From contig JAGAXF010000002.1 of the NCBI GenBank assembly GCA_017941085.1, forward strand, positions 124,001 through 188,000: a stretch of DNA of 64,000 bases, given 5' to 3'. This document shows, piece after piece, positions 1 through 64,000 of this stretch; position 1 is the first letter of the stretch, and the number at the start of each line of letters is the position of its first letter. Source of the DNA: Bacillota bacterium (lineage in GTDB: Bacteria > Bacillota > Clostridia > Peptostreptococcales > Anaerovoracaceae). The notes below the pieces were generated by a model. The model did not search any database. It had not been told where the DNA came from and saw nothing but the letters and a program-made list of their open reading frames with translations. A program made the position numbers and the translations under genes.

Positions 1-1
1 G

Positions 2-184
2 GCCGGCAGAAATCAAAGAGGAGTAACCTGCGTAAGCGCCAGATCTCTGGGGGATGTAAACGTCCAGGTTATTCTGGAGCAGTTTGGAGGTGGGGGCCAT
101 CTGAATATTGCAGGAGCCCAGGTGGAGGATTCACCGGAAGAAATAATTGAAAAGATTTTATCTATAACCGAAAAAGGAGAATAG
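2..184 (+). CDS. gdpP: C-terminal end of GdpP-like DHH/DHHA1 phosphodiesterase (partial)
   Basis: The open frame enters from the left edge and stops at 182-184, giving about 60 residues. It contains the glycine-rich GGGGHLNIAG segment that marks the DHHA1 domain of DHH-family phosphoesterases. In Firmicutes the c-di-AMP phosphodiesterase GdpP sits directly before rplI and dnaB, as here, so this is most likely its C-terminus. The DHH catalytic domain, PAS and GGDEF-like parts lie outside the window and cannot be checked. The rplI ribosome binding site lies inside the last codons, so the two genes are probably co-transcribed. Confidence 0.8.
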   Translation, partial: AGRNQRGVTCVSARSLGDVNVQVILEQFGGGGHLNIAGAQVEDSPEEIIEKILSITEKGE

Positions 185-186
185 TT

Positions 187-633
187 GTGATAGTAATTCT
201 AAAAAAGGACGTACAGGGAACAGGCAAAGCCGGAGAAGTGGTCAAGGTAAATGACGGCTTTGCCAGAAACATGCTGATTCCAAGAGGCCTGGCCCTGGAA
301 GCAACAGAAGGAAACGTAAGAAGCCTGGAAAAACAGAAGGCCCTTCAGGAAAAGAAGGCTGCCGAAGCCAAGGCCCAGGCAGAAAAACTGGCAGAGGAAC
401 TTAAAACCAAAACCCTGGTTATTAAAGCAAAGGCGGGAGAAGGAGGAAGACTCTTTGGCGCCATCACCGGCAAAGACATTTCCGAGGCCTTTAAGAGCCA
501 GCTGGGAATGGACTTTGATAAGAAGAAAATAGAATTGGAAAGCCCCATTAAAACCCTGGGCACATATACCGTTGACCTAAGAGTATATCCGGAAATCAAA
601 GGAAGTATAAAAGTAGAAGTGGAGGCCGAATAA
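187..633 (+). CDS. rplI: 50S ribosomal protein L9
   Basis: The 148-residue product has the usual L9 length and layout: an N-terminal rRNA-binding domain (VILKKDVQGTGKAGEVVKV, then the FARNMLIPRG loop at about 25-34), a long charged connecting helix at about 45-75 and a C-terminal domain. It binds 23S rRNA near the L1 stalk and helps keep the reading frame. The start is GTG, preceded by AGGAG at a 7-base spacing inside the end of gdpP. dnaB begins one base after the stop codon, with its GGAGG inside the last rplI codons. Confidence 0.97.
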   Translation: MIVILKKDVQGTGKAGEVVKVNDGFARNMLIPRGLALEATEGNVRSLEKQKALQEKKAAEAKAQAEKLAEELKTKTLVIKAKAGEGGRLFGAITGKDISEAFKSQLGMDFDKKKIELESPIKTLGTYTVDLRVYPEIKGSIKVEVEAE

Positions 634-634
634 T

Positions 635-1969
635 ATGCCGGAGAAAATTCCTCCTCACAGCAAAGAAGCGGAGCAGTCCTGTCTAGGGGCCTGCTTGGTT
701 AGCAGAGAAGCCTTGTCGGAAGTTCTGGAAATTTTAAAACCCGAGGACTTTTATGATTCTGCCCATAAAGAAATCTTTTCTGTTATGAAGGAGCTTTATA
801 AAGAAGACAAGAACGTGGATATTATTACTGTCTCTGAAGCTCTGAAAACAAAGGGAAGCCTGGAGGCCGCCGGTGGCAGAGCATATATAGTGGATCTTCC
901 CAATACGGCACCCTTGGCCATTAACGCATCCAATTATGCGGAAATTGTGGTGGAAAAAGCCAAGCGAAGAGACCTTATTGCCGTTGCCGACGAAATCAAA
1001 GGAACGGGCTACGATGAGGGAAACAGTACGGAAAACGTATTGGATCGAGCGGAACAGAAGATTTTCGAAATATCCCAAAAGAGACAGAGAAACGACTACA
1101 CTTCTCTCAAGGAAGTTCTTGAAGAGAACGTAGATTTAATAGATAAGGCCCTAAAGGCGGATGGATCCTTAACGGGACTTCCCACGGGATTTAAGAAGCT
1201 GGATGAAATGACCAACGGACTTCAAAAGTCTGACCTGATTATTTTGGCAGCAAGACCTGCCATGGGAAAAAGTGCCTTTGCTCTTAACATTGCCAGAAAC
1301 GCAGCAAAGAAGGCGGACGCCAGCGTGCTGATATTCAATTTGGAAATGTCCAAGACCCAGCTGGGCATGAGGCTTCTGTCCATGGAATCCAGCGTCAAGA
1401 TTCAGAACATCCAAGCGGGAAAGGTTACGGGAGATGAGTGGCAGAATATTTCTTTGGCCATAGATAATTTGGCGGCAACAAAGATTGCAATAGACGACAC
1501 CCCGGGTATCACCATTTTGGATATGAAAAATAAATGCCGCAGAATGAAGAGAGAGCAGGGACTGGATCTGGTTATTGTGGACTACCTTCAGCTAATGGAG
1601 TCCGATGGCAGAGTAGAAAACCGCCAGCAGGAGGTTAGCAAAATAAGCAGAGCCTTTAAGCTTTTGGCAAGGGATTTGGATTGTCCCGTAATTCTCCTTT
1701 CTCAGCTTTCCAGAGAACCGGAAAAGAGAACAGACCATAGACCTATTCCTGCGGACCTTAGAGATTCCGGCTCCATAGAGCAGGATGCGGATATTATTAT
1801 GTTCCTCTATCGAGACGAAGTTTACTACAAAGAAGAAAGTCCCGAAAAGGGCATATGCGAAGTAAGTATAGCCAAGCACAGAAACGGTCCCACAGGCATG
1901 ACCAAACTAACCTTTGTGGGAGACTATACAAGATTTGCGGACATTGCAAACGAAAACGAAATGTTTTAG
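635..1969 (+). CDS. dnaB: Replicative DNA helicase DnaB
   Basis: This 444-residue protein is the hexameric helicase that unwinds DNA ahead of the replication fork. It has the N-terminal DnaB domain (about 5-105), a linker, and the RecA-like ATPase core with Walker A ARPAMGKSA at about 206-214 and Walker B region VIVDYLQLM near 315. Length is normal, and no intein interrupts it. GGAGG at the end of rplI serves as ribosome binding site. It is followed after 12 bases by a DnaD-like primosome gene, the usual Firmicute arrangement. Confidence 0.97.
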   Translation: MPEKIPPHSKEAEQSCLGACLVSREALSEVLEILKPEDFYDSAHKEIFSVMKELYKEDKNVDIITVSEALKTKGSLEAAGGRAYIVDLPNTAPLAINASNYAEIVVEKAKRRDLIAVADEIKGTGYDEGNSTENVLDRAEQKIFEISQKRQRNDYTSLKEVLEENVDLIDKALKADGSLTGLPTGFKKLDEMTNGLQKSDLIILAARPAMGKSAFALNIARNAAKKADASVLIFNLEMSKTQLGMRLLSMESSVKIQNIQAGKVTGDEWQNISLAIDNLAATKIAIDDTPGITILDMKNKCRRMKREQGLDLVIVDYLQLMESDGRVENRQQEVSKISRAFKLLARDLDCPVILLSQLSREPEKRTDHRPIPADLRDSGSIEQDADIIMFLYRDEVYYKEESPEKGICEVSIAKHRNGPTGMTKLTFVGDYTRFADIANENEMF

Positions 1970-1981
1970 TGAGATTCTTTT

Positions 1982-3271
1982 ATGAAATACATTAAACCAA
2001 AGGTAGCAAATCCCTACTTTGAAGATTTAAAAGTTGAAAATATATTTCTGGATCAGTTTATGCCTGATGCCCCCGGTGACTTTGTAAAGGTCTACCTTTA
2101 TTCCCGCTATCTTGCAGAGGCAGGAGAAGCTATGGAACCAAAGGAGCTGGGAGGAATTCTGGGGATTTCTGAGGCTGGAATTCTGGAGGCCTGGGATCAC
2201 TGGGAAGAGGTTGGCGCCATTAAGAAAAGATATATCGACGGAGAAGGCAGGCTGGACTTTACCGTGGAGTTTATGAATCTTAAGGAGCAGCTTTATGAAG
2301 AGGATGAAGAGGGAGCTGAACCGCCCCGTCTATCCTCCTCCGGTGAAGATTCCCATCCAAAGAAGGTCTTTGGCAACGAAACTGTAAAAACCCTTATGGG
2401 TGACATAGAAAAGAAATTGGGAAGAACCCTTAGCGTAAATGAACTGCAAGGGGTTATTTCCTGGGTTGACGATCTGGGAGTAGCGCCGGAGGTAATTCTT
2501 CAGGGCATAGACTATTGTCAAGGCAAAGGTAAAACCAGCTTCAACTACATATCAGCGGTAATTGAAGGATGGAACGCCCAGGGCCTGGACACCACGGATA
2601 AGGTAAGAAGTTATATAGAAGAATATGATCAGAAATTTGTAAGATACAGAAGAATCATGCAGTCCCTGGGACTATCAAGAAATGCCACAGAGGAAGAGCG
2701 CAGAATAATCGATATTTGGTTTGACGACATGGGCTACAATATGGACAAGGTTCTGGAGGCCTGCAGCACCACTGCCGGCATTAGCAATCCAAATATCAAA
2801 TATGTAAATACAGTTCTTACAAACTGGCAGTCGGATGCCCAGAAACAGGGACGAGATGTAAACGAAAAACCAGCGGTAACAAATACCGTGCTTAAGGAAT
2901 ACTACGATTACATAAGGGAAAAGGCAGACAGAGAGGCAGAGGAAAGACGAAGAGAAATCTATACCAAGCTTCCCCAGATTAAAGAAATGGATGAAAAGAT
3001 GCGGGATATTGGTATTAGGTTGGCCAAGGCTTTACTAACAAAGGGAGAAGACAACGTAAAGCTTAGTGAGGAATTAGAGAGATTAAACGAAGACAGAGCA
3101 ATCTGTTTGGTTGAGAACAACTACGACGTAAATTATACAGAACCTAAATACCGTTGTTCCAACTGTAACGATACGGGGATTGCGGATATGGGAGGTCCCT
3201 GCGAAGCGTGCAGGGAAGTACGCAGGGGAGAAGCAGAGATATGGCTGAAGGAAAGAGAAGCAGCAAAGTAA
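1982..3271 (+). CDS. DnaD-like replication initiation protein with C-terminal zinc knuckle
   Basis: The 429-residue protein has an N-terminal winged-helix region of DnaD type (about 25-95), then two DnaB_2/DDBH2 modules (about 135-200 and 215-285), the fold used by DnaD and DnaB of Bacillus to remodel origin DNA and recruit helicase. The last part is a charged helix followed by four cysteines at about 392, 395, 407 and 410 in the pattern YRCSNCNDTG...CEAC. That pattern resembles the N-terminal zinc knuckle of DnaC/DnaI helicase loaders, but no AAA+ loader follows: the next gene is a divisome-type membrane protein. The ribosome binding site is weak (GTGAG). Role in primosome assembly is inferred from domains and the place after dnaB. 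Confidence 0.85.
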   Translation: MKYIKPKVANPYFEDLKVENIFLDQFMPDAPGDFVKVYLYSRYLAEAGEAMEPKELGGILGISEAGILEAWDHWEEVGAIKKRYIDGEGRLDFTVEFMNLKEQLYEEDEEGAEPPRLSSSGEDSHPKKVFGNETVKTLMGDIEKKLGRTLSVNELQGVISWVDDLGVAPEVILQGIDYCQGKGKTSFNYISAVIEGWNAQGLDTTDKVRSYIEEYDQKFVRYRRIMQSLGLSRNATEEERRIIDIWFDDMGYNMDKVLEACSTTAGISNPNIKYVNTVLTNWQSDAQKQGRDVNEKPAVTNTVLKEYYDYIREKADREAEERRREIYTKLPQIKEMDEKMRDIGIRLAKALLTKGEDNVKLSEELERLNEDRAICLVENNYDVNYTEPKYRCSNCNDTGIADMGGPCEACREVRRGEAEIWLKEREAAK

Positions 3272-3810
3272 GAGGTGCCGCAAGGAATATTACCGGGCCC
3301 TGGAGAATAATTTTTATTATAGCTCTGGTGGCTTTGTTGGTAACCATAATTGTTGTAACAAAAAACATAATATCTCTTCGCATTGAGAAGGGAAATCTGG
3401 AAGCCCAGGAACAGGAACTCCAGAATAAAAAGGAAGAGCTTACGGCGGAGCTTCAGGGTGTCAACGATATGGACTACATTGAGGAGCAGGCCAGAAAGCT
3501 GCTTAAGATGATTAAGCCGGGAGAGGTTTTGTACATCCTTAATGGCGAAGATCCCAGACCGGAAACATCTCAAAGCGGAGAGACCCTTATTCCTGCACCG
3601 GAGAATACAGCTCCGGCAGAAACAACTTCAGAACCAACGGAAGAAACAGAGACAAGTGAATCAACGGAAGAATCCTATGTGGAAGAAAGTACAGAAGAGG
3701 TAACCCAGGAAAATACCGCCGGTGAAGGAGAGAGCCAGGAAACAGAATGGCAAGAAGAAACTGCAACTGAAGAAGGAACCACAGGGGAAGAAAATACGGA
3801 AGAAGGCTAA
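3241..3810 (+). CDS. DivIC/FtsL-like septum formation protein with acidic tail
   Basis: From the ATG at 3241 the product has 189 residues: a basic N-terminus, one membrane helix (about 19-42), a coiled coil of about 60 residues and a YIEEQARKLLKMIKPGEVLY segment, the layout of the DivIC/FtsL (septum formation initiator) family that links FtsQ and the septal synthase in division. The last 80 residues are a low-complexity Glu/Thr/Ser tail, unusual for the family, predicted to be outside the cell. An upstream GTG at 3208 in the same frame is possible, but 3241 has GGGGAG before it and gives the expected short cytoplasmic end. It overlaps the DnaD-like gene by 31 bases. Confidence 0.8.
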   Translation: MAEGKRSSKVRGAARNITGPWRIIFIIALVALLVTIIVVTKNIISLRIEKGNLEAQEQELQNKKEELTAELQGVNDMDYIEEQARKLLKMIKPGEVLYILNGEDPRPETSQSGETLIPAPENTAPAETTSEPTEETETSESTEESYVEESTEEVTQENTAGEGESQETEWQEETATEEGTTGEENTEEG

Positions 3811-3832
3811 GGTTACTGGGGCCGGATAAAAT

Positions 3833-4396
3833 ATGGATATAGAAGAAGTAATCGTTGTAGAGGGAAGAGACGATACAAATGCAATAAAAAGAGCCGTGGG
3901 TGCAATAACCATTGAAACCCACGGCTTTGGTATTTCAAAAGAAACCTGGGACAAGCTGGATCAGGCCTACGAAACCAAAGGTCTGATTATTTTTACAGAT
4001 CCGGACCATGCAGGCCAGGAAATAAGAAAAAGACTAAAGGAAAAATATCCTGAAGCCAAAGAAGCTTTTCTGTCCCAAGGAAAGGCAAAGAAAAAGGGAG
4101 ATGTAGGTATAGAAAATGCATCTCCAGAGGATATTTTGGAAGCCCTTAAGAAGGCCCGGGCCAGAGAGGGAGCCATGCCCAGGGAATTCTCTTTGGAGGA
4201 TTTGGAGAAATGGGACCTGGTGGGTCGGGAGGACTCAAAGGACAGGAGAGAAAAACTGGGGGATAAATTGGGTATAGGTTATTCCAACGGAAAAACCCTG
4301 ATAAAAAAATTAAACGGATTAGGAATCCAAAGAGAAGAATTCGAAAAAGCCATGGAGGAAGTAAGCAGTGAATTTATGCGCTCCGGAAACAATTAA
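3833..4396 (+). CDS. rnmV: Ribonuclease M5
   Basis: RNase M5 matures the ends of 5S rRNA in low-GC Gram-positives. The 187-residue product has the TOPRIM domain with the catalytic Glu in IVVEGRDD (about 7-14) and the Asp pair in FTDPDHAG (about 55-62), then the small C-terminal domain that binds 5S-L18. Length fits the family. There is no strong ribosome binding site; a short GGGG lies upstream. rsmA starts inside its last codons, a very common Firmicute gene pair. Confidence 0.95.
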   Translation: MDIEEVIVVEGRDDTNAIKRAVGAITIETHGFGISKETWDKLDQAYETKGLIIFTDPDHAGQEIRKRLKEKYPEAKEAFLSQGKAKKKGDVGIENASPEDILEALKKARAREGAMPREFSLEDLEKWDLVGREDSKDRREKLGDKLGIGYSNGKTLIKKLNGLGIQREEFEKAMEEVSSEFMRSGNN

Positions 4397-5222
4397 ATAT
4401 ATTCAGAAAACCTTTGGCTTTAAAAACGCCAAGGGTTTGGGCCAGAACTTCCTTACGGATCCCGGGGTAATAGAAGCCATGGTGGATGCGGCAGAAATAG
4501 GTCCGGAGGATCTGGTAATAGAAATAGGCCCGGGAATCGGTGTTCTTACAGATGCAGCTGCCAAAAGAGCAAAAAAGGTAATTGCCATCGAAATAGATAA
4601 GGCTCTACTTCCGGTGCTTAAATATACCCTTGCCCACCACAATAATGTGGAAATAATCAATGAGGATATTCTTAAGGTTGATTTAAACAAAATCATCCAG
4701 GAAGAAGCTGTTGAAAGACAAAATGTAAAGATAATGGGAAACCTTCCCTATTACATTACCACTCCCATAATAACGCAACTTCTGGAGAAGGGAACAAGGG
4801 CTGCTTCAATTACCATAATGATGCAAAAGGAAGTGGCAGAAAGAATAGTATCGCCTCCCGGAAAGAAAAGCTTCGGAGCTCTCTCTGTGGCAGTTCAATA
4901 CTACAGCAATCCGCAAAAGGTGGTGTCCGTACCCAAGGAGGTATTCTTCCCAATACCAAAGGTGGATTCGGAGGTGCTTATATTAACCCTTTTGGAAAAA
5001 CCGGCAGTAGAAGTGAAGGACACGGAAATGTTCTTTCGCTTGGTTAAGGCAGGCTTTGCCCAAAGAAGAAAGACCCTAAGCAATTCCCTTAAGGGAGCGG
5101 GTCTTGATAAGGATGCGGTTGAAAAGGCTCTGGAGGATTCCGGAATAGAGGGAAGCAGACGAGCAGAAACCCTTTCCCTAGAGGAGTTCGCCGCCTTAAG
5201 CGATGCCTTTAGTCAAGGGTAA
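4368..5222 (+). CDS. rsmA: 16S rRNA (adenine1518-N6/adenine1519-N6)-dimethyltransferase
   Basis: RsmA (KsgA) dimethylates two adenines in helix 45 of 16S rRNA with S-adenosylmethionine. The 284-residue protein shows GQNFLTD, the SAM-binding VIEIGPGIGVLT and the catalytic NLPYYI motif, all at usual places. The GTG start at 4368 overlaps rnmV by 29 bases, which suggests translational coupling. The 3' end overlaps the convergent walJ by 14 bases, so the two messages are complementary there. Confidence 0.96.
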   Translation: MNLCAPETIKYIQKTFGFKNAKGLGQNFLTDPGVIEAMVDAAEIGPEDLVIEIGPGIGVLTDAAAKRAKKVIAIEIDKALLPVLKYTLAHHNNVEIINEDILKVDLNKIIQEEAVERQNVKIMGNLPYYITTPIITQLLEKGTRAASITIMMQKEVAERIVSPPGKKSFGALSVAVQYYSNPQKVVSVPKEVFFPIPKVDSEVLILTLLEKPAVEVKDTEMFFRLVKAGFAQRRKTLSNSLKGAGLDKDAVEKALEDSGIEGSRRAETLSLEEFAALSDAFSQG

Positions 5223-6057
5223 TAATTTCCCCCACCATATCCCGGTCCAGGATTCTTAAAGAATAATCCTTCCCTTGGATATAGTCATTTTCAAACAAAA
5301 TATTATTTAAAGTCAGGTAGGCCATATCCCGAGTATTGTTTTCATTACTTAAGTGAGCCAATGCCACGGAAAGAGTCTCCTTCTTATTTTCTTCATTTCG
5401 GATTTTGATTATTTCAGTCAAGGCCAGGGCCGCATGGTCATTGGAAAGATGACCGTAGTCGCCTAGAATTCTAAGCTTAAGGTCGTAGGGATATTTCCCC
5501 ATAAGGAGCATGCTCTTCTCGTGGTTGGATTCCAATACAAGAAAATCCACATCCCAAACATTGCGGAGAATGCTGCTGTTTACAATGCCGGTGTCCGTTA
5601 CTATAGCCAGACTCTTTCCCTGGGAGTCAAAACGAAATCCTGTAGGTTCCGCCGCGTCATGAGAAAGCCTGAAGGAGGTAATCTCTATATCTCCTATCAT
5701 GAGGGTAGTAAGAGGATCCACGAAGCTTCCAGAGGATAGATCCACCTTCCCCTTAAATCGATCCTGAGCTGCGGCAAGAGTTCCCGGACTTCCATAAATC
5801 CGAGTCTCCCAAGGGCTGTCGGGGTCGCATTTCCTTAAGGAATTAATAAGAACAGGAAGACCCCTAACGTGGTCGTGATGTTCATGGGTAAGGAAAACAG
5901 CGTCCAGATCCGTAAGCTGGCGCCCGCAATAATTAAGGCCTTCCTGTAATGTTTTTCCTGTCACGCCAACATCCACCAACAAAGTGGTGGACTGAGTAAA
6001 AATCAGATAGCTATTACCGGAACTTCCGCTGGAAAAAGAGCAGAAATTTAACGCCAT
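5209..6057 (-). CDS. walJ: WalJ/YycJ-type metallo-beta-lactamase fold exonuclease
   Basis: The 282-residue protein has the start MALNFCSFSSGSSGNSYLI and the metal motif LTHEHHDHVRG (about 56-66) of the YycJ/WalJ family. In Bacillus this gene belongs to the walRK region and the product is a 5'-3' DNA exonuclease acting in mismatch repair. Here walRK is not adjacent. The ribosome binding site AAAGGAAAGAGGA lies just before the start on the minus strand. It converges on rsmA with a 14-base overlap and diverges from rnhA. Confidence 0.9.
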   Translation of the reverse strand: MALNFCSFSSGSSGNSYLIFTQSTTLLVDVGVTGKTLQEGLNYCGRQLTDLDAVFLTHEHHDHVRGLPVLINSLRKCDPDSPWETRIYGSPGTLAAAQDRFKGKVDLSSGSFVDPLTTLMIGDIEITSFRLSHDAAEPTGFRFDSQGKSLAIVTDTGIVNSSILRNVWDVDFLVLESNHEKSMLLMGKYPYDLKLRILGDYGHLSNDHAALALTEIIKIRNEENKKETLSVALAHLSNENNTRDMAYLTLNNILFENDYIQGKDYSLRILDRDMVGEIITLD

Positions 6058-6159
6058 TCCTCTTTCCTTTGCCCTTCATGTAAAAATACAGTGTCATAGA
6101 ACACAACAGAGATATGATATCACAAGAAAGAATTAATTGCATCAGCCATCTATAGGGAT

Positions 6160-6188
6160 TTGCCAAGGTCCAGCCTTTGTTTTATAAT
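6160..6188 (+). promoter_or_regulatory. Promoter of rnhA, placed for a leaderless transcript
   Basis: TTGCCA at 6160-6165 and TATAAT at 6183-6188 are 17 bases apart. Six bases separate the -10 box from the ATG at 6195, so the expected transcription start is the A of the start codon. No ribosome binding site is visible before the ATG. Confidence 0.7.
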
Positions 6189-6194
6189 TTTTTT

Positions 6195-6740
6195 ATGAGC
6201 ATTCTAAAAATGTATACCGACGGAGCCTGCTCCGGAAATCAAAATCAAGAGAATACAGGAGGCTGGGGAGCCATTCTGGAATTTGGTGAAAACCAAAGGG
6301 AGCTTTTTGGTGGAGAAGAAAATACCACCAACAACAGAATGGAGCTTACGGCAGTTATAGAAGCCTTTAAGGCCCTTAAGAGAGATGGCCTTAAGATTCA
6401 GGTGTTCACAGACAGCTCCTATGTTGCCAATTGCTTTAGAGAAAAATGGTACGAAACCTGGCGTGCCAATGGATGGAAGAATGCCAAGAAGGAACCGGTG
6501 GAAAACCGGGATCTTTGGGAGCAGCTTCTTCCTTTGGTTGAAAAAAACCAGGTGCTTTTCTATAGAGTCAAGGGACATGTGAACCTGGATTCTCCCAATA
6601 CCAATATAGACAGTCACTACGAGAAGTTTAAAGAAATGAACGGTAAAATCTTTACCAGGGATGATTTTCTTTATATTACAAGAATGAACAATCGGGCCGA
6701 TGCCTTGGCCAACCAGGGAATAGATCAGGTTAGGGACTAA
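6195..6740 (+). CDS. rnhA: Ribonuclease HI
   Basis: RNase HI cuts the RNA strand of RNA-DNA hybrids. The 181-residue product keeps the four acidic catalytic positions: Asp in KMYTDGACSGN, Glu in NNRMELTAV, Asp in FTDSSYV and Asp in NRADALANQG. It is somewhat longer than the 155-residue E. coli enzyme because of an insertion (about 125-160) before the last motif. The ATG at 6195 is chosen over an in-frame TTG at 6177 because the conserved sequence starts right after it and the TTG would lie upstream of the predicted promoter -10 box. aroB follows after 5 bases. Confidence 0.93.
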   Translation: MSILKMYTDGACSGNQNQENTGGWGAILEFGENQRELFGGEENTTNNRMELTAVIEAFKALKRDGLKIQVFTDSSYVANCFREKWYETWRANGWKNAKKEPVENRDLWEQLLPLVEKNQVLFYRVKGHVNLDSPNTNIDSHYEKFKEMNGKIFTRDDFLYITRMNNRADALANQGIDQVRD

Positions 6741-6745
6741 TTATT

Positions 6746-7792
6746 ATGAAGACAATAAGAGTAAATACAAAGAGGCCATACGACATAATTATAGAGGAAG
6801 GCTCCATAAACAAAATCGGAGAAATGGTGGCGGAGAAATATCCGACCCCCAGAAAGGTATGCCTAATGACAGACAGTTCTGTAGGCACCATTTATGCAGA
6901 TAAGGTTTTAGAAGGCCTTAATGCCGCCGGTTTTGATACCTTTAGAATTATCTTTCCAACGGGAGAGCACTCCAAGAATTTAACTACCTATACCAATATG
7001 CTGGAGGCCTTGGCAGAAGAAGGTCTTGTAAGAAGCGACATTATAGTGGCCCTTGGTGGAGGTATCGTTGGAGATTTGGCCGGCTTTGTGGCGGCCACCT
7101 ATATGAGGGGAATAGACTATGTCTATGTACCCACAAGTCTTCTGGCAATTCTTGATTCCTCCATCGGAGGTAAGACGGGAGTAAATCTTCTCTTTGGAAA
7201 AAACATGGTAGGAGTGTTTTGGTCCCCGGGAATGGTAATTACGGATCCGACGGTACTGGATACTTTGCCGGAGGAAAACAAGAGGGAAGGTCTGGCAGAA
7301 GCCCTTAAGTCGGCGGTGGTTTCCGATGGTACACTGGTGGCTCACATAGAGAGCAAGAATTACGAATACATTATTGAGCGCTGCATATCCATAAACAAAA
7401 CTTTGATAGAGGTGGATGAATACGACACAGGTCTTAGACAGCTTTTAAGCTTTGGTCACACCTTGAGCCACGGTATCGAAAAACTGTCTTCCTATAGCAT
7501 TAGCCATGGAGATGCGGTGGCAAAGGGAATGGTGGGAGAAGCCAAAGCCTGCGCCGCTCTGGGATACAGCCGTAACGACATTAGTAAAGAACTTAAGAAG
7601 CTACTAAAGGACATAGGCTTTAATACGGATATATTCTATGATCCACAGGAACTTTATGATGTGGCCATTAGGGATAAAAAAATTCGAGATGGGGCTGTAA
7701 ACATAATTGTCCCGGAAGTAATCGGAAAATGCAGCCTAAGAAAAATATCCCTGGAGGAGCTTAAGCTATTTATAGAAAAGGCCTGCCAGTAA
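6746..7792 (+). CDS. aroB: 3-dehydroquinate synthase
   Basis: AroB closes DAHP to 3-dehydroquinate, the second step of the shikimate pathway, using NAD+ and a divalent metal. The 348-residue protein shows the NAD-binding ALGGGIVGDLAGF, the substrate segment PTSLLAILDSSIGGKTGVNL and the metal histidines in FGHTLSHGIE and SHGDAV. No other aro gene is nearby. It probably shares the rnhA promoter, being only 5 bases downstream. Confidence 0.95.
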   Translation: MKTIRVNTKRPYDIIIEEGSINKIGEMVAEKYPTPRKVCLMTDSSVGTIYADKVLEGLNAAGFDTFRIIFPTGEHSKNLTTYTNMLEALAEEGLVRSDIIVALGGGIVGDLAGFVAATYMRGIDYVYVPTSLLAILDSSIGGKTGVNLLFGKNMVGVFWSPGMVITDPTVLDTLPEENKREGLAEALKSAVVSDGTLVAHIESKNYEYIIERCISINKTLIEVDEYDTGLRQLLSFGHTLSHGIEKLSSYSISHGDAVAKGMVGEAKACAALGYSRNDISKELKKLLKDIGFNTDIFYDPQELYDVAIRDKKIRDGAVNIIVPEVIGKCSLRKISLEELKLFIEKACQ

Positions 7793-7817
7793 GGCCTCGT
7801 TAAGATAAGGAACCCGA

Positions 7818-7826
7818 TGCTATATT
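7818..7826 (+). promoter_or_regulatory. Possible extended -10 promoter for rlmH
   Basis: TG-C-TATATT at 7818-7826 matches an extended -10 element, 47 bases before the rlmH ATG. No convincing -35 box is seen, and rlmH could instead be read through from aroB. Confidence 0.35.
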
Positions 7827-7872
7827 TCCGAAAAATTACTGTTGGTTGAAAGCTTCCCTGAAGATCCCAGAT

Positions 7873-8349
7873 ATGAAAATAAAAATAATTGCCGTTGGTA
7901 AGTTAAAAGAAAAATATTGGACCCAGGCGGTGGAGGAATATTCCAAGAGAATAGGTGGCTACTGCGATCTTGAGATTGTTGAAGTAAAGGAAAGCAAGCT
8001 TAGAGGTTCCGGACAGGCCTTGGAGGAAAGAGTAAAATCAGAAGAAGGCCAAGACATTATTTCTAAAATTAATCCATTGGCCTTTGTTGTAACCTTGGAA
8101 ATCAAGGGAAAAAGTTTTTCCTCAGAGGAGTTGGCAGAAAAAATAAATGCCCTTGCCTTGGAAGGAAAGGGCGAAATAGATTTTATTATAGGTGGAAGTC
8201 TGGGTCTCTCCCAGGAGGTTAGCAAGGAAGCGGATTTAAAGCTTTCCTTTTCTCAAATGACCTTCCCCCATCAAATGATGAGAGTGATTCTCCTGGAGCA
8301 AATCTACAGAAGTTTTAAAATAATAAAGGGAGAAACCTACCACAAATAA
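7873..8349 (+). CDS. rlmH: 23S rRNA pseudouridine1915-N3-methyltransferase
   Basis: RlmH is a SPOUT-fold methyltransferase that modifies pseudouridine 1915 in helix 69 of 23S rRNA. Starting at the ATG at 7873 gives 158 residues, the usual length, beginning MKIKIIAVGKLKEKYW. The knot-forming FIIGGSLGLS and the C-terminal MTFPHQMMRVILLEQIYRSF through GETYHK are typical. An in-frame TTG at 7846 would add nine residues that other RlmH proteins lack. The gene meets the minus-strand ArsR gene tail to tail, four bases apart. Confidence 0.95.
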   Translation: MKIKIIAVGKLKEKYWTQAVEEYSKRIGGYCDLEIVEVKESKLRGSGQALEERVKSEEGQDIISKINPLAFVVTLEIKGKSFSSEELAEKINALALEGKGEIDFIIGGSLGLSQEVSKEADLKLSFSQMTFPHQMMRVILLEQIYRSFKIIKGETYHK

Positions 8350-8352
8350 TTA

Positions 8353-8676
8353 TTATTCCAAAACAAAATTCTTTGTTGTAGACAAGTATTTAGAGAGCAC
8401 ACCGGTATTGGCAAAATAATAGGTGTGCTTATTTTGTGTCCTTGAATCCACCAGCCCCGCCACTGTTAGCTTGGTCATGTGCTGAGATATGGTGGCCTGG
8501 GCATAGTGAAAGGTATCTACCAGATCCCCGGTACATACCAATTCCATATTCTTGTTTTTTTGCATTATATATTTAAAGAGTTCCAGCCTAACAGGATGGG
8601 CCAAAGCATCAGAAACCGATGTTATAAGCTGGACGTCGCTTCCTCCGGGAAGGTCCGGTCTTTTTCTAATTCTCAT
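8353..8676 (-). CDS. ArsR-family winged-helix regulator
   Basis: The 107-residue product fits the ArsR/SmtB family: DALAHPVRLELFKYI at about 23-37 and a recognition helix region (YAQATISQHMTKLTVAGLV, about 58-76) followed by the wing. It lacks an obvious metal-binding cysteine cluster such as CXC; one Cys lies at about 48 (MELVCTGDLV). Its ligand is unknown. The strong ribosome binding site AAAGGAG precedes the ATG. It stands next to nhaC and the ornithine locus on the same strand as nhaC, so a role in that locus is possible but unproven. Confidence 0.85.
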   Translation of the reverse strand: MRIRKRPDLPGGSDVQLITSVSDALAHPVRLELFKYIMQKNKNMELVCTGDLVDTFHYAQATISQHMTKLTVAGLVDSRTQNKHTYYFANTGVLSKYLSTTKNFVLE

Positions 8677-8732
8677 AATAAGGCTCCTTTCTTATCGTCT
8701 AACTACAATATACACCAAAGGCAGAAAAATAG

Positions 8733-8772
8733 CAATATAAAACAAGAGAGATGGGCTAGCGCCCATCTCTCT
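8733..8772 (-). terminator. Intrinsic terminator after nhaC
   Basis: GAGAGATGGGC (8746-8756) pairs perfectly with GCCCATCTCTC (8761-8771) around a four-base loop. On the minus strand the stem is followed by TTGTTTTATAT. It lies between the nhaC stop and the ArsR start, so it ends nhaC transcription. Confidence 0.85.
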
Positions 8773-8827
8773 CGGTTAAATATAAATGTCCTAAATTATC
8801 TTGTGCAGTCCTTATAGTAAATAGGAT

Positions 8828-10411
8828 TTACTGATGCTTGTGAACTGCGTTGAATTCTTCGACACTCTGCTTAAGAAGCTGCTTTGCTTCTCCGGATGCT
8901 GCACGACGACCATCCTTATATGCCAAGGCATGACCTGTGAAGGCAAGGATGATTACCGTAATAGGCATGAGGTAGTTGAAGAATGCAAATGGGATGTACT
9001 GGCTTACGGACAGACCAAGGGTAGTTGCGATAAATACACCGCAGGTGTTCCAAGGAATAAGGGCAGAGGTTACTGTTCCTGCACCTTCCAAAGCATTGGA
9101 CAGTGTTTTTGGATGGAGCCCCATATTCTTGTATGTTTCAGCATACATACGTCCCGGAACTACGATGGAGATGTACTGTTCAGGCATTGTAGCATTGGAT
9201 ACCAGACAGGTAACCTCTGTCATAGATACCAGGCCTGCAGGTCCCTTCACCAGCTTCAGTAGCTTGTCTACGATGATCTCCATCTGCTTGGTTTCTTCCA
9301 TAATTCCGCCGAACATCATAGCGATAATAGTCATGGAAACCGAGAACATCATTCCCATAATACCTCCGGAGTTCAGAAGTCTATCCAAGATAAAGGTTTC
9401 TTCCCCTTCAGCGTTAATGAAAGCAACGTCGTTTGCCCATTCACGATCTACACCGTTCATGCCTGCGCTTAGGTATTCACCAAAGGAATCCGGCTGGAAA
9501 ATGAGACCGATAACTACACCGGAGATAATTCCCAGAGTAATTCCCGGAATGGCGGGCACCTTCATAACGATGGCGCCGATAACAATTACCGGTGGTAGAA
9601 GAAGGATGGGGTTGATATTGAAGTTTGTGGAAAGGGCATTGCTGATGGCTTCTACCTGAGAGTTATCTGCATTTCCTGCGTGGGATGTGGTGAATCCCAG
9701 AACAGCAAAGAGAACCAAGCTGATACCATATGCAATAGCTGTTGGAAGACCCATGAACTTAACGTGAGTCATAACATCTGTACCTGCCATGGCCGGTGCC
9801 AGGTTTGTTGTATCGGAAAGAGGTGACATCTTATCTCCGAAGTATGCTCCGGAAATAACAGCGCCAGCTGCCATTGGTTCAGGAATACCAAGACCGATGG
9901 CTATACCGATAAGGGCAAGACCCATGGTTCCCATGGTTCCCCAGGATGTACCTGTGGCCAGGGATGTGATGGAACAAATAATACATGCAGCAATTAAGAA
10001 GATGCTGGGGGATAGAATCTTCAGCCCATAATAAATCATTGCAGGTACAGTTCCGCTTACAATCCATACAGCAATCAGAATACCTACAATAATTAGAATC
10101 ATTACAGCCTGAAGGGAACGATAGATACCGTCCTTCATTGCAGTTTCTACCTGGTCCCAAGAATAACCAATCTTAAGAGCCATTATTGCGGCGAAGATTA
10201 CGCCGATAAACATTGGAACGTGGGGGTCAACTTCGAATACGATGATTCCTACAGCCATTACAGCGATTAGAACGCCAAAGGATAGGATCGCCTCCCATAG
10301 ATGAGGAGCTCTGGGTTGAGGGAATTCCTTTAATTCCCCAACGGATTCTTCCATGTAGTCAAGATGTTCTTCAGTCACGAAAAAACCGTCTTTTCTCTTT
10401 TCGTCTGCCAT
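8828..10411 (-). CDS. nhaC: NhaC-family Na+/H+ antiporter
   Basis: The 527-residue membrane protein has about 12 hydrophobic segments and NhaC-family landmarks such as ATGTSWGTMGTMGLALIGIA and GAYFGDKMSPLSDTTNLAPA. NhaC proteins exchange sodium for protons; family members can also exchange organic solutes (for example malate/lactate), so an amino-acid-product antiporter is an alternative. An nhaC-like gene also accompanies the ornithine genes of C. sticklandii, which supports a link with this pathway, for example in pH or ion balance. The ribosome binding site GAAAGGAG is strong. It is transcribed away from the sigma-54 regulator. Confidence 0.88.
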   Translation of the reverse strand: MADEKRKDGFFVTEEHLDYMEESVGELKEFPQPRAPHLWEAILSFGVLIAVMAVGIIVFEVDPHVPMFIGVIFAAIMALKIGYSWDQVETAMKDGIYRSLQAVMILIIVGILIAVWIVSGTVPAMIYYGLKILSPSIFLIAACIICSITSLATGTSWGTMGTMGLALIGIAIGLGIPEPMAAGAVISGAYFGDKMSPLSDTTNLAPAMAGTDVMTHVKFMGLPTAIAYGISLVLFAVLGFTTSHAGNADNSQVEAISNALSTNFNINPILLLPPVIVIGAIVMKVPAIPGITLGIISGVVIGLIFQPDSFGEYLSAGMNGVDREWANDVAFINAEGEETFILDRLLNSGGIMGMMFSVSMTIIAMMFGGIMEETKQMEIIVDKLLKLVKGPAGLVSMTEVTCLVSNATMPEQYISIVVPGRMYAETYKNMGLHPKTLSNALEGAGTVTSALIPWNTCGVFIATTLGLSVSQYIPFAFFNYLMPITVIILAFTGHALAYKDGRRAASGEAKQLLKQSVEEFNAVHKHQ

Positions 10412-10461
10412 TTACTACTCCTTTCATTCTTTTTCGTATTGGTGGACAAAATTAAAAAAGA

Positions 10462-10476
10462 CAAAATAAATCGGAC
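10462..10476 (+). repeat. 15-base motif CAAAATAAATCGGAC, copy 1
   Basis: An exact copy of CAAAATAAATCGGAC stands in the nhaC upstream region and again at 12342-12356 in the ord leader. Flanking bases are partly conserved (G before, G.CT after). In both places it lies about 50-120 bases upstream of a start codon, but in opposite orientation relative to the gene. Confidence 0.6.
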
Positions 10477-10483
10477 TGGCTGT

Positions 10484-10513
10484 AGTTTAGCATGCATATA
10501 TATACATTGTCTA
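10484..10513 (-). promoter_or_regulatory. Possible nhaC promoter
   Basis: On the minus strand TAGACA (10513-10508) and an extended TGC-TAAACT (10489-10484) are 18 bases apart. The predicted start near 10477 lies just before a 15-base motif shared with the ord leader. Confidence 0.4.
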
Positions 10514-10621
10514 CAAAAATAACGCGATTTGTAAAAATATTCAAACTATTTAGCAGCAAAGGAGAAGAAAATAACTATTTAGTCATTTATTAAAAGGGCT
10601 ATATTTAGCCCTTTACAGGCA

Positions 10622-10661
10622 TGCAAAAATATTTGCACTACCATTGTGGATGTTGTAAAAT
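10622..10661 (+). promoter_or_regulatory. Promoter and palindromic operator of the sigma-54 regulator gene
   Basis: TTGCAC (10633-10638) and TAAAAT (10656-10661) are 17 bases apart, and the expected start falls on the ATG at 10668. The palindrome TGCAAA-AATA-TTTGCA at 10622-10637 overlaps the -35 box. The same GCAAA-N4-TTTGC pattern occurs twice upstream of the ord sigma-54 promoter, so the regulator probably represses its own gene. Confidence 0.7.
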
Positions 10662-10667
10662 ATGTAT

Positions 10668-12071
10668 ATGGATACACAAGGATATAGATTAATAATTGAA
10701 GAACTGCTTAAGCTTTTGGACGAAGGCGTATACATTGTAGATAGAAATGGTGTAGGTCTTTTTTACAATGAGGCCATGGCGGATATTGAGAAAATCAACG
10801 TAGAGGACGTGGTGGGAAAGGAATACCACAAGGCCTTTCCGGGAGTTAGGCTGGACGAAAGCACCATGTTCAAGGCCTTGAAAAAGGGACTGGAAAGCGA
10901 GGCAAAGGAGCAGACCTATAAAAACCTGTACGGAAAAGAAGTAAGCACCATAAACGCCACAGTGCCGGTATTGCAGGATGGAGAAGTAATTGCGGCGGTG
11001 GAGGTTGCCCGGGATATAACAGGTCTTAGAAATATGAGTGACACCATCCTAAAACTCCATGAAGGACAACCGGGAACAAAGCCTCCGGCAAAGGTAACCC
11101 CAACTATAAAAAAATACACCTTTGATGACATTATTGGAGAGAATCCAGAATTTGCCAAGGTAATAGATAGGGCCAAAAAGGCGGCAGAAAACAGCGCCAC
11201 GGTTTTCATCTCCGGAGAAACGGGAACAGGAAAGGAGCTCTTTGCCCAAAGTATTCACTGGGCCAGCCACAGAAGGGACATGCCCTTTCTGGCCCAGAAC
11301 TGCGCAGCCCTTCCTGAAACTTTGCTGGAGGGAATTCTCTTTGGTACATCAAAGGGAGGATTTACGGGAGCCGTTGACAGAGCGGGACTTTTTGAGCAGG
11401 CCAGCGGAGGAACCCTGCTTTTGGATGAAATCAGCGCCATGCCCTATGACCTTCAGGGTAAGCTCTTGAGAGTTCTTCAGGAAGAATACATACGAAGGGT
11501 AGGAGGAACCGAAGACATCCCCATAGATACCAGAATTATTGCCACAGTAAATGAAAGTCCCCAAAAGCTTATGGATGAAGGTAGGCTGAGAAAGGATCTT
11601 TACTACAGGTTAAGTGTTGTAAATATCAACATACCGCCCTTAAGGGAGCGAATAGACGACATTCCCATTCTTAGCCAAAGATTTCTAGAATCCATCAGCA
11701 AAAAGATGGGAAAGGAAGTATGGATGCTGGGAGAAAGGGCTTTGAGAAAGCTGGAGCGATACGATTATCCCGGAAATGTAAGAGAATTGGAGAACATACT
11801 TACCCAGGGAGTGTCCATGGCAGGAACGGAGCATGTTCTAGCCCAAAGGCTTTTGCAAATACCAACCAGAGCTGAGGTAATAATGCCCTCCATAAACAAA
11901 TGGGACGGTTTAATATCTCTTCCGGAATACCTGGAAAGCATTGAAAAAGAAATGATCCGAGAGAGGTTAATGGACAATGGAGGGAATATAAGCAAAGCGG
12001 CAGATGAGCTGGGACTAAAGAGACAAACCCTTCAGCACAAAATGAAAAAATATGAATTAAAGGATGAATAA
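10668..12071 (+). CDS. Sigma-54-dependent enhancer-binding regulator (PAS-AAA+-Fis), likely activator of ornithine genes
   Basis: The protein (467 residues from the ATG at 10668) has a PAS sensor domain at about 5-120, a central AAA+ domain with Walker A GETGTGKE, the sigma-54-contacting loop as GGFTGA, Walker B GGTLLLDE, an R-finger region and a C-terminal Fis-type helix-turn-helix (GGNISKAADELGLKRQTLQHKMKKY). This is the layout of RocR-like activators of arginine/ornithine use. The ATG at 10668 is preferred to 10662 because it lies at the predicted transcription start. Its gene sits between nhaC and ord; a perfect -24/-12 promoter precedes ord. The ligand sensed by the PAS domain is unknown; ornithine or an intermediate is a guess. 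Confidence 0.92.
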   Translation: MDTQGYRLIIEELLKLLDEGVYIVDRNGVGLFYNEAMADIEKINVEDVVGKEYHKAFPGVRLDESTMFKALKKGLESEAKEQTYKNLYGKEVSTINATVPVLQDGEVIAAVEVARDITGLRNMSDTILKLHEGQPGTKPPAKVTPTIKKYTFDDIIGENPEFAKVIDRAKKAAENSATVFISGETGTGKELFAQSIHWASHRRDMPFLAQNCAALPETLLEGILFGTSKGGFTGAVDRAGLFEQASGGTLLLDEISAMPYDLQGKLLRVLQEEYIRRVGGTEDIPIDTRIIATVNESPQKLMDEGRLRKDLYYRLSVVNINIPPLRERIDDIPILSQRFLESISKKMGKEVWMLGERALRKLERYDYPGNVRELENILTQGVSMAGTEHVLAQRLLQIPTRAEVIMPSINKWDGLISLPEYLESIEKEMIRERLMDNGGNISKAADELGLKRQTLQHKMKKYELKDE

Positions 12072-12133
12072 ATGCATAATTATAGAAATAAGGGAGTTAG
12101 CCGCCACAAACTTTGACAAAAAGCCATTTTGGT

Positions 12134-12170
12134 GCAAATAATTTTGCTTTTATGGCGCAAAATAATTTGC
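12134..12170 (+). promoter_or_regulatory. Two upstream activator sites for the sigma-54 regulator
   Basis: GCAAA-TAAT-TTTGC at 12134-12147 and GCAAA-ATAA-TTTGC at 12157-12170 are 23 bases centre to centre and about 95-120 bases upstream of the -24 box, the usual position of enhancer sites. They match the palindrome at 10623-10636 over the regulator's own promoter. Confidence 0.7.
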
Positions 12171-12224
12171 GATTTATGGGGCGGAATTTATTGCATTAAT
12201 TCGTAAAAGGGGGCTATAAACCCT

Positions 12225-12257
12225 GAAAATGCACATTTTAGTGCATTTTCTTTTTTT
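12225..12257 (+). terminator. Intrinsic terminator of the sigma-54 regulator gene
   Basis: GAAAATGCAC (12225-12234) pairs with GTGCATTTTC (12241-12250) around a six-base loop, followed by seven T. It separates the regulator transcript from the ord operon and abuts the -24 box. Confidence 0.75.
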
Positions 12258-12272
12258 GGCACGGTTATTGCT
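12256..12272 (+). promoter_or_regulatory. Sigma-54 (-24/-12) promoter of the ornithine operon
   Basis: TTGGCACG-GTTA-TTGCT is an exact match to the RpoN consensus, with GG and GC ten bases apart. Transcription should start near 12283, leaving a leader of about 175 bases before ord. Confidence 0.9.
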
Positions 12273-12280
12273 TATATATT

Positions 12281-12356
12281 ATGTAGGTTTCGATGGATGC
12301 TAGATGGTCCTTGTTAAAAAGGCTAACTACATAAATTGAGGCAAAATAAATCGGAC
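12281..12356 (+). other. ord leader: 5' stem-loop and shared 15-base motif
   Basis: ATGTAG at 12281-12286 can pair with CTACAT at 12327-12332, forming a stem at the very 5' end of the predicted transcript. CAAAATAAATCGGAC follows at 12342-12356, identical to the copy near nhaC. No known riboswitch class is recognised. Confidence 0.45.
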
Positions 12357-12459
12357 AGCCTAAGCACAAAAAGGAGACTAAAGGACGGTTTTGTTTGGAC
12401 TGCTTATGGCGAAATCATTCATTAACGCTAAGACAGAGAATGAAAAGGAGAAATCAATT

Positions 12460-13518
12460 ATGGAAAACGTAAAAGTAATCATCTGGGGTCTCGGTGCAAT
12501 GGGCGGCGGAATGGCTGACATGATCCTTATGAAAAAGGGTATCGAAATTGTTGGCGTAGCCGGCAGAGAAGGCAAGCAGGGTAAGTCAATGTACGATTTC
12601 ATCAAGACAGAAAAGGGAGATCGTCAGGACATCATCATTGGAGCTCCGGAAGATGTAATTAAACCAGGTGCAGCAGACATCGTTCTTCTTTGCACAGACT
12701 CTTTCACAAAGAATGCATTCCCAAGAATGAAATACATCCTTGAACAGGGAATCAACTGCATCACATCTGCAGAAGAAATGTGCTATCCTGCAGCTCAGAG
12801 CCCAGAACTGGCAAAGGAACTGGACGAGATTGCTAAGGCAAACGGCGTATCCATCCTGGGAACAGGTATCAACCCCGGTCACATCATGGACTCCCTGGTT
12901 CTCATTATGACAGGCTGCATGGTAGACGTAGAAGAAATCACATCCAGACGTGTTAACTCCCTCTCTCCATTTGGACCAGTTGTTATGGAAGAACAAGGTA
13001 TCGGCATCTCTGTAGAAGAATTCCAGAAGAGAAAAGCTGAGGGAACAATGTCCGGCCACGTAGGATTTGCAGAATCCGTAGGCATCATGGCAGAAGGTCT
13101 GGGACTTACAGTTAAGGAATTCAGCCAGGATATGAACCCAATTACAACAGATGTTGACAGAAAGAGCCCCCACGGATTTGCAGCAGCAGGTTCCTGCGCA
13201 GGCGTTGCAATGACCGCAGAAGCAGTTCTTTCAAACGGCATGAAGGTTCACATGGATCACCCACAGCAGATCGAGCCTGAACAGGTTGGAATCCAGACAG
13301 GTGACTATGTAATCATCAAGGGAACACCAAGCGTAAACATGGTTAACAGCCCAGAGGTTGAAGGTGGTCTTGGAACAATCGCAATGTGCGTAAACATGAT
13401 TCCGCAGGTAATCAATGCAGATCCAGGTCTTGTAACAATGATCGATCTTCCGCTTCCAAGAGCACTTATGGGAGACGTAAGAGACAGAATTAAACCGGAA
13501 AAGAAAATCGTAAAATAA
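12460..13518 (+). CDS. ord: 2,4-diaminopentanoate dehydrogenase
   Basis: Ord oxidatively deaminates (2R,4S)-2,4-diaminopentanoate to 2-amino-4-oxopentanoate with NAD(P)+, the third step of oxidative ornithine fermentation. The 352-residue protein begins with a dinucleotide-binding fold (VIIWGLGAMGGGMADMIL), related to dihydrodipicolinate reductases. The ATG at 12460 follows AAAAGGAG at a good distance; an in-frame TTG at 12391 is unlikely. It is the first gene of the ord-ortA-ortB-oraS-oraE operon and uses codons typical of highly expressed genes (ATC, AAC, AAG). Confidence 0.93.
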   Translation: MENVKVIIWGLGAMGGGMADMILMKKGIEIVGVAGREGKQGKSMYDFIKTEKGDRQDIIIGAPEDVIKPGAADIVLLCTDSFTKNAFPRMKYILEQGINCITSAEEMCYPAAQSPELAKELDEIAKANGVSILGTGINPGHIMDSLVLIMTGCMVDVEEITSRRVNSLSPFGPVVMEEQGIGISVEEFQKRKAEGTMSGHVGFAESVGIMAEGLGLTVKEFSQDMNPITTDVDRKSPHGFAAAGSCAGVAMTAEAVLSNGMKVHMDHPQQIEPEQVGIQTGDYVIIKGTPSVNMVNSPEVEGGLGTIAMCVNMIPQVINADPGLVTMIDLPLPRALMGDVRDRIKPEKKIVK

Positions 13519-13529
13519 GGAGATGCGAC

Positions 13530-13829
13530 ATGGCTAAGAAAGGCGATTGGGTTCGCATCCATGCTGTAGTCCTCAAGGCTGAAGAAAGAACAGCAAAGAT
13601 TCCTGAGGACACACAGAAATGCGACTTGGAAATGTGGACAAAGGGATTCCTTCTCAACGATACAGCGGAAATCGGCGACGAAGTTGAAGTAGAAACTGCT
13701 GTTGGTCGTAAGGAAAAGGGAACCCTAATAGAAGTTAATCCATATTACACACACAGCTACGGAAAATTCGTTCCGGAGCTTATCCAAATAGATAAGCAGC
13801 TCCGGGAGCTTATGGGAGGTGAAGAATAA
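13530..13829 (+). CDS. ortA: 2-amino-4-oxopentanoate thiolase, alpha subunit
   Basis: OrtA is the small subunit (99 residues) of the enzyme that splits 2-amino-4-oxopentanoate with CoA into acetyl-CoA and D-alanine. The sequence (KGDWVRIHAVVLKAEERTAKIPEDTQ) matches the characteristic OrtA pattern as I recall it, and length fits. AAGGAG precedes the start. Its last codon overlaps the ortB start codon (TAATG), which points to coupled translation of the two subunits. Confidence 0.92.
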   Translation: MAKKGDWVRIHAVVLKAEERTAKIPEDTQKCDLEMWTKGFLLNDTAEIGDEVEVETAVGRKEKGTLIEVNPYYTHSYGKFVPELIQIDKQLRELMGGEE

Positions 13830-15235
13830 TGGCACTTCCTAAAGATTATGATTCCGTAATGGGAAGATCCAACGACATAATGAAAACTGCACTGGGTCTG
13901 GATTACAACGATTATGAATCCGGCACCATTGCCTTTGATTATGAAGCACTTATGAAATCCACCGGCTATACATTGGAAGAGGTGGCAAGGATTCAGAGTG
14001 AAACAGCAGTTGGAAACACTCCTTTAATCGAACTTAGAAATATATCAAAGTTGGCAAGAAAATATGCAAAGCCCGGATACGGTGCTCGCATCTTTGCCAA
14101 GGATGAAGCAGCAAACGCCTCCGGTTCCTTTAAGGCACGTAGAGCTGCCTGCGCAGTTGCACATGCCAAGAAGCTGGGATACAAGGGCGTTATGGCTGCC
14201 ACCTCCGGAAACTATGGAGCAGCAGTAGCATCCCAGGCAGCAATGCAGGGACTTAAGTGCATTATCGTTCAGGAATGCTACGACTCCAAGGGAATCGGTC
14301 AGCCGGAAATCGTAGAGAAGGCAAGAAAGTGCGAAGCCTACGGAGCAGAAGTAATTCAGCTTACAGTAGGACCGGAACTTTTCTACACCTTCCTTTCGGT
14401 GCTGGAGGACACAGGATACTTTAATGCATCCCTTTACTCTCCCTTTGGTATTGCCGGAGTTGAAACTCTGGGTTACGAGATTGCAACCCAATGCCGCGAA
14501 ATCGCAGGCAAGGATCCGGATATGGTGGTATGCACCAACGCCGGAGGAGGAATGATGACCGGTACTGCTCGTGGTCTTATTAAGGCCGGTGCAGTAAACA
14601 CAACTTTAGTTGCAGCCTCCATAGACCTTAGCGGACTATCCATGGCCTCCGACGTAGCCTTTAACAAGAAGTCCTGCACCACAGGTCATACCGGATTTGG
14701 AGTTCCCTATGCAACAGATCCGGATCACTCTGATGTTCCAAGAAGTGCAGCAAGACCTCTTCGCTACATGGATCGTTACGTAACCGTAAAACAAGGGGAT
14801 GTAATGTACATGACAGAAGCTCTTGCCAATCTGGAAGGAATCGAAAGAGGTCCTGCCGGAAATACTGCTCTTGCAGCAGCATTCTCCCTGGCACAGGAAC
14901 TTCCTGAAGATGCAATTCTCGTAATCAGTGAAACAGAATACACCGGAGCAGGCAAGCATGTTCAGCCTCAGCTGGACTTTGCCAGAGACAACGGAATCGA
15001 CATTCACTTTGGCGATCCGGACAATGAAGACAAACCAGGTGTAAACGTGGTTCTTCCCAAGGATCCAAGCTACATCCACGCCATAGATGCTGACCTGGAT
15101 CACTTTAGACAGTCCCTGATTAAAAAATCCTGCCAGAAGTTCGGTGTAACTGAACCAAACGAAGCAGACCTTAAGTTCCTTGCAGAGGAAACAAAGACAG
15201 ACGTTGACTTCGTAAAGAGGACTCTCGGTCTGTAA
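13829..15235 (+). CDS. ortB: 2-amino-4-oxopentanoate thiolase, beta subunit (PLP)
   Basis: OrtB is the PLP-dependent catalytic subunit, related to threonine synthase and other fold-type II enzymes. In the 468-residue protein the segment NASGSFKARRAA (about 91-102) carries the PLP lysine, TSGNYGAAVA is the phosphate-side Asn loop and CTNAGGGMMTG binds the PLP phosphate. It works with OrtA to produce D-alanine and acetyl-CoA. After its stop there is a 140-base gap holding a long hairpin before oraS. Confidence 0.94.
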   Translation: MALPKDYDSVMGRSNDIMKTALGLDYNDYESGTIAFDYEALMKSTGYTLEEVARIQSETAVGNTPLIELRNISKLARKYAKPGYGARIFAKDEAANASGSFKARRAACAVAHAKKLGYKGVMAATSGNYGAAVASQAAMQGLKCIIVQECYDSKGIGQPEIVEKARKCEAYGAEVIQLTVGPELFYTFLSVLEDTGYFNASLYSPFGIAGVETLGYEIATQCREIAGKDPDMVVCTNAGGGMMTGTARGLIKAGAVNTTLVAASIDLSGLSMASDVAFNKKSCTTGHTGFGVPYATDPDHSDVPRSAARPLRYMDRYVTVKQGDVMYMTEALANLEGIERGPAGNTALAAAFSLAQELPEDAILVISETEYTGAGKHVQPQLDFARDNGIDIHFGDPDNEDKPGVNVVLPKDPSYIHAIDADLDHFRQSLIKKSCQKFGVTEPNEADLKFLAEETKTDVDFVKRTLGL

Positions 15236-15271
15236 TCCGTTTATCGCCAATTATCACCAAAATCAATAAAA

Positions 15272-15349
15272 GGGTTGAAGCTGTTGTAGGACGCTGCTTG
15301 TCCGCGCCCCTTGGGCTGTGGAGGCAGCGCCCATACAAAGCTTCAACCC
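15272..15349 (+). other. Long intercistronic hairpin between ortB and oraS
   Basis: The outer arms GGGTTGAAGCT (15272-15282) and AGCTTCAACCC (15339-15349) are perfectly complementary. They continue through a one-base bulge into TTGTA/TACAA, then GGACGCTGCT paired with GGCAGCGCCC (one mismatch), then GCCC/GGGC near the tip. Nearly the whole 78 bases form one rod. There is no T-run, so it is not a normal terminator. It may stabilise or process the message between thiolase and mutase genes. Confidence 0.75.
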
Positions 15350-15375
15350 ATGAAACAATTTAGGAGAGAAAAAGA

Positions 15376-15741
15376 ATGATAAGAGAAGACGATTTTGCGG
15401 AAAGAAGAAAACATATAGCTAACCTTTCCGACGAAGAGCTCTATAACAGATTTTGGGAGCTTACCGCCCAGGTAGTAGATCCTCTTTTGGAACTGGGCAG
15501 AAAGAACACGACTCCTTCAGTAGAAAGAGCTGTGCTTCTTCGCATGGGTGTTTCCTCCTTGGACACACAGAAAATCGTGGAAGGCTGCATAGACAATGGC
15601 CTTATGGGTCATGGCGCCGGCCACGTAGTATATAAAATTTCCCAGGAGAAGGGCATCTCCATTAGAGAAGCTTCAGAGCGCCTTGCCAAAGGTGAATTTT
15701 GGGAAGACGCTGTAGCAGCATTTAAGAAGGGAGGCAAGTAA
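15376..15741 (+). CDS. oraS: D-ornithine 4,5-aminomutase, small subunit
   Basis: OraS is the small subunit (121 residues, close to the known size) of the AdoCbl- and PLP-dependent mutase that moves the delta-amino group of D-ornithine to carbon 4. The sequence IREDDFAERRKHIANLSDEELYNRFWEL and KNTTPSVERAVLLRMG is characteristic. TTTAGGAG precedes the ATG. oraE follows after one base, so the subunits are made together. Confidence 0.94.
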   Translation: MIREDDFAERRKHIANLSDEELYNRFWELTAQVVDPLLELGRKNTTPSVERAVLLRMGVSSLDTQKIVEGCIDNGLMGHGAGHVVYKISQEKGISIREASERLAKGEFWEDAVAAFKKGGK

Positions 15742-15742
15742 T

Positions 15743-18004
15743 ATGTCAGATATCGTATTAAAACATAACGAGAAGCTTGACGTAAGAGAGATCTTAAAAG
15801 ATCTTGATAAATACGAGCCTCGCCGCAGAGGATGGCACTGGAGAGAACCGGCACCAAATCTTCAGATGGGCCCCTTTGTATATAAAGATTGTTCCAAGCC
15901 TTTAAAGAACAGTGTTGGCCTTCCGCCGGCAAAGTTCTTTGGTGACATCGATCCCCAGCCTCTTCCGGTTATAACAACGGAAATTGCTTCTGGTCGCTTT
16001 GAAGACGACATCAGAAGAATGAGGATGGCTGCCTGGCATGGTGCAGATCATATCATGGTAATTCGTCACATGGGTCAGTCCCATATTGACGGACTTATGG
16101 AAGGAACACCTCAGGGTATCGGAGGAATTCCTGTAACACGTAAGCAAGTAAGAGCCCAGAGAAAGGCTCTTGACGCAATAGAGGACGAAGTTGGTCGTCC
16201 AATTAACTATCACTCCTACGTATCCGGAGTAGCTGGACCGGACGTAGCCGTAATGTTTGCAGAAGAAGGAATCAACGGAGCTCACCAGGATCCTCAGTAC
16301 AACGTTCTCTATAGAGACATTAACTGTGTAAGATCCTTTGTTGACGCCTGCGAATCCAAGAAAATAATGGCATGGGCAGACATCCTTCAGATCGACGGCG
16401 CCCACAACGCCAATGCTACAGCCAGAGAAGCCTGGAAGGTAATGCCTGAACTTATCGTTCAGCATTCCATCAACTCCCTCTTCTCCGAAAAGGTAGGTAT
16501 GAAGCCGGAGAATATTTCTCTTTCAACAGTACCGCCATCGGCAACACCTGCACCTTGCATGCACCTGGATCTCCCATATGCAGTTGCCCTTAGAGACATC
16601 TGCGGAAGATACAAGATGAGAGCACAGCAGAACACAAAATACATCTGCTCCTCCGTAAGAGAAGCAACAGTAACCCATGTTCTGAACATGTTTATATCAA
16701 AGCTCACAAGCGCCGACATTCAGTCCACCATCACACCGGACGAAGGACGTAACGTTCCATGGCATATCTATAACATGGAAGCTTGCGACAACGCTAAGCA
16801 GGCTCTTATCGGTATGGACGGTCTCATGGAAATGGTAGAGCTAAAGAAGGACGGATACCTTCGTGAGGAAGCAAGAGACATCAAAGAAAGAGCTCTCCTC
16901 TTCATGGAAGAAATCATCGAGGTAGGCGGATACTTTAATGCCGTTCAGGAAGGATTCTTCGTAGACTCTGCCAAATATCCTGCTCGTAACGGTGACGGTA
17001 TCGCCCGTAAGATCGAAGGCGGCGTAGGCTATGGTTTCATCTTCGAAAGAGAAGAAGACTATATGGCTCCTGTAACTGCTCACTATGGATACAACAACGT
17101 AGAGCAGTACGGTGGAGATCCGGAAAATCCATCAGCCCTTATTGGCGGATGCACCTTTGAAGACAGAAGCAAAATCGTCTTCATCGACGAAATCGATCCT
17201 GACGACGAAGATTGCGTAAACGTACGTCTTGAAAAGGTTAAAAAGTATCTTGACGGCGAAGCCATCAAGCCTGAAATGGAATGGTGCGGAGACGGTGTGA
17301 TCCTCATTACCATGATGATTCCTGCCAATACCAGAACAGCAGAAGCCGTTGCCCTTGAAATCGGAAGAAAGATGGGCCTTGAAAATCCGGAAGTAACTTC
17401 TAAGGAAGTTATGCAGGAGGTTGAGGGTACCCGTATAGAAATGAAGGGTAAGGTTCCATGGGATGTGGATCCTAGCAATTTGGAAATCCCACCGGAACCA
17501 CATCATCTGCCGGATGCAATTCTCTATGAAGAATTCAAGAACCATCCAATGGTAGTTGTATGCGGAACAGTTGGAGAAGATGAGCACTCCGTAGGTCTCC
17601 GTGAGATTATTAACATCAAGCACGGCGGCATTGAAAAGTGGGGCATCAAAGTAAACTATCTGGGAACATCGGTACCTGTAGAGAAGCTGGTTGACGCAGC
17701 AGTTGAGTTGAATGCCAATGCTATTCTGGCATCAACCATTATCTCTCACGACAATATTCACTACAAGAACATGAAGAGAATAAATGACCTTGCAGTGGAA
17801 AAGGGTATCAGAGACAAGGTTATCATCGCAGCAGGCGGAACACAGGTAGTTCCGGAGGAAACACGTAAGACCGGAATCGACGAAGGCTTCGGTCGTGACT
17901 CCCACGGTATCGACGTAGCCACCTTCCTTTGCGAAGAGGCAATGCGTCGCAGAGGCGAGCTAGCACCAGGTGAAAAGGCTGACGAAAAATTCGGTAAGAA
18001 ATAA
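15743..18004 (+). CDS. oraE: D-ornithine 4,5-aminomutase, large subunit (B12- and PLP-binding)
   Basis: OraE carries both cofactors of ornithine aminomutase. The 753-residue protein has an N-terminal TIM-barrel region and a C-terminal Rossmann domain with the cobalamin-binding DXHXXG motif as EDEHSVGL at about residue 613, followed by SVPVEKL and the SxL-like/GG segments (IIAAGGTQVV). Length agrees with the C. sticklandii enzyme. It needs adenosylcobalamin, for which synthesis and salvage genes lie at 33-42 kb. A hairpin-containing gap separates it from the reactivating-factor gene. Confidence 0.96.
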   Translation: MSDIVLKHNEKLDVREILKDLDKYEPRRRGWHWREPAPNLQMGPFVYKDCSKPLKNSVGLPPAKFFGDIDPQPLPVITTEIASGRFEDDIRRMRMAAWHGADHIMVIRHMGQSHIDGLMEGTPQGIGGIPVTRKQVRAQRKALDAIEDEVGRPINYHSYVSGVAGPDVAVMFAEEGINGAHQDPQYNVLYRDINCVRSFVDACESKKIMAWADILQIDGAHNANATAREAWKVMPELIVQHSINSLFSEKVGMKPENISLSTVPPSATPAPCMHLDLPYAVALRDICGRYKMRAQQNTKYICSSVREATVTHVLNMFISKLTSADIQSTITPDEGRNVPWHIYNMEACDNAKQALIGMDGLMEMVELKKDGYLREEARDIKERALLFMEEIIEVGGYFNAVQEGFFVDSAKYPARNGDGIARKIEGGVGYGFIFEREEDYMAPVTAHYGYNNVEQYGGDPENPSALIGGCTFEDRSKIVFIDEIDPDDEDCVNVRLEKVKKYLDGEAIKPEMEWCGDGVILITMMIPANTRTAEAVALEIGRKMGLENPEVTSKEVMQEVEGTRIEMKGKVPWDVDPSNLEIPPEPHHLPDAILYEEFKNHPMVVVCGTVGEDEHSVGLREIINIKHGGIEKWGIKVNYLGTSVPVEKLVDAAVELNANAILASTIISHDNIHYKNMKRINDLAVEKGIRDKVIIAAGGTQVVPEETRKTGIDEGFGRDSHGIDVATFLCEEAMRRRGELAPGEKADEKFGKK

Positions 18005-18009
18005 AATCA

Positions 18010-18089
18010 AAGGCTGAGAGTTGGGTAATAGTCCATCATCCCTAGGAAGAAGGCAAACTACCAAGCCCTCAGCCTTCCTTGCGTTTTTT
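18010..18089 (+). other. Intercistronic hairpin with T-run between oraE and the mutL-like gene
   Basis: AAGGCTGAG (18010-18018) pairs with CTCAGCCTT (18068-18076); inside, GTTGGGTA pairs with TACCAAGC apart from one mismatch. Six T follow at 18084-18089, a little far from the stem. It may act as a leaky terminator that lowers expression of the downstream accessory genes. Confidence 0.6.
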
Positions 18090-18099
18090 GGAGAAAGAT

Positions 18100-19776
18100 A
18101 TGAAAGTAGATGTTCTTGTTGCGGAGATTGGCTCCACCACCACAGTTGTAAATGCTTTTACCGGACTGGACACAGACAGTCCTGTTTTCTGGGGACAGGG
18201 ACAGGCCCCTACTTCAGTTCTGGAAGGGGATGTACGAGTAGGTCTTCAGGGAGCCATTGACGATCTCTGCAGAAACAAAGGCATAGAAAGTATAGAATAT
18301 AATGAGATGCTGGCCACATCCTCTGCTGCCGGTGGTCTTAAGATGACGGTTCACGGTCTGGTCTACGATATGACAGCCAAGGCAGCCAAGGAAGCTGCTC
18401 TTGGCGCCGGTGGCATTATCCACTATATTACCGCCGGTAGATTAAGACGAACAGACATTGCCAAGATAAAGGAAATAAGCCCCAATCTAATTTTGATTGC
18501 CGGTGGTGTTGACTATGGTGAAAGAGAAACCGCTCTGGACAACGCGGAGATGATAAGATCCATGGGATTAAAAATTCCCGTTATCTATGCAGGTAATATA
18601 GAAAACCAGGAGGAGATGAAACTTATCTTCGATGAAGAAAGCGGGCAGAAGCTCTATCTGGTTGACAACGTCTATCCTAAAATTGATGAGCTTAATGTGG
18701 AGCCCTGCAGAAAAGTCATCCAGGATGCATTTGAGCAGCACATTACCAATGCTCCCGGAATGGAGCACGTAAGGGATATGGTAAGTGGGCCCATCATTCC
18801 AACTCCCGGCGCGGTAATGGAGGCCACCAAGGTTCTCTATGATTGCTTGGGGGATTTAATAGTTTTGGATGTAGGGGGCGCCACAACAGACCTTCACTCC
18901 GTTGCCGCAGAATCCGACAAGGTTGCCAGGCTTATGATCTCTCCGGAACCCAAGGCAAAACGAACGGTAGAAGGAGACTTGGGGGTATACGTAAACCGAA
19001 TGAAGGTTATAGAATCCATCGGTGAAGAAAAGCTTCGGGAAAAATGTGCCAAGGAAGGATTCGACATGGACAAGGTTCTGGAAACCTATGTGGCCATTCC
19101 CAAAACAGAGGAAGAAATCAAATTCGTGGAAATGCTTACAGAGGAAGCTGTTCTAAAGGCCACCGATAGACATGCCGGTGCTTTAAGACATATCTACGGT
19201 CCCTCCGGAAGAAGTACCGTTGCAGAGGGAAAGGACTTAACCCAGGTAAGATATATTGTGGGAACCGGCGGTGCCTTAACAAGACTTCCAAACAGAGTAA
19301 AAATCATGGAAGAGATAGCCAAGCATAATGAAACGGGAATGAAGCTCTTCCCCACGGAGCACGCCAAAGTGCTGGTGGACAATGACTATATAATGGCGTC
19401 CCTTGGAGTTCTTTCCAAGAACTATAGAGAGGCAGCTATTAAACTTATGGAACAAAGTCTGGATTTCAAATTCCCGGAGAAAAAAGAAGCCCAAAACTTC
19501 AGCGGAATGTCCAAGGCTCTCTTGGAGGCAGAAATGCTGGCCAAGGAAGCCGACGACAAAGAAGCGGAATACCAACACCACTTGGATGAAATGGAGAAGG
19601 AAGGCTTCGACATGTCTGAGTGGAGGGAACCGGCAAAGGTTGTTACGGATCCGGAGGAACTGGAAAGGGAGCTATCAAAGGAAGCAGGAAGAATTGCCAT
19701 GGGATGCAATCAGGAATGCGAAAGATGTATTCGAACAAACTGCCAGTTCCGTAAGGAATCAGCCAAGAGAAAATAG
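18100..19776 (+). CDS. MutL/GlmL-type ATPase, likely reactivator of ornithine aminomutase
   Basis: The 558-residue protein starts with an ASKHA-fold phosphate loop (VLVAEIGSTTTVVNAF) and has a second ATPase motif LIVLDVGGATTDLHSV; these features and size place it with GlmL/MutL proteins found beside B12-dependent aminomutases. They are thought to release inactivated cobalamin from the mutase at the cost of ATP. The C-terminus carries a cysteine cluster (CNQECERCIRTNC). The ATG at 18100 follows TTTGGAG; an in-frame TTG at 18079 lies in the hairpin region and is less likely. It lies between oraE and orr. Confidence 0.88.
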   Translation: MKVDVLVAEIGSTTTVVNAFTGLDTDSPVFWGQGQAPTSVLEGDVRVGLQGAIDDLCRNKGIESIEYNEMLATSSAAGGLKMTVHGLVYDMTAKAAKEAALGAGGIIHYITAGRLRRTDIAKIKEISPNLILIAGGVDYGERETALDNAEMIRSMGLKIPVIYAGNIENQEEMKLIFDEESGQKLYLVDNVYPKIDELNVEPCRKVIQDAFEQHITNAPGMEHVRDMVSGPIIPTPGAVMEATKVLYDCLGDLIVLDVGGATTDLHSVAAESDKVARLMISPEPKAKRTVEGDLGVYVNRMKVIESIGEEKLREKCAKEGFDMDKVLETYVAIPKTEEEIKFVEMLTEEAVLKATDRHAGALRHIYGPSGRSTVAEGKDLTQVRYIVGTGGALTRLPNRVKIMEEIAKHNETGMKLFPTEHAKVLVDNDYIMASLGVLSKNYREAAIKLMEQSLDFKFPEKKEAQNFSGMSKALLEAEMLAKEADDKEAEYQHHLDEMEKEGFDMSEWREPAKVVTDPEELERELSKEAGRIAMGCNQECERCIRTNCQFRKESAKRK

Positions 19777-19790
19777 TAGCCCGCAAACAA

Positions 19791-19836
19791 AGCGTATACT
19801 TATAAGAAAAAAGCGTAAAACAACTATGCTTTGGAA
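19791..19836 (+). other. Weak stem between mutL-like gene and orr
   Basis: CAAAGCGTA near 19791 and TATGCTTTG near 19826 can pair at both ends of the 71-base gap. The stem is short and has no T-run. Function unknown. Confidence 0.35.
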
Positions 19837-19847
19837 TAGGAGACATT

Positions 19848-20936
19848 ATGTACCCAAAAGTAATAATAGATTTACCCAAGCTAAAACAAAATCTGGATGC
19901 AGTTTCAGAAACCACCAAAGACAGAGGAGGATGCAGCCTGGCTATAGTAACCAAGGTGCTCTGTGCTGATCCACAGGTGGTTAAGATGATTGCTGCTCAC
20001 CCAAAGGTAGATTTAATTGCCGACTCCAGAATAAAAAACATTGCAACCTATACAGACATAGCCCATGAAAACGGCAAGAAAACCATGCTCTTAAGAATCC
20101 CCATGTTAAGCGAACTGGCGGAGGTGGTAAGGTATGTGGATCTTTGTCAAATAAGTGAAGTAGAAACCATCAGAAGGTTGAACGAAGAAGCGGCAAAGGC
20201 CGACAAGGTTCAAAAGATTTTACTTATGATTGACATGGGAGATTTAAGAGAAGGAATCTTCTTTAAGGATAGGGACCTGATTCAACAAGCGGTAAGAGAA
20301 ATAATAGACATGGAAAACATAGAACTCTATGGTATAGGGGTAAACCTAACCTGCTATGGTGCCATTATTCCAAAATACGAAAACCTAAATGGTCTGGTGG
20401 AAATCGCCAAGGAAATCGAAGTGCAGCACGGAATAAAACTGTCCATGATTTCAGGCGGCAACTCCAGCTCCATATATTTGATAGATAAGGGAGAGCTTCC
20501 TCAGGGAATCAACAACCTTCGCCTGGGTGAATCCTTTGTTCTTGGAAACGATACGGCATATGAAACAAAGCTTCCCGGAACCACCGATGAAGCCTTTGTA
20601 CTGGAGGCAGAGATTGTGGAATTAAAATCCAAGCCCTCCCTGCCCATAGGAGAAGTGGGAGTAGACGCCTTTGGTCAAAAGCCCTATTACGAGGATAGAG
20701 GCATAATGGATAGAGCCATAATTGCAATTGGCAAACAGGATGTGGATATAGACAGCATGACACCCCTAGATGACAGAATCGAAATCATGGGAGGAAGTTC
20801 CGACCATATTATTCTGGATGTAACCAAATGCAAGGAGGACTATAGTCTGGGATCAAAGGTAAGATTTAAGTTGGGCTACGGTGGACTTCTTAAGGTAATG
20901 ACCAGTGCCTATGTGGAAAAGGAATACCTTATATAA
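19848..20936 (+). CDS. orr: Ornithine racemase (alanine racemase family)
   Basis: The mutase OraSE acts on D-ornithine, so the pathway needs a racemase. This 362-residue protein has the PLP barrel of alanine racemases, with the Schiff-base lysine in LAIVTKVLCAD (about residue 34), LLMIDMGDLREG and the phosphate-binding ISGGNSSSIY. It lacks the usual full alanine-racemase C-terminal pattern and matches the ornithine racemase type in length and context. AATAGGAG precedes the ATG. It is the last gene of the locus. Confidence 0.9.
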   Translation: MYPKVIIDLPKLKQNLDAVSETTKDRGGCSLAIVTKVLCADPQVVKMIAAHPKVDLIADSRIKNIATYTDIAHENGKKTMLLRIPMLSELAEVVRYVDLCQISEVETIRRLNEEAAKADKVQKILLMIDMGDLREGIFFKDRDLIQQAVREIIDMENIELYGIGVNLTCYGAIIPKYENLNGLVEIAKEIEVQHGIKLSMISGGNSSSIYLIDKGELPQGINNLRLGESFVLGNDTAYETKLPGTTDEAFVLEAEIVELKSKPSLPIGEVGVDAFGQKPYYEDRGIMDRAIIAIGKQDVDIDSMTPLDDRIEIMGGSSDHIILDVTKCKEDYSLGSKVRFKLGYGGLLKVMTSAYVEKEYLI

Positions 20937-20960
20937 AGAATCCGGAAACCTAGGGAATGC

Positions 20961-20990
20961 TTGACAATTCAACGCTTTCAAGCGTAAAAT
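20961..20990 (+). promoter_or_regulatory. Promoter of the VanY-type gene with palindrome in the spacer
   Basis: TTGACA (20961-20966) and TAAAAT (20985-20990) are 18 bases apart. The palindrome ACGCTTTCAAGCGT (20972-20985) fills the spacer. Its reverse strand, TTGAAAGCGTTGAAT, is one base away from a CcpA cre site. Leader about 50 bases. Confidence 0.65.
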
Positions 20991-21045
20991 AAGGATATCT
21001 ATTGGGATAATCACAAAAGGGGCAATATAAAGGGGTTAGATATCT

Positions 21046-22209
21046 ATGTTTCCTAGAAGAAACAAATATATTTTTTCGTATAAAAAGAAAAGACGTGCGG
21101 CAGCAATTAAGCGTGTCATCACTATTATTTTAATAGTGATTGCAGTAATTATCGCTTTGTTTGCCGCTCTTGTTATTTATAATTCAAAAATCCACATCAG
21201 CCTGGTGGACAATAGAAAGATAGAAATCAATACAGAGGCTACAGCCAGCCAGTTTATTGAAGAAATCGGAAATGGGCGATTAGTCCAGGACGTACCTATC
21301 GATACCACTGTCCTAGGGAAGAAGGACTGCAAGGTTAAGATAAAGGTGGGAGAAGAAATTAGGGACTATAGCTTTACCGTTCAGGTGGTAGATACTCAGG
21401 CGCCGGAGCTAACCATAGAAGAAACCTCCATGAATCTAATGGAAGGAACTCCGGTGGATGTACTTAGCAAGGCCAGCGCCACAGACAATTCCGGTGAGGA
21501 GATTCCCATAACCATAGAAGGGGAATACGACGAAAACGCGCCGGGAACTCAGGTGCTTAAGCTGGTTGCTGCCGACTCCTCCGGAAACAAGGCGGAGCAG
21601 GAGGTAACAATTAACGTTATTGGAATAACTGCAGATATGCCAGATACCACCTTCTTAACCACCACAGGACATAAGGCAGAGGTGAAGGATGGAATTCTTA
21701 CGGTGGATGGAATCCTTATAGTAAATAAGAGTTTTGGCCTTCCGGAATCCTATGGAGAAGCCCTTACATCGGGAACCTGGGAGTCCTTTCAAAAGATGGC
21801 CAATGCCGCAGCTGGACAAGGTCTTTTACTGGACACTGTAACAGAATTCAGATCCTATGGAGAGCAGGCCCAGCTCTATAACTACTGGTCAGTAGAGGCG
21901 GGAGAGGGCCCGAACACCATGTCCGCAGTAAAGCCGGGACATTCGGAGCATCAGACAGGCCTGGCTATCGATGTAAATTCAACCACTACGGACTTTGCTG
22001 ATACTGCAGAAGGCAAGTGGTTAAACGACAATTGCTGGAAGTACGGATTCATAATGAGATACCCAAAGGGCAAAGAAGATCAAACGGGATGCAGCTGGGA
22101 GCCCTGGCATATTAGATACATAGGCGGAGAGCTTCCGGAAAAATTATACAATAATGGAGATTGGATTACCTTGGAAGAATACTTTGGAATTCCAAGCAAA
22201 TACCTATAA
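21046..22209 (+). CDS. Membrane-anchored D,D-carboxypeptidase, VanY family (M15B)
   Basis: The 387-residue protein has a basic N-terminus, one membrane helix (about 20-47), Ig-like repeat regions (about 50-195; DTQAPELTIEE is typical of such domains) and a C-terminal peptidase domain. The zinc ligands are in HSEHQTGLAIDV and EPWHIRYIG, with WLNDNCWKYGFIMRYP between, as in VanY/DacB-like enzymes that remove the terminal D-alanine from peptidoglycan stems. A role in resistance is not implied. It has its own TTGACA promoter and converges on cvpA with one base between them. Confidence 0.9.
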   Translation: MFPRRNKYIFSYKKKRRAAAIKRVITIILIVIAVIIALFAALVIYNSKIHISLVDNRKIEINTEATASQFIEEIGNGRLVQDVPIDTTVLGKKDCKVKIKVGEEIRDYSFTVQVVDTQAPELTIEETSMNLMEGTPVDVLSKASATDNSGEEIPITIEGEYDENAPGTQVLKLVAADSSGNKAEQEVTINVIGITADMPDTTFLTTTGHKAEVKDGILTVDGILIVNKSFGLPESYGEALTSGTWESFQKMANAAAGQGLLLDTVTEFRSYGEQAQLYNYWSVEAGEGPNTMSAVKPGHSEHQTGLAIDVNSTTTDFADTAEGKWLNDNCWKYGFIMRYPKGKEDQTGCSWEPWHIRYIGGELPEKLYNNGDWITLEEYFGIPSKYL

Positions 22210-22210
22210 A

Positions 22211-22867
22211 CTAGAACATCTGGAATAGCATTGTAATGGGATTGTGGTCATAGAACAAGGCGGCAATTTCGCTTTGGCGAATGCCGTTAACAATAGGGGA
22301 GGCTGCTCTAGGATCTGCGAAACTGAGAAGGGGAAATAGAGCCAGCATAATAATGCTGACGATAAAGACTCCTCGAAGAAGACCCATAGCTCCCCCCAGA
22401 AGTCCATTCATTACCCCTATAGGATCGTCCTTTTTCTTGTGGCTTAAGGCCATTTCAAAGAGCTTGGTAACAATAATCAGAACAATAAACACCAGCAAAA
22501 AGGCTATTACACTTAACAAAGTATCCGTCATGGAGGTAGCCATTTTTACGGTGGCATTATAGGATTCAAAGGTCCCCCTTAATTGCTGGGGCAAAGCCGA
22601 AAAGAAGGAGCTTCCAGTAATTGAAGAGGTTAAGGTGGTCTTAACGTGGGACATTAAGGCCTCCTGAAGATCCGTTTTTTCAATAATTAAATCCTTAAGG
22701 GGATAGGATAGAAATACGCTGGCCACAATGCAGATGAGCCAACGAAAACAGCTAAAGATAATGGCGGCAAATCCCTTTCGCCAACCGGTGATTGCAGAAA
22801 TGCCCAGAAGGGCAATAATTGCAATATTAACGCATATCTTGGAAATCATTTCAGGACTGCTGTTCAT
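22211..22867 (-). CDS. CvpA-family membrane protein
   Basis: The 218-residue protein has four hydrophobic helices, an N-terminal ALLGISAITGWRKGFAAIIF and the middle LLSVIAFLLVFIVLIIVTKLFE, the pattern of CvpA (colicin V production) proteins of unknown exact role. The start is set at 22867 (MNSSPEM) because a promoter on the minus strand places transcription at or next to it; 22849 is an alternative. The open frame extends upstream to 23383 only because it lies opposite tadA. No ribosome binding site is visible. Confidence 0.8.
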   Translation of the reverse strand: MNSSPEMISKICVNIAIIALLGISAITGWRKGFAAIIFSCFRWLICIVASVFLSYPLKDLIIEKTDLQEALMSHVKTTLTSSITGSSFFSALPQQLRGTFESYNATVKMATSMTDTLLSVIAFLLVFIVLIIVTKLFEMALSHKKKDDPIGVMNGLLGGAMGLLRGVFIVSIIMLALFPLLSFADPRAASPIVNGIRQSEIAALFYDHNPITMLFQMF

Positions 22868-22874
22868 GTAAGAT

Positions 22875-22903
22875 ATTTTACAGCAAAAAAAGCCTATACG
22901 CAA
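22875..22903 (-). promoter_or_regulatory. cvpA promoter, placed for a leaderless transcript
   Basis: On the minus strand TTGCGT (22903-22898) and TAAAAT (22880-22875) are 17 bases apart, and seven bases separate the -10 box from the ATG at 22867. Confidence 0.6.
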
Positions 22904-22916
22904 GGCGGATAAAGCC

Positions 22917-22945
22917 TTGAAGGGATGCCTAGGATATGCTAAAAT
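22917..22945 (+). promoter_or_regulatory. tadA promoter with very short leader
   Basis: TTGAAG (22917-22922) and TGC-TAAAAT (-10 at 22940-22945) are 17 bases apart. The expected start is near 22952, about four bases before the tadA ATG. It is back to back with the cvpA promoter, the two -35 boxes 13 bases apart. Confidence 0.6.
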
Positions 22946-22955
22946 GCTATGATGT

Positions 22956-23399
22956 ATGGATAAGTTTATGAAACTGGCCATAGAAGAGGCAAAAATAGCC
23001 GCCCAAAAGGGCGAGGTTCCGGTGGGAGCCGTAATAATAAAGGATGGGGAAGTTCTTTCAAGAGCCCACAATCTAACGGAATCTCTAAAGGATCCCACAG
23101 CCCATGCCGAATTATTGGCCATAAAAGAAGCCTGTAATGCTTTGGGCTCTCCTAGACTTACGGGTACTGCCATGTATGTCACCCTGGAACCCTGCAGCAT
23201 GTGCGCAGGCGCACTTATCTGGTCAAGAATAGAAAGACTATATATTGGCGCCATGGATAAAAAGGCGGGGGCCTGTGGCTCTGTCTTTGATATAGTGGAC
23301 AGCCCCAAGCTTAACCACAGAATTGTGGTAGAAGCAGGAATAATGGAAGAAGAGTGCACAGCTCTAATGAAGGATTTCTTCAAAGAGCTGAGAATATAA
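22956..23399 (+). CDS. tadA: tRNA adenosine(34) deaminase
   Basis: TadA converts adenosine 34 of tRNA-Arg(ACG) to inosine. The 147-residue protein has the zinc and proton-shuttle motif AHAELLAIKEA and PCSMCAGAL, with EPC context, at the normal places. No ribosome binding site precedes the ATG; the predicted transcript would have a leader of only a few bases. It is divergent from cvpA. Confidence 0.94.
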   Translation: MDKFMKLAIEEAKIAAQKGEVPVGAVIIKDGEVLSRAHNLTESLKDPTAHAELLAIKEACNALGSPRLTGTAMYVTLEPCSMCAGALIWSRIERLYIGAMDKKAGACGSVFDIVDSPKLNHRIVVEAGIMEEECTALMKDFFKELRI

Positions 23400-23416
23400 C
23401 TAAGGAGCTACAATTA

Positions 23417-24301
23417 ATGACTGAAAGAATAAACAAGAGCAGCAAGTCTAAAGGTATAATCCTTATAACCCTTTTGCTTATTGCGGGAATCATGTTTATA
23501 GCTGCATCTGCAAATGTTCTTGCAGAGGAGGAGTTTGTCCTGGTAGAAAGCTATCCTAAGGATGGCGCCAACAATGCAGCGGTAGAAAACTTGGGAGTAA
23601 AGCTAACCTTCAACAGTGACGTAAATGCGGAGGAAAACCATGAAGCCAATGAAAAGTGCTTTACCCTCCAGGGACCGGACGGAAGCAAGCTTCCCACCAA
23701 GCTTTATTACAATCCCAAGGATGCAAAGCAAATTCTGGTGCTATACGATACATCGGAACCCATAACCACCAGAACCAGCGAGCACTATACCTTCACTATT
23801 TCCAAGGACTTTAAAAATAACGAGGGACAGACTCTGGGAAAAGACGAGGTAATAGAATTCGACACTATCAATCAGAGCTTTAATACCAAAGTATACATGG
23901 TAGCCATGCTTCTTATGATTGCAGGTATGGCTGTATTTACCACCCTTCAGGCAAGAAAGGCAACCGACGGAAACGGCAAAGAGAAGGACACCAAAGAGGA
24001 AGCCTTTAATCCATATAAAGAAGCGAAGAGAACGGGCAAATCCGTTGCAGAGGTTGTGGCCATTCACGATAAGGAAGTTGCCAAGGCAGAAGCCAGAGCA
24101 GCAAAGAACAATGCAAGTCTCTACGACGACGATGAGGATGAGGAGCTGGAAGAGAGTGGCAATTACAAGGTTAAGGGACCCAGACCAATTTCTGCCGGCG
24201 GAAGCACATATATAACAGGCCGTAAGGCTTTGGCGGAAGAAAAGAAGGCAGAGGAAGAACGCCTTGCCAAAAGAAGAGCAAACGCAAAGAAAAAGAAATA
24301 A
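23417..24301 (+). CDS. Membrane protein with Ig-like (Big_5) domain
   Basis: The 294-residue protein begins with a signal-like membrane helix (about 11-35, ending ASANVLAEEE), followed by an extracellular Ig-like domain (SYPKDGANNAAVENLGVKLTFNSDV), typical of Big_5 modules. A second membrane helix (about 158-177, VYMVAMLLMIAGMAVFTTL) leads to a highly charged cytoplasmic tail ending in KKKK. The ATG at 23417 follows AAGGAG. Function is unknown. It is likely co-transcribed with tadA, since 17 bases separate them, and is followed by a terminator. Confidence 0.75.
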   Translation: MTERINKSSKSKGIILITLLLIAGIMFIAASANVLAEEEFVLVESYPKDGANNAAVENLGVKLTFNSDVNAEENHEANEKCFTLQGPDGSKLPTKLYYNPKDAKQILVLYDTSEPITTRTSEHYTFTISKDFKNNEGQTLGKDEVIEFDTINQSFNTKVYMVAMLLMIAGMAVFTTLQARKATDGNGKEKDTKEEAFNPYKEAKRTGKSVAEVVAIHDKEVAKAEARAAKNNASLYDDDEDEELEESGNYKVKGPRPISAGGSTYITGRKALAEEKKAEEERLAKRRANAKKKK

Positions 24302-24306
24302 AAGAT

Positions 24307-24336
24307 AAGCGGCCTATTTAGCCGCTTCTTCTTTTT
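24307..24336 (+). terminator. Intrinsic terminator after the Big_5 membrane protein gene
   Basis: AAGCGGC (24307-24313) pairs with GCCGCTT (24321-24327) and is followed by CTTCTTTTTC. Confidence 0.85.
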
Positions 24337-24384
24337 CTCAAACTACCAAGTTATATAGTCTTAAACCAAAGGAAAACACAAGCT

Positions 24385-25344
24385 ATGAAAATTCAACTGG
24401 AGGCCTATGCAAAAATAAATCTTACTCTGGACGTAGGTAAGGTTAGAGAAGATGGAATGCATCCTGTGGACATGATAATGCAAATCATATCATTAAAGGA
24501 TATGGTTTCTGTTGAGATTGTTCCGGGAGAAGCTGCAGCCTCCGGTTTAATGACAGTGCTGGGCACCAAAATAAATATAGAAGGAAATAGTCCTGCCATT
24601 CCTCGAGATGAAAGCAACCTTGCCTTTAAGGCGGCTAAAATTATTTTGGAGGAGTTTAAGCCCAAGGATATTTCTGAAGTAAATATATATATAGAAAAGA
24701 ATATTCCCATTGCCGCCGGTTTGGCAGGAGGCAGCGGAAACGGAGGAGCTGTGCTCCACGGTTTAAACGCTTTGCTTAATCTTGATTTAAGTATGGAAGA
24801 ACTTTGCCGGCTGGGAGAAAGGCTGGGATCCGACGTGCCCTTTTCCATGCTGGGCCAAGCCAAAGGTAATACCAATCTTCCGGAAAAGATTCAGGAGAAG
24901 GGAGCCTATGCAGCCAGAGCCACAGGTACAGGGACCCTTTTGGAACCTTGCACCCCTTTGGATGCATGGGTATTAATATCCAAGCCAAGTATAGGAGTCT
25001 CCACCAAGGAGGTTTATGAAGGTATAGATGAATTCTTTATTGCCAGAAGACCAAACAATCAAGTAGCCCTGAAGGCCCTTAATGATAATAATATGGATGA
25101 CCTTAGATCCAATATGATTAATGTGCTGGAAAACTACACTCTGGAGGTTAAGTCCCAGGTGGCCTTCTTAAAGGACGATATGCTTAACCTTTGTGATGGA
25201 GCGTTAAAGGTGCTTATGAGCGGAAGCGGCCCCACCATCTTTGCCATCTTTAAGGATGAAAAAGACAGTAAGGCCGCTTATGAAAAACTTAGAAATAAAT
25301 TAAGTCAGGAGTACGTGGTGGAGCTTTGTCACACCATGATATAA
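24385..25344 (+). CDS. ispE: 4-diphosphocytidyl-2-C-methyl-D-erythritol kinase
   Basis: IspE is a GHMP kinase of the methylerythritol phosphate route to isoprenoids. The 319-residue protein has the catalytic Lys in AYAKINLTL and the catalytic Asp in RLGSDVPF. The ATP loop reads PIAAGLAGGSGNGGA, whereas the common form is GGGSSDAA; the Gly-Asn in place of Ser-Asp is a deviation but the rest of the family pattern, including MSGSGPTIFAIF, is kept. AAAGGA lies 12 bases upstream of the ATG. Confidence 0.92.
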   Translation: MKIQLEAYAKINLTLDVGKVREDGMHPVDMIMQIISLKDMVSVEIVPGEAAASGLMTVLGTKINIEGNSPAIPRDESNLAFKAAKIILEEFKPKDISEVNIYIEKNIPIAAGLAGGSGNGGAVLHGLNALLNLDLSMEELCRLGERLGSDVPFSMLGQAKGNTNLPEKIQEKGAYAARATGTGTLLEPCTPLDAWVLISKPSIGVSTKEVYEGIDEFFIARRPNNQVALKALNDNNMDDLRSNMINVLENYTLEVKSQVAFLKDDMLNLCDGALKVLMSGSGPTIFAIFKDEKDSKAAYEKLRNKLSQEYVVELCHTMI

Positions 25345-25368
25345 AACGGGCTTCTCCCGGTTTTCCTT
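25343..25368. terminator. Short hairpin between convergent ispE and htrA
   Basis: AAAACGGG and CCCGGTTTT pair around a five-base loop with one bulged G. The flanking A and T runs would let it work in both directions. Confidence 0.5.
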
Positions 25369-25376
25369 CAAAGGCT

Positions 25377-26600
25377 TCAATCAGCCTCTGTTAAAATTGT
25401 TTTAATCTCCATGGTCTCACCATTTCTGATAATAGTGAGAGTAACTTCATCTCCCGGACTATACTGATTAATTGCTGCCGTAAGAGTAGCCCTGGATGTA
25501 ATCTCCTTATCGTTTACCTTTGAAATAATGTCATTGGCCTTAAGACCTGCAGCCTTGGCTTCCATTCCCGTTACTTCAACAATATATATCCCCGGTTCAC
25601 TGTAGCCATATTGTCTGGCGATAATCTCAGAAGTGGCATCGATTACGGAAACCCCGATTAAAGGCCTTTCGGTTACTTTGCCGTTTTCAATAATGTCCTT
25701 TGCTATGGCTGCTGCGTCGTTAACTGGAATTGCAAAGCCCAAGCCCTCCACATCGGAGCCTATGGATTTTGCCACCACCACTCCTATTAGATTACCATAA
25801 CCATCAAAGAGACCTCCTCCGGAGTTTCCCGGATTGATAGAAGCATCTGTCTGAAGGAGATTCATAAGCTTTCCGTCCAGTTCCAATTCTCTGTCCAGAG
25901 AGCTGATAATACCAACGCTGGCGGAACCACCCAGCTTGCCTAAGGGGTTGCCGATGGCTACTGCCAAATCCCCTACAGTAAGTTCTTCAGAATTGCCGTA
26001 GGTAACAGCGGTATAGCCGGTTCCGTCAATTTTAAGAACGGCAATATCCGTTAGCTCGTCGCCGCCAATTATCTTTGCGTCGTGCTGAGTTCCGTCTCGG
26101 GTAATAACGGAAATGGTCTTGGCGTCTTCAATTACGTGGTAACAGGTAAGAATATATCCTTCGGAATCGATAATTACTCCGGAGCCTGCTCCCTGAGTTA
26201 CATAATTCATTATCCAGGATCCGGTGGCCACAGCTTCTGTTTGAATTTCCACCACCGCATTTTCGTTCATGGCAACTATTTCTTCTATGGACTTTGTAGT
26301 GTCCGTGGAGCTGGCCAAGGTATAATTGGTGGCGGATATGGTGTTGGTTCCCGGTCCATTTTTGTTAAAGGCTCCCAGGAGAGAAAGACCACCAATAGTT
26401 AATCCGGAGGTAAAGAGCATGCAGCAAATGAGCCCAAGAATAAAACCCTTCTTTGTTACATAACCGGACTTGGTCCTTCTGTTTCTGGATCTTATGGCGG
26501 GAGGTCTAGTGCCTAAATCTGGCTGATAGTCATAGTGGAAATAGTCCTGCCTATCCAGATTATTATTATTGTTGTTTTCGTTATTTTCCCAATAATTCAT
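25377..26600 (-). CDS. htrA: HtrA/DegP-like membrane-anchored serine protease
   Basis: The 407-residue protein has an Asn-rich cytoplasmic N-terminus, one membrane helix (about 50-75), a trypsin-like domain with His in ILTCYHVIE, Asp in DELTDIAVLKI and Ser in NPGNSGGGL, and one C-terminal PDZ domain (GVSVIDATSE to the end). This is the layout of Firmicute HtrA proteases that handle misfolded exported proteins. GAGGGTG precedes the start. It diverges from ddl. Confidence 0.93.
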   Translation of the reverse strand: MNYWENNENNNNNNLDRQDYFHYDYQPDLGTRPPAIRSRNRRTKSGYVTKKGFILGLICCMLFTSGLTIGGLSLLGAFNKNGPGTNTISATNYTLASSTDTTKSIEEIVAMNENAVVEIQTEAVATGSWIMNYVTQGAGSGVIIDSEGYILTCYHVIEDAKTISVITRDGTQHDAKIIGGDELTDIAVLKIDGTGYTAVTYGNSEELTVGDLAVAIGNPLGKLGGSASVGIISSLDRELELDGKLMNLLQTDASINPGNSGGGLFDGYGNLIGVVVAKSIGSDVEGLGFAIPVNDAAAIAKDIIENGKVTERPLIGVSVIDATSEIIARQYGYSEPGIYIVEVTGMEAKAAGLKANDIISKVNDKEITSRATLTAAINQYSPGDEVTLTIIRNGETMEIKTILTEAD

Positions 26601-26767
26601 CTATAACACCCTCTTTGCTATTAAATATATAAAGCTCTTTTGATAATATACCACAATACAGTAAAGAACTTAATTTTAATTAAAATATACCCGGGAATTG
26701 TGACTTTTATGTGTCAAAATTGTATGTGGTATGATAAAATATTAAATCGAGAATGTGAGGACCAATT

Positions 26768-27823
26768 ATGAGAAAAATAGGGGTAATTTTTGGCGGAAGA
26801 TCCGGAGAACATGACATTTCTCTAATGTCAGCCAGCGCCGTTCTTCAGGCCATGGATAAGAAAAAATACATACCCGTTCCCATAGGCATCGACAGAGATG
26901 GAAACTGGTATTTGGCAGACAGCAAGCTAGAAACCATAGAAAAAGAAGTCTGGATTAAGAAGGCAAAGCCCCTGGATCCCTGGACCCTTAAGAAGCATGT
27001 GGATTTTGTTTTTCCGGTTCTCCATGGAACCATGGGAGAGGATGGAACCCTTCAGGGCTTAATGGAGCTGCTGGATATTCCCTATGCCGGCTCCGGAGTA
27101 CTGGGCTCCGCCCTTTGTATGGACAAGGCCTCTACCAAAGACATCTGCGCCAAAAATGGAATACCCACATGTAAGTACAAGCTGGTTCTTGCAGAAGATT
27201 TAGACAGTAATATCGCGGGTATAGTTAAGGAGATAACGGAAGAGTTCCAAGGAGCCTTCTTTGTTAAACCCGCCAACGCAGGCTCCAGCCTGGGAATAAC
27301 CAAGGTGGAAGATCCTATGGACATAGGTAAAGCCCTGGCCCTGGCAGGAAGCTTTGACAGAAGAATCCTGGTGGAGGAAGCCATTGAAGGAAGAGAAATA
27401 GAAACGGGAGTCATCGGAAACGAAAATCCTCAAGCCTCCTATCCGGGAGAAGTAACCAAGGGTGAATCCTACGAATACTATGACTTTGAAGCCAAGTATT
27501 CCGACTCCTCCGGCACCAGACTGGATATACCGGCGGATCTTCCAACAAAGACGGCAAACAGAGTGAGAAAGATTGCCGTTAAAGCCTACAGAGCTTGCGA
27601 TTGCTCCGGCTTTGCTCGAGTGGATTTTTTCATAGAAAAGAAAACCGGAAGGATTCTATTAAATGAAATCAATACCATTCCGGGACTTACTAAATACAGC
27701 CTCTTCCCTTTGATGTGGGAGGCCACAGGGGTGGAGTTCACGGAACTTATAGATAAGATAGTGGAGTATGGAGATGAAAGATATAACCATAAAAATAACC
27801 GGCAGACGTTACGCCGAAGGTGA
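26768..27823 (+). CDS. ddl: D-alanine--D-alanine ligase
   Basis: Ddl joins two D-alanines for peptidoglycan. The 351-residue ATP-grasp protein has GGRSGEHDISLMSA near the N-terminus, LHGTMGEDGTLQG, VKPANAGSSLGI and NEINTIPGLT. D-alanine is also an end product of the ornithine pathway in this window, so the two may share a pool; that is inference. GTGAGG precedes the ATG. Its end overlaps the next gene by about 50 bases. Confidence 0.95.
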   Translation: MRKIGVIFGGRSGEHDISLMSASAVLQAMDKKKYIPVPIGIDRDGNWYLADSKLETIEKEVWIKKAKPLDPWTLKKHVDFVFPVLHGTMGEDGTLQGLMELLDIPYAGSGVLGSALCMDKASTKDICAKNGIPTCKYKLVLAEDLDSNIAGIVKEITEEFQGAFFVKPANAGSSLGITKVEDPMDIGKALALAGSFDRRILVEEAIEGREIETGVIGNENPQASYPGEVTKGESYEYYDFEAKYSDSSGTRLDIPADLPTKTANRVRKIAVKAYRACDCSGFARVDFFIEKKTGRILLNEINTIPGLTKYSLFPLMWEATGVEFTELIDKIVEYGDERYNHKNNRQTLRRR

Positions 27824-28205
27824 ATTAGAAGACGAAATGGAATTTGTAAGCGATGCCAAGATGTATGAAAGGGCAGGCGCCAGATATTTGCTGTACGAAG
27901 AAAGTGAGTTCTCCGGATTCCCGGGTTGCAAAACCTCCCTTAAGCTAACGGACAGCAGCATTAGAATGAAAAGAATAGGTGGAGAAGAAGGAGGCTATGG
28001 AACGGACCTGGTGTTTGAAAAGGGTAAGCGTTTCACCAGCATCTATGAAACTCCCTATGGCTCCATAGATATGGAGGTACTTACAACGGACATAAAAACT
28101 GACCTTAACAAGGAGGGGTATGGAAGAATTGTTCTAGGCTATGACATAAGCCTGAAGGGTTTGGAAGAAGGTCGCAACGAACTGGATATTGAGATAATGC
28201 AATAG
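27768..28205 (+). CDS. DUF1934 (YwiB-like) beta-barrel protein
   Basis: The 145-residue product (143 if the second ATG at 27774 is used) fits DUF1934: an N-terminal strand region ITIKITGRR, the conserved [12 protein letters not shown] and [22 protein letters not shown]. Members are small calycin-like barrels of unknown function. It overlaps ddl by 56 bases in another frame and is followed by the DUF1846 gene, suggesting one operon. Confidence 0.8.
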
Positions 28206-28227
28206 AAAAAGCGAAAGAGAGAGGACA

Positions 28228-29742
28228 ATGTCGAAAATAGGCTTTGATGCGGAAAGGTATATTACAGAACAGTCTCAGTATATTCTTCAGCGAATCAACA
28301 AAGGACAGGGAGATAGGCTTTACCTGGAATTTGGCGGCAAATTAGTTCACGACAAACATGCCATGAGAGTGCTGCCGGGATTCGACGAAAACGCCAAAAT
28401 AAATCTGCTTCAAAAAATGAAGGACCAAGTGGAGGTAATTATCTGCATATATGCAGGGGACATTACCACCAACAAAACTCGACATGATTTTGGAATCACT
28501 TACGATCAGGAAGTGCTTCGTCTTATAGACACTTTTAGACAATATGATCTAAAGGTAAACAGCGTAGTGGTAACCAGATACCAGCCTCAGCCAACGGTAG
28601 ATATGTTTATAAACAAGCTGGAGCAAAGAGGTATCAAAACCTACAAACATTTTTTCACCAAGGGATATCCCACAGATGTAGATACAATTGTTAGCGAGGA
28701 AGGATATGGAGCCAACCCCTATATAGAGGTTGAGCGTCCTTTGATTGTGGTAACGGGACCCGGTGGCGGCTCAGGAAAACTGGCCACCTGCCTTTCCCAG
28801 CTTTACCATGAATACATGAAGGGAAGAAAGGCCAGATATGCCAAGTTTGAAACCTTCCCGGTTTGGAACCTTCCATTAAAGCATCCCGTTAACCTGGCCT
28901 ATGAGGCAGCTACCGTAGATCTAAAGGATGTTAATATGATCGACTCCTTCCATCTGGATGCCTACGGAGATCGAGCAGTAAACTACAATAGAGACATAGA
29001 AGTCTTTCCTGTAATTAAGCGAATAATAGAAAAGATTACGGGAGAAGAATCGGAATACAAATCCCCAACAGACATGGGGGTTAATAGAGTAGGGGTCTGC
29101 ATTACCGACGACGACGTATGTAAAGAAGCCGCCTGTCAGGAAATCATCAGAAGGTTCCTTATTGCTAAATGCGAATTCAGAAAGGGCAAAATCAGCGCAG
29201 AGCAATTAAACAGAGCGGAGCTTCTGGTAAAGGAAGTTGGTAAGAACGTTTCCGACCGAGTGGTGGTACAAGCGGCAAGGGACTACATTGAAGAGAAACG
29301 AGAGGCAGGCTGTGAAGATCCCAATCTGGTAGGCATGGCCATTGAAATGCCGGATGGAACTATTGTAACCGGAAGAAGTTCAGAGCTAATGGTGGCAGCT
29401 GCAGCGGCAGTCTTAAATGCCACCAAGAGACTTGCTCACTTTGATGATGAGCTTCTCATGATTACACCCCACGTAATAGAAACCACCCAGCGTCTTAAAA
29501 CAGAAACCCTGGGCTATGAAAAAGCAACCTTAAGCTGTGAGGAAATCCTTATGGCCCTGGCCATCTCCGGTGCCAACAATCCATCGGCGGCAGTGGCCAT
29601 GAGCAAACTCCCTCAATTAAAAAATTGCAGAGCCCACTGCACTGCAATTTTATCTGATAGAGACGAGCAGGTGCTATCTGCCTTGGGGCTGGATGTTACC
29701 TGCGACCCGGAATACGTATCCAATAACTTATACACTCAATAA
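28228..29742 (+). CDS. DUF1846 family protein
   Basis: The 504-residue protein matches DUF1846 in length and in its start ([20 protein letters not shown]) and the segment [22 protein letters not shown], a possible nucleotide-binding loop. Family members are common in Firmicutes; structures are known but function is not settled. GAAAGAGAGG precedes the start. It converges on the lipoprotein gene with a 16-base palindrome between them. Confidence 0.85.
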
Positions 29743-29755
29743 ATACAGGCAGGCG

Positions 29756-29771
29756 CTGCACTGCAGTGCAG
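29756..29771. repeat. 16-base perfect palindrome between convergent genes
   Basis: CTGCACTGCAGTGCAG is a perfect inverted repeat in the 30-base gap between two convergent genes. In RNA a larger stem GCGCTG/CAGCGC is also possible. There is no T-run; it may block read-through in both directions. Confidence 0.6.
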
Positions 29772-29772
29772 T

Positions 29773-30576
29773 TTACAGCGCGGTAAATGCCTTAAGGATT
29801 TCGTCTGTTTTATCTTCATCAAAGGAACCAACGGTAATGCATGCAATATAGGATTCCTTCTTAAGATATATCTGCTTCTGGAACATCTTGCTTCCGTCCA
29901 TTTCAGCAGATGATACAGTGCACACTCTTGGAACTCCGGCAAAGACTGCTTCCGTAACTTCCATGTTTACGTTGGTCCAGCCCTGGGCCTCTAAGGCCTG
30001 CTTGGAGGTTTCCAAGCCGGATTCTGCCAATTCCTTTTCGGAAGCCAGAATTCCGTACATCTTACCAATGTCCTCAATAGTAATATTTATGGAATCAAAG
30101 GTAACTGCTGTGGCTGCATTGGTGGTATCCAAGGCGTAGAAGTCGATTGCAAATCCGGAGTTTTCCAGAATATCAAGAATCTCTTCATCGGAAATAGTGG
30201 ATGCCGCCATACCCATTACTTGGCCCAGCTCTTCCTTTGTTGCAATATACCAGTTTTCATTAGGTGTGGTATATTTGATTCCAAAGAAGGAATTGCTGTA
30301 GGAGGTTTCTGTGGTTTTTCCGAGGATTTCTGCAGGAGGAGTTCCTTGGAGCACTTCCTCTGTGGTGCTGGCGTCCGTTTCTGTAGAATCCTCTGCTGCC
30401 TCCGCCTCTTCCTCTGTAGTATCTTCAGTATTTTCCTCAGTAGCCTCTTCAGTGTTGCCTGCTGCTTCTTCTTCCTTTGCCATTTCTTCTAAATCGTATT
30501 TCTCGTGGCATCCCGTCATAAAAACGGTACTTAGAGCCAAGACGAGAATCAGAATTAGGCTAAGTTTCTTTTTCAT
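29773..30576 (-). CDS. Secreted lipoprotein of unknown function
   Basis: The 267-residue protein has a lipoprotein signal peptide (MKKKLSLILILVLALSTVFMTGC, lipobox FMTGC with Cys at 23), then an acidic Glu/Thr-rich linker of about 60 residues, then a folded domain of about 170 residues (SNSFFGIKYTTPNENWYIATKEELG...) of a kind often seen in Clostridial cell-surface lipoproteins. No function is recognised. GAAAGGGGA precedes the start, and the promoter carries an inverted repeat. Confidence 0.8.
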   Translation of the reverse strand: MKKKLSLILILVLALSTVFMTGCHEKYDLEEMAKEEEAAGNTEEATEENTEDTTEEEAEAAEDSTETDASTTEEVLQGTPPAEILGKTTETSYSNSFFGIKYTTPNENWYIATKEELGQVMGMAASTISDEEILDILENSGFAIDFYALDTTNAATAVTFDSINITIEDIGKMYGILASEKELAESGLETSKQALEAQGWTNVNMEVTEAVFAGVPRVCTVSSAEMDGSKMFQKQIYLKKESYIACITVGSFDEDKTDEILKAFTAL

Positions 30577-30598
30577 CTCTAATAAATCCCCTTTCTAA

Positions 30599-30632
30599 AT
30601 TGTGGCTTTCAATTAGATAAGTGTCAATCTAA
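30599..30632 (-). promoter_or_regulatory. Promoter and inverted repeat of the lipoprotein gene
   Basis: On the minus strand TTGACA (30627-30622) and CACAAT (30604-30599) are 17 bases apart. TTAGAT (30613-30618) and ATCTAA (30627-30632) form an inverted repeat flanking the -35 box, a possible operator. Confidence 0.5.
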
Positions 30633-30680
30633 CACATTTTATGCATAATTACAAGTCTCATAGCTTCAAGGCTTTCCATC

Positions 30681-32216
30681 CTATTCCAGGGCGGAAATAT
30701 CCAATTCTTCGTAGTTTTTAAGGAATTCTCCCAAAAGATCGGCAATTTTCTTTGCTCCCCCGGGGCATGAGGCCTCTATATTAAGGGGCATCAAAGGATC
30801 GTGAAGGGACTTTCTTAGGAGGGCCCAGCCCTGAATATCCTCTCCCTTAAAGTTAATTCGAACCCCTTCATAATTAGGCTCCTCCAGGGATGCAGTAGGG
30901 AAAAATCCGCTTTTAACTGCCTCTTTCAGGGCATCAATAATCACATCCCCCCTAAGGCTAAAGTCGTAATTCTTTGCCTCAAGGATATTCTCCTTAAAGG
31001 GCAACCTAAACTCCAGGGACTCCAAGGGCTCCTGCAAATCCTGGATAAGATGAGAAATACCCAGACCCTGAGAGGCCAGCTTGGCAGTATATATAACGAT
31101 CAAAGTAGCCAAATAGGCTCCGTCGTCCAGAAAATAATTCTCTTTAAAGGCAGCGTGCCCGGAAGTTTCAATGGCCAGCTGGGAATCTATTCCTTCATTA
31201 TTAAGCTCAATGGCTTTGCCAATTACGTTTCTATAGCCTCTCTTGTATCGCAAATGTTTCAGCCCCAGCTTGTTTTCCAAAAAGTCCTTCAGCTGAATTG
31301 ATGTTACACTGTCGGTAACCACCGTGGTTCCCGGATGATCCTTTGCGATTAAAGCCGCAGCAGCAGCCACTATGCCGTTATGGGCAATTTCCTTACCCTT
31401 TTCGTCAACGGCAGAGGCTCTGTCCACATCCGTATCAAAGATTATTCCAAGATCAGAGGCAGCTTCCTTTACTCTTTGGGAGATGGCCTCCATAGCTTTC
31501 CTGTCCTCAGGATTTGGCATATGGTTGGGAAAGGTTCCGTCCGGCTCAAGAAACTGAGATGAGGAAATGTCCGCCCCCAGGGGCTGAAGAACCTCCTTGG
31601 CATAGAAGCCACCGGCTCCGTTTCCTGCATCTACAGTGATTTTTATTCCCGCTAAGGGCAGTGCTCCCTTGTTAACGCCTTCTATAATAATATTCCTTAA
31701 ATGTCTGGAATAGGTATCCATCAAAGAAATAGGTGAAGAAACAAAGTTCTCTAGTTCATCAGGATCAAAGGAGACAGTTTCTGCAATCTCTATAATCCTT
31801 GAAATATCCGCCTTTTCCAAGCCGCCGTCTTTGGAGAAGAACTTCATGCCGTTCCTTTCCATAGGCATGTGGCTGGCGGTTATCATAATAGCTCCGTGGC
31901 AATTGTATTCAGGGAAAACCGTAGACATAAACATGGCAGGAGTGGAGGCCAAACCGGCGTCCAATACCCTTGCTCCGGCCTTTGCCAGAGAACTGCAAAT
32001 TGCCTGAGACAAAGCCGGTCCGGAAATTCGGGGGTCTCTGCCTACAGAAATAACCAGGTCATTTACTGAATTATCTTCTTTTTCCTTTAGAAAAGTAAGG
32101 AAGCCTTGAGCCAGTTTGGCTGCGGAGATGGGATCCAGATTAATTGGGGGGCCTAAGGGCGTTTCTAATGCAACCCCCCTTATATCGCTTCCGTTCTGAA
32201 GTTTCTTTAATTCCAT
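30681..32216 (-). CDS. Phosphomannomutase/phosphoglucomutase
   Basis: The 511-residue protein belongs to the alpha-D-phosphohexomutases. It has the active serine loop MITASHMPMERNG, the metal loop FDTDVDRASA and the sugar loop IETSGHAAF; VISVGRDPRISG lies near the start. These enzymes move phosphate between C1 and C6 of hexoses for cell-wall or polysaccharide precursors; glucose, mannose or both cannot be decided. A consensus promoter lies 205 bases upstream with a structured leader between. Confidence 0.85.
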   Translation of the reverse strand: MELKKLQNGSDIRGVALETPLGPPINLDPISAAKLAQGFLTFLKEKEDNSVNDLVISVGRDPRISGPALSQAICSSLAKAGARVLDAGLASTPAMFMSTVFPEYNCHGAIMITASHMPMERNGMKFFSKDGGLEKADISRIIEIAETVSFDPDELENFVSSPISLMDTYSRHLRNIIIEGVNKGALPLAGIKITVDAGNGAGGFYAKEVLQPLGADISSSQFLEPDGTFPNHMPNPEDRKAMEAISQRVKEAASDLGIIFDTDVDRASAVDEKGKEIAHNGIVAAAAALIAKDHPGTTVVTDSVTSIQLKDFLENKLGLKHLRYKRGYRNVIGKAIELNNEGIDSQLAIETSGHAAFKENYFLDDGAYLATLIVIYTAKLASQGLGISHLIQDLQEPLESLEFRLPFKENILEAKNYDFSLRGDVIIDALKEAVKSGFFPTASLEEPNYEGVRINFKGEDIQGWALLRKSLHDPLMPLNIEASCPGGAKKIADLLGEFLKNYEELDISALE

Positions 32217-32243
32217 AGTATCACCAGTATCACCTTTGCGTTT

Positions 32244-32381
32244 GTGCTGCGCGCCAAATCAGAGATTTGGGCAGCACATAAAAAATCCCGGAGTGCGCTG
32301 GAAGATAGGGAACCTTCTTGGACCTGCCCCGAGACCTAAGGAATTAGGAATTGATCCGGGCTAGTTAAGCCCTTCGGATCA
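32244..32381 (-). other. Structured leader of the phosphohexomutase gene
   Basis: Between the promoter and the start codon the minus-strand RNA can form TGATCC...GGATCA with inner GGGC/GCCC (32352-32381), CCTAA/TTAGG and GAAGG/CTTCC stems, a CCGGG followed by six U (32285-32280), and a 14-pair hairpin GTGCTGC-CCAAATC / GATTTGG-GCAGCAC (32244-32277) just before the ribosome binding region. No known riboswitch consensus is recognised. Confidence 0.5.
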
Positions 32382-32406
32382 GATGCAGTTTTGCATTTGG
32401 GGGTTG

Positions 32407-32516
32407 CAAAACGTTTTGTATGCCCTGATTTTAGCCCCTGCATAAGGAGGTGTCAAGACAATATGGGCAAAATCATACTTTTGACCGATGGGATATGAGC
32501 CAAAATCATACTTTTG
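32407..32516 (-). promoter_or_regulatory. Phosphohexomutase promoter with paired upstream repeats
   Basis: On the minus strand TTGACA (32456-32451) and TAAAAT (32433-32428) are exactly 17 bases apart. Two copies of CAAAATCATACTTTTG (32468-32483 and 32501-32516) lie upstream, 33 bases apart, about three helix turns. A 12-base palindrome CAAAACGTTTTG (32407-32418) sits at the expected start point. Confidence 0.7.
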
Positions 32517-32560
32517 GCCTATAAATCCCTGCATCATTAAAGTCCCAATTCCAAATAACT

Positions 32561-33115
32561 CTATTCTATAATTTCTCCGTCGGGAGTGAAGAGGTATAGT
32601 TTTTCCAAATAAATAATATCGTCTCTTCTGGTGGCATCTCCCTCTGCCAGCACAGCCATTTTTCCAACGATATTACCATCACACTTGTTAATAAGGGCTT
32701 CCATGGCAGCCAGAGACTCTCCGGTGCTTATAACATCGTCCACCGCCAGAATGCGTTTGCCTCTAATGGTATCCGCCTCTATACTTCCAACAGTGAGGGT
32801 CTGAACGTGTTCTGTTGTAATGGATTTAACCTGAACAGTTATAGTATCTACCATATAAAGCTTCTTTGCCTTTCTCAGAACCACGTAGGGCTTGCCACAC
32901 TGGCGAGCCATTTCGTAGGCCAAAGGAATTCCCTTTGATTCTGCCGTTACGATTACGTCGAATTCCGGAGCTCTGTCCAGAAGCTCTTTGGCACATTTCT
33001 CGGTAATTTCAACATCGCCGAACATTACAAAACCGGCAATGTAAAGATCGTCAGTAAGGGGACAGAGAGGAAGCTTTCTATCCAATCCTACAATGTTCAT
33101 TTCATGGAATTTCAT
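32561..33115 (-). CDS. Adenine phosphoribosyltransferase-like protein
   Basis: The 184-residue type I phosphoribosyltransferase has the PRPP loop ILAVDDVISTGESLAAME (about 121-138) and VIVTAESKGIPLAYEMA, patterns of Apt/Xpt proteins that salvage purine bases with PRPP. Adenine as substrate is the likeliest reading but xanthine/guanine is possible; a separate xpt lies at 44405. GGTAGG precedes the start. It is upstream of the phosphohexomutase on the same strand, which has its own promoter. Confidence 0.8.
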   Translation of the reverse strand: MKFHEMNIVGLDRKLPLCPLTDDLYIAGFVMFGDVEITEKCAKELLDRAPEFDVIVTAESKGIPLAYEMARQCGKPYVVLRKAKKLYMVDTITVQVKSITTEHVQTLTVGSIEADTIRGKRILAVDDVISTGESLAAMEALINKCDGNIVGKMAVLAEGDATRRDDIIYLEKLYLFTPDGEIIE

Positions 33116-33466
33116 CAGTATTACCTACCTTCACATATTTTGCCTGGGGCAAATCAATAATTCCCAACAGGGACAATCCTTGTTTTTGACCAAAACAGTA
33201 TATCACAAAATACCAAAACCAGCCACAGGAATTAAAGAAGCCATTGCGCCTTGGACAGAAGAGCAAAACCCTGGATAATCATTTATTTGTTAAATAAACC
33301 CGCAATTCGCTATTGCATAAAATAACGAAATATGGTTAAATATACAGAAAATTATTATTTTACTACGATAAAGAATGAAAGTGTTTTAAATACAAAAATC
33401 AGCAAAGTAATCAGCAAGAGGTATTCACTAAAAGAAGGAAAGTTTGCAAGGAGGAGGGCCTAAAGG
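33116..33466 (+). promoter_or_regulatory. Divergent intergenic region with cbiK promoter
   Basis: TTGCAT (33313-33318) and TTAAAT (33336-33341) are 17 bases apart, giving a leader of about 120 bases before cbiK. I looked for a cobalamin riboswitch (B12 box GCCACTG-like with its surrounding core) and do not see one. The rest is AT-rich without further structure I can support. Confidence 0.5.
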
Positions 33467-34255
33467 ATGAAGAAAAAGGCAGTACTATCGGTTAGCTTTG
33501 GCACTAAAGATCCCCAACTGGAAAAGAAGACCATAGAGGTTCTTGAAAAAGAATATATGGAGGATGTTCCCAAGGCGGAGATCTATAGGGCTATTACTAA
33601 TGAGGCTGTAATCAAAATCAGACATGAGGCAGAGGGGGACGACGCTCCGGTATACGCAGTAAGGGAAACCCTTGCCCGAATGGTATTGGACGGTGTAACC
33701 CATGTATATGCACAGCCGGCATACCTTCTTCACGGCACAGAATATGAAGAGCTTAAAGATATGATATTCTCCCACAAAGCTGACTTTGTTGAAGTAAAAT
33801 GCGGTGAGCCTTTGCTGGCATCCCAGGAGGATCTGGAGGCGGTGGCCAATGCCCTGATGGAGGACTATAAAGATTTGACAAAGGAGGAGGCGGTATGTTT
33901 TGTGGGCCACGGAAGTGAGCACTATACCAATGCAATTTACTGCGCCTTGGATTACGCCCTAAAGGATCAGGGCTATTCAAACTCTCATATAGCCACCTTT
34001 AATGCCTATCCAAAAATCGACAAGGTGATCAATCACCTTAAACAAAACGGAACCAAAAAAGTTCATATAGCACCATTTATGTTTGTTGCAGGCGAATCCG
34101 CAATGGAAGGAGTTTGCGGCGACTCAGAGGACTCCATGGCATCAAAGCTAAGAGAAGCGGGCTTTGATGTGGAGTCCCACAGAAGGTGCATTGCAGAAAA
34201 CGAAAGCATCAGAAAAATCTTTAGAAACCATCTAAAGGCTATTACCCAGGAATAG
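33467..34255 (+). CDS. cbiK: Anaerobic sirohydrochlorin cobaltochelatase
   Basis: CbiK inserts cobalt into sirohydrochlorin early in anaerobic cobalamin synthesis. The 262-residue protein begins KKAVLSVSFGTKDPQ and shows the metal and substrate histidines in YAQPAYLLHGTEYEEL, VGHGSEHYTNAIY and VHIAPFMFVAGE. The ribosome binding site GGAGGAGGG is strong. gdhA starts 15 bases downstream, so the two are probably one operon, an uncommon pairing. AdoCbl from this route would serve OraSE. Confidence 0.93.
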   Translation: MKKKAVLSVSFGTKDPQLEKKTIEVLEKEYMEDVPKAEIYRAITNEAVIKIRHEAEGDDAPVYAVRETLARMVLDGVTHVYAQPAYLLHGTEYEELKDMIFSHKADFVEVKCGEPLLASQEDLEAVANALMEDYKDLTKEEAVCFVGHGSEHYTNAIYCALDYALKDQGYSNSHIATFNAYPKIDKVINHLKQNGTKKVHIAPFMFVAGESAMEGVCGDSEDSMASKLREAGFDVESHRRCIAENESIRKIFRNHLKAITQE

Positions 34256-35605
<1,350 letters not shown>

Positions 35606-35627
35606 AAATGAATAAGAAGAAATAGAA

Positions 35628-36371
35628 CTATCTTCTTAATTTATCTATCATCTTGAAGATAAAATAGAATATGTGGAGGACCACAATTACAAAGAGCACC
35701 AGCCCTATTGTATACATGCGTCCTCCTCCTGTAATGTTCCAAATCAAGGACAGCACAGGATTGCCGTAGGGGTCCGTAAGGAACATAAAGGTTTTGTTAA
35801 ACTTAATATCTATGTAGTAAACACCAAGGGCTATGATAAAGATTTTTAGGATTGCTGCCCAAAGAGCTCCGTAGGACAGTTTCACTTCTTTGTTTACATA
35901 GAGAGAAAGTGCATAGGCCACAATAAGTCCATGGAAAATGAACTGATGAATAGTATAGAAGTTAATGGGAGGAAGGCCTATTACCGTTGGGAATAAAAGA
36001 GCCATTATAGCTGCCGGTAAAAATAGAAGCACCAAAAGAGGTGAAAAGAATTTACTTTCCGGCCACAGGGCGTCCAGCAAAATCAGATAGGAAGCAATGC
36101 TGCATATTTCCAGAGGCAAATACTCTGCCACAGGAGCCCCGGTAAGGGCCATGGTGCAAAGCTTAAATATGTCCATACCAACCAAGGTAAGGGCAATAAC
36201 CTTTCTTATATTGTACTGTTGTGATCGTATAACGTTTCTGTAGAGAATTACCAAAGCAGCAATGAGAGCAACAACAATTGCAATCCAAATTAAATGAGGT
36301 ACAGAAAACTGACCAAGACTGGAGGCTCCACTAAAATGGTCTTTGTGGACCCAAAAATTATCCCTATCCAT
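35628..36371 (-). CDS. TIGR02206/YwaF-like integral membrane protein
   Basis: The 247-residue protein has about seven membrane helices and begins with a soluble stretch ending FSVPHLIWIAIVV. The pattern (EICSIASYLILLDALWP, then PPINFYTIHQFIFHGLIVAYAL) fits the YwaF/TIGR02206 family of unknown function. AGAAGGGA precedes the start. It converges on gdhA with 22 bases between. Confidence 0.75.
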   Translation of the reverse strand: MDRDNFWVHKDHFSGASSLGQFSVPHLIWIAIVVALIAALVILYRNVIRSQQYNIRKVIALTLVGMDIFKLCTMALTGAPVAEYLPLEICSIASYLILLDALWPESKFFSPLLVLLFLPAAIMALLFPTVIGLPPINFYTIHQFIFHGLIVAYALSLYVNKEVKLSYGALWAAILKIFIIALGVYYIDIKFNKTFMFLTDPYGNPVLSLIWNITGGGRMYTIGLVLFVIVVLHIFYFIFKMIDKLRR

Positions 36372-36507
36372 TATAATCCCTTCTTAAATCACTATCCTTC
36401 TAACAATAGCATAAAACATCTCTATAAACTATGATAAGTGAGGATTCCAAAAAGTCAATTTCCTTGGAAGAAATTTAATATATTCTTAATGAATAATGAT
36501 AGACTCT

Positions 36508-36540
36508 ATAAAAGTCCCTGAAACCCAGGGATATTTTTAT
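36508..36540. terminator. Short hairpin after the HD-domain gene
   Basis: TCCCTG (36515-36520) pairs with CAGGGA (36526-36531). The T-run is better on the plus strand (TATTTTTATT) than on the minus strand (CTTTTATAG), so the efficiency for the minus-strand gene is uncertain. Confidence 0.4.
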
Positions 36541-37091
36541 TAGTCCGCAAAGCTCTTCATGGCATCCAAGGTTTTCTGAATGAGCTCGTCCAATTCCCAG
36601 CCCAGCATTTCGGCGCCTTTGGCGATTACCTCTCTATCGCAGCCGGCAGCAAAACGCTTATCCTTATATTTCTTCTTAAGGGACTTTAATTCCATATCTG
36701 CGCAGGATTTGGAGGGCCTCATAAGAGCGGCGGCCCCTATTAATCCCGTTAATTCATCGCAGGCATAGAGAACCTTTTCCATTTCCCGTTCCGGCGCTAT
36801 GTCCACTCCCGTTAGACCATAGCCGTGGGAGCAAACAGCCCGAATTATATCCTCTTCCACATTGGCCTCCCTAAGAAGCTCCGGCGCCTTAAGGCAGTGC
36901 TCCTCAGGCCACCTTTCAAAATCGATGTCGTGGAGGATTCCAACTACTTCCCAGTAATCCGCCTCATGGCCGTATCCCAGCTCCCTGGCAAACCAGCTCA
37001 TGGTTTTGCCTACAGTTTCACCATGATTGATGTGAAATTCCTCTTGGTTGTATTTTTTTAGTAAATCTAACGCTTCTTCTCTGTTCAACAT
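36540..37091 (-). CDS. HD-domain hydrolase
   Basis: From the ATG at 37091, preceded by GGAGGT, the product has 183 residues with the HD motif in VGILHDIDFERWPEEHC (about 52-68), an upstream His (INHGETVG) and a later ACDELTGLI. HD-domain proteins are metal-dependent phosphohydrolases acting on nucleotides or other phosphoesters; this short uncharacterised group is common in Clostridia. The open frame runs 30 residues further upstream without a ribosome binding site. Confidence 0.8.
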   Translation of the reverse strand: MLNREEALDLLKKYNQEEFHINHGETVGKTMSWFARELGYGHEADYWEVVGILHDIDFERWPEEHCLKAPELLREANVEEDIIRAVCSHGYGLTGVDIAPEREMEKVLYACDELTGLIGAAALMRPSKSCADMELKSLKKKYKDKRFAAGCDREVIAKGAEMLGWELDELIQKTLDAMKSFAD

Positions 37092-37131
37092 GATAACAAA
37101 CCTCCGTTTCCACAATTCTATCATAGAGGAA

Positions 37132-37163
37132 TGAAAGAAAAAAGGCACCTTTGATAGGTGCCT
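37132..37163 (-). terminator. Intrinsic terminator of the EamA transporter gene
   Basis: AGGCACC (37143-37149) pairs with GGTGCCT (37157-37163). On the minus strand the stem is followed by TTTTTTCTTTC, so it ends the EamA gene before the HD gene. Confidence 0.85.
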
Positions 37164-37198
37164 CATATGTGAAAGCCACAATGTTACGTTTTACATTT

Positions 37199-38128
37199 TT
37201 ATTGCTGGTCCGCTTTGCTATCCTTGGAGGGCAGCTGGGAAAGAATTACTGCAGCAAAGATTATTACGCAGCCCAGCAGCTCCAGAAGGGTAAGCCTTTC
37301 GTGGAGAATAATTACTCCGGCAATTACAGCAAAGACGGATTCCAGACTCATAATGAGAGATGCCGTTGTGGGATCTGCATCTCGCTGAGCCAAAATCTGA
37401 AGAGTATAGGCGGCTCCCGAGGAAAGAACTCCGGCATAAACTATGGGGAACCAGCAATCCAGAATTGCCTCCAGATTGGGGTGTTCAAACAAAGCCATAC
37501 AAATCAAACTAAGGCTTCCTGCCACAAAGAATTGAATGCAGGACAGCTTAAGGCCGTTACACTTTGGTGAGAAATAGTCCACCGCCAAAATATGAAGAGA
37601 AAATACAAAGGCGCAGAGAAGAACGAAAAAGTCTCCGTTCTCCAGCTTAAAGCCGCCGCCGTGGCCTGCCATAGTAAGGAGGTAAAACCCAAGGGCACCA
37701 ACTATTACGCAGAACCACATTTTTAAGGTTACTCTTTTTTTAAGGAATATGCCCAGAACCGGGACAATTACTATATAAAGAGTGGTAATAAATCCTGCCT
37801 TTCCTGCATCGGTTTCAAAATAAATTCCAAACTGCTGCAGGTTGGAGGCCAGGGCCAGAATAAGGCCGCAGACAACTCCTCCGACAATAAGGGTCTTTCT
37901 GTCTCCCTTTGGTTGAGACTGGACGGCGCCCTTTTCTACGGCATTCTTTTTTTCTATGCTGCTAAAAACTGCAATAACAGGAAGCAGGGACAAACATCCT
38001 ATAGATGTACGAAGTCCGTTATAGGTGAAGGGCTCCAGGACCGCTCCGGCTTTCTGAGCCACAAAGGCAAAGCCCCAAATAATTGCCGTTATTAATAATA
38101 GAATATTTGCTCTAGTTTTCTTACTCAT
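37199..38128 (-). CDS. EamA/DMT-family transporter
   Basis: The 309-residue protein has ten hydrophobic helices in two EamA repeats (LLLITAIIWGFAFVAQKAG at the start; CWFPIVYAGVLSSGAAYTLQ and SLESVFAVIAGVIILHERLTLLELLGC in the second half). DMT proteins export or import small metabolites; the substrate cannot be told. The ATG at 38128 follows AAGGACG; the frame is open upstream to 38185 but those residues look unrelated. Confidence 0.85.
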   Translation of the reverse strand: MSKKTRANILLLITAIIWGFAFVAQKAGAVLEPFTYNGLRTSIGCLSLLPVIAVFSSIEKKNAVEKGAVQSQPKGDRKTLIVGGVVCGLILALASNLQQFGIYFETDAGKAGFITTLYIVIVPVLGIFLKKRVTLKMWFCVIVGALGFYLLTMAGHGGGFKLENGDFFVLLCAFVFSLHILAVDYFSPKCNGLKLSCIQFFVAGSLSLICMALFEHPNLEAILDCWFPIVYAGVLSSGAAYTLQILAQRDADPTTASLIMSLESVFAVIAGVIILHERLTLLELLGCVIIFAAVILSQLPSKDSKADQQ

Positions 38129-38220
38129 AAACACGTCCTTAACAAAATGAACAGTATCAAAAATACTCATTGTTGTCAATGGCAATGCGGTAGCCTGTTA
38201 AAGTGATAAAATCAAGGGTG

Positions 38221-38290
38221 GCAGGGTTTTTCGACCCTGCAAAAAAGCACTCACGAAAGCCGTGATTATGCCGTGATTATATGGTAGAAT
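38221..38290 (+). promoter_or_regulatory. cobT upstream region: hairpin, tandem repeat and -10 box
   Basis: GCAGGGT and ACCCTGC form a hairpin at 38221-38240. GCCGTGATTAT is repeated in tandem at 38259-38269 and 38270-38280, just before a TAGAAT -10 box at 38285-38290. No good -35 box is seen, which fits an activator-dependent promoter. No cobalamin riboswitch is present. Confidence 0.45.
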
Positions 38291-38339
38291 TATTTTGCGA
38301 AATTAATTAGGAAGAATAAAGTTTAGGAGTATTTTATTT

Positions 38340-39521
38340 GTGGAAAATCTTAAAGAATATATAGAGATAATAACACCCGGTGACAAAGAGGCCATGGAGG
38401 AAGCAAGAAAAAGGCAGGACTCCAGAGTTAAGGTTCCCAAAAGCTTAGGCAGACTGGAAAACATAAGCATTAAGCTGGCGGGCATTACCGGAAAGGCCTA
38501 CGGAAACCAGGTGAATAATCAAGCCATTGTCCTCATGTGTGGAGATAACGGGGTAGTGGAAGAAGGGGTGGCATCGGCTCCCCAAACCGTAACCCTGATG
38601 CAAACCATAAATTTCACCAAGAAAATAACAGGCGTTGGATCCCAAGCAAAGTACTTTGATATAGATCTGCTTCCTGTAGATGTGGGAGTAAAACTTCCTA
38701 TAGACAGTGAATATCTAACGGAAGAAATGGCCTTTAATAACAAGGTGGTAAATCGAAGAATTGCTCATGGCACCAAAAACTTTATGAAGGAGCCTGCCAT
38801 GACTCGGGAAGAAACCCTTAAGGCCATATGGACGGGAATAGAAGCCTTGGAGGCCTGCAAAGCCGCAGGTAAAAATTTAGTGGGAGTCGGAGAAATGGGA
38901 ATAGGAAACACCACTACCGCCTCCGCCTTAATTGCAGGATGCACTTTAGAAACAAGAACCTCCGCTCCTTGGAACCTGTATAGCTATATAGACAGGATTG
39001 TAGGACGAGGAGGCGGACTAAACGACGCAGGACTGGAACTTAAGAAGAAAATCGTTGCAGAGGGATTGAACAAATATCTGGATACCTTTAGAACCAAGGG
39101 TAAGGATGGGGAAGAGGTCATAGACTATCTAACTCTTCTTCAGGTACTTGGGGGATTTGATATAGCAGCCATGGTGGGAGTATATCTAGGTGCTGCCGCA
39201 AACAAAATCCCGGCGGTAGTTGATGGAGTAATCTCCATGGCAGCAGCCCTTATGGCAGTAAAAATGGAACCTAAGGTGAAGGACTATATTTTCACCTCCC
39301 ACAAATCTGACGAGGGAGGCTATTCCGTTGCGGCAGAAATTCTTGGGGTGGAGCCAATGTATGACCTGGGAATGAAGCTGGGAGAAGGCAGCGGATGTCC
39401 CATTGCCTTTAAAATAATCGAAGCAGCCTGTGCAGTAATAAACAATATGTGGAGCCTGGAGGAGGCTCAGGTGGATTCCGCATATCTGGAGAAGCTTAAG
39501 GAAGAAGGACAGTTTCGCTAA
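38340..39521 (+). CDS. cobT: Nicotinate-nucleotide--dimethylbenzimidazole phosphoribosyltransferase
   Basis: CobT makes the alpha-ribazole phosphate of the lower cobalamin ligand. The 393-residue protein is somewhat longer than the usual 350 and shows VLMCGDNGVVEEGVA, VGVGEMGIGNTTTASAL, and the C-terminal LGMKLGEGSGCPIAFKIIEAA with the catalytic Glu region. The start is GTG at 38340 after TAGGAG. It is first in cobT-cobU-cobS-cobU-like-cobC, the nucleotide loop assembly operon. Confidence 0.94.
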   Translation: MENLKEYIEIITPGDKEAMEEARKRQDSRVKVPKSLGRLENISIKLAGITGKAYGNQVNNQAIVLMCGDNGVVEEGVASAPQTVTLMQTINFTKKITGVGSQAKYFDIDLLPVDVGVKLPIDSEYLTEEMAFNNKVVNRRIAHGTKNFMKEPAMTREETLKAIWTGIEALEACKAAGKNLVGVGEMGIGNTTTASALIAGCTLETRTSAPWNLYSYIDRIVGRGGGLNDAGLELKKKIVAEGLNKYLDTFRTKGKDGEEVIDYLTLLQVLGGFDIAAMVGVYLGAAANKIPAVVDGVISMAAALMAVKMEPKVKDYIFTSHKSDEGGYSVAAEILGVEPMYDLGMKLGEGSGCPIAFKIIEAACAVINNMWSLEEAQVDSAYLEKLKEEGQFR

Positions 39522-39523
39522 AG

Positions 39524-40060
39524 ATGATGGTTTTTATCAGTGGAGGAGCCAAGAACGGCAAATCCTATTTTGCTCAGAAGTTAACAAAGGAAATGTCTGA
39601 AGAGCACAAGGTGCCTCTCTATTATATTGCCACCATGATTCCCGGGGACGAAGAGGATGAGGCCCGCATTAAGCGCCATATCAAAGACAGAGAAGGCTGG
39701 GGCTTTACCACCCTGGAGGTGCCGAGAAATATTAGCTCTTCTCTGGAGGATGAAGGAGTTAACCCAAAGGGAGCCTTTCTTCTGGATAGCGTAACGGCGA
39801 CTTTGGCCAACGAAATGTTTAGAGATGGAGAATTCTTTTCTGATGCAGCGGAAAGGGTAGCTAGTGACCTTCTTCTCTTTGGGTCAAAGACGGGAAATGT
39901 GGTCTATGTTTCCGACTACATTTATAACGACTTTCCCGGTGAGGATAAATATACCGAAGCCTACAGAAAGGGGCTGGCCTATGTGGACAGAAAACTGGCG
40001 GAAGCCTGTCATCAGGTTATAGAAATTACCGCCGGTGTTCCAATCATACATAAAGGTTAA
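39524..40060 (+). CDS. cobU: Adenosylcobinamide kinase/guanylyltransferase (CobU family)
   Basis: CobU phosphorylates adenosylcobinamide and then transfers GMP to it. The 178-residue protein has the P-loop SGGAKNGKS (about 5-13) and the RIKRHIKDREGW segment (about 49-60) with the His that carries GMP. The usual C-terminal VSNEVGxGIVP motif is altered to VSDYIYNDFPGED. That missing motif is present in the short paralogue at 41055, so the pair may share the work. It begins two bases after cobT stops. Confidence 0.85.
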   Translation: MMVFISGGAKNGKSYFAQKLTKEMSEEHKVPLYYIATMIPGDEEDEARIKRHIKDREGWGFTTLEVPRNISSSLEDEGVNPKGAFLLDSVTATLANEMFRDGEFFSDAAERVASDLLLFGSKTGNVVYVSDYIYNDFPGEDKYTEAYRKGLAYVDRKLAEACHQVIEITAGVPIIHKG

Positions 40061-40077
40061 ACAGCAAAGAAAACAAA

Positions 40078-40986
40078 ATGAACAAATACCTGACAGCCTT
40101 CTTTATGGCCTGGGGAAATTTTTTAAGTATCCCTTGCCCCGTAAAGAGATGGGATGAAAACCTAAGAAAAGAAATGTTAAAGATGCTGCCTTCCGTTGGT
40201 TTGGTTGTGGGCCTTATTTGGTTTGCCCTGGCAGTACTTCTTTGGAAAATTAAACTGCCCTACATTCTCTCGGGGTTTTTCCTGACGGCATATATTTATT
40301 TTGTAACGGGATTTCTGCATCTGGATGGATTTATGGATTGCAGAGATGCAATAATGTCCAGAAGAGATTTGGCAGAAAGACAGAGAATTCTAAAGGACTC
40401 CCATGTAGGTGCCTTTGGTGTAATATCCGTGGTACTGTTAATTCTGGGAATGTTTGCAGGACTCAGCGCATATATGTTTATAGTTAGTGAGATAACGGAA
40501 AAACTGGAACCCGGCGGAAGTCCTTACCTATGGTGCTACTTTCTTCCCTTGGTTGTGCTTCCGGTGGTAACAAGGCACTGGGCAGGGACGGAGGTTATTA
40601 AGCGTAGGCCCATGGAAACCAGTCAGTATGTAAACACCTGGAAAAAATCAGAAAAAGAATCTTCTTCCATTGCTCCCGGGGTAATGGTGGTGCAGACATT
40701 AATCTACGTGCTGGTTCCCTTTGCTATAATGCTGCTGCTGGATATTAAAGGTGGAGAAAGCCTTTCAGAAAATGCCGGCCTAAGCCAGTATACCGCCTTT
40801 GGGTTATTTAGAACCTTTGCGGCTTCAATAGCTTTGGCCATGATTGCCACCAACCGGGGAATTAAAAAGGCGGTTAAGTCCCTGGGGGGAATGAACGGTG
40901 ATATAGCAGGCTACGGAATTTGCCTGGGAGAGGTTTGGGGAGTGATTGTAGCAACCCTTTGTTTACCTCTTTTTTATATAGGATAA
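40078..40986 (+). CDS. cobS: Adenosylcobinamide-GDP ribazoletransferase (cobalamin synthase)
   Basis: CobS is the membrane enzyme that joins adenosylcobinamide-GDP with alpha-ribazole to finish the cobalamin. The 302-residue protein has several membrane helices and the motifs FLHLDGFMDCRDAIMS (normally HLDGLADTADG; the Asp positions are partly kept) and KDSHVGAFGV. The ribosome binding site is weak, so translation is probably coupled to cobU. Confidence 0.9.
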   Translation: MNKYLTAFFMAWGNFLSIPCPVKRWDENLRKEMLKMLPSVGLVVGLIWFALAVLLWKIKLPYILSGFFLTAYIYFVTGFLHLDGFMDCRDAIMSRRDLAERQRILKDSHVGAFGVISVVLLILGMFAGLSAYMFIVSEITEKLEPGGSPYLWCYFLPLVVLPVVTRHWAGTEVIKRRPMETSQYVNTWKKSEKESSSIAPGVMVVQTLIYVLVPFAIMLLLDIKGGESLSENAGLSQYTAFGLFRTFAASIALAMIATNRGIKKAVKSLGGMNGDIAGYGICLGEVWGVIVATLCLPLFYIG

Positions 40987-41054
40987 ATAGGATAATAGGA
41001 TAATAGGGAAAGTCCGTAGACAGATAAAAGACAACAAAGACAATAGGAGCATAT

Positions 41055-41390
41055 ATGATTTTGATTTTTGGTGGGGCCTACCAAGGGAAAAGAAATTTTG
41101 CCAAGGAAGTTCTTGGAGCCCCGGAGGACAAGATAATCCACCTTTCCTCCCAAGAGGAAACCAGGAAGATACTTCTGTCGGGAGAAGATCTGGGCAGCTG
41201 GATTGAAGACAACAAAGATAGCTTAAGAGATAAGTTCCTTATAATCCAGGACGTATCTCAAGGGCTTGTTCCCATGGAAGCAGAGGAAAGAGCTTTTAGA
41301 GAAGCCAACGGAAGAACCATGATTAAACTGGCGGAAATGGCTGATGAAGTCTATAGGGTGTTCTGTGGCATTGGAACCAGGATAAAGTAG
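41055..41390 (+). CDS. Short CobU-like protein
   Basis: The 111-residue product has a P-loop-like GGAYQGKR (about 6-13; Arg replaces the usual Ser/Thr) and a C-terminal part DVSQGLVPMEAEERAFREANGR...ADEVYRVFCGIGTRIK that matches the end of CobU (VSNEVGxGxVP...R...ADEV...GIP). The middle part with the guanylylated His is missing. AATAGGAG precedes the ATG. It may be a degenerate copy or a partner for the CobU at 39524. Confidence 0.7.
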   Translation: MILIFGGAYQGKRNFAKEVLGAPEDKIIHLSSQEETRKILLSGEDLGSWIEDNKDSLRDKFLIIQDVSQGLVPMEAEERAFREANGRTMIKLAEMADEVYRVFCGIGTRIK

Positions 41391-41398
41391 GAATAAAA

Positions 41399-42058
41399 AT
41401 GGCATCAAAAATTTTATTTTTAAGACATGGTATAACCGAAGGAAATAAAAACAGGTGGTTCTACGGAGGGCTGAATCTTCACCTTCTTCCTGAGGGAATA
41501 GAAAACCTAAACCAAAAGAAGGCGTCGGGCTATTATCCTGAAATTCCGGACAACGCCCAGTATTTCACCACGGGACTAATAAGGACAGAGGAGACTTTGG
41601 AAACCTTATTTGGAAAAAAGGTTCATGAGACTATTCCGGAACTAAGGGAAATGGAATTCGGTGAATACGAGGGAAGAACTTTTCAGGATTTAGAGAATGA
41701 TCCCCTTTTCCAAAATTGGACCTATGATGAAACGGGGGACGTGGCCTTCCCCGGAGGAGAAACAAGAAATCAGTTTGCCCAACGCATAATCCAGGGGAAA
41801 GAAATACTTCTGGGAAAGCATAAGCTAAAGGAATTGGAGGTTCGCCATAACGGAAAGGATGCCTTTACGGTTATGATATGTCACGGGGGAGTAATAGCTT
41901 CTTTGATACACGATATGTTTCCCGGGGAAAGGGAATCCATGTGGGATTGGATTACGGAGCCCGGTGGTGGCTATTTGGTAGAAATGGGTCCCCATGGACC
42001 TATGACAAATAAACAATTAGGTGATATAATATATTATTACCCGAGAGAGGATGAATAA
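41399..42058 (+). CDS. cobC: Histidine phosphatase family protein, likely CobC
   Basis: The 219-residue protein has the phosphohistidine motif LFLRHGITEGN (about 6-16), the second acid region ELREMEFGEYEGRTF and the late HGGVIASLIHD. By its place at the end of the cobalamin operon it is probably the alpha-ribazole-5'-phosphate phosphatase; other phosphoglycerate-mutase-like roles cannot be excluded. TAGGAA lies before the ATG, nine bases after the previous gene. Confidence 0.85.
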   Translation: MASKILFLRHGITEGNKNRWFYGGLNLHLLPEGIENLNQKKASGYYPEIPDNAQYFTTGLIRTEETLETLFGKKVHETIPELREMEFGEYEGRTFQDLENDPLFQNWTYDETGDVAFPGGETRNQFAQRIIQGKEILLGKHKLKELEVRHNGKDAFTVMICHGGVIASLIHDMFPGERESMWDWITEPGGGYLVEMGPHGPMTNKQLGDIIYYYPREDE

Positions 42059-42144
42059 TTGTAATCTAAAAAGGACTCCGAGGAAGGAGCCGGAACCTGT
42101 GGGGCGGGATAAGAGAATTAATTTTGGGAATAGAGGAGATTGAA

Positions 42145-42984
42145 ATGCCAACAGAAGAAACCAAAGAAACCAAAGAAAAAAAGAAAAAGGGCGGAGTTGG
42201 CGCCTGGATATATAGAATCATAATTCTGGCTTTGGTGGGAGTGATGGGCTTCAGCGGATACAACATCTACAAAATCTACCACGAATACGAGGTGGGAAAA
42301 GTCATATACGACGATTTGGCAGAGGATGTAGGTGCAGGCAAGAAGACCGGAACCGACAATACAAGGCTTCACTTGGATTGGGATAAATTAAAGGAAACCA
42401 ATAAAGACGTTTGCGCTTGGATAAGATGCAAGGACACTCAGCTTAATTATCCAATAGTGGAAGGAAAGGCCTGGCCCGACAGAGACAGATTCCATGACTA
42501 CTATCTGGCAAGAACCATAACGGGAGAATGGAACGGCAAGGGAACCATTTTCTGTGACTACCTTTGTGAGGATCCCTTTAATGAATTTCTCACCATTACC
42601 TACGGCCACAGAATGAAGGATGGCAGTATGTATAAAATGATAGTGGAGTACTTTGGTGATTCCGGCATCGATTTCTATGAAAAGCATCCCACCATGGAAC
42701 TTTACACCCAGGCAAGAAATTACGATATAGAAATATTTGCCTGCGCCAGGGTTTATTCCGGCGACATGGAAATATACAAATTTGACTTTGTTGATGCCAA
42801 CGGAGATGAAGACCCGGCTCAAAAGGACGCCTATATCAGAAGAGTTTTATCCATAAATGAATTAAAGGCAGATACAGGATTAACTGTAACTGCCAGTGAT
42901 AAGCTTATATTAATGAGCACCTGTACCACCAATCTGGATGAAAACAGAGATGTGGTGTGGGGAAGATTGGTTCCCGTGGATTAA
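42145..42984 (+). CDS. srtB: Class B sortase
   Basis: Sortases cut a sorting signal and attach proteins to the cell wall. The 279-residue protein has a charged N-terminus, one membrane helix (about 23-42) and a sortase domain with catalytic His in ITYGHRMKDG, Cys in LMSTCTTN and Arg in DVVWGRLVPVD, arranged as in class B. The ATG at 42145 follows AGAGGAG; an in-frame TTG at 42124 is less likely. No LPxTG-type substrate gene is seen in the window. It overlaps birA tail to tail by four bases. Confidence 0.92.
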   Translation: MPTEETKETKEKKKKGGVGAWIYRIIILALVGVMGFSGYNIYKIYHEYEVGKVIYDDLAEDVGAGKKTGTDNTRLHLDWDKLKETNKDVCAWIRCKDTQLNYPIVEGKAWPDRDRFHDYYLARTITGEWNGKGTIFCDYLCEDPFNEFLTITYGHRMKDGSMYKMIVEYFGDSGIDFYEKHPTMELYTQARNYDIEIFACARVYSGDMEIYKFDFVDANGDEDPAQKDAYIRRVLSINELKADTGLTVTASDKLILMSTCTTNLDENRDVVWGRLVPVD

Positions 42985-43955
42985 TCAATTTCTCTAACGG
43001 TAACCTCACCATTGGACAAGGTCTCCATATCACGCATACGGATACCTTCCATATATTCAACAACGAGACCGCCATTGTCATCTATGTCAATGGCTCTTGC
43101 TTTTATTGGGCGTTCTCCGGAAAGGGGATGAACCAAAATACCTTTGCCCAGAATGAAGCAGCGTCTTCTGTATTCATGAAGGAAGGTTTTCTCCCCGATA
43201 TTTGGAATCATATTCATGATATTGTTAACCACTGCTGCCGCCAGCTTGGTACGGGAGAAGGCATTGGGATCGTCGGAAATAGGTCCTGCGATTCCTTCCA
43301 GCTCCGGAGGGAAGCTGCCGGGGAAACAGTTAATACCGATTCCAATAATCAGGCTGTCAATTCTTCCGGTTTCCAGATTGGTCTGGGCCTCTGTTAGAAT
43401 TCCGCATATTTTTCTATCCCTATAGTAAAGGTCGTTAACCCATTTGATTTTCGGATTGATTTCGCAAACCTGGTCGATGGCGTGGCATACAGCAACGGCA
43501 GTTGCAATGGTTATAAAGGGGGATTTGGCCAAATCAAAGGTGGGCTTAATAGCCAAGGTCATATAGAGTCCTGTGTCCGCAGGAGAAGCAAAGCTGCGGC
43601 CCAAACGTCCCTTCCCTGCAGTTTGAGAATTTGCAACTATAACAACCGGTGTTTCGCCGATTTCCAATGTTTTGGCATAATTGTTGGTGGATCCGATGGA
43701 ATCAAAGACCTTAAGCCTGCAGGGAGTGGTAATCATGGATTCCAAAGCCGCTTCACTTAAGATATCCGATTTTTCCCTGATGCAATAACCCTGACTGGTT
43801 CTGCTATAGATTTTATAACCGCTGCGCCTCAGGGCTCTGGCCGCCTTGTTAACGGCTGCTCTGGAAATCCCCAGTTCCTTGGCCAGCTTCTCTCCTGAAA
43901 CGTAATTTCCGAAATTATCATCAAGATATTTAAGCAATTCTGTCTTTGTAGACAT
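42981..43955 (-). CDS. birA: Biotin operon repressor / biotin-protein ligase
   Basis: BirA attaches biotin to carboxylases and, with an N-terminal DNA-binding domain, represses biotin genes. The 324-residue protein has a winged helix-turn-helix at about 15-60 (SGEKLAKELGISRAAVNKAARALRRSGYKI), the ligase loop NSQTAGKGRLGRSF and KWVNDLYY. GGAGG precedes the start. The promoter has an operator-like inverted repeat matching BirA half-sites, which suggests self-regulation. No biotin synthesis genes are in the window. Confidence 0.94.
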   Translation of the reverse strand: MSTKTELLKYLDDNFGNYVSGEKLAKELGISRAAVNKAARALRRSGYKIYSRTSQGYCIREKSDILSEAALESMITTPCRLKVFDSIGSTNNYAKTLEIGETPVVIVANSQTAGKGRLGRSFASPADTGLYMTLAIKPTFDLAKSPFITIATAVAVCHAIDQVCEINPKIKWVNDLYYRDRKICGILTEAQTNLETGRIDSLIIGIGINCFPGSFPPELEGIAGPISDDPNAFSRTKLAAAVVNNIMNMIPNIGEKTFLHEYRRRCFILGKGILVHPLSGERPIKARAIDIDDNGGLVVEYMEGIRMRDMETLSNGEVTVREID

Positions 43956-43964
43956 CTTTTAACC

Positions 43965-44070
43965 TCCAATCCTCTTTTGGGCAACAAAAAACCCCATTTA
44001 ATACCCCGTAAAAAACCGGTCTTTTCCCCTAAAAACGGGCATGCTCATTGTATACCCGAGCCGGTTTACA
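43965..44070 (-). other. birA leader with two terminator-like hairpins
   Basis: In the minus-strand RNA, CGGGTAT/ATGCCCG followed by five U forms one hairpin, and TAAACCGG/CCGGTTTTTTA spans it as a larger alternative. Both end in U-runs before the birA ribosome binding site, so premature termination is possible. Confidence 0.5.
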
Positions 44071-44104
44071 ATCCCATTATACATACAATAACTTCAATAT
44101 GCAA
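44047..44104 (-). promoter_or_regulatory. birA: birA promoter and BirA-type operator with six-base spacer
   Basis: On the minus strand TTGCAT (44104-44099) and TATAAT (44081-44076) are 17 bases apart. ATTGTATACC (44047-44056) and GGTTTACAAT (44063-44072) form an inverted repeat over the expected start; the half-sites match the BirA box (TTGTAAACC...GGTTTACAA) but the usual spacer is 14-15 bases. Confidence 0.6.
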
Positions 44105-44188
44105 AGGAATTTTAGATTTCTTAAAAAAAATTAGGAAATTGGCCTTTTAAAGGCAAAAAAGCAACACAATAGTAGCGTAGGAAATGTC

Positions 44189-44206
44189 ATAATATGTACA
44201 TATTAT
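44189..44206 (+). promoter_or_regulatory. 18-base palindrome at the xpt promoter
   Basis: ATAATATGTACATATTAT is a perfect inverted repeat just upstream of the guanine riboswitch and contains possible -10 boxes (CATAAT, TATTAT). The -35 box is unclear. Confidence 0.5.
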
Positions 44207-44214
44207 CTATAGAG

Positions 44215-44360
44215 TTGCCAATATAGGTTCGGATTCATGGCCCGAATGTTTCTACCGTGCTGCCGGATGCACGACTATTGGTTCTCTAGTTTCTTTTTTG
44301 AACTGGAGGGTTTAGCGATTTTCGCATTGGCAGACAGAAGGTCTGTCATTTTGTTTTTTT
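44215..44360 (+). promoter_or_regulatory. Guanine-type purine riboswitch with terminator
   Basis: P1 CCAATA/TATTGG (44218-44223 and 44276-44281) closes an aptamer with TTCGG...CCGAA as P2, the invariant GTTTCTACC and P3 CGTGC/GCACG, followed by GACTAT. The C in GAC-TAT corresponds to C74, the guanine/hypoxanthine-specific base. Downstream GACAGA-AGG-TCTGTC (44333-44347) with a long T-run is an intrinsic terminator. It precedes xpt, the usual target. Confidence 0.88.
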
Positions 44361-44404
44361 GAAAATCAATCACAAGCCCTGAGAAAAGCAAAGGATTACC
44401 GCCC

Positions 44405-44977
44405 ATGAAGCTAATGGAAGAAAAAATTTTAAACGAGGGGAAAGTTCTTCCCGGAGGAATCCTAAAGGTAGGAAGCTTCCTTAATCAGCAAATTGACACA
44501 GCCTTTCTCAAGGAAATGGCAGAAGAGATTAAAAGACTTTATCAGGATTCAGAGGTAAATAAAATACTTACTGTTGAATCCAGCGGAATAGCCATAGCCG
44601 CAGCCTGCGGCATGGAGATGAATGTTCCCATGGTCTTCGCCAAGAAGCATGTAACCAGCAATGTGGATGGAGAGGTATATAAAACCAAGGTCCATTCCTT
44701 TACCCATAATAACTACTATGACATGGTGGTAAGCAGAGATTACCTGGGCCCCCAAGACAGAGTTCTCATTGTAGATGATTTCCTGGCCAACGGAAATGCC
44801 TTAAGAGGATTAGTTGAGATTGTGGAACAAGGGGAAGCAACCCTGGTAGGTGCCGCTATCGCCATAGAAAAATCCTTCCAGGACGGAGGGGACAGACTGA
44901 GGTCTCAAGGTGTTAGAATTGAATCCCTGGCCAAGATAGAATCCATGAGCGATGAAGGAATTATTTTCAAAGACTAA
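44405..44977 (+). CDS. xpt: Xanthine phosphoribosyltransferase
   Basis: Xpt converts xanthine (and guanine) with PRPP into the nucleotide. The 190-residue length, the start MKLMEEKILNEGKVLPGGILKVGSFLNQQID, VESSGIAIA and the PRPP loop VLIVDDFLANGNAL are typical. AAAGGA lies before the ATG. It is controlled by the guanine riboswitch upstream and is followed after 112 bases by a nucleoside ABC transporter, so base salvage and nucleoside uptake probably respond together. Confidence 0.96.
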   Translation: MKLMEEKILNEGKVLPGGILKVGSFLNQQIDTAFLKEMAEEIKRLYQDSEVNKILTVESSGIAIAAACGMEMNVPMVFAKKHVTSNVDGEVYKTKVHSFTHNNYYDMVVSRDYLGPQDRVLIVDDFLANGNALRGLVEIVEQGEATLVGAAIAIEKSFQDGGDRLRSQGVRIESLAKIESMSDEGIIFKD

Positions 44978-45089
44978 TAAAAGAGAATCTCATAAATGCG
45001 ATATTTAATGCAATTTATTTCCTTCCTAAAAGGGGAGAATAATTGCAAATAAATATATAAGTCAAAGCACGTAAAAAATGGAGGAACCC

Positions 45090-46328
45090 ATGAAAAAGAA
45101 AGGTCTTGTATTACTTTTAATTTTAGTTCTCGCCATCTCTGCAGGACTAACAGGCTGCGGAAAAAGCGAATCTTCAGAAACTCCTGCTGCCGAAGGAAGT
45201 GGAGATATTCCCGAAGATTTTATGGTTGGATTTATTCATCTGCACGATGAGAACTCAACCTATGACTTGAATTTCATAAATGCAGCAAAGGCTGTCTGTG
45301 AAAGCCTAGGTATTCCCGAGGCCCAGTACATGATTAAAACCAATATTCCTGAAGGCCAGGAATGCTATGAAGCTGCAGCAGAAATGGCAGATGCAGGCTG
45401 TGATATCATCTTTGCCGATTCCTTTGGTCACGAAGATTATATGATTCAGGCAGCAAAGGAATTCCCGCAGGTTCAGTTCTGCCATGCCACAGGAACAAAA
45501 GCACATACCGAAGGCCTTGAAAACTACCACAATGCTTTTGCTTCCATCTATGAAGGTCGTTATCTTGCAGGTGTTGCTGCAGGAATGAAGCTTAATGAAA
45601 TGATCGAGGCAGGAGATATAACTGCAGACCAGGCCAAGATGGGCTACATCGGAGCATATACCTATGCAGAGGTAATCTCCGGATACACATCCTTCTTCCT
45701 GGGTGCTCGCAGCATCTGCCCCACAGTAACCATGGACGTAACCTTCACCGGATCCTGGTATGATGAAACAGCAGAAAAGGAAGGCGCCAACAAGCTTATA
45801 AACGGTGGCTGCGTACTTATCAGTCAGCATGCTGACTCCATGGGCGCACCTACTGCTTGCGAAAACGCCGGAGTTCCTAACGTGTCTTACAACGGAAGCA
45901 CAGTAAGCGCTTGCCCCAACACCTTCATCGTTTCCTCCAGAATTAACTGGGAACCTTATTACGAAATGGCTATCAAAGCTGCAATGGCAGGTGAATCCTT
46001 CGATCCTGACTACACAGGAACCATCGCCACAGGCTCTGTACAGCTGACAGAGGTAAATGAAAAAGCGGCAGCACCGGGCACAGTGGAAAAGATAGAAGAA
46101 GTAAAGGCCCAAATAGAAGCGGGTACTCTCCATGTATTTGATACCAATGCCTTTACCGTTGGTGGAGCAGCCCTGGATTCCTATTTGGCAGATGTGGATA
46201 CAGATGCCGCATATACTCCCGATACAGAAGTTATTTCTGATGGATACTTCCATGAATCGGAATACAGAGCAGCACCTTACTTTGATCTGAGAATTGACGG
46301 AATCAACCTGCTGGATGAAATGTATTAA
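45090..46328 (+). CDS. BMP-family substrate-binding lipoprotein of an ABC transporter
   Basis: The 412-residue protein has a lipoprotein signal (KKKGLVLLLILVLAISAGLTGC, lipobox LTGC) and a BMP/Med domain (MVGFIHLHDENSTYDLNFINAAKAV...YEGRYLAGVAAGMKL...MGYIGAYTYAEVISGYTSFFLGARSI). BMP proteins bind purine nucleosides or similar compounds. The ATG at 45090 follows GGAGG; the in-frame ATG at 45078 overlaps that site. It heads a four-gene transporter operon. Confidence 0.92.
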   Translation: MKKKGLVLLLILVLAISAGLTGCGKSESSETPAAEGSGDIPEDFMVGFIHLHDENSTYDLNFINAAKAVCESLGIPEAQYMIKTNIPEGQECYEAAAEMADAGCDIIFADSFGHEDYMIQAAKEFPQVQFCHATGTKAHTEGLENYHNAFASIYEGRYLAGVAAGMKLNEMIEAGDITADQAKMGYIGAYTYAEVISGYTSFFLGARSICPTVTMDVTFTGSWYDETAEKEGANKLINGGCVLISQHADSMGAPTACENAGVPNVSYNGSTVSACPNTFIVSSRINWEPYYEMAIKAAMAGESFDPDYTGTIATGSVQLTEVNEKAAAPGTVEKIEEVKAQIEAGTLHVFDTNAFTVGGAALDSYLADVDTDAAYTPDTEVISDGYFHESEYRAAPYFDLRIDGINLLDEMY

Positions 46329-46384
46329 TTCCACCAAAGGCTGACAGTAGAATTTCCTATTTGAAAACTGAAAGAAGAACTTTA

Positions 46385-47920
46385 ATGAGCAACAAAGAAA
46401 TTGCCGTTAAAATGAGAAACATAAGTAAATCTTTTGGACAAGTCCAGGCCAACAGCAATGTTGACCTGGACATTTTCCGTGGAGAAATACTTGCCCTTCT
46501 GGGAGAAAACGGCAGTGGAAAAACCACACTTATGAATATGCTGTCGGGGATCTACTACCCCGACAGTGGAGAGATTGAAATAGACGGAAGACCGGTAACC
46601 ATAAGCTCTCCAAGAGACGCCTTTAATTATGGTATAGGGATGATTCACCAGCACTTTAAGCTGGTGGATGTGTTTACCGCCGCTGAGAATATCGTCTTAG
46701 GCTTGGAGGAAGAAGGTAAGCTGGACATGGCTGCCGCCTCCGGAAGAATAAAAGAAATCTGCGACGCCTATGGCTTTGATGTGGACCCTTCTCAGAAAAT
46801 CTACGACATGTCCGTGTCTCAAAAACAAACGGTAGAGATAGTTAAGATGCTCTATCGAGGAGCGGACATATTGATTTTGGATGAACCAACGGCAGTGCTA
46901 ACCCCTCAGGAAACGGAAAAGCTTTTTGCAGTTCTTAGAAACATGAGGAATGACGGCAAGGCCATAATTATAATCACCCATAAACTTCACGAGGTGGAGG
47001 AAATCAGCGACAGAGTTGCGGTTTTACGAAAGGGCGAATATATCGGAGAAATGAAAACCTCGGAAAGCAACGCCCAGGAAATGACCAATATGATGGTGGG
47101 ACGTCAGGTTTCCTTGAATATAGAAAGACCGGAGCCTGAGAATCCAAAGGAAAGGATTCGGGTGGAAGGTCTTACAGTAAAGAACATTGAAGGAATAACC
47201 AAGCTGGAGGATGTGAGTTTTAGCGCCTACACAGGGGAGATTCTAGGTATCGCCGGCATTTCCGGAAGCGGACAAAAGGAACTTTTGGAGTCTATTGCGG
47301 GACTTCAGAAGGTAGAAAAGGGAAGCATAAAATACATTGAGGACAGTGGGGATGAGGATCAACTCATCGGTAAGGACCCTATGGAAATAGCTGCTTTAGG
47401 GGTTTCCCTTTCCTTTGTTCCTGAGGACAGACTGGGCATGGGCCTGGTGGGCAGCATGGATTTGGCAGACAATATGATGCTAAGGTCCTTTAGAAGAGGC
47501 AAGTCCATGTTTACCGACAGAAAAGGTCCCAGAGGTTTGGCAGAAAAAGTTGTAGAAGAATTGGAGGTAAATACCCCCAGCATCTCCACTCCTGTAAGAA
47601 GACTATCGGGAGGAAACGTGCAGAAGGTTCTGGTGGGAAGAGAAATAGCGTCAGCTCCTACGGTTTTGCTTTCGGCCTATGCCGTTAGAGGTCTGGACAT
47701 AAACTCCTCCTATATGATCTATGATCTAATAAACCAACAGAAGAAAAAAGGAGTTGCAGTGGTGTATGTGGGAGAAGACCTGGATGTACTGCTGGAACTT
47801 TGCGATAGAATCCTGGTGCTCTGTGGAGGCAAGGTAAGCGGAATACTGGATGGAAAAACCGCCACCAAAAATCAGGTGGGGCTTATGATGACCAGGCTGG
47901 GAGGTGAAGCAGATGAATAA
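46385..47920 (+). CDS. ABC transporter ATP-binding protein, two domains (nucleoside type)
   Basis: The 511-residue protein carries two ATPase domains. The first has GENGSGKTT, the signature SVSQKQTVEI and Walker B ILILDEPTAVL. The second lacks the normal Walker A and has LSGGNVQKVLVGREIA with LLSAYAVRGLD where the family usually has AAQPTRGLD, so only the first site is likely to be fully active. The ATG at 46385 is preferred to a TTG at 46361. The last codons overlap the next gene. Confidence 0.9.
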   Translation: MSNKEIAVKMRNISKSFGQVQANSNVDLDIFRGEILALLGENGSGKTTLMNMLSGIYYPDSGEIEIDGRPVTISSPRDAFNYGIGMIHQHFKLVDVFTAAENIVLGLEEEGKLDMAAASGRIKEICDAYGFDVDPSQKIYDMSVSQKQTVEIVKMLYRGADILILDEPTAVLTPQETEKLFAVLRNMRNDGKAIIIITHKLHEVEEISDRVAVLRKGEYIGEMKTSESNAQEMTNMMVGRQVSLNIERPEPENPKERIRVEGLTVKNIEGITKLEDVSFSAYTGEILGIAGISGSGQKELLESIAGLQKVEKGSIKYIEDSGDEDQLIGKDPMEIAALGVSLSFVPEDRLGMGLVGSMDLADNMMLRSFRRGKSMFTDRKGPRGLAEKVVEELEVNTPSISTPVRRLSGGNVQKVLVGREIASAPTVLLSAYAVRGLDINSSYMIYDLINQQKKKGVAVVYVGEDLDVLLELCDRILVLCGGKVSGILDGKTATKNQVGLMMTRLGGEADE

Positions 47921-49022
47921 GGCACCTCTCATACACATAACCAAGCGAAAGGCCATGCCTTGGCAAAGGGCACTTTTAATAAGAATTTGCGCCATAATTA
48001 TTTCTTTGGTAGTATGCGGAATCCTAACCACCGTTGTTACGGGACTTAATCCCCTAAAGGTTTACGGCAGTATGTTTTCCGGAGCCTTTGGAACCCCCAG
48101 AAGAATATGGACAATGGGGCAGGAAATCTCCATGCTGCTGGCGGTGGCCCTGGCTCTTACACCGGCCTTTAGAATGAGGTTCTGGAATCTGGGGGCAGAG
48201 GGTCAGGTTCTAATGGGAGGTCTGGCTACGGCGGCGTGTATGATTCTTCTGGGAGACAAGATACCCAATGGCCTTCTGATTTTGCTTATGCTGGTTTCCT
48301 CCGTTGCCGCCGGAGCAGTATGGGCTTTGATACCGGCCATATTTAAAGCCAGGTGGAATACAAATGAAACCCTGTTTACTTTGATGATGAACTATGTGGC
48401 AATTCAGCTGGTGGCATATTTTGTAATCATCTGGGAAGTGCCAAAGGGTTCAGGAAAAATTGGCATCATAAATCAGAATACCGAAGCAGGTTGGCTTCCC
48501 ATGATTGGTTCGTATAAATATCTTTTAAATATTCTGGTGGTGGCCGCCATTACGGTAGTGATGTACATCTACATGAAGTACAGCAAGCAGGGATATGAAA
48601 TATCTGTAGTGGGAGAAAGCAAGAACACCGCCAGATATGTGGGAATAAAAGTTGAAAGAGTAATCATAAGAACCATGATTATATCCGGAGCCATTTGCGG
48701 ATTTACCGGATTGCTGCTGGTGGGAGGAACGGACCATACCATAACCACCACCATTGCAGGAGGCCGAGGCTTCACTGCAGTAATGGTAGCCTGGCTGGCA
48801 AAGTTCAATCCGGTGGTAATGATTCTGGCCAGCCTTCTGCTGGTTTTCATGGAACGAGGGGCAGGAGAAATATCCACCACCTTTGGTCTTAACCAAAGCT
48901 TTGGGGATATACTTACGGGAATAATACTATTCTTCATAATCGGAAGTGAATTCTTTATAAACTACAAACTAAACTTTAGAGGATCCGGAAAGGACAAAGG
49001 AGAGAAAGGAGGAAAGGAATAA
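47913..49022 (+). CDS. ABC transporter permease (nucleoside/BMP system)
   Basis: The 369-residue membrane protein has eight or more helices and the BPD_transp_2 pattern AFRMRFWNLGAEGQVLMGGLAT and VGESKNTARYVGIKVERVII. The ATG at 47913 follows GGGAGG at a good distance; a GTG at 47904 in the same frame is less well placed. It overlaps the ATPase gene by 8 bases and the next permease by one base. Confidence 0.9.
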   Translation: MNKAPLIHITKRKAMPWQRALLIRICAIIISLVVCGILTTVVTGLNPLKVYGSMFSGAFGTPRRIWTMGQEISMLLAVALALTPAFRMRFWNLGAEGQVLMGGLATAACMILLGDKIPNGLLILLMLVSSVAAGAVWALIPAIFKARWNTNETLFTLMMNYVAIQLVAYFVIIWEVPKGSGKIGIINQNTEAGWLPMIGSYKYLLNILVVAAITVVMYIYMKYSKQGYEISVVGESKNTARYVGIKVERVIIRTMIISGAICGFTGLLLVGGTDHTITTTIAGGRGFTAVMVAWLAKFNPVVMILASLLLVFMERGAGEISTTFGLNQSFGDILTGIILFFIIGSEFFINYKLNFRGSGKDKGEKGGKE

Positions 49023-50017
49023 TGTTGGATTTGGTAACCTTCATACCTAGAGCAGTAGTTCAAGGCATCCCTCTCCTCTACGGCAGCGTGGGAGAAACCA
49101 TTACAGAAAAAACCGGAAACCTGAATCTGGGAATTCCCGGGGTAATGTATGTGGGAGGAATCGCAGGAGTAATAGGTGCCTTTCTTTATGAAAGAAGCGC
49201 AGGATCAGCGGAGAACATGAACGGAGCCCTGGCTATTCTCATTCCCTTCCTTTGCTGTCTAATAGGTTCCCTTCTCATGGGGCTCCTTTACTGTTTCCTT
49301 ACGGTAACCTTAAGGGCTAATCAAAACGTAACGGGACTGGCTATGACCACCTTCGGTGTGGGCTTTGGTAATTTCTTTGGAGGGTCCCTCATTAAAATAA
49401 CAGGAGCTGACGTTCCCTCCATCGCCCTCTCCGCCACCAGCAACTGGTTCAGAAAAACTTTGCCCTTTGCAAATACCACCGGTTGGTTCGGAAAGATTTT
49501 CCTTTCCTATGGTTTCCTGGCATACCTGGCCATAATAATCGCCTTTGCTGCCGCTTATTTTCTGAACAAAACCAGAAAGGGACTGCAGCTAAGGGCCGTA
49601 GGTGAAAATCCGGCTACTGCAGATGCTGCAGGAATCAACATTACCCGTTATAAATACATGGCAACCTGCATCGGTTGCATGATAGCAGGACTTGGTGGTC
49701 TTTACTACGTAATGGACTATGCCAACGGCATTTGGTCCAATGACGCCTTTGGAGACAGAGGGTGGCTGGCAATCGCCTTGGTAATCTTTACGGTGTGGAG
49801 ACCTAATATCAGCGTCCCTGCCTCCATACTCTTTGGTGGACTGTATATTCTATACCTCTTCATTCCAACAGGAATGAACCTGGCCAACAAAGAACTATAT
49901 AAAATGCTTCCCTATGTGGTTACAATAATCGTTCTTGTGCTAACCAGTACCAGAAACAAAAGAGAGCATCAACCACCGGAAAGTCTGGGACTTCCCTACT
50001 TCCGCGAAGAGCGGTAG
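49022..50017 (+). CDS. ABC transporter permease, second subunit (nucleoside/BMP system)
   Basis: The 331-residue membrane protein pairs with the preceding permease. It has GETITEKTGNLNLGIPGVMYVGG and AVGENPATADAAGINITRYKYMA, typical of the second BMP-system permease. Its start overlaps the first permease (TAATG), after GGAAAGGA. A long hairpin with a T-run follows. Confidence 0.9.
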   Translation: MLDLVTFIPRAVVQGIPLLYGSVGETITEKTGNLNLGIPGVMYVGGIAGVIGAFLYERSAGSAENMNGALAILIPFLCCLIGSLLMGLLYCFLTVTLRANQNVTGLAMTTFGVGFGNFFGGSLIKITGADVPSIALSATSNWFRKTLPFANTTGWFGKIFLSYGFLAYLAIIIAFAAAYFLNKTRKGLQLRAVGENPATADAAGINITRYKYMATCIGCMIAGLGGLYYVMDYANGIWSNDAFGDRGWLAIALVIFTVWRPNISVPASILFGGLYILYLFIPTGMNLANKELYKMLPYVVTIIVLVLTSTRNKREHQPPESLGLPYFREER

Positions 50018-50059
50018 GATCTATAGTAACAGTTCTTACTATCCACATGGGTTATCATC

Positions 50060-50125
50060 ATCTCCTATAGATATATACCTCTATTTGCTGTATTATTAAG
50101 AGGTAGAGCATTATAGGAGATTTTT
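50060..50125 (+). terminator. Long hairpin with T-run after the nucleoside transporter operon
   Basis: ATCTCCTATA (50060-50069) pairs perfectly with TATAGGAGAT (50112-50121), with an inner ACCTC/GAGGT stem, and five T follow. It ends 18 bases before the slipin start, so it could also be an attenuator for that gene. Confidence 0.6.
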
Positions 50126-50142
50126 ATTGAAAGGAGAATGAA

Positions 50143-51171
50143 ATGGGACCACTTATAGGCTTAATAGTATTTATTGTTTTAGCTGTAATTATAATCGCCC
50201 TTTGCATTCGCATTGTTCCACAGGAGCAGGCATATATTATTGAATTCCTGGGTAAATACAAAACCACCTGGAGCGCAGGACTTCATTTTAAAATCCCCTT
50301 CTTTGAAAGGGTGGTAAGAAAAATTTCCTTAAAGGAACAGGTTCTGGACTTTCCGCCTCAGCCGGTAATTACCAAGGATAACGTATCCGTAAGCATAGAC
50401 TCGGTAGTATTTGCCAAGGTATTCGATCCAAGGCTCTATACCTACGGTGTAGAAAATCCCATCGCCGGTCTACAGAATTTATCTGCAACTACCCTTCGTA
50501 ATATTATAGGTAGCATGGAGCTGGACCAGACCCTTACATCCAGAGATAAGATAAACGCTCAGATGGAGGCAATTCTAGATGAGGCTACAGATAAATGGGG
50601 CATCAAAGTAACCCGTGTGGAGCTTAAGAATATTACTCCTCCTCGTGAAATAGAAGAAGTAATGACCAAGCAAATGAGGGCGGAGCGTGAACGTCGTCAG
50701 ACAGTATTGGAAGCTCAGGCCCATCAGGAAGCTGTAGTTTCCAGAGCCAAGGGTGACAAGGAAGCCAAGGTGTTGGCTGCAGAGGCAGAGAAGGAAGCAA
50801 GAATTGCCGTTGCCGAAGGTCAGGCCAAGTCCATAGAGCTGGTTTATCAGGCTGAAGCCGAAGGTTTAAAGCGACTTAGAGAGGCGGATATCAACGAGCA
50901 GGTTCTTAAATACAAGGGACTGGACGCTCTTAAAAATGTTGCCGATGGTCGCGCCACCAAGATATACATGCCTTCGGATATTACGGAACTGGTAACAAAG
51001 GCAGGAGTAATCAGCGAGGCCATGGGTATAGGTGACAGCACTCCCATAGACCATAGTCCCAAGGAGACAGCTCCTCTGGAAGAAGACCCTTGCATAGATG
51101 AAGAAACTTCCCGGGAAGGCAAAATTGCTGCCCAGACAACGGCAGAAATAAAGCGTAGCCTGGAGGGATAA
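50143..51171 (+). CDS. SPFH/Band 7 membrane protein (paraslipin/QmcA-like)
   Basis: The 342-residue protein has one N-terminal membrane helix (about 4-26) and an SPFH domain (VPQEQAYIIEFLGKYKTTWSAGLHFKIPFFERVVRK...), then a long Ala/Glu-rich coiled coil (about 190-250) and a variable tail. Such proteins form oligomeric scaffolds in membrane microdomains. No NfeD-type partner lies beside it. GAAAGGAG precedes the start. Confidence 0.9.
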   Translation: MGPLIGLIVFIVLAVIIIALCIRIVPQEQAYIIEFLGKYKTTWSAGLHFKIPFFERVVRKISLKEQVLDFPPQPVITKDNVSVSIDSVVFAKVFDPRLYTYGVENPIAGLQNLSATTLRNIIGSMELDQTLTSRDKINAQMEAILDEATDKWGIKVTRVELKNITPPREIEEVMTKQMRAERERRQTVLEAQAHQEAVVSRAKGDKEAKVLAAEAEKEARIAVAEGQAKSIELVYQAEAEGLKRLREADINEQVLKYKGLDALKNVADGRATKIYMPSDITELVTKAGVISEAMGIGDSTPIDHSPKETAPLEEDPCIDEETSREGKIAAQTTAEIKRSLEG

Positions 51172-51275
51172 AACAAGCAGCAAAGCTGTAACAATTGGAC
51201 AAAAAGTGTGTGTAAAAAATGGTGAAACTATAAATAAGAGGGTGCCGAACTCTCAGTGAAAGGATTTTTCGGTAT

Positions 51276-52778
51276 ATGAAATTAGAGCAGGCGCGACTGG
51301 ATTTTGATAATTTACAAAGGAAAATAAGTGCATTTAATCATGCTACGGCATTGATTTACTATGATGGTGAAACAACAGCACCATCTGATACCGCAGCCAA
51401 CAGAACCCATTCTCTTCAAATATTGAACGAAGAAATCTTTAAGCTGAAAACAGGAGAAGAGACTGAGGAACTGCTGAACTACTTAAACGAAAGAAGAGAC
51501 GACCTTACCGTAAGGGAACGTCGTGCTGTGGACTTTATGCTTAAGGACTTCAATCGAAAAAAGCCAATTCCTCCAAAGGAATATGTTAACTACGAAAATT
51601 TGTTAACACTGGCTCAGGACGCCTGGCATACTGCAACAGAGGAAGACGACTTTAGCATTCTGGCGCCTCACCTTAAAAAGGTTTTTGACAAGCAAAGAGA
51701 ATTCGCCAAGGTATGCAGGCCTGAAATGGACCCATACAAATATTGGCTGGAGCTTTATGAAGAGGGAGTGGACGTAGAGACCTGCGATAAGCTTTTTGCA
51801 GATATAAGAAACGAGCTTACACCTCTTCTACATCAGATTATGGAAAAACCTCAGGTGGATGACAGCAGCATCAAGGGTAATTTTTCTGTTGAGAAGCAGG
51901 AAGGCCTTGCTCTTTACCTTTTGGATCTAATAGGTCTCAATATGAATAGAGTTGGCCTTGCCACATCGGAGCATCCCTTTACTACATACCTGGGCTCCCA
52001 CTATGATGAGAGAATAGCCACCAGGTATTCCAAGAAGGACTTCACCTTCTCCATGTATACGGTTTTGCATGAAGGAGGCCATGTTCTCTATGATATGGGA
52101 CAGGCAGACAACCTGGCCTATACAGTTTTAGATGGAACCCAGTCCATGTCACTGCTGGAGAGCCAGGGAAGATTCTACGAAAACATCGTAGGAAGAAGTC
52201 TCCCCTTTATAGAATATATTTATCCGGAACTGGAAGAGCTTTTCCCGGAAACAATTTCCCGCCACACGCCGGAGGAAATATATAGAGCAGTAAACAAGGT
52301 GGAACCGGGACTAATTAGAATGGATGCTGACGAACTGACTTTGAACCTTCACATAATAGTCAGGTACGAATTGGAAAAGGACATGATAGCCGGAACGCTG
52401 GATGTTAAGGACCTTCCGGAGGCTTGGGCAGCAAAGTATAAGGATTATCTGGGACTGGATGTTCCTAACCATGTACACGGTGTTCTTCAGGACATCCATT
52501 GGCCCTTTGGAGCCACAGGATATTTCCCCTCCTATGCCCTTGGAAATGTTATGGGATCTCAGATGACTGAGAAGATGAACGAGGAAATAAATCTGGAGGA
52601 ATGCATTAAAGAAGGTAATTACGCTTTGATAAATCTTTGGAACAAGGAGAAGGTTTGGAAGCACGGTGGCCTGTACAATGCAAGAGAGATTATGGAGAAG
52701 CAAGTGGGAGTAAAGCTCTCCAGCGAACCATATATTAGATACCTAAGGAAAAAATATAGTGAAATATATAATCTGTAA
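51276..52778 (+). CDS. M32-family metallocarboxypeptidase (first copy)
   Basis: M32 carboxypeptidases release C-terminal amino acids. The 500-residue protein has the zinc motif HEGGH in VLHEGGHVLYDMG (a form of HEXXH) near residue 268, the DXRXT-like segment YDERIATRYSK and HTPEEIYRAVNKVEPGLIRMDADELT. Length is normal. It and the next gene are about half identical by eye, a tandem duplication that would help recycle peptides in an amino-acid fermenter. AAAGGA precedes the ATG. Confidence 0.92.
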   Translation: MKLEQARLDFDNLQRKISAFNHATALIYYDGETTAPSDTAANRTHSLQILNEEIFKLKTGEETEELLNYLNERRDDLTVRERRAVDFMLKDFNRKKPIPPKEYVNYENLLTLAQDAWHTATEEDDFSILAPHLKKVFDKQREFAKVCRPEMDPYKYWLELYEEGVDVETCDKLFADIRNELTPLLHQIMEKPQVDDSSIKGNFSVEKQEGLALYLLDLIGLNMNRVGLATSEHPFTTYLGSHYDERIATRYSKKDFTFSMYTVLHEGGHVLYDMGQADNLAYTVLDGTQSMSLLESQGRFYENIVGRSLPFIEYIYPELEELFPETISRHTPEEIYRAVNKVEPGLIRMDADELTLNLHIIVRYELEKDMIAGTLDVKDLPEAWAAKYKDYLGLDVPNHVHGVLQDIHWPFGATGYFPSYALGNVMGSQMTEKMNEEINLEECIKEGNYALINLWNKEKVWKHGGLYNAREIMEKQVGVKLSSEPYIRYLRKKYSEIYNL

Positions 52779-52805
52779 AGTGAAAGCAAAATGAAAGGAA
52801 CAGAG

Positions 52806-54308
52806 ATGGACTTAAAGCAGGCAAGAGAGGACTTAATAAAGTTACAGATGAAGATGGCAGCCTATGAACACGGCATGGGGGCCATTAGCTACGACGGTGA
52901 AACTACAGCGCCTAAGGGAACTGCCTCCAACAGAGCTCAATCCCTGGCAATATTAAGTGAAGAAGTGTATAAGATGGCCACAGGAAAAGAAACCGTTGAG
53001 CTTTTGGAATTCCTGGATGAAAACAAGGACGAGCTAACGGAAAAAGAGCAGCGCATGGTTTATTTGCTTCTCAAGGATTTAAGGCGCATGGAAAAAATCC
53101 CCATGGATGAATTTGTTGCCTATAGAAGACTTACGGTGGAAGCTCAAGCGGTTTGGGAAAAGGCCAAACATGATAATGATTTTGAAACCTTTAGGCCCTA
53201 CCTTGAAAAGATATTTGAAACCACCAAAAAATTCGCCGCCTACTGTGAGCCGGATAAGGATCCCTATGATTACTGGCTAAACGAATATGAGGAAGGGGTG
53301 GACATGAAATACTGTGATGACTTCTTTGCTACCCTAAGAAGCCATATAGTTCCACTTCTTAAGAAAATTGAGGAGAAGCCTCAGGTAGATGATACCTGTC
53401 TAATTGGAGACTTCCCGGAATACAAGCAGGAAGAATTGGCAACCTATCTCATGAAGGTAATCGGTTTGGATATGGATCACGTGGGACTTTCCACCACAGA
53501 ACATCCCTTTACCACCAGCCTGGGATCTCACCATGATGTTAGAATCACCACCCATTATATGAGGGACAATTATGCATCCTCCCTTTATAGTGTGGTTCAC
53601 GAGGGAGGACACGCCCTCTATGATTCCGGTTCCCAGGACGACCTGGCATATACGGTTTTAGATGGTGGAGTTTCCATGGGAATTCATGAAAGCCAAAGCC
53701 GCTTCTATGAAAACCTAATAGGAAGAAGCCGTACCTTTGTTAAGTATATATTCCCCAAGCTTCAGGAACTTTTCCCGGAAGCCCTTAAGGGATATGATGC
53801 AGAGGATGTGTATAAGGCTGTAAACAAAGTGGAGCCTTCTTTAATAAGAACAGAAGCTGATGAAGCTACCTACTGTCTTCACGTAATGGTTAGATATGAA
53901 TTGGAAAAAGCCATTATGCACAATGAGCTGGAGGTAAAGGATCTTCCGGAGGCATGGAACAAAATGTACAAGGAGTACCTTGGAGTGGATGTTCCCAATG
54001 ATACTCAAGGAGTGCTTCAGGACAGTCATTGGTCCTTTGGTGCCATTGGCTATTTCCCGTCCTATGCCTTGGGTACAGCCTATGGAGCTCAGTTCATAGA
54101 GAAGATGAAGGAAACTGTGGATGTAGAGGAATGCCTGGAGAAAGGCGACTTTGGTCCCATCAATCAGTGGAACAAGGAGCACATTTGGAAACACGGATGT
54201 CTCTACACACCAAAGGAAATAATTGAAAAGGCCGCCGGTGGAGAATTTAAGCCTGACGCCTATGTAAATTATCTGGAAACAAAGTTTGGAGAAATCTACG
54301 GACTATAA
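52806..54308 (+). CDS. M32-family metallocarboxypeptidase (second copy)
   Basis: This 500-residue paralogue has the zinc motif in VVHEGGHALYDSG, the segment HHDVRITTHYMRDN and YDAEDVYKAVNKVEPSLIRTEADEATY. The ATG at 52806 (MDLKQAREDL) aligns with the start of the first copy (MKLEQARLDF) and follows AAAGGA; an ATG at 52791 is less likely. It is 27 bases after the first copy and is closed by a strong terminator. Confidence 0.92.
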   Translation: MDLKQAREDLIKLQMKMAAYEHGMGAISYDGETTAPKGTASNRAQSLAILSEEVYKMATGKETVELLEFLDENKDELTEKEQRMVYLLLKDLRRMEKIPMDEFVAYRRLTVEAQAVWEKAKHDNDFETFRPYLEKIFETTKKFAAYCEPDKDPYDYWLNEYEEGVDMKYCDDFFATLRSHIVPLLKKIEEKPQVDDTCLIGDFPEYKQEELATYLMKVIGLDMDHVGLSTTEHPFTTSLGSHHDVRITTHYMRDNYASSLYSVVHEGGHALYDSGSQDDLAYTVLDGGVSMGIHESQSRFYENLIGRSRTFVKYIFPKLQELFPEALKGYDAEDVYKAVNKVEPSLIRTEADEATYCLHVMVRYELEKAIMHNELEVKDLPEAWNKMYKEYLGVDVPNDTQGVLQDSHWSFGAIGYFPSYALGTAYGAQFIEKMKETVDVEECLEKGDFGPINQWNKEHIWKHGCLYTPKEIIEKAAGGEFKPDAYVNYLETKFGEIYGL

Positions 54309-54359
54309 GCGGACTATAAAATGAAGGCCGGCACATAGGACATCCTGAACAAGACGATT

Positions 54360-54392
54360 AAAGTAGACATGGAAAAACCTGTCTACTTTTTC
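54360..54392 (+). terminator. Intrinsic terminator of the M32 pair
   Basis: AAAGTAGACA (54360-54369) pairs with TGTCTACTTT (54380-54389) around a ten-base loop, followed by TTTTC. Confidence 0.88.
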
Positions 54393-54475
54393 TTTTGTTG
54401 TGGATTATATTTCGAATCCTTTTCTTGTGACCTTATATTAAAAAAAGGTACTATATAGATATAGAGTGATAATAA

Positions 54476-54504
54476 TTGTGTTTAAGTAAGAGATAGATTA
54501 GAAT
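54476..54504 (+). promoter_or_regulatory. Promoter of the serpin gene
   Basis: TTGTGT (54476-54481) and TAGAAT (54499-54504) are 17 bases apart. The start codon is at 54522 with CAGGGAG before it, so the leader is short, about 11 bases. Confidence 0.55.
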
Positions 54505-54521
54505 AACAGGGAGAATGAGAT

Positions 54522-55898
54522 ATGAAAAAAGTCATTGTAACAGCATTAATTGGAGCTTTAACGGCTAGCCTCTTCCTTTCCGGATGCGGCGCCGGCTCCC
54601 GAGGATTGGAAATGGAAAGTACAGTTTATGGAATGACCCAAGAAGAAGTAATGTCCAGCTTAGATGGCGAAGGAGAGAATTATTATTGGAACTTTTCCTC
54701 TTCTTTGTTTAAGAAGAGCTATTTGGACGAGAAACAGGAAGGGAGCCTGCTGATTTCGCCCCTTTCCGTATACTATGCCTTAGCCATGCTTTCCAATGGA
54801 GCAGATGAAATGACAAGGTGCCAGCTATTGGATACATTGGCTTATGGAGAAAGCACCGGGGCTATTACCTGCGGAACCTCCACCACAGGAGAGGGGGATA
54901 TCTATGATGAGATTCAAGAGAACCTAAACACCTATCTCCGAGGATATTTAAATCTAACAAGCATCAGCGAGAAGGAAACCCAGGCCGTCATAAAGGAGAT
55001 GAAAGATTTTTATAAGGGTGTAAATCCAACCCTTATGAAGATTGCCAATTCTATTTGGATAAAGAATGACCCTGCGTTAAAAGTAGAGGAAGACTTCCTT
55101 AAAATCAACAGCAGCAACTATGACGCAGGCATCCAAACTATTAACTTTGATAGCAAAGCCGCCAAAACCATCAGTAAGTGGATTGAGGATCATACCGGCG
55201 GCACCATCAAGGACATGATCAAGAAAGTTCCCGATGAAGCCATTATGTATTTGGTTAACGCCCTATCCTTTGAGGGAGACTGGATTAGTCCCTTTGAAGA
55301 TTATCAGATTCAGCCCGGTGATTTCTATGGTCTTAATGAAACAAAGGAAGTGGATTTTATGACCCAGCAGGAGTCCACCTATCTGGAGGGAGATAATTGT
55401 ACAGGATTTGTTAAGCCATATATCGGGGGAGAATATGCCTTTGTTGGTATTCTGCCTAATGAGGGAATTTCCATTGAAGAATTCGTAGAAGGCATGAGCA
55501 GCGATGAACTTAAAAATCTCATGTCCACTCCAATCTACCATGATGTAATTGTCACTATACCCAAATTTGAAACAGAGAGCAGCATGAGCCTTAAGGAAAC
55601 CCTTGATGCCATGGGAGTCACGGCAGCCTTCGACTCAAAAGAAGCCAGGTTTAACAAACTGGGAACATATAAAGACGGCAATATCTATGTAGGTGACGTA
55701 ATGCACAATACCTATATTAGCGTCCACGAAAAGGGAACCAAGGCAGGAGCTGCAACGGTTGTAGAGATGTTGGCGGAGTCGGCAGCCATGGATGTAGAGC
55801 CACCTAAATACGTAACTCTAAACCGTCCCTTCTTCTACATGCTGATGGATATTAATGAAAACATTCCTGTGTTCATGGGGGTAATAGAGGATCTGTAA
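54522..55898 (+). CDS. Serpin (serine protease inhibitor), lipoprotein
   Basis: Serpins trap serine or cysteine proteases by a conformational change. The 458-residue protein has a lipoprotein signal (LTASLFLSGC, Cys at 22), so it should sit on the outer cell surface. The serpin fold is seen in SLLISPLSVYYALAMLSNGAD, IANSIWI, YLVNALSFEGDW and the C-terminal LNRPFFYMLMDINENIPVFMGVI. The hinge GTKAGAAT before the reactive loop has the small residues needed for inhibition, so it is probably inhibitory; target unknown. Confidence 0.93.
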   Translation: MKKVIVTALIGALTASLFLSGCGAGSRGLEMESTVYGMTQEEVMSSLDGEGENYYWNFSSSLFKKSYLDEKQEGSLLISPLSVYYALAMLSNGADEMTRCQLLDTLAYGESTGAITCGTSTTGEGDIYDEIQENLNTYLRGYLNLTSISEKETQAVIKEMKDFYKGVNPTLMKIANSIWIKNDPALKVEEDFLKINSSNYDAGIQTINFDSKAAKTISKWIEDHTGGTIKDMIKKVPDEAIMYLVNALSFEGDWISPFEDYQIQPGDFYGLNETKEVDFMTQQESTYLEGDNCTGFVKPYIGGEYAFVGILPNEGISIEEFVEGMSSDELKNLMSTPIYHDVIVTIPKFETESSMSLKETLDAMGVTAAFDSKEARFNKLGTYKDGNIYVGDVMHNTYISVHEKGTKAGAATVVEMLAESAAMDVEPPKYVTLNRPFFYMLMDINENIPVFMGVIEDL

Positions 55899-55954
55899 TC
55901 CGTTATAGAGAAGTCATGGAATTATGACCGGGGCCTATGGCCGGGACAAAGGGA

Positions 55955-55963
55955 TGCTATAAT
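55955..55963 (+). promoter_or_regulatory. Extended -10 promoter upstream of a possible small RNA
   Basis: TG-C-TATAAT at 55955-55963 is a full extended -10 element without a clear -35. It lies between serpin and arcA and points to a transcript beginning near 55970. Confidence 0.45.
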
Positions 55964-55969
55964 AAAATT

Positions 55970-56099
55970 TTTTCTTCGGATAAATGCATAAAAAGAGGGG
56001 TTCTATTCTAAGAAAAAGATAAAAATGATATGGGGCCGTGGACCTAAATAATGGATAATTAGTTAAACAGCCAGGTTTAGACCTTGCTGTTTAATTTTT
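55970..56099 (+). ncRNA. Candidate small RNA between serpin and arcA
   Basis: An extended -10 box and a strong terminator 130 bases apart frame a stretch with no open reading frame of note. The RNA would contain an ATGCAT-type box near its 5' end and GGGGCC-rich middle. It could equally be untranslated read-through from serpin. Confidence 0.35.
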
Positions 56100-56198
56100 C
56101 CATTTTTTTATGCATTTTAGGGGTGAATTTTATGCATAAAATCGCATAAACAAAGGAAAATCAACGGTTTGACAAAATGCATAAAATCCAATTAAAAT
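55984..56198 (+). promoter_or_regulatory. arcA promoter with clustered ATGCAT boxes
   Basis: TTGACA (56169-56174) and TAAAAT (56193-56198) are 18 bases apart. ATGCAT flanked by A/T runs occurs at 55984, 56110, 56132 (as the palindrome TTTTATGCATAAAA) and 56177, the last inside the promoter spacer. They resemble ARG-box type operators and suggest repression of arcA by an ArgR-like protein. Confidence 0.6.
56063..56099 (+). terminator. Strong intrinsic terminator upstream of arcA
   Basis: TTAAACAGC (56063-56071) pairs with GCTGTTTAA (56086-56094), with inner AGGT/ACCT, then TTTTT. It closes whatever starts near 55970 or the serpin message. Confidence 0.85.
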
Positions 56199-56306
56199 GG
56201 AATAGTCAATGAATGACCTGGGGTTTATAAATAAAATTCAGAAAAAAAGCTAGTTACAGTTAAAGATTTTGCCAGCAAAATCTACAAAGGTAAGGAGGTT
56301 CCTGAA

Positions 56307-57530
56307 ATGGGATCTGGAATTCACAACTATTCGGAAATTGGAAAACTAAATAAAGTGCTTCTCCACAGAATAGGGACAGAAATAGAAGGGCTGGTTCCTG
56401 ACAACTTTGCCAGATTGCTCTTTGATGACATCCCCTACATAAAAATTGCCCAGGAAGAGCATGACGGTTTTGCTAACCTGCTGAGGTCCAATGGAGTTGA
56501 GGTGGTCTATTATGTGGATGAAACGGCCAAGGCTCTTGTTAACCCTCAGGTGAAAGAGGAGTTCCTTAAGCTCTTCATCAAGGAAAGCAACCTGAACTCT
56601 CCGGCGGCGGAAGAAGCAATCTTTGATTATTTGAACGCCATGGAAACAAAGGAGATGGTGGCTAAGATTATCGCCGGTGTAAAAAAAGACGAAGTACCGG
56701 CCTTCCAATCCAAATCCTTTGCTGACTACATTTCATCCAGCTATCCATTCTACATGGACCCTATGCCAAACCTGTATTTCACCAGAGACCCGGGGGCATG
56801 CATCGGTGATGGAATCAGCATTCATCACATGAGCACTTTGACCAGAAGAAGGGAAGCCCTTCTCCTTAAATACATGTACAAATACAATAGGGACTTTGCC
56901 GACGAAAGCGATCAGCAGTGGTACGACTACAACATGGAATACTCCATAGAGGGAGGCGACGTGCTGGTTCTCAGTAAGGAAGTCATTGCCGTTGGTTTGA
57001 GCCAAAGAACAACAGCTGCGGCCATAGACAGGTTTGCCCATAATGTACTGGGAAGCGGACAGTTTAAGAGAGTAATTGTTTTAGATATTCCCAAGTCAAG
57101 AGCCTTCATGCACTTGGATACAGTGTTCACCATGGTGGACTACGACAAATTCACCATTCATCCGGAAATTGAAGAACCTTTGAGAGTATTTGAGATGAAG
57201 ATGAATTCGGAAAAAGAAGTATGCTTCAGTTCCATGACGGACACCCTGCCCAATGTTCTAAAGAGCGTTCTCAAATTACCGGCGGTAGAATTAATTCGAT
57301 GCGGTGGAGACGATCCAATGGCAGCCCAGAGAGAGCAGTGGAACGATGGCTCCAATACTTTGGCTATTGCGCCGGGTAAGGTTGTGACATACGAAAGAAA
57401 CTATGTAACCAACGATCTGCTGGATAAAAAAGGCGTAACGGTTCTGCCTATAGCAGGCTCGGAAATCTCAAGAGGAAGAGGCGGCCCAAGGTGTATGTCC
57501 TGCCCTGTTAACAGAGAGGACTTGGACTAA
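56307..57530 (+). CDS. arcA: Arginine deiminase
   Basis: ArcA hydrolyses arginine to citrulline and ammonia. The 407-residue protein has the catalytic Cys in RCMSCPVNRED near the end, the His in FMHLDTVFTMVD and acidic residues in NLYFTRDPGA and SIEGGDVLV. TAAGGAGG precedes the ATG. argF follows after about 200 bases with its own upstream region. Together with ArgF and ArcC it gives ATP and ornithine. Confidence 0.97.
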   Translation: MGSGIHNYSEIGKLNKVLLHRIGTEIEGLVPDNFARLLFDDIPYIKIAQEEHDGFANLLRSNGVEVVYYVDETAKALVNPQVKEEFLKLFIKESNLNSPAAEEAIFDYLNAMETKEMVAKIIAGVKKDEVPAFQSKSFADYISSSYPFYMDPMPNLYFTRDPGACIGDGISIHHMSTLTRRREALLLKYMYKYNRDFADESDQQWYDYNMEYSIEGGDVLVLSKEVIAVGLSQRTTAAAIDRFAHNVLGSGQFKRVIVLDIPKSRAFMHLDTVFTMVDYDKFTIHPEIEEPLRVFEMKMNSEKEVCFSSMTDTLPNVLKSVLKLPAVELIRCGGDDPMAAQREQWNDGSNTLAIAPGKVVTYERNYVTNDLLDKKGVTVLPIAGSEISRGRGGPRCMSCPVNREDLD

Positions 57531-57638
57531 TAGCCTTAATGCCTAGACTGATTTTTCTGACTTCTTCACTTTGCTTCAAAGGGCTTCACAAATCCTCAAA
57601 AATGGCTAAAAATACAGTCTTGGCTATAGTCGGTAATT

Positions 57639-57711
57639 TTGACATAATATATGTAGATAATTGATAAGAATCAATAATTATAAAAAGTTTAATTTAGGTA
57701 TATTGTTTATG
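57639..57711 (+). promoter_or_regulatory. argF upstream region with palindrome
   Basis: A TTGACA-like box near 57639 is followed by the inverted repeat ATTGAT-AAGA-ATCAAT (57660-57675) and a TATATT at about 57700. Exact -10 assignment is uncertain. The rest of the 197-base gap shows nothing I can name. Confidence 0.4.
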
Positions 57712-57727
57712 CGAAAGGAGAATTCTC

Positions 57728-58723
57728 ATGGCAATCAATCTTAAGGGTAGAAATTTCTTAACACTTATGGATTTCACACCGGAGGAAATTAGATACCTCT
57801 TGGATCTTTCTCACGATTTGAAATCAAAGAAGAGAGCAGGCATCAGAAACAATCTGCTGGCTGGCAAGAACATCGTTCTTCTCTTTGAAAAGAATTCCAC
57901 AAGAACTCGTTGTGCTTTTGAAGTAGCAGCAATGGATGAAGGCGGCGGAGTTACATTCCTTGATTCCGGCAGCTCCCAGATGGGTAAGAAGGAAACAATT
58001 GCTGACACAGCAAAGGTTCTTGGAAGATTCTATGACGGTATCGAATACAGAGGATTCAAGCAGTCTGTTGTAGAAGAACTGGCAGCAAATGCTGGCGTTC
58101 CAGTATGGAATGGTCTTACAGACGTTGACCACCCAACACAGATTCTTGCTGACCTTATGACTATTGAAGAGCACGTTGCAAAGCCTCTTAACAAGGTTAA
58201 GGTTGTATTCTCCGGCGACATCAGAAACAACATGAGCTATGCATGGATGTATGGCTGCGCCAAGATGGGAATGCACTATGTAGCATATGGACCAAAGGAA
58301 CTGGAAAAGGAACTGGACAAGAAGGCTGTTGATGCTGCTAAGAAGGTAGCAAAGGAAACAGGCGGAACCATCGAAATCAGCCACGATCCTAAGAGTCTCA
58401 AGGGCGCAGACGTAATCTATGCTGACGTTTGGGCATCCATGGGTGAAGAAAAAGAAATTCCAAAGAGAGTTAAACTTCTCACACCTTTCAAGGTTACTGC
58501 TGATATGATGAAGAAGACAGGAAATCCGGATTGCATCTTCATGCACTGCCTGCCTTCCTTCCACGATTTCGAAACAACAATGGCTGCTGAGCAGAAGAAG
58601 CTTAAATACGACATCCGTGAGGTTACAGATGAAGTATTCCTTTCACCGGCATCCAAGGTATTTGATGAAGCAGAAAACAGAATGCACACCATCAAAGCTG
58701 TTATCGTAGCAACAATTGGCTAA
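57728..58723 (+). CDS. argF: Ornithine carbamoyltransferase
   Basis: The enzyme joins or splits ornithine plus carbamoyl phosphate and citrulline. The 331-residue protein has the carbamoyl phosphate loop NSTRTRCAFE, DVDHPTQILADL and MHCLPSFHD. Next to arcA and arcC it most likely works in the catabolic direction (arcB role). GAAAGGAG precedes the start. Codon use is of the highly expressed type. A 117-base hairpin element separates it from arcC. Confidence 0.96.
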   Translation: MAINLKGRNFLTLMDFTPEEIRYLLDLSHDLKSKKRAGIRNNLLAGKNIVLLFEKNSTRTRCAFEVAAMDEGGGVTFLDSGSSQMGKKETIADTAKVLGRFYDGIEYRGFKQSVVEELAANAGVPVWNGLTDVDHPTQILADLMTIEEHVAKPLNKVKVVFSGDIRNNMSYAWMYGCAKMGMHYVAYGPKELEKELDKKAVDAAKKVAKETGGTIEISHDPKSLKGADVIYADVWASMGEEKEIPKRVKLLTPFKVTADMMKKTGNPDCIFMHCLPSFHDFETTMAAEQKKLKYDIREVTDEVFLSPASKVFDEAENRMHTIKAVIVATIG

Positions 58724-58734
58724 AAAATAATACA

Positions 58735-58851
58735 ATACTCGGGTTGGACCGCTTGCGCTTAGTCCTCGTGTAGCGGTTCTAAGCTCTTGCGTCGCATGGG
58801 TATGCTTGCAATCGCTAAGAACCGACACTGCAGAAGTCCAAACCCGAGTAT
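58735..58851 (+). other. Large hairpin element between argF and arcC
   Basis: ATACTCGGGTTGGAC (58735-58749) pairs with GTCCAAACCCGAGTAT (58836-58851) apart from one bulge. Inside, GTGT..CGGTTCT..AGC pairs with GCT.AGAACCG.ACAC and then TTGC/GCAA and GCAT/ATGC, making a second long stem. There is no T-run. It resembles the ortB-oraS hairpin in size, place and its GGGTTG...AACCC ends. Confidence 0.75.
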
Positions 58852-58892
58852 ATCTTATTTTTTGAGTATTTATTTACAGAGAGGAAATAACA

Positions 58893-59834
58893 ATGTCTGA
58901 GAAAATAGTAATCGCACTTGGCGGTAATGCCCTCCAGTCCGGTAAGGCTGATCCAACAGCAGAGCAGCAGTTGGAAGTAGTAAAGGCTACTTGTGAGCAT
59001 ATTGCAGAGATTAGCGGAATGGGATTCGAGGTTGGTGTTGTTCATGGCAATGGTCCGCAGGTAGGAAGAATCCTTCTTGCATCAGAAACCGCCAAGGACG
59101 TAACCCCTGCAATGCCCTTTGACGTATGCGGAGCAATGTCCCAGGGATACATCGGATATCACATCCAGCAGGCCCTTAAGCAGGCACTCAAGGATAGAGG
59201 TCGTGACGTTCCTGTTGCCACTGTAGTAAGCCAGGTGGTTGTAGATAAAAACGATCCGGGATTCCAGAATCCCACTAAGCCCATCGGCCCCTTCTATACA
59301 GAAGAGGAAGCCAAGGCCCTTGTTGAGGAAAAGGGTTATGCCGTTAAAGAAGACGCCGGCCGTGGCTGGAGAAGAGTTGTTGCATCTCCAATTCCCCAGA
59401 GAATCGTAGAGATCGAAGCTGTTAAAACTCTTTGGCCCACCACCATTACAATTTCTGTTGGTGGCGGCGGAATCCCTGTAATCGAAAATGAAAAGGGAGA
59501 GCTGGAAGGCGTAGCAGCTGTTATAGATAAAGACTTTGCTGCAGAGCTACTGGCAGAGAACGTTGGAGCAGACTGCCTCATGATTCTCACAGAAGTAGAC
59601 AAGGTAGCCATCAACTACAACACTCCGGAACAAAAGAACCTGGATACTCTCACCATTGCAGAAGCAGAAAAGTACATAGAAGAAGGTCACTTTGCTCCCG
59701 GCAGCATGCTTCCCAAGGTTCAGGCAGCAATTAAGTTTGTAAAAGCCAACCCAACAAAGAAGGCAATCATCACTTCTTTGGACAAGGCCACTTCCGCCCT
59801 GGAAGGCAAAGACGGAACAGTAATCGTAGCATAA
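58893..59834 (+). CDS. arcC: Carbamate kinase
   Basis: ArcC transfers the phosphate of carbamoyl phosphate to ADP, the ATP-forming step of arginine fermentation. The 313-residue protein begins KIVIALGGNALQSG and has VVHGNGPQVGRI, VSVGGGGIPVI-like ISVGGGGIPVIENEKG and DKDFAAELLAENVGAD, as expected. AGAGAGGAAA precedes the ATG. A strong terminator follows. Confidence 0.96.
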   Translation: MSEKIVIALGGNALQSGKADPTAEQQLEVVKATCEHIAEISGMGFEVGVVHGNGPQVGRILLASETAKDVTPAMPFDVCGAMSQGYIGYHIQQALKQALKDRGRDVPVATVVSQVVVDKNDPGFQNPTKPIGPFYTEEEAKALVEEKGYAVKEDAGRGWRRVVASPIPQRIVEIEAVKTLWPTTITISVGGGGIPVIENEKGELEGVAAVIDKDFAAELLAENVGADCLMILTEVDKVAINYNTPEQKNLDTLTIAEAEKYIEEGHFAPGSMLPKVQAAIKFVKANPTKKAIITSLDKATSALEGKDGTVIVA

Positions 59835-59892
59835 TAATTCTATGCTGCCGCCGGCGCTGCAGCCAGCGCAGCAATGCCTATAGTATGAATAG

Positions 59893-59923
59893 GCCCCGAG
59901 GATACTCTCGGGGCTTTTGCTTT
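59893..59923 (+). terminator. Intrinsic terminator after arcC
   Basis: GCCCCGAG (59893-59900) pairs with CTCGGGGC (59907-59914), followed by TTTTGCTTT. A second GC-rich stem (GCGCTG/CAGCGC, near 59856-59875) lies between it and the arcC stop. Confidence 0.92.
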
Positions 59924-60059
59924 CCCCCTGCTTTGCCGGCAAAGGTAAGAACATACCGACGCCTACCGGTTGGCCCAGGATGATTCTTGCCGTAACACCA
60001 AAGGAAGATTATAATATATAGGATTGAAAATAGATACGAATACGAAGGGAGTGATAGAG

Positions 60060-61161
60060 ATGCTAAAATTGGAACCTATTAAGCAAGAGCTTCCAAGCAT
60101 GATAGCAAAACTCAAAGAGGCAGGTGAGTCCCTTTGACCTGGCTGGTCTTAGGAATAAACTAGAAGAATTATCAGCAAAGTCAGAGGATCCCAATTTCTG
60201 GTCCGACCAGGAGGCGGCCCAGAAGATTCTGAAGGAAAAGAAAGCAACGGAAAATACAGTTGGTGAATACGATAGACTCCTAAAAGGCCTGGAGGAAATC
60301 CCGGAGCTTATAGATATTGCAGAGGAGCTGGATGACGAAGGGGAGGCAGACACAATAGTGGAAGCCTTTGGAACCTTAAGCAAAGACGTAGAAAGCTTTA
60401 GACTTACGGCTCTACTTGATGGCAAATACGATCACAATAGCGCCATTCTTACAGTTCACGCAGGAACCGGCGGAGTAGAGGCTATGGACTGGGCACAAAT
60501 GCTCCAAAGAATGTATATGCGATGGGCTGACAAGAAGGGTTATAAGGTTTCCGTAACCGACCTACAGGACGATACCGAGGCAGGTATTAAAAGCGCCACC
60601 ATGATAATAGAAGGAACCAATGCCTATGGATACCTTAGAAGAGAGAACGGGGTTCACAGGCTTGTGAGAATTTCACCCTTCAACGCAGCGGGAAAAAGGC
60701 AGACTTCTTTTGCTTCCGTGGAGGTTATGCCGGAAATCGATGATGATATTAATATCGAAATCGATCCGGGGGATCTTCGTATAGACACATATAGAAGTAG
60801 CGGCGCCGGAGGTCAGCATGTAAATACAACGGACTCTGCCATTAGAATAACCCACATACCTACCAATATAGTAGTTACATGTCAAAACGAGCGCAGCCAA
60901 CATCAAAACCGAGAGGTGGCCATGAGAATTCTTATGTCAAAGCTGGTAGAATTGGCAGAGCGGGAACAAAAGGAAAATCTGAAGGAGCTTAAGGGTGACT
61001 TTTCCCAGATAGGCTGGGGGTCCCAGATTCGCTCCTATGTATTCCAGCCCTATACAATGGTTAAAGATCATCGAACAAATGCCGAGGTGGGAAACGTGGC
61101 AGCGGTGATGGACGGGGATCTGGACTATTTGATAAACGAAGAGCTAAAAGCAAAGATATAA
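60060..61161 (+). CDS. prfB: Peptide chain release factor 2 with programmed +1 frameshift
   Basis: RF2 ends translation at UGA and UAA. The first 25 codons run from the ATG at 60060 to CTT-TGA at 60132-60137; a +1 slip at CTT-TGA-C skips T 60135 and continues with GAC in the frame ending at 61161, giving about 367 residues. The SD-like AGGTGAG lies just before the slip site. The SPF anticodon-like motif (RISPFNAAG) and the GGQ motif (SGAGGQHVNTT) are both present. Ribosomes stall at the UGA when RF2 is scarce, so the gene controls itself. Confidence 0.95.
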
Positions 61162-61174
61162 TCGCAAAAGAGCA

Positions 61175-62227
61175 ATGAATGTTAATGTATTAAGTAGAAC
61201 TACTATTCACGAGTCTATATTGGATGAGGCTAGAGCCCATTGCAACAAAGTATTAGATGCCAAATGGGATAGCCTTTGGATTAAAGACTCCATAAGTAAA
61301 AAGGACATAGATGCAGCAAGCCAGCTTTTTATTCATGGAAAAGAAGTATCGGAAAAAAGCGATGTTCTTCTTATTCTTCCAACAAAGCAAAGCAGGCATT
61401 CTATAGAATCTGTTGTATCAATGGCAAAATCGCAGATAAGCGATATAGAGGTTTACCTTTGTCCGGATTCATTGGATCCAAAAGACCAGGAGGAGCTTAT
61501 AAATCTATTGGAAGGAAAGGCAGTGACACTCTTTGTAGTGGCTCTTGGTGAGGAGGATTTAGTATTTAGGGCAAACTATGCTATATATAAGAAATTGGCA
61601 TTTCAAATTGCCAATAAGCAATCAGAGGAAAGGGAAAGAATTTATGTGGCGCTGGATGAATCAAGTGAAACAGTTGCCCAAGATGCATCGGAAAACAATT
61701 ATCCGGCCATGAGATTTCCTGAAGGAACAGACCCTAATTATCTGGCAAACTCCATTGGGGTGACCTTTCCGCTTCTGGCCATGGGCATAGATCTGGAGGA
61801 ATACCTAAAGGGTTTTTATGATACAGTGGCGGCCCCTGATTGGGACAGAGACGCAGGACTCTTTGGATATTTTCTCAGCAAAGCCGCCCCTAAGGAAATT
61901 GGACTTTATGCCTATCAAAGAGAAGTGAAACCACTACTTAATTGGCTAAAGGCGATTATTGATTCGAAGACAAATATAAATTCCGATGGCCTTAATCTGG
62001 ATATTCTAATAGGATCAGAAAAGAGCCCTTTGGATATAATGACACCCTCCTTCCAGGGTTGCGATCCGGACGGCTCACTTTCAGCCCTTAACAGAAGAAA
62101 TGCTAAAGACATGTTTTTCCAAAAGGAGGAGCCGGGGTTCAACCTGGAGATAGAGGATTTCTCCTCTTATTCTATAGGGGCCATAATGGCCTTCATCCAG
62201 ATTTCTGCTCTTCTAATGACGGAATAA
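61175..62227 (+). CDS. Divergent glucose-6-phosphate isomerase-like (SIS fold) protein
   Basis: The 350-residue protein is unlike well-known enzymes over most of its length. The middle segment NYLANSIGVTFPLLAMGIDLEEYLKGFYD resembles the phosphoglucose isomerase pattern (SxVGLLPxAxAGID...), and the following LYAYQREVKPLLNWLKAIIDSK and a late GCDPDGSLSALNRR occupy places similar to PGI motifs. It is about 100 residues shorter than PGI, and the clear active-site signatures are missing, so activity is doubtful. It is 13 bases after prfB and probably co-transcribed. Confidence 0.6.
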   Translation: MNVNVLSRTTIHESILDEARAHCNKVLDAKWDSLWIKDSISKKDIDAASQLFIHGKEVSEKSDVLLILPTKQSRHSIESVVSMAKSQISDIEVYLCPDSLDPKDQEELINLLEGKAVTLFVVALGEEDLVFRANYAIYKKLAFQIANKQSEERERIYVALDESSETVAQDASENNYPAMRFPEGTDPNYLANSIGVTFPLLAMGIDLEEYLKGFYDTVAAPDWDRDAGLFGYFLSKAAPKEIGLYAYQREVKPLLNWLKAIIDSKTNINSDGLNLDILIGSEKSPLDIMTPSFQGCDPDGSLSALNRRNAKDMFFQKEEPGFNLEIEDFSSYSIGAIMAFIQISALLMTE

Positions 62228-62325
62228 CTAAGGTTTTACATGGCTTTAACACTGGGATAAAAACAAAAAAAAGAATGTCCATTGGGGCAAAGTATACAAA
62301 TAAATATGTATCAAGACGAAGAAAC

Positions 62326-62374
62326 TTTACAAATGCCCGAGCGAATGGTATCATAATTTTGATGGAATTATGAT
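62326..62374 (+). promoter_or_regulatory. Promoter and operator of the toxin-antitoxin pair
   Basis: TTTACA (62326-62331) and TATCAT (62349-62354) are 17 bases apart. ATCATAATT (62350-62358) and AATTATGAT (62366-62374) form a perfect inverted repeat over the -10 box and expected start, as in self-regulated antitoxin operons. Confidence 0.65.
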
Positions 62375-62390
62375 GATTGGAGGCTGCATG

Positions 62391-62648
62391 ATGATTAATA
62401 TAAGACCAGTTTCAGATCTTCGTTACAAGTTTAAGGAAATCGAAAGCGAGGTAAAGGAAGGCGCGCCTGTCTATCTGACAAAAAACGGGTATGGCACCAT
62501 GGTCGTTTTGAGCATAGACTCCTATGCGAGGTTGATAGACTATACGGAAGATGCGTTGGATGAGGCAGATCAGTACGCCAAAAGGCATACAAAACGCATG
62601 ACGCACGAAGAGGTATTTTCTGGTGTGCGGGAGAAACTGAATGGCTAA
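62391..62648 (+). CDS. Phd/YefM-family antitoxin
   Basis: The 85-residue product has the N-terminal DNA-binding form of Phd/YefM antitoxins (INIRPVSDLRYKFKEIESEVKEGAPVYLTKNGYGTMVVLSIDSYARL) and a charged C-terminus that would neutralise the toxin. The ATG at 62391 is seven bases after GGAGG; 62388 is also possible. It overlaps the toxin gene by eight bases. Confidence 0.88.
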   Translation: MINIRPVSDLRYKFKEIESEVKEGAPVYLTKNGYGTMVVLSIDSYARLIDYTEDALDEADQYAKRHTKRMTHEEVFSGVREKLNG

Positions 62649-62958
62649 AAAACAATATGAACTTCGCTATCTTCCGCTGTTCTATGAAGATCTACTACAA
62701 AAAATCACATATATATCCGAGGAGCTCCACAATCCCAAAGCAGCTAATGATCTGTTGGATGCCGTTGAAAAGGCTATACAGGAACGCTCCTTTTGTGCAG
62801 AAGCGTTTGAGCCTTATCCATCGACAAGAGAGCGCGAACGGCCCTACTACGCAATCTATGTAAAGAATTTTGTGATCTACTATGTAGTTATTGATCAACA
62901 TATTATGGAAGTTCGACGGTTTTTATATAAGGGACAAGATCGCTGGGAGATGCTCTGA
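62641..62958 (+). CDS. RelE/ParE-family toxin
   Basis: The 105-residue protein fits the RelE/ParE superfamily: LRYLPLFYEDLLQKITYISEEL at the N-terminus and YYAIYVKNFVIYYVVIDQHIMEVRRFLYKGQDRWEML at the end. RelE-type members cut mRNA on the ribosome, ParE-type poison gyrase; the conserved C-terminal RRFLYKGQDRW suggests a ribosome-dependent RNase, but this is not certain. Overlap with the antitoxin indicates coupled translation. Codon use differs from the housekeeping genes, which fits acquisition. Confidence 0.87.
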   Translation: MAKKQYELRYLPLFYEDLLQKITYISEELHNPKAANDLLDAVEKAIQERSFCAEAFEPYPSTRERERPYYAIYVKNFVIYYVVIDQHIMEVRRFLYKGQDRWEML

Positions 62959-62961
62959 TTA

Positions 62962-62981
62962 TTGAGTACACTTTGAGTACA
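62962..62981 (+). repeat. Direct repeat TTGAGTACA x2
   Basis: TTGAGTACA occurs at 62962-62970 and 62973-62981, eleven bases apart, just after the toxin gene and upstream of the tRNA fragment. It may belong to the recombination region. Confidence 0.5.
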
Positions 62982-63038
62982 GCCGCGGCAGTATTCAGGA
63001 AAACCTCCTTCTGTGCGGCTTCGCGGGACGGGGTCCGA

Positions 63039-63062
63039 GTTCAAATCCCCCTCTCTCCGCCA
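63039..63062 (+). other. tRNA 3'-end fragment, probable attachment site
   Basis: GTTCAAAT followed by CCCCC, TCTCTCC, G and CCA is the T-loop, T-stem, acceptor stem, discriminator and CCA of a tRNA, probably tRNA-Ser. The matching 5' half (GGAGAGA) is absent upstream and the bases before the T-loop do not pair, so the gene is only a 3' piece. Such pieces are left when an element integrates into a tRNA gene. Confidence 0.65.
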
Positions 63063-63066
63063 TTTA

Positions 63067-63098
63067 AGAGTCGTTCGAAAGAGCGGCTCTATTTCTTT
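63067..63098 (+). terminator. Terminator after the tRNA fragment
   Basis: AGAGTCG (63067-63073) pairs with CGGCTCT (63084-63090), with one G-U pair, followed by ATTTCTTT. It looks like the original terminator of the tRNA gene. Confidence 0.6.
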
Positions 63099-63170
63099 GT
63101 AAGCGTTGTAATTAGTGGGTTTGAAAGATTTGATGAATTAGATGTATTCCCGCAGATGCATCCAATTCTA

Positions 63171-63200
63171 TGGATACACTTTGATGTTTTTTGGATACAC
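63171..63200 (+). repeat. Direct repeat TGGATACAC x2, 21 bases apart
   Basis: TGGATACAC at 63171-63179 and 63192-63200 are exactly two helix turns apart and lie between the tRNA fragment and the integrase stop codon, where arm-type integrase or excisionase sites are often found. Confidence 0.5.
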
Positions 63201-63214
63201 CTGCGTAGCATTGC

Positions 63215-64000
63215 TTAGGACAGGGCCTTCACGAAATTATCGTATTTTTCAGCCTCGTCACTTCTGTCGTAATAGTAGTTGTTAAGAGTAGTTTTTTCGT
63301 CCATATGACCGGCGATTTGTCTCGCTGTATTAAGATTGAGACCGCCGTCTATCATTGTAGAAATCATAGTCTTACGCACCTTATGGATGCTTTTTTCCTC
63401 GATGCCCAGTTCTCTGCAGTATTTGGTAATAGTTTTCTGCGATGCGGTATAAGTCGCTACAGGCTTGTCGTTAGGACAAAAGATATAATTGTCGACGCTT
63501 AAGCCGAGAGCTTTTCTTCTTTCCGTAATCTTATCTATAATAGATTTTGCTGCAGGAGTTAACGGAACTTTTCTTGCACCATAGGTTCCTTTGGTGTGTT
63601 CGATTATCTCTCCGGTAGGGTAGCGGACCATCCTGTTTACGGTGAGACTGTTCTCATCGATGTCGCAATACTTCAAAGCAGACACTTCACCTATGCGTAG
63701 ACCGGTATAAAACAGGAATGCTATAACAAGTGGCACAAAATGTTGCACATAGTGCTCATCGCTATCGAAAGCCTCCATAGCTCTGGTAATAATCTGTTGC
63801 TCCTCTTCCTTGCTGAACACTTGAGTATGATCTTCTTTCTTCCGTGACGGTTCAAGAACTCTCTTTTTGTCAATCTTGACTTTAAGAAACTCATTGCTAT
63901 CGACAATCTCACTGTCCACTGCATACTCAAGCATCTGCCTCAGTATTAGTGAGAAATTGCCGAACTTGTGACGATCCATCTTGTGCTCTCTAATCATCGT
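63215..64000 (-). CDS. Tyrosine recombinase/integrase (partial, N-terminus beyond window)
   Basis: The visible 260 residues hold the end of the core-binding domain and the whole catalytic domain: Arg in YTGLRIGEVSAL, Lys region EHTKGTYGARKVPL, HKVRKT as the HxxR box, GHMDEKTTLNNYYY with the last His and the nucleophilic Tyr. This is the Tn916/phage-type integrase family of Firmicute integrative elements. Its 3' end faces the tRNA fragment, so this is the end of an integrated element whose body lies to the right, outside the window. Confidence 0.9.
   Translation of the reverse strand, partial: TMIREHKMDRHKFGNFSLILRQMLEYAVDSEIVDSNEFLKVKIDKKRVLEPSRKKEDHTQVFSKEEEQQIITRAMEAFDSDEHYVQHFVPLVIAFLFYTGLRIGEVSALKYCDIDENSLTVNRMVRYPTGEIIEHTKGTYGARKVPLTPAAKSIIDKITERRKALGLSVDNYIFCPNDKPVATYTASQKTITKYCRELGIEEKSIHKVRKTMISTMIDGGLNLNTARQIAGHMDEKTTLNNYYYDRSDEAEKYDNFVKALS

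Follow-up and report, generated by a model that had tools for sequence, protein, structure and literature searches.

MITEs are small non-coding inverted-repeat elements in intergenic space, and they are one of the described systems with which the hairpin analysed here can be compared. REPs are another: according to the excerpted text of PMC3733652, these are short extragenic palindromes of 20-40 bases, dispersed in the genome, for which a role in mRNA stability or termination has been hypothesised. Inside E. coli operons, stems without a T-run protect the upstream part of the transcript from 3' exonucleases, a role that has been measured. Of 34 E. coli operons whose first gene is stabilised, 26 have the 3' terminus of the stabilised portion immediately 3' of a stable hairpin without uridine tract (both statements follow the available portion of PMC5927463). 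Finally, template switching can create as well as repair stems, as stated in the accessible part of PMC8794818.

The window, that is, the whole stretch of 64,000 nucleotides (64 kb) from a Bacillota bacterium that was analysed, carries an ornithine-degradation operon in which ord, ortA, ortB, oraE, Or-4 and orr have NCBIfam matches above the cut-offs. The operon is preceded by a sigma-54 activator gene, with PrdR as its best NCBIfam match, below the cut-off. A hairpin sits between ortB and oraS (Table 1). Its placement between the OrtAB and OraSE parts, as given in a preliminary description of this DNA, is borne out by the NCBIfam names and, for oraS, by gene position. The hairpin is reminiscent of the protective malE-malF type in being a stable stem-loop without U-tract between co-directional operon genes (PMC5927463, in its available portion). 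It differs in that the role of that type was measured in E. coli, while the present hairpin belongs to a clostridial lineage and is known from its anatomy, and in that its sequence seems to be derived from a dispersed element. A second hairpin on the other side of oraSE, missed in the preliminary description, reaches -27.4 kcal/mol (z -4.1); by eye, it has no clear copy of the module listed in Table 1. Along 12463-20936 of the window, DNA identity to the nearest relative, the congener G011, is higher in ord (90%), ortB (85%), oraS (84%) and oraE (83%) and lower in the regulator gene (75%), ortA (77%), Or-4 (77%) and orr (74%).

Table 1. Features in and around the ortB-oraS gap, in window positions (G000 is the genome to which the window belongs)
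Feature	Position	Strand	Basis
ortB, upstream neighbour, stop codon about 36-37 bases before the hairpin	13829..15235	+	NCBIfam NF040741
Near-perfect hairpin/palindrome, 78 bases	15272..15349	+	folding, shuffles, palindrome scan
Module left half, CTTGTCCGCG (other G000 element: CTTGTCCTCG)	15297..15306	+	pattern and permutation test
Module inner stem and loop, CCC-CTT-GGG	15307..15315	+	pattern search, fold comparison
Module right half, CTGTGGAGG (other G000 element: CTGCGGAGG)	15316..15324	+	pattern and permutation test
oraS, small mutase subunit, start 26 bases after the hairpin	15376..15741	+	place before oraE; no NCBIfam match
oraE, D-ornithine 4,5-aminomutase large subunit	15743..18004	+	NCBIfam NF040743
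Weaker second hairpin, in the gap from oraE to Or-4 (GlmL-related)	18010..18076	+	folding

On folding, the element is a single hairpin of 34 pairs, two of them G-U, with a 3-base loop, a GC content of 0.62 and an energy of -51.9 kcal/mol. None of 200 dinucleotide shuffles equals its fold (z -7.9), and in sliding 90-base folds it is the largest GC-corrected outlier in the 64 kb, with a z of -7.7 against -4.7 for the next. The near-perfect hairpin announced earlier is thus real and the strongest fold in the window; of the 31-32 pairs then estimated, the strong pairing stands and the count was slightly low. For comparison within G000, we used 133 co-directional gaps of 40-400 bases, from crude gene calls in 474 kb (29% of the genome). 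Among these, the ortB-oraS gap ranks second in longest helix, the first being a helix of 42 pairs in a 379-base gap with a z of -0.9. It ranks fourth by shuffle z and second by energy per base. In a Watson-Crick palindrome scan of the same 474 kb, the hairpin ties for third among the 11 intergenic palindromes with a score of 30 or more and a loop below 40.

There is no T-run 3' of the stem, just as the preliminary description had it, and a terminator/promoter scan lists no terminator-like or promoter-like site within the gap. A transcription terminator or attenuator that reduces oraSE expression would be in keeping with the stable GC-rich stem, and some hairpins in operon gaps of relatives do end in short T-runs; the missing T-run and the empty terminator scan nevertheless make such a role improbable here. 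A role in RNA processing or stability fits the anatomy, in which the stem is stable, lacks a T-run and separates two enzyme cassettes; the hairpin may act on the RNA either by blocking decay or through processing. The two strands of the region fold almost equally well (-53.4 and -52.8 kcal/mol in 90-base folds). This near-equality and the mere two G-U pairs out of 34 would also accord with a palindrome without function, made or perfected by template switching during replication and tolerated in the intercistronic gap. A single template-switching event can yield a perfect stem (PMC8794818, accessible part).

The hairpin had also been suggested to be a small mobile repeat, with a search for further copies proposed as a check. 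At E<=0.001, the 98-base hairpin region finds in G000 itself and its own reverse complement and nothing else, and a plain sequence repeat is ruled out. Two weaker matches of 17-22 bases occur in G000 besides itself. Matches of 15-23 bases are all that is found in the congeners (5 of 12, best E 0.01), and phages and plasmids give no match. Strict copies are therefore absent; the suggestion of a repeat gains support in an unforeseen form, as the module and the fold recur with different arms in one other element of G000 and, more loosely, in a related palindrome family of the genus. Compensatory changes, the second proposed check, are present in that family. As to known RNA families, Rfam gives nothing near a gathering threshold at the hairpin, the best being a chance match of 16.4 versus 60 bits. 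Five congener loci with elements of this palindrome family (L053, L062, L063, L073, L080) yield one overlapping Rfam match, at 24.1 versus 85 bits. No target-site duplication was seen when the flanks of the hairpin were inspected by eye.

The nearest relative G011 (OraS 99% identical; oraS DNA 84%, ortB DNA 85%) has an ortB-oraS gap of 22 bases and no hairpin there; the hairpin is therefore not essential. Other members of the genus differ widely at this place. The gap is 16-20 bases in G001, G007 and G012 (G001 nevertheless carries small hairpins at its ord-ortA and oraE-mutL gaps) and 84 bases, without strong hairpin, in G010, while hairpins of unrelated sequence occupy it in G003 (114 bases), G004 (107), G005 (237) and G002 (220); OraS was not found in G006, G008 and G009. 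The hairpin is thus gained or lost within the genus, a behaviour that a functionless palindrome would also show. A broader survey took the best 80 of 133 loci with OraS similarity, overlapping the congeners G001-G012, and the ortB-oraS gap could be measured in 77. It is shorter than 40 bases in 37 of the 77 and longer in 40, so that any function at the gap is dispensable. Across the species of these 77 loci, the gap showed no conserved sequence.

These data bear on the earlier idea of a control element for the mutase. A riboswitch-like element controlling the B12-dependent enzyme would suit the position directly 5' of oraS; the simple hairpin, its absence from G011, the lack of a conserved sequence at the gap among species and the lack of an Rfam match near a gathering score all speak against it, and we consider it very improbable. 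The idea thus finds no support, given G011, the short gaps and the Rfam result. The hairpin is not a repeat of the classical kind, and the evidence speaks against a riboswitch as well.

Fold strength was compared for operon gaps of 40-250 bases, identical ones counted once, with 25 other co-directional gaps of the same loci as control, of which 7 reach z<=-2. Strong folds are enriched in the ord-ortA gaps (39/57 at z<=-2, p 9e-5) and in the oraE-mutL gaps (26/36, p 9e-5), whereas the excess in the ortB-oraS gaps is not significant (14/36, p 0.11); as the loci are related, these p values are a guide only. The same operon gaps are occupied by unrelated hairpins in other species. An intercistronic RNA element proper to this operon, a decay barrier or RNase III site of independent origin that resembles the elements of the genus by chance or convergence, has to be weighed. 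The strong folds of unrelated sequence in two of the operon gaps of the 80 loci speak for it, whereas the ortB-oraS gaps below 40 bases speak against it.

In G003, G005 and G011, the oraE-mutL gaps have a common apex, CTCGCCCTNCGGGCTCARACA. Searched with up to two mismatches and N at the R position, this apex gives 29 matches in 5 of the 13 genus genomes, none of them in G000, as compared to one match for the reversed pattern. In 26 of these matches, the apex forms the middle of an imperfect palindrome 164-280 bases long, the upper value being about the limit of the stretch folded; the remaining three are shorter. The inner pieces of these palindromes are conserved and the arms are different; several copies in G003 are near-identical to one another. 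In an alignment of 18 members, 34 pairs form the consensus structure, and 27 of them show at least one change on both sides. In this alignment, 92% of the cells pair, none of 500 shuffles reaches any of five covariation measures and no slid register attains the observed covariation; in this test, the alignment itself supplied the structure, and its 18 rows are related. A module recurs, with GTCCTCG as left half and CTGCGGA as right half, both halves being exact in 9 and the left half exact in 11 of the 18 aligned members.

A covariance model of the 18 members, R1, matches at E<=0.01 in 10 of the 13 genus genomes, including that of the window, with at most 150 candidates scored per genome. The counts are 40 in G005, 35 in G003, 16 in G011 (one place on both strands), 12 in G008, 7 in G002, 4 in G007, 3 in G010 and one each in G000, G004 and G009; with the same number of candidates, there is no match at this threshold in G001, G006 and G012. 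At E<=1e-4, matches occur in 17 of 148 genomes (14 of 92 genera) drawn from the taxonomic family. The G000 member, at C13:119957-120108 (L124 1446-1597), is a row of the training set and a full long-palindrome member, adjoined by further short repeats. R1 also matches in the ornithine operon, in the oraE-mutL gap of G003, G004 (31 bits, E 6e-4), G005 and G011, and G005 has matches in three operon gaps (oraE-mutL, ortB-oraS and mutL-orr). Among these operon elements, R1 was trained on the oraE-mutL ones of G005 and G011 and not on the others, of which that of G003 closely resembles training rows. Such dispersed elements in the same gaps of congeners argue against an origin confined to this operon.

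With near-copies removed, 46 distinct R1 loci with locus identifiers were placed in their gene context: 21 are co-directional, 17 convergent, 2 divergent and 6 at contig edges or within long frames. Against the gaps of G000 without the window (137 co-directional, 21 convergent, 29 divergent), there is an excess at convergent gaps (p 1e-5), from which it follows that R1 members lean to gene 3' ends. The deficit at divergent gaps is not significant (p 0.12), and there is no bias in orientation relative to genes (13 same, 8 opposite). G-U pairs are rare; in 28 elements, they make up about 4.5%, whichever contig strand is considered. With 27 elements set in the orientation of the model, the antisense strand has roughly twice as many of them as the other (137 versus 70, pooled over related elements). 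This may be a hint of an RNA transcribed from that strand and of selection on an RNA.

Several further palindromes were seen in passing. In G003, the palindromes at L037 13186-13443 and 4621-4902 lie inside an outer inverted repeat of the GGGGACGGTTCTACTTG type, as palindromes nested in palindromes; this type of inverted repeat also occurs without an element of the family, in an ord-ortA gap. The window holds, at 58720-58866, a 147-base imperfect palindrome with the halves GTCCTCG / CTGCAGA and a 75% identical counterpart at G000:C6:50457-50558, possibly another member of the palindrome family. Nested inverted repeats, one with TCCTCG/CTGCGGA, cluster in 390 bases at L050 1780-2170 (G000:C33 ~189780-190170). 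Two TGTTTCACGTGAAACA palindromes lie close together at L049 16540-16604 (G000:C33 ~120540-120604); we take them to resemble the parS sites of the ParB/Spo0J system.

Does the window hairpin belong to this palindrome family? It carries the module in the form GTCCGCG / CTGTGGA around a 3-pair inner stem. G000 has a second element of this build at C8:26312-26388; this hairpin, 77 bases long and folding at -47.3 kcal/mol, has arms unrelated to those of the window hairpin. Both share a TG bulge, TCC/GGA, a T bulge, a short inner stem and a 3-base loop, in the order stem, CTTGTCC(K)CG, short stem with 3-base loop, CTG(Y)GGAGG, stem. The window hairpin differs from the 19-base C8 template CTTGTCCTCG / CTGCGGAGG at 2 positions, and none of 20,000 pair-permuted hairpins comes as close. 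This 19-base module is the main evidence of kinship. The fit to the 14-base consensus (GTCCTCG plus CTGCGGA) is weak, with an uncorrected permutation P of 0.02-0.04 (2.4-3.7%).

With K and Y chosen with the window hairpin in view, the pattern GTCCKCGN{5,35}CTGYGGA has 45 matches in the 13 genus genomes versus 16 for the reversed pattern. In G000 it has exactly two (control 0), namely the window and C8 hairpins. Of the 30 matches examined among the 45, crude calling places 24 inside a frame of 120 aa or more, and 7 show an inner stem that is flush and has 3 pairs or more (L274, L282, L284, L294, L296, L297, L298). These seven include both G000 matches; four lie in frames of at least 120 aa, and L296 has no framing hairpin. 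In sampled stretches of G000, a search for the degenerate pattern without mismatches and enclosed by an outer stem finds the window hairpin alone (control 0), and a looser motif-with-stems search with 2 mismatches shows no excess (one match, not the window hairpin, versus one control).

The window hairpin thus has the module letters and the short inner stem inside a long hairpin, and covariance models of other members do not recover it. R1 gives no match to it up to E 10. R2, a model of six short members including the C8 hairpin, scores it at 6.7 bits (E 2.1 in an unfiltered search of 8 kb), which is noise level; we believe that R2 suffers from the variable arms that fill most of its columns. 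Of the features of the long-palindrome subfamily, neither the inner TTTCGGGA/TCCAACGAAA loop nor the CTCGCCCTNCGGGCTCARACA apex is matched in the window. Since R1 and R2 miss it, membership is likely rather than proven. The C8 hairpin lies in a divergent gap, presumably between rpsT-like and MetA-like genes, and not between operon genes, an exception to the leaning of the family to 3' ends.

The family is REP-like and most likely distinct from REPs. Like REP and BIME elements, its members are short, non-coding, dispersed, extragenic palindromes. Unlike REPs, of which a genome holds many near-identical ones, the window hairpin has no sequence copies, and the arms of the family vary; its members reach 280 bases, as compared to the 20-40 given for REPs (PMC3733652, excerpted text). 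RAYT seems an unlikely mobiliser, the distribution of Y1_Tnp (PF01797) being roughly opposite to that of R1. In these assemblies, several of which are incomplete, the domain is absent from the R1-rich G003, G005 and G011, while the R1-free G001 and G012 have 11 and 5 and G006 none, and the R1-bearing G010 has one. In G000, the domain is represented by a single partial PF01797 match that contains a stop. The resemblance to MITEs lies in small, non-coding, intergenic inverted-repeat elements; the differences are that the window hairpin has no visible target-site duplication, that the inverted repeats of the family are not constant between copies and that the family has no known parent transposon, in a search that covered PF01797. 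Among the matches listed from the palindrome, hairpin, structured-RNA and template-switching literature, no published description of this palindrome family was recognised.

Taken against this background, an operon-specific element of independent origin is somewhat unlikely: R1 and R2 do miss the window hairpin, as such an origin would have it, whereas the module held in common with the C8 hairpin speaks for kinship. A functionless palindrome seems unlikely, as neither a common module nor an enrichment at convergent genes is expected of random palindromes and as the strand asymmetry of G-U pairs in 27 family palindromes hints at selection on RNA. Our tentative preference, held at slightly less than even confidence, is that the window hairpin is a small member of a dispersed family of palindromes with variable arms and that, if it acts at all, it most likely serves as a 3' decay barrier when transcribed. 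Probably it represents, in minimal form, a palindrome family that is distinct and belongs to this lineage; it would then descend from that family, whose elements may have moved.

According to the preferred reading, members of the family would consist of a non-coding module, GTCCKCG / CTGYGGA, closed by a short stem-loop and framed by long arms whose sequence would differ from copy to copy with self-complementarity retained. Renewal of the arms could proceed by template switching or, alternatively, by stepwise compensation. One such palindromic element would have come to lie 3' of ortB. Read-through of the operon would then place a very stable stem-loop without T-run in the transcript, and this could form a 3' decay barrier for the ord-ortAB part, setting it apart from the oraSE part.

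It could be imagined, though we regard this further step as doubtful, that these palindromes are a new class of mobile or spreading structured elements in the genus. Core and inner loops would be conserved and an arm of up to about 100 bp would be rewritten yet remain complementary, through selection on RNA or through template switching. The window hairpin would be the minimal form, and the elements would be reused as interchangeable decay barriers that separate the enzyme cassettes in ornithine operons. If true, operon hairpins would be supplied by a dispersed palindrome with arms that are renewed and not copied, which is unpredicted by classical REP and MITE models. The same gap with the same enzymes, in which the hairpin is present, absent or replaced, would furthermore offer a natural series for intercistronic hairpins that may set the ratios of the enzymes of ornithine fermentation.
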